DNA of 16,608 nucleotides from Candidatus Omnitrophota bacterium. Lineage in GTDB: Bacteria; Omnitrophota; JACPQZ01. Below the pieces are notes generated by a model, which was not told where the DNA came from, made no database searches, and saw only the letters and a list, made by a program, of their open reading frames with translations. Numbering within the stretch: position 1 is the first letter of the stretch; the number at the start of each line of letters is the position of its first letter. This document shows, in pieces, positions 1 to 16,608 of the stretch. The stretch lies in contig JACPQZ010000071.1 in the NCBI GenBank assembly GCA_016190205.1, positions 1 through 16,608 of the forward strand, read 5' to 3'. The position numbers and the translations under genes are program-made.

Positions 1-15
1 GCTTCGGCTGTTTTA

Positions 16-217
16 GGTGTTCTCCGCAGACGGCGAGGGAAAGAGAACGGCTGCTGTTTGAGGCCCGATTCGAGCGCGGCTCCTGCGAAGCTCCTCGCGG
101 ATTCCCGGACGATGAAGGAGCGAAGCAGGGGAAAATCAGCCAATGGGCTGATTTTGGGAGCGCGAGGGCTTAATCGGGCCGAGTTCAGCCGTTCCCCGAG
201 CCGGCTAGGAGAACACC
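16..217. repeat. Large nested inverted repeat (candidate structured RNA or palindromic element)
   Basis: The outer arms are GGTGTTCTCC (16-25) and its exact complement GGAGAACACC (208-217). Inside them, in matching order, are CGGC (31-34) with GCCG (200-203), AACGGCTG (46-53) with CAGCCGTT (186-193), and GGCCCGATT (62-70) with AATCGGGCC (172-180). The inner part holds two further helices: CCTGC (82-86) plus GCTCC (90-94) against GGAGC (117-121) plus GCAGG (125-129), and a hairpin of 10-bp arms around AATG (132-155). The collinear order of the arms makes chance unlikely. I see no open reading frame and no signature of RNase P, tmRNA or SRP RNA. A rod of this length could be a 6S-like RNA, but a dispersed palindromic repeat with GGTGTTCTCC ends fits at least as well. 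Confidence 0.55.
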
Positions 218-218
218 G

Positions 219-248
219 ACCCCCCTGAATACCTGGTCGAATGGGGGT
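219..248. other. Short C-run/G-run hairpin in gene-free left flank
   Basis: ACCCCCC (219-225) can pair with GGGGGT (243-248) around an 18-nt loop. There is no T-tract after it, so it is not a convincing intrinsic terminator. The rest of 249-293 shows nothing recognisable. Together with the large inverted repeat to its left this makes 1-330 a gene-free stretch. Confidence 0.25.
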
Positions 249-293
249 AAAACAGACGGCGGCCAAAGGGGACGAGACGGGCAGTTCAATAAC

Positions 294-323
294 TTGATCT
301 TGGGCAAGGGGTTGCGATATAAT
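294..323 (+). promoter_or_regulatory. Sigma-70-type promoter for def-fmt
   Basis: A -35-like TTGATC (294-299), an 18-bp spacer and a perfect -10 TATAAT (318-323). The def ATG is at 331, only 7 bp past the -10 box, so the expected transcription start falls on or next to the start codon. GGAG (327-330) directly abuts the ATG, too close to act as a normal Shine-Dalgarno. This predicts a leaderless or nearly leaderless def transcript. Confidence 0.6.
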
Positions 324-330
324 AACGGAG

Positions 331-810
331 ATGGCCATTCTTACGGTTCGCACGGTTCCCGATCCTGTTTTGCGGCAGAAGTCGAAGCCTGTGCAGGTGT
401 TTAATGCCAGTCTTAGAAAGCTGGTGGAGGACATGGTGGAGACCATGTTTTCCTCTGACGGGGTCGGCATTGCAGCGCCTCAGGTGGGTGTCCTGGAGCG
501 CGTGATCATAGCTTGTGAGACGGGTAAACCTGGGGACGAGCAGGTCTTCGTGAACCCTGTCATCAGCGCCCGGTCGGGGGAGGAGGCAGGCACAGAGGGC
601 TGTTTGAGCGTCCCGGGTGTGAGCGGGGACGTCAAGAGGGCTGCTTCCGTCACCCTCAAGGCACAAAACCTCGAAGGAGGCCATGTCCGGCTGAAGGCCA
701 ATGGCTTCTTTGCCCGTATCCTCCAGCATGAGATAGATCACCTGGATGGCATCCTCTTTATTGATCGGGTCGAAAGTCCACAGAAGGCAGAAACCGCTAA
801 CCCCCTCTAA
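331..810 (+). CDS. def: Peptide deformylase
   Basis: Removes the N-formyl group from the initiator methionine of new proteins in the cytosol. The 159-residue product carries all three family motifs: GVGIAAPQ (residues 44-51), EGCLS (89-93, metal ligand Cys91) and QHEIDHLDG (132-140, metal ligands His133 and His137 with catalytic Glu134). Length is normal for a bacterial deformylase. The start at ATG 331 gives the typical family N-terminus MAILTVRTVPDPVLR; no alternative start nearby is better. The gene abuts fmt, the usual pairing of the enzymes that remove and add the formyl group. The C-terminus is short and plain. Function is secure; the preferred metal cannot be read from sequence. Confidence 0.97.
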   Translation: MAILTVRTVPDPVLRQKSKPVQVFNASLRKLVEDMVETMFSSDGVGIAAPQVGVLERVIIACETGKPGDEQVFVNPVISARSGEEAGTEGCLSVPGVSGDVKRAASVTLKAQNLEGGHVRLKANGFFARILQHEIDHLDGILFIDRVESPQKAETANPL

Positions 811-1770
811 GTGAATCTCGTCTTCTTCGGAACGGCTCCCTTTGCGGCTCACGCGCTGAAAACTCTGGTCGCAAGCCGGCACCGGATCGTCTTGTGCGTG
901 ACTCAGCCGGACCGGCCGCAGGGGAGGGGGCAGCAAGAGCGTCCGTCGCCGGTCAAGGCTTGGGCCCTGGAGCATTCCATCACTGTGGTTCAGCCCGAGC
1001 GGCTCGAGGGCGCGGGAATCCTAAAGAAGTTTAAAGATTGCCCCTCGGATCTCGGCGTGGTGGTGGCATACGGGCAAAAGATACCGGCCGCGGTTCTAAA
1101 CGTTCCTAAACTGGGGTGTGTCAATATTCACGCGTCACTCCTGCCGCGCCACCGGGGGGCGGCTCCAATCCAGTGGGCGATCGCGTGCGGCGATACGACG
1201 ACCGGCATTACCGTGATCCAAATGAATGAAAGGATCGACGCGGGAGATATCCTTTACCAACGCGAGCTCGATATCGGAGACCGGGAGACCGCCACGGGGC
1301 TCGAGCGGCGTCTGGCAGATCTTATGAGCGAGTGTCTCATAGGAGGTCTTAAAGAGCTTGAGAAAGGCGCGCTTAAGGCCCGGCCGCAGCTTGAGCGCGG
1401 GGTCACCTACGCCCCGCGTCTTAAAAAAGAGGACGGGCTGATCCACTGGTCATGGACCGCCGAGAAGGTGGACCGTTGGGTGAGGGCCATGCAGCCCTGG
1501 CCGGGGGCGTATACCTGGTGGAAGGGCAAACTCATTAAGATTCTCAAGGGAAGTTCTATACCTCTCCCCGAACCGGATGAGGCGCCCGCAAAGCCTTCGG
1601 CCGCGGGGCAGGCTGGCTCGGCAGTGAAGGTTTCCCCAGAGGGCATAGAGGTCGCCTGCGGCGAGCGGGCCTACCGGATCACGGAACTTCAACTGGAGTC
1701 GGGGCGCGCCCTTTCCGCTTCGGAATTTCTGAATGGCCATACGCTTCAAGCAGGCGAGCGCCTGGGATAA
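811..1770 (+). CDS. fmt: Methionyl-tRNA formyltransferase
   Basis: Transfers a formyl group from 10-formyl-tetrahydrofolate to methionyl-tRNA(fMet), making the bacterial initiator tRNA. The 319-residue protein shows the formyltransferase signature NIHASLLPRHRGAAPI (residues 105-120), with catalytic Asn105 and His107, and Asp143 in the following MNERIDAGDIL segment. The N-terminal MNLVFFGTAPFA is typical, and a C-terminal tRNA-binding domain follows from about residue 210. The start is GTG at 811, the first base after the def stop codon, so translation is almost certainly coupled to def. About 170 bp separate its stop from gap, where a new promoter appears. Confidence 0.97.
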   Translation: MNLVFFGTAPFAAHALKTLVASRHRIVLCVTQPDRPQGRGQQERPSPVKAWALEHSITVVQPERLEGAGILKKFKDCPSDLGVVVAYGQKIPAAVLNVPKLGCVNIHASLLPRHRGAAPIQWAIACGDTTTGITVIQMNERIDAGDILYQRELDIGDRETATGLERRLADLMSECLIGGLKELEKGALKARPQLERGVTYAPRLKKEDGLIHWSWTAEKVDRWVRAMQPWPGAYTWWKGKLIKILKGSSIPLPEPDEAPAKPSAAGQAGSAVKVSPEGIEVACGERAYRITELQLESGRALSASEFLNGHTLQAGERLG

Positions 1771-1773
1771 GGG

Positions 1774-1803
1774 TTGACACGAGTTAAGTGCTGGCGATAG
1801 AAT
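1774..1803 (+). promoter_or_regulatory. Sigma-70-type promoter for gap-pgk-tpiA operon
   Basis: A perfect -35 TTGACA (1774-1779), an 18-bp spacer and TAGAAT (1798-1803; five of six -10 consensus bases), starting three bases after the fmt stop. The -10 box sits inside a dyad, GATAGAA (1796-1802) and TTCTATC (1809-1815), which could be an operator. The inferred transcript would have a leader of roughly 130 nt containing the inverted-repeat element at 1838-1921. Confidence 0.6.
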
Positions 1804-1837
1804 CTAGCTTCTATCTTCCGATCGCTATCGCGCTATC

Positions 1838-1921
1838 GGGGTCAGGTCTTGCATTATCACATTTCATACGCCTGCCAAACAATCGGAAGAAGCACAATGT
1901 TATAATGCAAGACCTGACCCC
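1838..1921. mobile_element. REP/RAYT-like inverted-repeat element (non-autonomous)
   Basis: Two 26-bp arms, 1838-1863 and 1896-1921, are reverse complements with one mismatch and enclose a 32-nt loop. The outermost 20 bp are perfect; the ends read GGGGTCAGGTCTTGC and its complement. From memory, ends beginning GGGGTCAGGTCTT occur around Y1/REP-associated tyrosine transposases (RAYT) in many bacterial genomes, so this is probably a mobilised non-autonomous copy. No transposase is present in the window. A CTTCCGAT/ATCGGAAG pair (1815-1822, 1882-1889) offers an alternative fold. It lies in the leader of gap, 10 bp before the ribosome binding site. Confidence 0.65.
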
Positions 1922-1941
1922 GTACCTATAGGAGATGTGAG

Positions 1942-2952
1942 ATGGCAGTTCGAGTAGGAATAAACGGTTTCGGCCGCATTGGCCGCAATATCTTTCGGGC
2001 GGGATTCGGGCGCAAGGGAATGGAATTTGTGGCGGTCAATGACCTGCCCTACCCCACGGAGACCCTGGCCCATCTCTTAAAGTACGATTCGAACCTGGGG
2101 GAGTGGGAGCACCCGGTCCAGGCAAACGGCACGTCTCTTAAAATTCGCGAGACCTCGCTGAAGGTCTTGAGCTGCAAGAGCCCTGCTGACATCCCCTGGA
2201 AAGATCTGGGCGTAGACATCGTGGTGGAGTCCACGGGCGTGTTCACCAGTCGTGATAAGGCGGAGGGACATCTTAAGGCCGGTGCCAAGAAAGTGATCAT
2301 CAGCGCCCCGGCCAAAAACGAGGACATCACGATCGTCCTGGGGGTCAACGACAGGGCGTATGATCCCAAAAAGCACTCCGTGCTCTCGAATGCAAGCTGC
2401 ACGACCAATTGCCTCGCGCCGGTCGCGAAGGTTATCCTGGACAACTTCGGGATTGTGCGGGGACTCATGACCACGATCCATTCCTATACCAACGATCAGC
2501 GTATCCTGGACCTCGCGCATGAAGATCTGCGCAGGGCGCGTGCGGGTGCTCTTTCGATGATCCCCACGACCACGGGCGCCGCGAAGGCGGTGAGCCTTGT
2601 GCTCCCCCAGCTCAAGGGCAAGCTTGACGGCCTGGCGATCCGGGTACCCACTCCGAATGTCTCCCTGATTGATCTGGTATGCGAGGTGGAGAAAGATACA
2701 ACGAAAGACGCGGTCAATAACGCCATGCGCGCGGCCGCGGCGGGTCCCATGAAGCATATCCTGTCCGTAAGCGATGCGCCCTTGGTCTCCCGCGACTTCA
2801 ACAAAAATCCCAAATCCGCCATCGTGGACGCGCCGCTTACGTCCGTCATGGAGAACCGCATGGTCAAGGTCTTGGCTTGGTACGACAACGAATGGGGTTA
2901 TTCCAACCGCGTGGTGGACTTGATCGACTTCGTGGCTGCAAAGGGACTGTGA
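1942..2952 (+). CDS. gap: Glyceraldehyde-3-phosphate dehydrogenase, type I
   Basis: Oxidises glyceraldehyde-3-phosphate to 1,3-bisphosphoglycerate with NAD in glycolysis. The 336-residue product has the NAD-binding start [11 protein letters not shown] (residues 5-15), the catalytic motif SNASCTTNC (149-157, nucleophile Cys153) and general base His180. Asp34, together with Leu at the specificity position in the [13 protein letters not shown] segment, points to NAD rather than NADP. A GGAG Shine-Dalgarno (1931-1934) lies 7 nt before ATG 1942. The gene heads a gap-pgk-tpiA set that supplies three consecutive steps. It overlaps pgk by GTGA. Expression probably starts at the promoter at 1774-1803 and crosses the inverted repeat in the leader. 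Confidence 0.98.
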
Positions 2953-4217
2953 GCTTGCGCCGTCAGATGGATCTTGCATCACCCAAGAAGACAGTCCGCG
3001 ACGTCGCTGTGCGCGGAAAACGGGTTCTCATGCGCGTGGATTTCAACTGTCCGCAGCACGAGGACGGCTCCGTTGCGGATGACCTGCGCATCCGGGAGGC
3101 CCTGCCCACGCTTCGCTACTGCTTGGATGAAGGGGCATCCCTCATCCTCATGTCACACCTGGGCCGTCCGGACGGCGCCGTCAAGGAGAAGCTTAGGCTG
3201 GACCCTGTGGCCCGGCGGCTTGAATCCCTCATCGAGTGCCCTGTTATGAAATTAAATGAGATTGTAGGACCTTCCGTGCGGCAGGCAGCGCAAGGTCTTA
3301 AGCCCGGCGGTATCCTCATGCTCGAGAATCTGCGCTTCGACCCGCGGGAGGAAAAGAACGACCCGGCATTTGCCCGGGAACTTGCCTGGCTGGGGGAGAT
3401 ATTTGTAAACGACGCCTTTGGCACGGCCCACCGGGCGCATGCCTCAACCGAAGGGGTGGCGAGGCACCTCCCGGCCGTGGCGGGGCTTTTGATGGCCCGG
3501 GAGATCGCGGCGTTCAATAAGATATTGTCCGAGCCGGAGCATCCCTTCGTGGCCATCATCGGGGGCGCCAAGGTGGAGGGCAAGATCGATGCTATCATGA
3601 ATCTCATGCAGCACGTGGATACCTTTCTCATCGCAGGGCGGATCGGGTTTACCCTGCTCGCCACGACGGATTATCCGCTCGCGAATTCCGGACCCCAGCT
3701 GGACAAGCTGGATGTCGCGCGCCAGATCTTGAGCGAGGCCCGGAGGCGCAAGCGGCGCATCGTGCTTCCGGTGGATCACAGGTCGGGGCCTAAGATCGAG
3801 CGGGGCGCCCCATCCGAGGTAAAGAGGGGTGTACGCGACGGCTGGGCGGCTGCGGATATTGGAACCGAAACGCTGGTCCTGTTTGAAAAGGAGATCGCCA
3901 AGGCCCGCACCATCCTCTGGAATGGACCCGTGGGCGTATTCGAGGTCCCGCCCTATGATCAGGGCTCGCGCGCGCTGGCCGAGGCCCTCGCGCGCTCATC
4001 GGCGACCACTGTCATTGGGGGCGGCGATACGGCCCGCTCGATCCTGGAGTTCGGCCTTGCGGATAAGATGACCCACGTCTCGACGGGGGGAGGGGCAAGC
4101 CTTGAGATGCTGGAGGGGAAGGAACTTCCGGGCGTCGCTGTGCTTCAGAACAGGGAAGCGGGAAGCGGGAAGCGGGAAGCGGGAAGCGGGGTGCGGGAGC
4201 AAAAGTTTCGTGCGTAA
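2949..4217 (+). CDS. pgk: Phosphoglycerate kinase with repeat-encoded C-terminal tail
   Basis: Transfers the acyl phosphate of 1,3-bisphosphoglycerate to ADP, giving ATP and 3-phosphoglycerate. Visible motifs are RVDFN (residues 29-33 from this start), SHLGRP (69-74), GGAKVEGKI, the nucleotide-site WNGPVGVFE and GGGDTARSI, and the C-terminal [19 protein letters not shown]. The start chosen is GTG 2949, which overlaps the gap stop (GTGA), with AAAGGG just upstream. ATG 2967 is an equally possible start and gives a more typical N-terminus. The protein should end near ELPGVAVLQ. Instead it continues about 20 residues through a GGGAAGC heptamer array, which encodes the seven-residue repeats REAGSGK and REAGSGV before a final REQKFRA. 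The tail is unlikely to be catalytic. Confidence 0.96.
4153..4201. repeat. Heptanucleotide tandem array, unit GGGAAGC
   Basis: Five perfect GGGAAGC units (4153-4187) are followed by two decayed units, GGGGTGC and GGGAGCA (to 4201). The array lies inside the last codons of pgk. Because three 7-bp units equal 21 bp, it is translated as a seven-residue repeat. Its last unit holds GGGAG (4195-4199), 10 nt before the tpiA GTG start, so it also appears to serve as the tpiA ribosome binding site. Confidence 0.9.
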
Positions 4218-4983
4218 AAAATTTATCTGCGGCAACTGGAAAATGAATAAGACCACCCAGGAGGCGTGCCAGTTTGCTTCCGAGATCAGGGGTATGGAGA
4301 AAAAATTTGAGGGGGTCGAAGTCGGGATTTGCCCTCCCTACACGGCGCTTCAGGCCGTGCACGGCGTATTGGATGGAGGCTCCATCCTCCTGGGGGCACA
4401 GGACGTGGCGTGGGCACAGGACGGGGCCTACACCGGAGAGGTCTCTCCCCTCATGCTTAAAGAGGTGGGCTGTACGTTTGCCTTGGTGGGCCATTCCGAA
4501 AGGCGCACCCTTCTCGACGAGTCAGACGAGCTCATTAACAGGAAGCTCTTAAGCGCCCTTCAATTCAATATGACCCCGCTCCTGTGTGTGGGGGAGTCGC
4601 TGGACGAGCGGGAGAGGGGAATGACGGAGCGCGTTGTTGAAACACAGCTTAGGGGCTGCCTGGCAGGCACGGATGCCAAGGCCCTGTCTCGCATGGTGAT
4701 TGCGTATGAGCCGGTTTGGGCCATCGGCACCGGCCGGAACGCTACCCCGCACGAGGCCCAGGAGGTGCATGCCTTCGTGCGGCGTTTTTTGGCCGGTCGT
4801 TTCGAGGCCGAGGCGTCACAGGACGCCCAGATTCTCTACGGCGGCAGTGTAACACCTAAGAACGCGGCGGCGCTCTTGGCGCAGCCCGATATTGACGGAG
4901 CGCTCGTGGGCGGCGCGAGTCTTGACGTGCGCTCGTTTACCGACATCATTCAGGCGGCGCGGGAAATCGCGCAGGCGGTGTAA
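4210..4983 (+). CDS. tpiA: Triosephosphate isomerase
   Basis: Interconverts dihydroxyacetone phosphate and glyceraldehyde-3-phosphate. The 257-residue protein has the substrate lysine in GNWKMN (Lys11), the electrophilic histidine in GHSERR (His95), the catalytic base in YEPVWAIGTG (Glu167 with the flexible loop after it) and the phosphate-binding YGGSV (residues 210-214). Start GTG 4210 gives [13 protein letters not shown], matching the family. The frame remains open far upstream, but that extension would read through the pgk repeat array. The start overlaps the end of pgk by 8 bp, and its Shine-Dalgarno is the decayed final unit of the heptamer array. secG follows after 2 bp. Confidence 0.97.
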   Translation: MRKKFICGNWKMNKTTQEACQFASEIRGMEKKFEGVEVGICPPYTALQAVHGVLDGGSILLGAQDVAWAQDGAYTGEVSPLMLKEVGCTFALVGHSERRTLLDESDELINRKLLSALQFNMTPLLCVGESLDERERGMTERVVETQLRGCLAGTDAKALSRMVIAYEPVWAIGTGRNATPHEAQEVHAFVRRFLAGRFEAEASQDAQILYGGSVTPKNAAALLAQPDIDGALVGGASLDVRSFTDIIQAAREIAQAV

Positions 4984-4985
4984 AA

Positions 4986-5462
4986 ATGTTCTTCATCCTT
5001 CTGGTGATCGTTCACGTCATAGTCTGCCTCATTCTTATCCTCGTCATCCTGCTGCAGGCCGGCCGCGGCGCGGGCTTGAGCGGGTTTCTGGGCGGGGGGG
5101 CCACGCAAACATTCTTCGGGACCCGGGCGGGGGATTTTCTGACCCAAGCCACGCGTGTGGCGGCGATCCTTTTTCTCGTCACGTGTTTAGGGCTAGGGGT
5201 GGTTACGGCGCGCCGCAGCCGTTCCCTTCTGGGGGGCGCTCGCGTGGCTCCCCAGATCGATCTTACGGAACCCGTCCCTCCGTTGGAATCGGAGCCGTGG
5301 CCAAGCGAACCGGGTGCGCAAGGTGAAGTGCCACCGGGCGCCGCGGTTGAAACACCTGTTCCGCCGGAGGGTCTTCCGGAAGAGGGCGTAACGCCCCAAA
5401 CCACGGGGGAAGAGACGATTGAAACGGTGTTCCCCGACCTGGACTCCGGCGCCAAGGAGTAA
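4986..5462 (+). CDS. secG: Preprotein translocase subunit SecG
   Basis: Small inner-membrane subunit of the SecYEG translocon that assists protein export. Two membrane segments are visible (residues about 3-23 and 55-77), separated by the conserved glycine-rich stretch LQAGRGAGLSGFLGGG (23-38). At 158 residues it is longer than most SecG proteins. The extra length is a Pro/Glu-rich, probably disordered C-terminal tail from about residue 85. The ATG lies 2 bp after the tpiA stop; linkage of secG to tpiA is common in bacteria. Its stop codon lies at the edge of a 24-bp perfect palindrome, and its last codons are overlapped by the probable start of the binding-protein gene. Confidence 0.92.
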   Translation: MFFILLVIVHVIVCLILILVILLQAGRGAGLSGFLGGGATQTFFGTRAGDFLTQATRVAAILFLVTCLGLGVVTARRSRSLLGGARVAPQIDLTEPVPPLESEPWPSEPGAQGEVPPGAAVETPVPPEGLPEEGVTPQTTGEETIETVFPDLDSGAKE

Positions 5463-7233
5463 TGCGGCCCGGCCGGGCCGCATTGTCCGGCTCGCCGTCA
5501 TCTTCCTCCTCGCCGGGATTGCGGGCTGCGGTCCCCGTCCGGAAGAGCCGGCAAAGGGTGGCGGGGCCCAAGACCAACCTCTTCCCGGCGCGCCGCGGTA
5601 CGGCGGCGAGCTCGTACTGGGAACTACCTCCGACCCCAAATCTTTTAATCCCATCCTCGCGAAAGAGACGTCCACCACCGCGATCACCGGGCTTATTTTT
5701 GAAGGGCTCACGCGTACGGACGGCGTGACGACGCGCGTCGAACCCCATCTGGCCGAATCTTGGGAACACACCCCGGATGGACGCGTCTGGACCTTTCATC
5801 TGCGTCATGATGTGGTTTGGTCGGACGGCGCCCCTTTCACCGCCGACGACGTCGTCTTCACCTTCCGTCAGCTCATATTTAATCCTGATATCCCTTCGAG
5901 CGCGCGAGACATTTTCAGGGTTGGGGACCGGGACATCGAAGTGGAGATGTCCGACACCCACACGGTCGTGTTCCGGCTCGAAGCGCCTTTTGCCCCTTTT
6001 ACGCGGGCCCTGGCGCAGGAAATACTGCCGAGGCACAAGCTCGAGGAGGTGGTTGCGAGAGGTGACTTTAACCACCATTGGGGTGTGGACGCCCGGCCGG
6101 GGGACGTCGTCGGGACGGGCCCTTTCACGCTGGAAAATTACCATGCCGGCGAGCGGGTGGATTTGGTCCGCAATCCAAATTACTGGAAGAAGGACGGCGA
6201 GGGGAGGAACCTTCCCTATCTCGATAGGATCCGCTACCTGATCATGACGAACCTGGACGTGGAGCTCCTCAAGTTTCAGGAGGGGGAGCTCGATTATTAC
6301 GGGATGCGCGGCTCGGATTACGCCATCTTAAAACCCCAGGAAAAAGCCGGTAAGTTTACCGTGATGAACACGGGACCTGCCTTCGGCACGAATTTTCTGG
6401 TCTTTAACCAAAACACGGGCGTCCACCCCGCGACGGGAAGGCCCTATCTGGAGCCGCACAAGCTCGCGTGGTTTAGGGACGCGCGTTTCCGCAGGGCCGT
6501 GGCGCACGCGATCGACCGGCCCAGCATTATCCAGATTGTCATGAATGGGCTGGGCTTCGAGCAGGACGCGGCCATGAGCCCTTCAGCCGGTTTTTTCTAT
6601 CATCCCGGCGTGGTCCGGCATGATTACAATCCCGATGCCTCGAAGGCCCTCCTGGCCGAAATGGGTCTCGCGGACCGGGACGGGGACGGGGTGAGAGAGG
6701 ATATGGAAGGGCGCCCCCTCGAATTTTCACTCAACACGAATTCGGGGAACACGGAGCGCATTCGGATCGCGGAGATTGTGCGCAAGGACCTGGAAGTGAT
6801 CGGCTGCCGCGTATTTTTTACCCCCCTTGAATTCAACCACCTCGTGACTAAGCTCAATGTCTCCTTTGACTGGGAGGCCGTCATACTGGGTCTTACGGGC
6901 GGCATCGAACCCCACTTCGGGGCGAACGTGTGGTTCTCCTGGGGCCAGCTTCATCTCTGGTTTCCCCAGCAGGAAAAGCCCTCCACCGAGTGGGAAGCGC
7001 GTATAGACGAGCTTTATACAAGTGCTGCGCAGGAGTTGGATGAGGGCATGCGCAAGCTCCTCTATGACGAATGGCAGCGCATCGTCTCCGAGGAACTTCC
7101 TTTGATCTACACGGTGCTCCCGCCGAATCTCTTCGCCATCCGCAATAAGTTCGGGAACCTCAAGCCCACGGCCTACGGAGGGGCGTTCCATAATATTGAG
7201 GAGATATACCTATTAGATACCAGAGACCAGTAA
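5419..7233 (+). CDS. Peptide-type ABC transporter substrate-binding lipoprotein (SBP_bac_5 family)
   Basis: Extracytoplasmic binding protein that delivers peptides or similar ligands to the permeases encoded downstream. A signal peptide with hydrophobic core LAVIFLLAGIAG ends in a lipobox with Cys37 from this start, so the mature protein is lipid-anchored. Family features include the early YGGELVLGTTSDPKSFNPI, the LAESWEHTPDGRVWTFHLR segment and RRAVAHAIDRPSI. At 604 residues it resembles the larger DppA/OppA/YejA-type members. The start is uncertain: TTG 5419 has a GGGGGA ribosome binding site about 8 nt upstream and overlaps secG, whereas the ATG at 5462 is out of frame. The last codons (DTRDQ) and the stop lie inside an ACCAG heptamer array. 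The substrate cannot be assigned. Confidence 0.9.
   Translation: MKRCSPTWTPAPRSNAARPGRIVRLAVIFLLAGIAGCGPRPEEPAKGGGAQDQPLPGAPRYGGELVLGTTSDPKSFNPILAKETSTTAITGLIFEGLTRTDGVTTRVEPHLAESWEHTPDGRVWTFHLRHDVVWSDGAPFTADDVVFTFRQLIFNPDIPSSARDIFRVGDRDIEVEMSDTHTVVFRLEAPFAPFTRALAQEILPRHKLEEVVARGDFNHHWGVDARPGDVVGTGPFTLENYHAGERVDLVRNPNYWKKDGEGRNLPYLDRIRYLIMTNLDVELLKFQEGELDYYGMRGSDYAILKPQEKAGKFTVMNTGPAFGTNFLVFNQNTGVHPATGRPYLEPHKLAWFRDARFRRAVAHAIDRPSIIQIVMNGLGFEQDAAMSPSAGFFYHPGVVRHDYNPDASKALLAEMGLADRDGDGVREDMEGRPLEFSLNTNSGNTERIRIAEIVRKDLEVIGCRVFFTPLEFNHLVTKLNVSFDWEAVILGLTGGIEPHFGANVWFSWGQLHLWFPQQEKPSTEWEARIDELYTSAAQELDEGMRKLLYDEWQRIVSEELPLIYTVLPPNLFAIRNKFGNLKPTAYGGAFHNIEEIYLLDTRDQ
5461..5484. repeat. 24-bp perfect palindrome at secG/binding-protein junction
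   Basis: The sequence from 5461 to 5484 equals its own reverse complement (half-site AATGCGGCCCGG). It begins inside the secG stop codon and lies in the codons just before the signal-peptide core of the binding protein. In RNA it would fold into a very GC-rich hairpin with a GGCC loop. No T-tract follows, so it is not a standard terminator. It could stall ribosomes or RNase, or be a remnant of a palindromic element. Confidence 0.85.
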
Positions 7234-7268
7234 CCAGTAACCAGAAGAAACTAGAAACCAGATACCAG
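7217..7268. repeat. Heptanucleotide tandem array, unit NNACCAG
   Basis: Six ACCAG-type heptamers (variants ATACCAG, AGACCAG, TAACCAG and AAACCAG), with one 10-bp interruption at 7245-7254. The binding-protein stop codon TAA (7231-7233) is part of the third unit, so the array begins inside the gene. The same unit type recurs at 12583-12666 and 16568-16608. Confidence 0.85.
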
Positions 7269-7274
7269 GTCCGT

Positions 7275-7337
7275 ACTTCGAACTTCGAACATCGACTTTC
7301 GAAGTCCGAAGTTCGAGGTTCGATGTCCGGTCGTCGG
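7275..7337. repeat. Heptanucleotide tandem array, unit NNTTCGA
   Basis: Nine consecutive heptamers, the first seven ending in CGA (ACTTCGA twice, then ACATCGA, CTTTCGA, AGTCCGA, AGTTCGA, GGTTCGA) and two decayed units at the right. The TTCGA core is nearly self-complementary, so the array forms the inner helix of the long hairpin at 7216-7365. Confidence 0.8.
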
Positions 7338-7396
7338 TTTCTTCTGGTTTCTGGTCTCTGGTATCTTCTGGTATCTGGCAACTGGTATCTGGTTAC
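7338..7396. repeat. Heptanucleotide tandem array, unit TGGTNNC (complement of the ACCAG array)
   Basis: Eight heptamers such as TGGTATC, TGGTTTC, TGGTCTC and TGGCAAC, with a 3-bp slip at 7366-7368. It is the inverted form of the ACCAG array on the left and forms the right arm of the long hairpin. Between its end and the dppB start (7397-7429) there is a weak TTTAAT (7412-7417) but no convincing -35 box. Confidence 0.82.
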
Positions 7397-7429
7397 ATTC
7401 GTTCGACTCTCTTTAATCCGGAATCAGTT

Positions 7430-8395
7430 ATGGCTGCCTATGTTTTCCGACGTGTCCTAATTGCGGTCCCGCTTTTGCTGGCCATGACCCTGGTGGCTTT
7501 TATTTTCATCCAGATGGCGCCGGGGGACTGGTTTGATACCCTGCGGCTTAATCCCCAAATCTCTCAAGACACAATCGCCCGCTACGAGGCCCTGTACCAT
7601 CTCGACCAGCCGGTCCTGGTTCAATATTTCTATTGGCTCGGAAACCTGGCCCGCGGGGATCTGGGCTTTAGCTTTGAACACAAGAGCCCCGTGGCGTCCG
7701 TCATCCGGTCGCGTGTGGGAAATACGCTGATCCTTGCGGTCGTCTCGATCGTGGTGGCCTGGGGTTTCTCGATCCCGCTGGGTATCTTGAGCGCCGTTCG
7801 AAAAAACAAACTCACCGATCGCGTCCTGCAGGTCATAGCTTTTATCGGCATGTCCATACCCAATTTCTTTTTTTGCCTCCTCCTTTTGTACGCGGCCTCG
7901 GTGACGGGCGTCCTTCCCTTGGGCGGGATCCGCTCGGTGGCGTTTGATTCGCTTTCTCTGGGGGGCAAGGTGGGCGATGCGGCCCGGCATCTGGTCATCC
8001 CCACCCTGGTGCTTTCCACCGCTTCTTTCGCGGGGCTCATGCGCGTCATGCGCGGGACACTGCTGGATGTCCTCAAGGCGCCCTACGCCCTTGCGGCCCG
8101 CGCCAAGGGCCTTCCGGAATGGAAGGTCCTCGGACGGCACGCGGTGCCCAATGCCATCAATCCCCTCATCACGATATTCGGTTTTGAGTTTTCGGGGCTT
8201 TTGAGCGGCGCGGCGATCACGGAGATCATTTTAAACTGGCCGGGCTTAGGCTCGCTCATGCTCTCCGCGGTGCGCAGTCAGGATCTTTACCTCGTCATGG
8301 GGAGCATGGTGATGGGGGGACTCCTGCTCGTTTTGGGAAATCTCATCGCCGACTGCCTTTTAGCGTGGATCGATCCGCGGATACAATTGAGATGA
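7430..8395 (+). CDS. dppB: Peptide-type ABC transporter permease, DppB/OppB family
   Basis: Inner-membrane permease half that pairs with the dppC product to form the transport channel. The 321-residue protein begins with the family N-terminus MAAYVFRRVLIAVPLLLAMT and a first membrane segment (about 9-29). A periplasmic loop follows that includes YHLDQPVLVQYFYWLGNLARGDLG. The coupling EAA loop is at about 219-243, with AKGLPEWKVLGRHAVPNA. Length is normal. The start ATG 7430 has only a weak GGA-type ribosome binding site. It is separated from the binding-protein gene by about 195 bp of heptamer arrays, so its expression is probably reduced relative to that gene. Peptide is the likeliest cargo, but related systems carry nickel or sugars. 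Confidence 0.93.
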   Translation: MAAYVFRRVLIAVPLLLAMTLVAFIFIQMAPGDWFDTLRLNPQISQDTIARYEALYHLDQPVLVQYFYWLGNLARGDLGFSFEHKSPVASVIRSRVGNTLILAVVSIVVAWGFSIPLGILSAVRKNKLTDRVLQVIAFIGMSIPNFFFCLLLLYAASVTGVLPLGGIRSVAFDSLSLGGKVGDAARHLVIPTLVLSTASFAGLMRVMRGTLLDVLKAPYALAARAKGLPEWKVLGRHAVPNAINPLITIFGFEFSGLLSGAAITEIILNWPGLGSLMLSAVRSQDLYLVMGSMVMGGLLLVLGNLIADCLLAWIDPRIQLR

Positions 8396-8422
8396 TGCTC
8401 ATGAAGTATGGTTCGAGGTGCA

Positions 8423-8501
8423 CGTCATTGCGAGTTCGCCGAAGGCGAACGAAGCAATCTCATGAGATTGCTTCGCCCGCTTCGCGGGGCTCGCAATGAC
8501 G
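8423..8501. mobile_element. Cloverleaf-like GTCATTGCGAG palindromic repeat (MITE/REP type)
   Basis: The terminal inverted repeat CGTCATTGCGAG (8423-8434) is exactly complementary to CTCGCAATGACG (8490-8501). Three hairpins lie inside: TTCGCC/GGCGAA (8435-8449), a perfect 26-bp palindrome with half-site CGAAGCAATCTCA (8450-8475), and CCCGC/GCGGG (8476-8488). The whole forms a four-way cruciform. From memory, GTCATTGCGAG...GAAGCAATCTC palindromes are widespread dispersed repeats in unrelated bacteria. The dppC ATG (8496-8498) lies in its right terminal repeat. No target-site duplication was seen. Confidence 0.85.
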
Positions 8502-9563
8502 CCGGCGCAAATCGCGTGGGAAAAATTGGGGCGTCATCCTCTGGCGATGCTCGCGCTCGTCGTGCTCTTCCTGCTTTACGGGGGCGCCCTCTTTGCGGAT
8601 GTCCTGGCTCCCTACGGCATGGACAGCGAGGTGAGGGCGCATTCCTATCACCCGCCTACCCGCCTCCATTGGGTGGATGCGGAAGGGGGGGTAAAGCCGC
8701 TTCCTTTCATATACGCGCACGAGTCCAGGCTCAATGAGCTATACCAGAGAGTCTGGCGGGAGGACCGGACACGCGCGTTCCCCTTGCGGTTTTGGGTGCG
8801 GGGCGATTCTTATAAGTTCTTGGGATTAATCCCATTTGACCGCCACCTCGTGGGCGTGGACAAGCCCGCGCGGCTTTATATCCTGGGAGCCGATTCCAGA
8901 GGAAGGGATCTTTTGAGCCGCATCCTCTTCGGCGCCCGCATCTCGCTCTCCGTGGGCCTCTTGGGAATACTCATCAGCTTTTCGCTTGGGTCCGTGGTCG
9001 GAGGGATATCGGGCTATTTCGGAGGATGGGTGGATAATCTCCTCATGCGCCTCGCCGAGATGATCATGATGATACCGGGGTTTTATCTCATGCTGACCTT
9101 GCGCGCGGCCTTTCCGGCGAATCTTTCCGGTTTTCACGCCTATCTCTTGATCGTGGTGATCTTGAGTTTCATCGGATGGGCCTCGCTTGCGCGCATCATC
9201 CGCGGGATGGCGCTTGCGATCCGTACCCGGGACTATTGTCTGGCCGCGCGGGCCTTGGGCGTCAGTCACCTCGCTATCGTGATCCGCCATATCATTCCGA
9301 ATACCTTTAGTTACCTCATCGTGGCAGCTACCCTGGCGGTTCCGGGATACATCTTGGGGGAGGCTACTCTCTCCTTTTTGGGGTTAGGAATCCAGGATCC
9401 CCAGGCGAGCTGGGGAAACCTCTTGTCGGAGGCCATGGCGATCGCCCAAATCCGGTTCCACCCCTGGATCCTCTGGCCGGGCGTCTTTATCTTCGTGAGC
9501 GTGATGGCGTTTAACCTTGTTGGAGACGGGCTGCGGGATGCCCTGGATCCTAGGAGTGAGTGA
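8496..9563 (+). CDS. dppC: Peptide-type ABC transporter permease, DppC/OppC family
   Basis: Second permease half of the transporter. The 355-residue protein has a first membrane segment at about 15-35 (after WEKLGRHPLAMLA) and the conserved LGADSRGRDLLSRILFGARISL at about 130-151. The EAA coupling loop is at 247-270 (ARALGVSHLAIVIRHIIPNT), and it ends in the typical DGLRDALDPR. The periplasmic stretch between residues 40 and 130 is about 90 residues, longer than in ordinary DppC and more like YejE-type permeases. The only upstream start in the frame is ATG 8496, because the frame is closed by TGA at 8463. That ATG lies inside a palindromic repeat element. GGGG (8486-8489), also part of the element, is a possible ribosome binding site. 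Confidence 0.93.
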   Translation: MTPAQIAWEKLGRHPLAMLALVVLFLLYGGALFADVLAPYGMDSEVRAHSYHPPTRLHWVDAEGGVKPLPFIYAHESRLNELYQRVWREDRTRAFPLRFWVRGDSYKFLGLIPFDRHLVGVDKPARLYILGADSRGRDLLSRILFGARISLSVGLLGILISFSLGSVVGGISGYFGGWVDNLLMRLAEMIMMIPGFYLMLTLRAAFPANLSGFHAYLLIVVILSFIGWASLARIIRGMALAIRTRDYCLAARALGVSHLAIVIRHIIPNTFSYLIVAATLAVPGYILGEATLSFLGLGIQDPQASWGNLLSEAMAIAQIRFHPWILWPGVFIFVSVMAFNLVGDGLRDALDPRSE

Positions 9564-9605
9564 ACGTGAGACGTAGGACGTGGGACGTGGGACGTGGGAC
9601 GTAGA
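9564..9605. repeat. Heptanucleotide tandem array, unit ACGTGGG
   Basis: Exactly six heptamers (three ACGTGGG plus ACGTGAG, ACGTAGG and ACGTAGA). They start at the base after the dppC stop and finish on the A of the dppD ATG, so the intergenic space is entirely array. GGGA (9596-9599) lies 5 nt before the ATG and looks like the dppD ribosome binding site. Confidence 0.9.
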
Positions 9606-10585
9606 TGAGTAAAGCGGCCCTTGTCGCAGTACAAAATCTGGGCGTTGAGTTTGCCACCCGACGGGGCAGGCTCAAAGCCGTTGTCGATTTAAATCTCGCC
9701 ATTGAAGAAGGTGAGCTTTTTTGTCTGGTGGGGGAATCCGGATGCGGCAAGAGCGTCACGGCGCTTGCGCTCATGCGGCTCTTGCCCGAGGAGGCCCTTC
9801 AGTCAGGCACCGTCCGTTTCCGCGGGAGGGATTTGGGCTCTTTCGGATGGAGGGATTTAAGCGGCCTGCGGGGTTCGCAAATCTCCATGATCTTTCAGGA
9901 CCCGTTCGAGTCTTTAAACCCCCTAATGCGCATCGGTGACTGGATCCGGGAGACGTTGGAGGCGCACCGGATGCTCTCGGGGCGCGCCGCCCGGCAAAGA
10001 GTGCTGGAACTCCTTGAGGAGGTGCGCATCCCGGACCCGGAGCGGTTCGCAAAAAGTTACCCGCATGAGGCCAGCGGGGGGATGCGGCAGAGGGCCATGA
10101 TCGCAACGGCGCTATCGTGCAGCCCCTCCTTTTTGATCGCGGATGAACCGACCACGGCCCTGGACGTGACGACCCAGGCGGAGATCCTCTCGCTCTTAAG
10201 CGATATCCGCAAAAGGCGAGGCATGACGGTCCTTTTTATTACGCATGATCTCGCCCTGGTTTCGCAGATTGCCGATCGGGTTGGGGTCATGTACGCCGGG
10301 CGGCTGGTTGAGGTTGCACCCAGCGGCGAGTTTTTTAAAATGCCCCAACACCCTTATTCGAGGGCCCTTCTAGAGTGTAGCCCCCGTCTTGAGGTGCTCG
10401 GGGCGCCCCTTGCGGCGATCCAGGGCGAGGTGCCGAACCCCCTTGCTCGACCCGCCGGCTGCGCCTTTCATCCCCGCTGCCCGATCGCCGTGGAGCGCTG
10501 CCGCGAGGAAGATCCTGCGCTCGACCATCGCGGCGGAGATGAATCACATCAAGTCGCTTGTTGGGAATGGGACAAATGGCTATGA
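9605..10585 (+). CDS. dppD: Peptide-type ABC transporter ATP-binding protein, DppD/OppD family
   Basis: Cytosolic ATPase that powers the transporter as a heterodimer with the dppF product. In 326 residues it carries Walker A GESGCGKS (43-50), the signature SGGMRQRAMIA, Walker B FLIADEPTTALD and the H-loop FITHDLAL. The C-terminal oligopeptide-transporter extension has the cysteine cluster CAFHPRCPIAVERC. The signature reads ASGGM rather than the usual LSGGM, a mild oddity. ATG 9605 is preceded by a heptamer array that supplies GGGA as ribosome binding site. The stop overlaps the dppF start (ATGA), so the two ATPases are translationally coupled. Confidence 0.95.
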   Translation: MSKAALVAVQNLGVEFATRRGRLKAVVDLNLAIEEGELFCLVGESGCGKSVTALALMRLLPEEALQSGTVRFRGRDLGSFGWRDLSGLRGSQISMIFQDPFESLNPLMRIGDWIRETLEAHRMLSGRAARQRVLELLEEVRIPDPERFAKSYPHEASGGMRQRAMIATALSCSPSFLIADEPTTALDVTTQAEILSLLSDIRKRRGMTVLFITHDLALVSQIADRVGVMYAGRLVEVAPSGEFFKMPQHPYSRALLECSPRLEVLGAPLAAIQGEVPNPLARPAGCAFHPRCPIAVERCREEDPALDHRGGDESHQVACWEWDKWL

Positions 10586-11376
10586 GCGAAAATATTCTAC
10601 TTGAAGCCGGAGGCTTAAAGAAATATTATCCCATACGCGGGGGTGTTTTCCTGCGCACACGGGGGGTCGTGCGCGCCGTGGACGGGGTGGATCTTGCGCT
10701 TCGCCCGCGGGAGACCCTGGGGCTCGTAGGTGAATCGGGGTGCGGCAAAAGCACGCTGGCCCGGCTCCTGCTCAAACTTGAAGAGCCCACCGAGGGGGTT
10801 GTCCGATTTCAGGGGCCGGGAGCTCAGGCCGGCCGCGTCGCGTTTCGGCGCAGCGTCCAGGGCGTGTTTCAAGATCCTTATGGGACCCTGGATCCGCGCT
10901 TTACCATTCAGGCCATCATGGAGGAGGGGTTGAAGAGCCTTTTCGCCTCGGAGGGTCGCACGAAAAGGAGGGAGCGCGTGCGCCGCGCACTCCAGGAGGT
11001 CGGCCTCGAGGATTCCATGCTGGACCGTTACCCGCACGAGTTTAGCGGAGGCCAAAGACAGAGAATCGGGATTGCCCGGGTACTCGTCCTTGACCCGCAG
11101 ATCCTCATATGCGATGAGCCGGTCTCGAGTCTCGATGTCTCCGTTGCGGCACAGATCATCACTCTCTTGAGGAAGCTTAAAGAGGAGCGCGGCCTGGGAG
11201 TATTGCTCATCAGTCACAACTTGGCCGTGGTGAGCGCCTTGGCGGACCGCGTCGCGGTCATGAAGCAAGGCCGGATGGTGGAATCTGGTTCTGCACGCGA
11301 GGTCATTTTGAACCCACAGCACGCGTATACCCGTACCTTGATCCGATCGGTCCCGCGCTTAAGGAGGGCGGCATGA
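10582..11376 (+). CDS. dppF: Peptide-type ABC transporter ATP-binding protein, DppF/OppF family, short form
   Basis: Second ATPase of the peptide-type transporter. From ATG 10582 the protein is 264 residues, with Walker [10 protein letters not shown] (50-58), signature FSGGQRQR, Walker [13 protein letters not shown] and H-loop [10 protein letters not shown]. This start overlaps the dppD stop as ATGA and gives [21 protein letters not shown], the expected N-terminus. In-frame ATGs at 10567 and 10576 and a TTG at 10558 would add only a few residues. It stops right after [14 protein letters not shown], so it lacks the C-terminal extension and cysteine cluster usual in DppF/OppF. Short forms are known, so this need not be a defect. 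Its stop overlaps the next gene by ATGA. Confidence 0.93.
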
Positions 11377-12644
11377 TGAAGCGCTGGCTCAAGCCACTTG
11401 GAATTGTGCTCCTTGTTCTCGTACTCATCGCCGGCGTGGCGATGCTCGGTCTAAATTTATGGCTCGCTCCTTACGTCAGGGACCGTCTGGAAACCCAGGT
11501 CCAGCTAAAATCGCCCTTTGAACTTGAGATAGGAAGCCTTTCCTTCGCGCCTCCCGTGAGGGTGGTGCTCAAAAACGTGGTACTCAAGGACAAGCGCGGG
11601 ATGGAGCCGGTGTTTTCCGTGGCTAAGGTCGACGCCGCCTTTCAACTCGGGCGGCTTCTCAAAAGGCAGATTGGACTTAGGAGTCTCTCCATCGAGGGGC
11701 CCGAATTTACGTTTAGAAGACCCAAGCCCCGCCCGCAGGTCGGGGAGCCCTCCGCCGGTGCGACTCCAGCGGCGCCGGCCGCGCCTAGCGGTGACACAAC
11801 AGGCGACGCAGAGGTTGCGCCGGCCGGGGGAGGAGCATTTTCCGGTCTCTTCATTGCCTCTTTGGTTGTGCGGGATGGGGAATTCACATGGTTGGACCCC
11901 AGGCCTACGGGGGAGGTGCGACTTTCGTTCAAGATCAAAAAGCTCACAGCACAGCCTTTATCGGTCCCAGGCTCGCGTGAGCCGGTGCATTTTGAACTTT
12001 CCTCTGTCCTTCAGGAAATGCCCGGAGAACCGGGCTTGAAGGCAAGGGGCTGGTTTTCTCCCCAGGAGGGCGATCTGGACATTAGGTTGAGCGCAAATGA
12101 CCTGGACTTAAGGAACTTAAGCCCGTATTATAATCGGTGGTTGGCAGGCACGCTTGAAAGCGGGAAAGCGGATCTTGAGTTGAGTGCGCAGGCCGAGGCC
12201 CACAACTTGGATGGCCGCTGTCATATCACCATCCGCGATCTGAATTACACCCCGCCTGCGGCGGAGACTGATCTCCTGGGCGTTCCCTCGTCCCTTTTTC
12301 TGGCCTATCTCGCGCGCGGGGGAGGACGGCTGGAGCTGGATATCCCCATCAGAGGGCGGCTGGACCGCCCCCAGGCCGATTGGGGGCCGTTTGTTAAGGA
12401 CGCCTTCCAACAATCGTTCCGGCAGGCGGTGAGCTCGGATATCGAGCGGGTGCTGGGTGCAGGCAGTCGAGTGCTGGGCGGGGCATTGTCGGGAGAGGGT
12501 TCGGTTACGGAAAAGGTAAAAAGGCTCCAGGAGGGTATGGGGGGGCTCATGAAAGATCTCCTCGGCACCGTAAGCGAGCAAGAGCCAGCGCCGAGTGACC
12601 AGCAGCCCGCGGCCGGCGACCAGCAACCAGCGGCAAGCGACTAG
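11373..12644 (+). CDS. AsmA-like/DUF748-type membrane-anchored protein
   Basis: The family consists of envelope proteins anchored in the inner membrane with a large periplasmic beta-rich body, often linked to outer-membrane lipid transport or assembly. Here a single N-terminal membrane segment (about residues 9-29) is followed by WLAPYVRDRLETQV and a beta-rich LKNVVLKDKRG/SIEGPEFTFRRP region typical of the family. A Pro/Ala-rich linker lies at about 112-150, with a second beta-rich region to about residue 340. AAGGAGGG (11361-11368) is a strong ribosome binding site for ATG 11373, which overlaps the dppF stop. The last residues, with repeats PSDQQ, PAAGDQQ and PAASD, are encoded by an ACCAGC heptamer array. 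Exact role unknown; it supports a diderm cell envelope. Confidence 0.8.
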   Translation: MMKRWLKPLGIVLLVLVLIAGVAMLGLNLWLAPYVRDRLETQVQLKSPFELEIGSLSFAPPVRVVLKNVVLKDKRGMEPVFSVAKVDAAFQLGRLLKRQIGLRSLSIEGPEFTFRRPKPRPQVGEPSAGATPAAPAAPSGDTTGDAEVAPAGGGAFSGLFIASLVVRDGEFTWLDPRPTGEVRLSFKIKKLTAQPLSVPGSREPVHFELSSVLQEMPGEPGLKARGWFSPQEGDLDIRLSANDLDLRNLSPYYNRWLAGTLESGKADLELSAQAEAHNLDGRCHITIRDLNYTPPAAETDLLGVPSSLFLAYLARGGGRLELDIPIRGRLDRPQADWGPFVKDAFQQSFRQAVSSDIERVLGAGSRVLGGALSGEGSVTEKVKRLQEGMGGLMKDLLGTVSEQEPAPSDQQPAAGDQQPAASD

Positions 12645-12666
12645 CAACCAGCGACCAGCGACAAAG
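12583..12666. repeat. Heptanucleotide tandem array, unit RACCAGC
   Basis: Twelve heptamers in one phase, of which GACCAGC and AACCAGC recur and GGCAAGC, GACTAGC and AGCCCGC are variants. It covers the last 20 codons of the AsmA-like gene and its stop, and runs on to within 10 bp of the corA ribosome binding site. In the coding part it yields a seven-residue protein repeat. Confidence 0.88.
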
Positions 12667-12691
12667 CGGTTATTTAAGAGGAATACATGCC

Positions 12692-13672
12692 GTGATCCGA
12701 TCTTATGTGTACCGAGTCAAGGAGCAGCGTCTGGATAAGGACGTGCCTTTTGACGAACTCGCCCAGGTCATCGAGAAGGGGGAAGACCGTATCTGGCTGG
12801 ATTTTGAGGACAAGCTGGAGGATGAGGAGGTGGATCTCTTAAGCGGGGCCTTTGGCCTTCACGCCCTTGCCATCGAGGATTGCATCATGGTCAATACGCG
12901 GGCCAAGGTCGAGGCCTATGATGGTTATATCTTCGTCGTGCTGCACGCGGCCCGCAAGGATCTTAAGATCGTCGATATCGAGCAGGTGGAGCTCGATATC
13001 TTTCTGGGCAAGCAGTTTTTGATCAGCGTCCACCAGGGAAGCGTGGCCGGCATTACGGCCATCGAAGAGCGTCTCCAGCGCAACCCCCATCAGCTGTTGG
13101 GCCAGGGCACGGACCGTTTCTTTCACGCGATCTATGACCGCCTGGTGGACAACTATTTTCCGCTCATGGACCGTGTGGATGACGAGATCGATGAGATCGA
13201 GGACTGCATCGTAAAGGATCCCAGGGACAACGTCATCGGCCGCATGGTGGAGCTCCGCAAAGAGCTCGTATCCCTGCGCCGGGTCTTGAGCCCCCTGCGC
13301 GAGACGACCCAGCTTTTGACGCGGGAAAATTTCAACAATCTCTTGAGCGAAAACGTGCGCATTTATTTTAGAGACGTGTATGACCACATCGCCCGCATCC
13401 TGGACTTGATCGATAGCTACCGCGACGCGGTGTCAACGGCTTTTGAAACCTACCATTTCATGATCTCCAACCGCACCAACGACATCATGCGGACCTTGAC
13501 GACGATCACGACCATCATGCTGCCCCTGACCGTTATCACGGGCGTGTACGGCATGAACTTTAAGTTTATGCCTGAGCTCGAACACCCGTTCGGTTACCTG
13601 GGTGTCCTCGCCTTTATGGCGGTTTTGAGCCTAGGCATGCTCGCCTACTTCCGCAGGCAACACTGGCTTTAA
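12692..13672 (+). CDS. corA: CorA-family magnesium/divalent cation transporter
   Basis: Forms a pentameric inner-membrane channel for Mg2+ (or Co2+/Ni2+). The 326-residue protein has an N-terminal cytosolic domain, a long helical segment at about 150-265 and a first membrane helix ITTIMLPLTVITGVYGMNF containing the signature GMN (287-289). The second membrane helix is GYLGVLAFMAVLSLGMLAYF, followed by a short basic tail. Start GTG 12692 is preceded by AAGAGG (12676-12681). A nearer ATG at 12687 is in another frame and encodes only Met-Pro before a stop that overlaps the GTG. The junction with the AsmA-like gene is a heptamer array; a second array follows the stop. Confidence 0.95.
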   Translation: MIRSYVYRVKEQRLDKDVPFDELAQVIEKGEDRIWLDFEDKLEDEEVDLLSGAFGLHALAIEDCIMVNTRAKVEAYDGYIFVVLHAARKDLKIVDIEQVELDIFLGKQFLISVHQGSVAGITAIEERLQRNPHQLLGQGTDRFFHAIYDRLVDNYFPLMDRVDDEIDEIEDCIVKDPRDNVIGRMVELRKELVSLRRVLSPLRETTQLLTRENFNNLLSENVRIYFRDVYDHIARILDLIDSYRDAVSTAFETYHFMISNRTNDIMRTLTTITTIMLPLTVITGVYGMNFKFMPELEHPFGYLGVLAFMAVLSLGMLAYFRRQHWL

Positions 13673-13677
13673 AAGCC

Positions 13678-13712
13678 GTGCTTCGTGCATCGTGCTTCGT
13701 GCATCGTGTAAC
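13678..13712. repeat. Heptanucleotide tandem array, unit GTGCWTC
   Basis: Five units: GTGCTTC and GTGCATC alternate twice, then a decayed GTGTAAC. The alternation makes a 14-bp higher-order period. It lies 5 bp after the corA stop. GGCTTT/AAAGCC (13665-13677) around that stop is a weak hairpin without a T-tract. Confidence 0.88.
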
Positions 13713-13726
13713 TGTCTGCCTCCCAT

Positions 13727-13755
13727 TTGTAAGTACCAGCCAGCTCTGCTAAAAT
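13727..13755 (+). promoter_or_regulatory. Possible sigma-70-type promoter for thiG-leuC-leuD
   Basis: TTGTAA (13727-13732), a 17-bp spacer and TAAAAT (13750-13755) in the AT-richer gap between corA and thiG. The -35 match is modest. The leader to thiG would be about 100 nt; I looked in it for TPP riboswitch features and found none. AAAAGG (13845-13850) is the thiG ribosome binding site. Confidence 0.4.
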
Positions 13756-13858
13756 AAGCTAGATAGTCGATCGCGAGAGCAGGACACGCACCCGCCTCAA
13801 TATCGTCATATCCCTTTCTGTTTAAGCATGTTATGATAACTGTCAAAAGGTTAATGCT

Positions 13859-14632
13859 ATGGACAAAGCGCTTGTCATTGGGGACACGGCACTTACATCC
13901 CGGCTGATTGTGGGCACGGGCAAGTACAAGACGTTTGAGATCATGCGTGCGGCGCACGAGGCGTCGGGGGCGCACATGGTGACCGTGGCCATCCGCCGCG
14001 TGAATCTCGATCGCAGCAAGGGAGAGTCGCTTTTAGATTATATTGATCTGAAGCGTTATACCCTCCTTCCGAATACGGCGGGCTGCTACACGGCGGAGGA
14101 CGCCATTCGCACCGCGCACCTTGCGCGCGAGGCGTGCAGGACTGATATGATCAAGTTGGAAGTGATCGGGGACGAGCGTACTTTGCTGCCGGACAACGAA
14201 GCTTTGCTGGAGGCGACACGCGCGCTTGTAAAAGAAGGTTTTGTTGTCATGCCCTATACGAATGATGACCCCATTATGGCCAAGAAGCTGGAAGACGCCG
14301 GCGCGGCCTGTGTGATGCCGCTCGCCGCGCCGATCGGTTCCGGAATGGGGGTCCAGAACCGCTTGAACATCCAGTTTATCCTGGAATCCGTCAAGGTGCC
14401 GGTCATCGTGGATGCCGGGGTGGGGACCGCCTCCGATGCCGCGATCGCCATGGAGCTCGGAGTGGATGGCGTCCTCATGAATACCGCTATTGCGGGGGCG
14501 CAGGACCCCGTGCGCATGGCGCACGCCATGCGGCTTGCGGTAGAGGCCGGGCGAGAGGCGTTTCTCGCGGGGCGTATCCCTAAAAAGACCTATGCCACGG
14601 CCTCGAGCCCTCTGGAGGGAGTCGTCAAGTGA
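13859..14632 (+). CDS. thiG: Thiazole synthase
   Basis: Builds the thiazole phosphate moiety of thiamine from 1-deoxy-D-xylulose-5-phosphate, dehydroglycine and ThiS-thiocarboxylate. The 257-residue protein has [17 protein letters not shown] near the N-terminus, the Schiff-base lysine in MIKLEVIGD (Lys99), [16 protein letters not shown] and the phosphate-binding [20 protein letters not shown]. Length is normal. ATG 13859 follows AAAAGG by 8 nt. No thiS, thiF, thiH or thiO is in the window. It instead overlaps leuC by GTGA, so a thiamine gene is coupled to leucine biosynthesis. Function is secure; the sulfur carrier must be encoded elsewhere. Confidence 0.96.
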
Positions 14633-15924
14633 AGCAGACGATGACGCAGAAGATCCTGGCGCGACACACGGGGAAAAGTTCTGTGGAGCCGGGTGAGAAC
14701 GTCTGGGTAAACGCAGATGTCCTTATGACGCACGATATCTGCGGGCCCGGAACGATTGGGATCTTTAAGCAGGAGTTTGGTCCAAAGGCCCGGGTGTGGG
14801 ACCCTGACAAGGTGGTGATCGTGCCAGACCACTATATCTGGACGGAAGATGCCAAGGCGCGCCGCAACGTAGACATCCTGCGGGAGTTTGCCGAGGAGCA
14901 GGGGATCAAGAATTATTACGACGTGGGCGAGCGGTACAAGGGCGTCTGCCACATCGCCCTTCCGGAAGAAGGGCATACCCGGCCCGGGGAAGTTTTGTTC
15001 GGCACGGATTCACACACCTGTACGGCAGGCGCCTTCGGCGAGTTTGCCACGGGGATTGGAAACTCGGACGCGGCCTTCGTGCTGGGGACGGGGAAGCTCT
15101 GGGTCAAGGTCCCCGAGACCATGCGCTTCGTATTTCATGGGAAGAGGCCTCCGTATCTCATGGCGAAAGATCTCATCCTGACCATCATCGGGGATATTGG
15201 GACCGATGGGGCCACTTACCGCGCCATGGAGTTTGCGGGTGACGGCGTCATGAGTTTGAGCGTCGAGGAGAGAATGACCCTCTGCAACATGGTGATCGAG
15301 GCGGGGGGTAAGAATGGGGTGATTGAACCGGATGACGTGACCCAGACGTTTGTAAGAGCGCGCACAGGCAAGGCCTTTGAGCCTCTGCATGCGGACCCAG
15401 GGGCGCAATACATCAATGAAAAGGAGTATGACGTTTCGCGCCTGGAGCCCACGGTGGCCAAACCCCACTCTCCGGATAACCGCGCCCTAGCAAGGGAACT
15501 TAAAGGACACAAGTTAAACCGCGCCTATCTGGGTTCCTGCACGGGCGGCAAGATTGAGGACTATCAGGCGGCCGCACGGATTCTCAAGGGCCGCCGTGTG
15601 AAGATAGAGACCTTTGTAGTGCCGGCCACGACTTTTGTGGCGAAGGAAATTCGAAGGCTTAAGATGGACAATGAGACGCTGTATGAGATTTTCGAAAAGG
15701 CCGGGTGCCAGATGGGCGAGCCGGGCTGCCAGGCCTGCCTGGGGGGGCCCCAGGACACCTTCGCGCGCGCGAACGGGGCCGAGGTCGTGATCTCGAGCAC
15801 CAACCGCAATTACCCCGGCCGCATGGGTTCTCCGCGGGCGCAGATTTACCTGGCATCGCCCTTGACCGTGGCTGCGAGCGCTCTTACGGGCCATATCACG
15901 GATCCCCGGGAGTTTATCGGTTAG
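14629..15924 (+). CDS. leuC: 3-isopropylmalate dehydratase large subunit
   Basis: Isomerises 2-isopropylmalate to 3-isopropylmalate in leucine synthesis, together with LeuD. At 431 residues it is a short-type LeuC/homoaconitase-family large subunit. The [4Fe-4S] ligands are Cys304 (GSCTGG), Cys367 and Cys370 (GCQAC), in the family spacing C-x62-C-x2-C. The segments [27 protein letters not shown] and [21 protein letters not shown] closely recall plant and cyanobacterial-type LeuC. Start GTG 14629 overlaps the thiG stop and has GGAGG (14614-14618) 10 nt upstream; ATG 14641 is an alternative. A homoaconitase role cannot be fully excluded from this subunit, but LeuD supports isopropylmalate. Confidence 0.94.
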
Positions 15925-15955
15925 ATGAATCGTTACGAAGGAGGAAGGAAGAGGG

Positions 15956-16003
15956 ACGATGGACGAGTACGCTGTACGCACGACGCAGTACGCGGTACGA
16001 GCA
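15956..16003. repeat. Heptanucleotide tandem array, unit ACGCNGT
   Basis: Five exact heptad steps (15969-16003), each starting ACG (ACGCTGT, ACGCACG, ACGCAGT, ACGCGGT, ACGAGCA). To the left are ACGATGG and a one-base-short ACGAGT. It fills most of the leuC-leuD gap and ends 1 bp before the leuD ATG. A purine-rich stretch (15938-15955) precedes it. No normal Shine-Dalgarno for leuD is visible between. Confidence 0.8.
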
Positions 16004-16004
16004 C

Positions 16005-16608
16005 ATGGATAAGACCATAAAGGGCCGGATATACTGCCTCGGTGACAATATAGACACCGATCAGATCATACCTGCCCAGTATCTCAATTTAAACCCGGCT
16101 ATCGAAGAAGAACGGCGGGCCTTCGGGCGGTATGCTTTTTCGGGGGTGCCGGAGGGCCAGCGGGGTTTGCCCGATGGAAATATCCCCTTCATCGCGAATG
16201 GCGCACCGCGCTCCGGCTACGCGGTCGTCGTGGCCGGAAAAAACTTTGGCTGCGGCTCAAGTCGCGAGCACGCGCCACTGGCCGTTCAGATGGCGGGCGT
16301 CAAGATCGTCATTGCCGAGTTTTACGCCAGGATCTTCTTCCGAAATTGCGTCAATGGCGGGTATCTTATTCCCCTCGAGTCGGCGGAGAGGCTCGTGGAC
16401 GTGTTAAAGACGGGGGATGAGGTCGAAGTCGAATTGCGGGGCGGCCGGCCGCGCCTCGTGCGCGGCCGGCAGGAATTTGCCTTAAAGCCGATCGGAGACA
16501 TCCTTCCCATCATTGAGGCCGGGAACGTGTTTGAGTACGCCCGGCGGAGTGGGATGATAACAAAGAAACCAGACACCAGTAACCAGAAACCAGATAGATT
16601 CCAGAAAC
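16005..16608 (+). CDS. leuD: 3-isopropylmalate dehydratase small subunit (partial at 3' end)
   Basis: Swivelling small subunit of isopropylmalate isomerase. From ATG 16005 the protein reads MDKTIKGRIYCLGDNIDTDQ, then IIPAQYLNLNP and the catalytic-loop motif GCGSSREHAP. FYARIFFRNCVNGG and LKPIGDILPIIEAGNVFEYARRSGMI follow; this last segment matches the usual end of plant/cyanobacterial-type LeuD at about residue 184. The frame does not stop there. It continues at least 17 codons through an ACCAG heptamer array (PDTSNQKPD) and leaves the window without a stop. No clear ribosome binding site precedes the ATG, because the gap is filled by another heptamer array. The true length depends on sequence to the right. 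Confidence 0.92.
   Translation, partial: MDKTIKGRIYCLGDNIDTDQIIPAQYLNLNPAIEEERRAFGRYAFSGVPEGQRGLPDGNIPFIANGAPRSGYAVVVAGKNFGCGSSREHAPLAVQMAGVKIVIAEFYARIFFRNCVNGGYLIPLESAERLVDVLKTGDEVEVELRGGRPRLVRGRQEFALKPIGDILPIIEAGNVFEYARRSGMITKKPDTSNQKPDRFQK
16568..16608. repeat. Heptanucleotide tandem array, unit ACCAGNN (cut by window end)
   Basis: Four clean heptamers (ACCAGAC, ACCAGTA, ACCAGAA and ACCAGAT; 16568-16595), then decayed units up to the edge. It is the same unit type as at 7217-7268 and is read in frame as the tail of leuD. The array may continue beyond the window. Confidence 0.82.

Follow-up and report, generated by a model that had tools for sequence, protein, structure and literature searches.

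Heptamer arrays in the window

The window is a 16.6 kb stretch of DNA comprising one entire contig of an Omnitrophota MAG (1.65 Mb, 76 contigs, 92.8% complete), and its genes of general housekeeping and transport are flanked by tandem arrays of 7-bp units (Table 1). Its GapA has its nearest matches in Candidatus Omnitrophota MAGs. The first-pass annotation had named such arrays at seven loci, and all seven are real: TRF called period 7 at every one of them and added an array at 15935-15966, just before the sixth. Lag-7 runs numbered 6 in the window vs 0.0 in shuffles. Across lags 2-30 the only other runs were at 14, at 21 and a single one at 24, which sits inside the same element as lag-7 signal. 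The arms at 7215-7268, 7343-7396 and 16564-16608 belong to one element family, the ATAGATTCCAG variant of the last matching sequence found in the aligned ACCAG arms described below. The 7215-7396 element is predicted to fold into a 180-nt hairpin with an RNA folding energy of -96.1 kcal/mol and a z of -10.5; a search for known RNA families gave no matches in the window.

Table 1. Heptamer arrays and composite elements in the window
Feature	Position	Strand	Context
GGGAAGC array, 5 perfect units and one variant unit	4153..4197 (TRF 4153-4198)	+	pgk-tpiA junction
Composite palindromic ACCAG element	7215..7396	.	gap between SBP_bac_5 gene and first permease gene
Left arm, ACCAGNN heptads: four units, AAG, three units	7215..7268	+	
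TTCGA-type heptads, inner stem and loop of the 7215-7396 element	7275..7323 (TRF 7277-7323)	+	
Right arm, NNCTGGT heptads, inverse of left arm, differing at N positions	7343..7396 (TRF 7342-7394)	-	
ACGTGGG array, immediately 3' of permease stop	9564..9602	+	between second permease gene and first ABC ATPase gene
ACCAGCG-type array	12585..12662	+	3' end of AsmA/DUF748-like gene
CGTGCWT array, CGTGCTT/CGTGCAT alternating	13677..13708	+	5 bp past CorA-family gene stop
Degenerate GAAGGAC array, touching next array	15937..15966 (TRF 15935-15966)	+	
ACGCWGT-family module, four units then ACG	15966..15999	+	
Left-type arm with ATAGATTCCAG variant, second ACCAG element, cut by contig end	16564..16608 (TRF 16564-16594)	+	

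Two repeats of other kinds also occur in the window. Positions 1-288 belong to a dispersed repeat that reaches ~650 bp and often sits at contig ends. Its copies, 74-94% identical and free of heptamer arrays, lie at L236 14475-15128, L022 12075-12648, L020 5411-6043 and 18413-18928, and L254 7985-8312; inverted segments are present, the window part has no Rfam match, and the repeat may be either a mobile element or a structured RNA. The palindromic repeat at 8423-8505, with GCAATCTCATGAGATTGC at its centre and copies at L020, L247, L248, L018 and L017, resembles a REP-type element and seems to have no relation to the heptamers.

Period and unit families across the genome

The window's own genome was sampled twice, as 360 kb (sample 1) and as 335 kb for which the tests were fixed before analysis (sample 2), 0.70 Mb in total. 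Because many of the contigs in both samples had been picked for matches to GGGAAGC or CGTACTG, array densities are biased; the comparison of one period with another should be little affected. Sample 1 held ~89 lag-7 arrays vs 0-2 at other lags (one extra count per lag came from an all-N stretch), and sample 2 held 91 vs 0-3, with the same exceptions in both, namely 14/21/28, 24 and 25. The total is thus ~180 period-7 arrays, while almost all other periods between 2 and 30 gave 0-3 per sample. Lags 24 and 25 can be taken as the sum of three heptads and a 3-base spacer within ACCAG arms. The sharp genome-wide peak at lag 7 foreseen in the first-pass annotation is therefore present, and the equal frequency of periods 5, 6, 8 and 9 that it had held out as contrary evidence was absent from the 0.70 Mb, since these periods are far rarer than 7.

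The same annotation had described the units as unrelated and only the period as conserved. The period is indeed common to several units, but the units recur and are not specific to their loci: 207 of the 252 arrays in 0.70 Mb sort into ten reference families, the sizes of which include ACCAGNN 64, ACGCAGT 36, CGTGCWT 23 and GGGAAGC 22. The GGGAAGC unit recurs at many loci, usually as C(GGGAAGC)4G, and the genome contains 71 pattern matches to CGTACTG. Where a unit column alternates between two letters, A/T is the commonest pair (150 vs 52 A/G and 44 C/T).

The arrays might be ordinary heptanucleotide microsatellites, each arising independently at its locus through slippage that favours 7-bp units. 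General heptamer over-representation and the slippage idea have been published (PMC4692102), and a hypothesis in print links the preference for 7 to polymerase contact length. Consistent with this explanation, period 7 is prominent among the arrays in loci from several other phyla, and the GGGAAGC array in the window has an extra unit. However, identical units are shared by tens of loci and by distant genomes, and independent microsatellite origin is judged unlikely in light of this and of the length, pairing and copying of the arrays.

Array length and borders

Tolerantly measured array length had its mode at 30-31 bp in sample 1 (34 of 122 arrays), fell at 30-32 bp for 51 of 130 arrays in sample 2, and in G160, an Omnitrophota genome from another family, fell at 29-34 bp for 16 of 33 arrays with a peak at ~31. 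The 30-32 bp mode corresponds to four units and a further 2-4 bases, and it holds for units with a G-tract and for units without; microsatellites would be expected to become steadily rarer with length and not to peak at four units. In sample 1 the perfect runs of two and of four units had seemed cleanly separated, but this impression weakened in sample 2, where the trough between short and four-unit runs was slight (n=13 at 21-26 bp vs n=11 at 27-33 bp).

Array borders hold a fixed register despite unrelated flanks: 14 of 22 GGGAAGC arrays start with CGGG, and 30 of 36 ACGCAGT arrays end with ACG. Microhomology-mediated duplication would likewise give identical 2-3 bases at array start and end, a point in favour of the microsatellite explanation. 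Some long arrays are abutting four-unit blocks of differing units, and others drift in phase from unit to unit, as microsatellites may. Given the longer and the drifting arrays and the extra units, slippage clearly contributes too and expansion in place also happens.

In Xanthomonas, a preference for four units of the heptamer GGGAATC has been tied to G-quadruplexes (PMC4692102), which need four G-tracts. An array such as (GGGAAGC)4 could form one, and the four-unit mode and inverted pairs seen here agree with that report. Yet G-tracts able to form a quadruplex are confined to the GGG families, most arrays are ACCAGNN, ACGCAGT or CGTGCWT, and the four-unit mode is shared by ACGCAGT, ACCAGNN, GTCGCTG and CGTGCWT, all of which lack G-runs of three. 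G-quadruplex formation therefore cannot explain the four-unit mode generally; it is refuted as a general explanation, could apply to the GGG families alone, and is very improbable as the basis of the arrays. Still less probable, to the point of being nearly negligible, is an artefact in which short-read assembly collapsed longer perfect arrays. The MAG is in 76 contigs and the window terminates within an element, as such an artefact might leave them, but imperfect arrays, which are unable to collapse, have equal length, other genomes agree, and four units also occur in published Xanthomonas genomes (PMC4692102).

Inverted pairing and heptad mismatches

Inverted matches made up 89 of the 263 array pairs lying no more than 400 bp apart vs a shuffled-label mean of 16 and maximum of 27, an excess that independent microsatellites would not be expected to produce; with ACCAG left out there were 47 inverted pairs vs 6.6 by chance. 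For about half of the arrays an inverted partner was detected at this distance, which would allow long hairpins; for the other half none was detected. A nested three-family element gave a folding z of -13.8. About 20 ACCAG elements, from a search that joined only arms <1.2 kb apart within 0.70 Mb of the 1.65 Mb genome, have inverted arms of 52-55 bp.

In an alignment of 19 of these elements, all set in one orientation, the pentamer core was conserved and its positions were ~90-100% paired, while one position per heptad was mostly mismatched (<10% paired at one column), usually as A.A or T.T. The two arms of an ACCAG element match each other less well than exchanged arms do in 99.8% of permutations. 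A like tendency is seen in pairs of CGTACWG arrays, which differ at W at a rate of 0.64 vs 0.49 (p 0.0035), and in CGTGAWT pairs, at 0.83 vs 0.50 (p 0.035); the pairs in these two comparisons are few or overlapping and are not independent. Outside ACCAG, the A/T kind accounts for 63 of 136 stem mismatches. The mismatch rule was formulated post hoc, on the same data.

Two further arrangements were noted in elements of these families. A GGCGGATCCGCC palindrome lies within the inner region of ACCAG elements (L012 10698-10835, L024 15289-15578), as if inserted, and at L020 43-238 and 3165-3423 an 81-bp direct repeat has ACGCAGT arrays alternating with a conserved 43-bp segment.

Position relative to genes

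By simple longest-ORF calls, the arrays lie mostly at gene junctions and often occupy the whole gap from stop to start. Long-ORF stops lie near the array border for 146 of 252 arrays vs 271 of 1260 random positions. The arrays thus cluster near stops, but at no one fixed distance, and the idea that they insert exactly at stop codons is rejected.

Such positions raise the possibility that the arrays are selected structural elements, either intercistronic hairpins for mRNA processing or stability or protein-binding arrays with 7-bp spacing. Most arrays fall in co-directional gaps within gene runs, the predicted folds cited above are very stable, and the mismatches are regularly spaced, all as this explanation would have it. 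Conversely, tandem, convergent and divergent gaps are used roughly in line with their background counts, the polar ACCAG element seemed, by eye, to face either way relative to genes, and the neighbours in the window belong to the general classes already mentioned. Selection for structure is thus considered quite unlikely as the main explanation.

Copies and distribution in other genomes

The first-pass annotation had argued against copying of a single mobile repeat, but dispersed repeats are plainly copied: the 7215-7396 element has 88-89% identical copies at three other sites in the genome, and the ~20 ACCAG elements share its arms. Because these near-identical copies lie at different loci, sequence comparison shows that composite elements are copied whole to unrelated sites, which again disagrees with microsatellites of independent origin. 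In a moderately related genome with few arrays (median 44% protein identity over 49 matches), one syntenic gene pair nearly abuts; the gap of that pair holds a CGTACTG array in the window's own genome.

Heptads of the ACCAG type occur in several other Omnitrophota families with G+C of 32-50%, an exact (ACGCAGT)4ACG lies in G160 between different flanks, and a CGTACWG module of equal length is found in G039. Acidobacteria, Gemmatimonadetes, Nitrospirae and other groups likewise have loci with isolated heptamer arrays. In four other genomes (L258, L260, L261, L263) ACCAG arrays open with TAAGTAACCAG or TGAGTAACCAG, as if from a stop codon. A universal vocabulary of units is rejected: (ACGCAGT)3ACG was missing from viral contigs and from 396 genomes in the phylum to which L042, an Acidobacteria MAG, belongs, and the idea is also weakened by the restriction of CGTACTG to 3 of 193 Omnitrophota, the window's own genome included. 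The 31-mer of (ACGCAGT)4ACG type was absent from the plasmids searched.

Candidate enzymes

No transposase was linked to the modules. The genome has four Y1_Tnp (RAYT-like) genes, and at two of the four there are heptamer arrays within loci of ~3.3 kb; RAYT-driven spread by these genes was rejected, the Y1 flanks that were read showing other inverted repeats or nothing evident and not heptamer arms. In L173, inverted GGGGTCAGGTCTTGCATTATCACAT sequence flanks a gene for a RAYT-like Y1 transposase near 1400-2340. A reverse transcriptase as the templater of the repeats was likewise dismissed, with 0 matches to PF00078 in the 92.8% complete genome. The genome also has no match to SbcD (TIGR00619) or MutS_V (PF00488). 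SbcD scored above cut-off in 1 of 193 genomes of the phylum and MutS_V matched in 67 of 193; because absence is thus common across the sampled Omnitrophota, loss of SbcD or MutS is rejected as the cause and is at most permissive.

Relation to known repeat systems

The STRR heptamers of filamentous cyanobacteria are heptamer tandem arrays. Three heptamers are mentioned for Calothrix (PMC4692102). The GGGAATC and GGGGA(C/T)T arrays of Xanthomonas and Nostoc share with those described here the 7-bp unit, the four-unit mode, a genome-wide scatter, a mostly intergenic position near ORFs and frequent inverted pairs, convergent in Xanthomonas and Nostoc (PMC4692102). In contrast, the work on Xanthomonas and Nostoc dealt with a single G-rich unit type in each genome and interpreted it as a G-quadruplex (PMC4692102), whereas the Omnitrophota arrays comprise about ten families, mostly without G-tracts, include nested composites and show A.A/T.T mismatches when the two arms are paired. 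Heptamer repeats that favour four units and occur as inverted pairs are therefore known in another group, and the case is less isolated than the first-pass annotation, which knew of no system that makes many unrelated heptamers at gene ends, had supposed. The open-licence literature searched gave no instance of several unit families built to one geometric plan, of nested composites or of the heptad mismatch pattern.

Other likenesses are partial. As in REPINs (PMC3116915), the elements are extragenic, dispersed inverted doublets with predicted hairpins in a genome with RAYT-like Y1 genes, but their arms are heptad arrays in place of short palindromic REPs, and no such arms were seen to flank the RAYT-like genes. 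The terminal inverted repeats of the ACCAG elements resemble those of a MITE, although no target-site duplication was evident by eye in the flanks. The TAACTGA repeats of marine Beggiatoaceae are likewise heptamer direct repeats at many loci with possible horizontal spread; they have one fixed unit, lie mostly just upstream of start codons and are described in the abstract without hairpin arms (PMC4679880).

Dispersed hairpin modules as a proposed explanation

The period, length mode, border register, inverted pairing and junction location are regular features of the arrays, and the explanation favoured here, with about even confidence as to the main process, is that the arrays are arms of small, dispersed, non-autonomous hairpin elements that behave like REPINs or MITEs. 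The basic module would be ~30-32 bp long, with four heptamers and borders in fixed register, for example C(GGGAAGC)4G or (ACGCAGT)4ACG, and two modules in opposite orientation would form a hairpin. Larger elements nest two or three families, the ACCAG arms having 4+3 heptads. Simple modules may spread as units, as suggested by their fixed sequence, length and register amid unrelated flanks, probably via single-stranded or hairpin intermediates as proposed for REPINs; slippage in register would afterwards add or alter units, and gene junctions may be the sites that tolerate insertions. With one A.A or T.T mismatch in every heptad, perfect stems of more than about 6 bp would be few; as a guess, the mismatches might shield the hairpin from RNase III or from recombination between its arms.

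For annotators of MAGs, the arrays call for caution, as they lengthen ORFs at gene ends and can terminate contigs. An excess of heptamers in bacteria was noted earlier without a mechanism; in this genome heptamers account for nearly all of the short-period repeats and fall into several families that share one length and one plan of paired arms. The period can therefore be separated from sequence and from the G-quadruplex, and the cause of seven and of four becomes testable. Possibly, though doubtfully, the arrays represent an undescribed mobile or machine-made class of modules defined by geometry and not by sequence, with four heptamers per arm and a two-armed stem broken by one A.A or T.T mismatch every 7 bp, realized in many units both inside one genome and across distant ones. 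If so, there would be an enzyme or a selective force that counts ~30 bp and steps of 7 bp.
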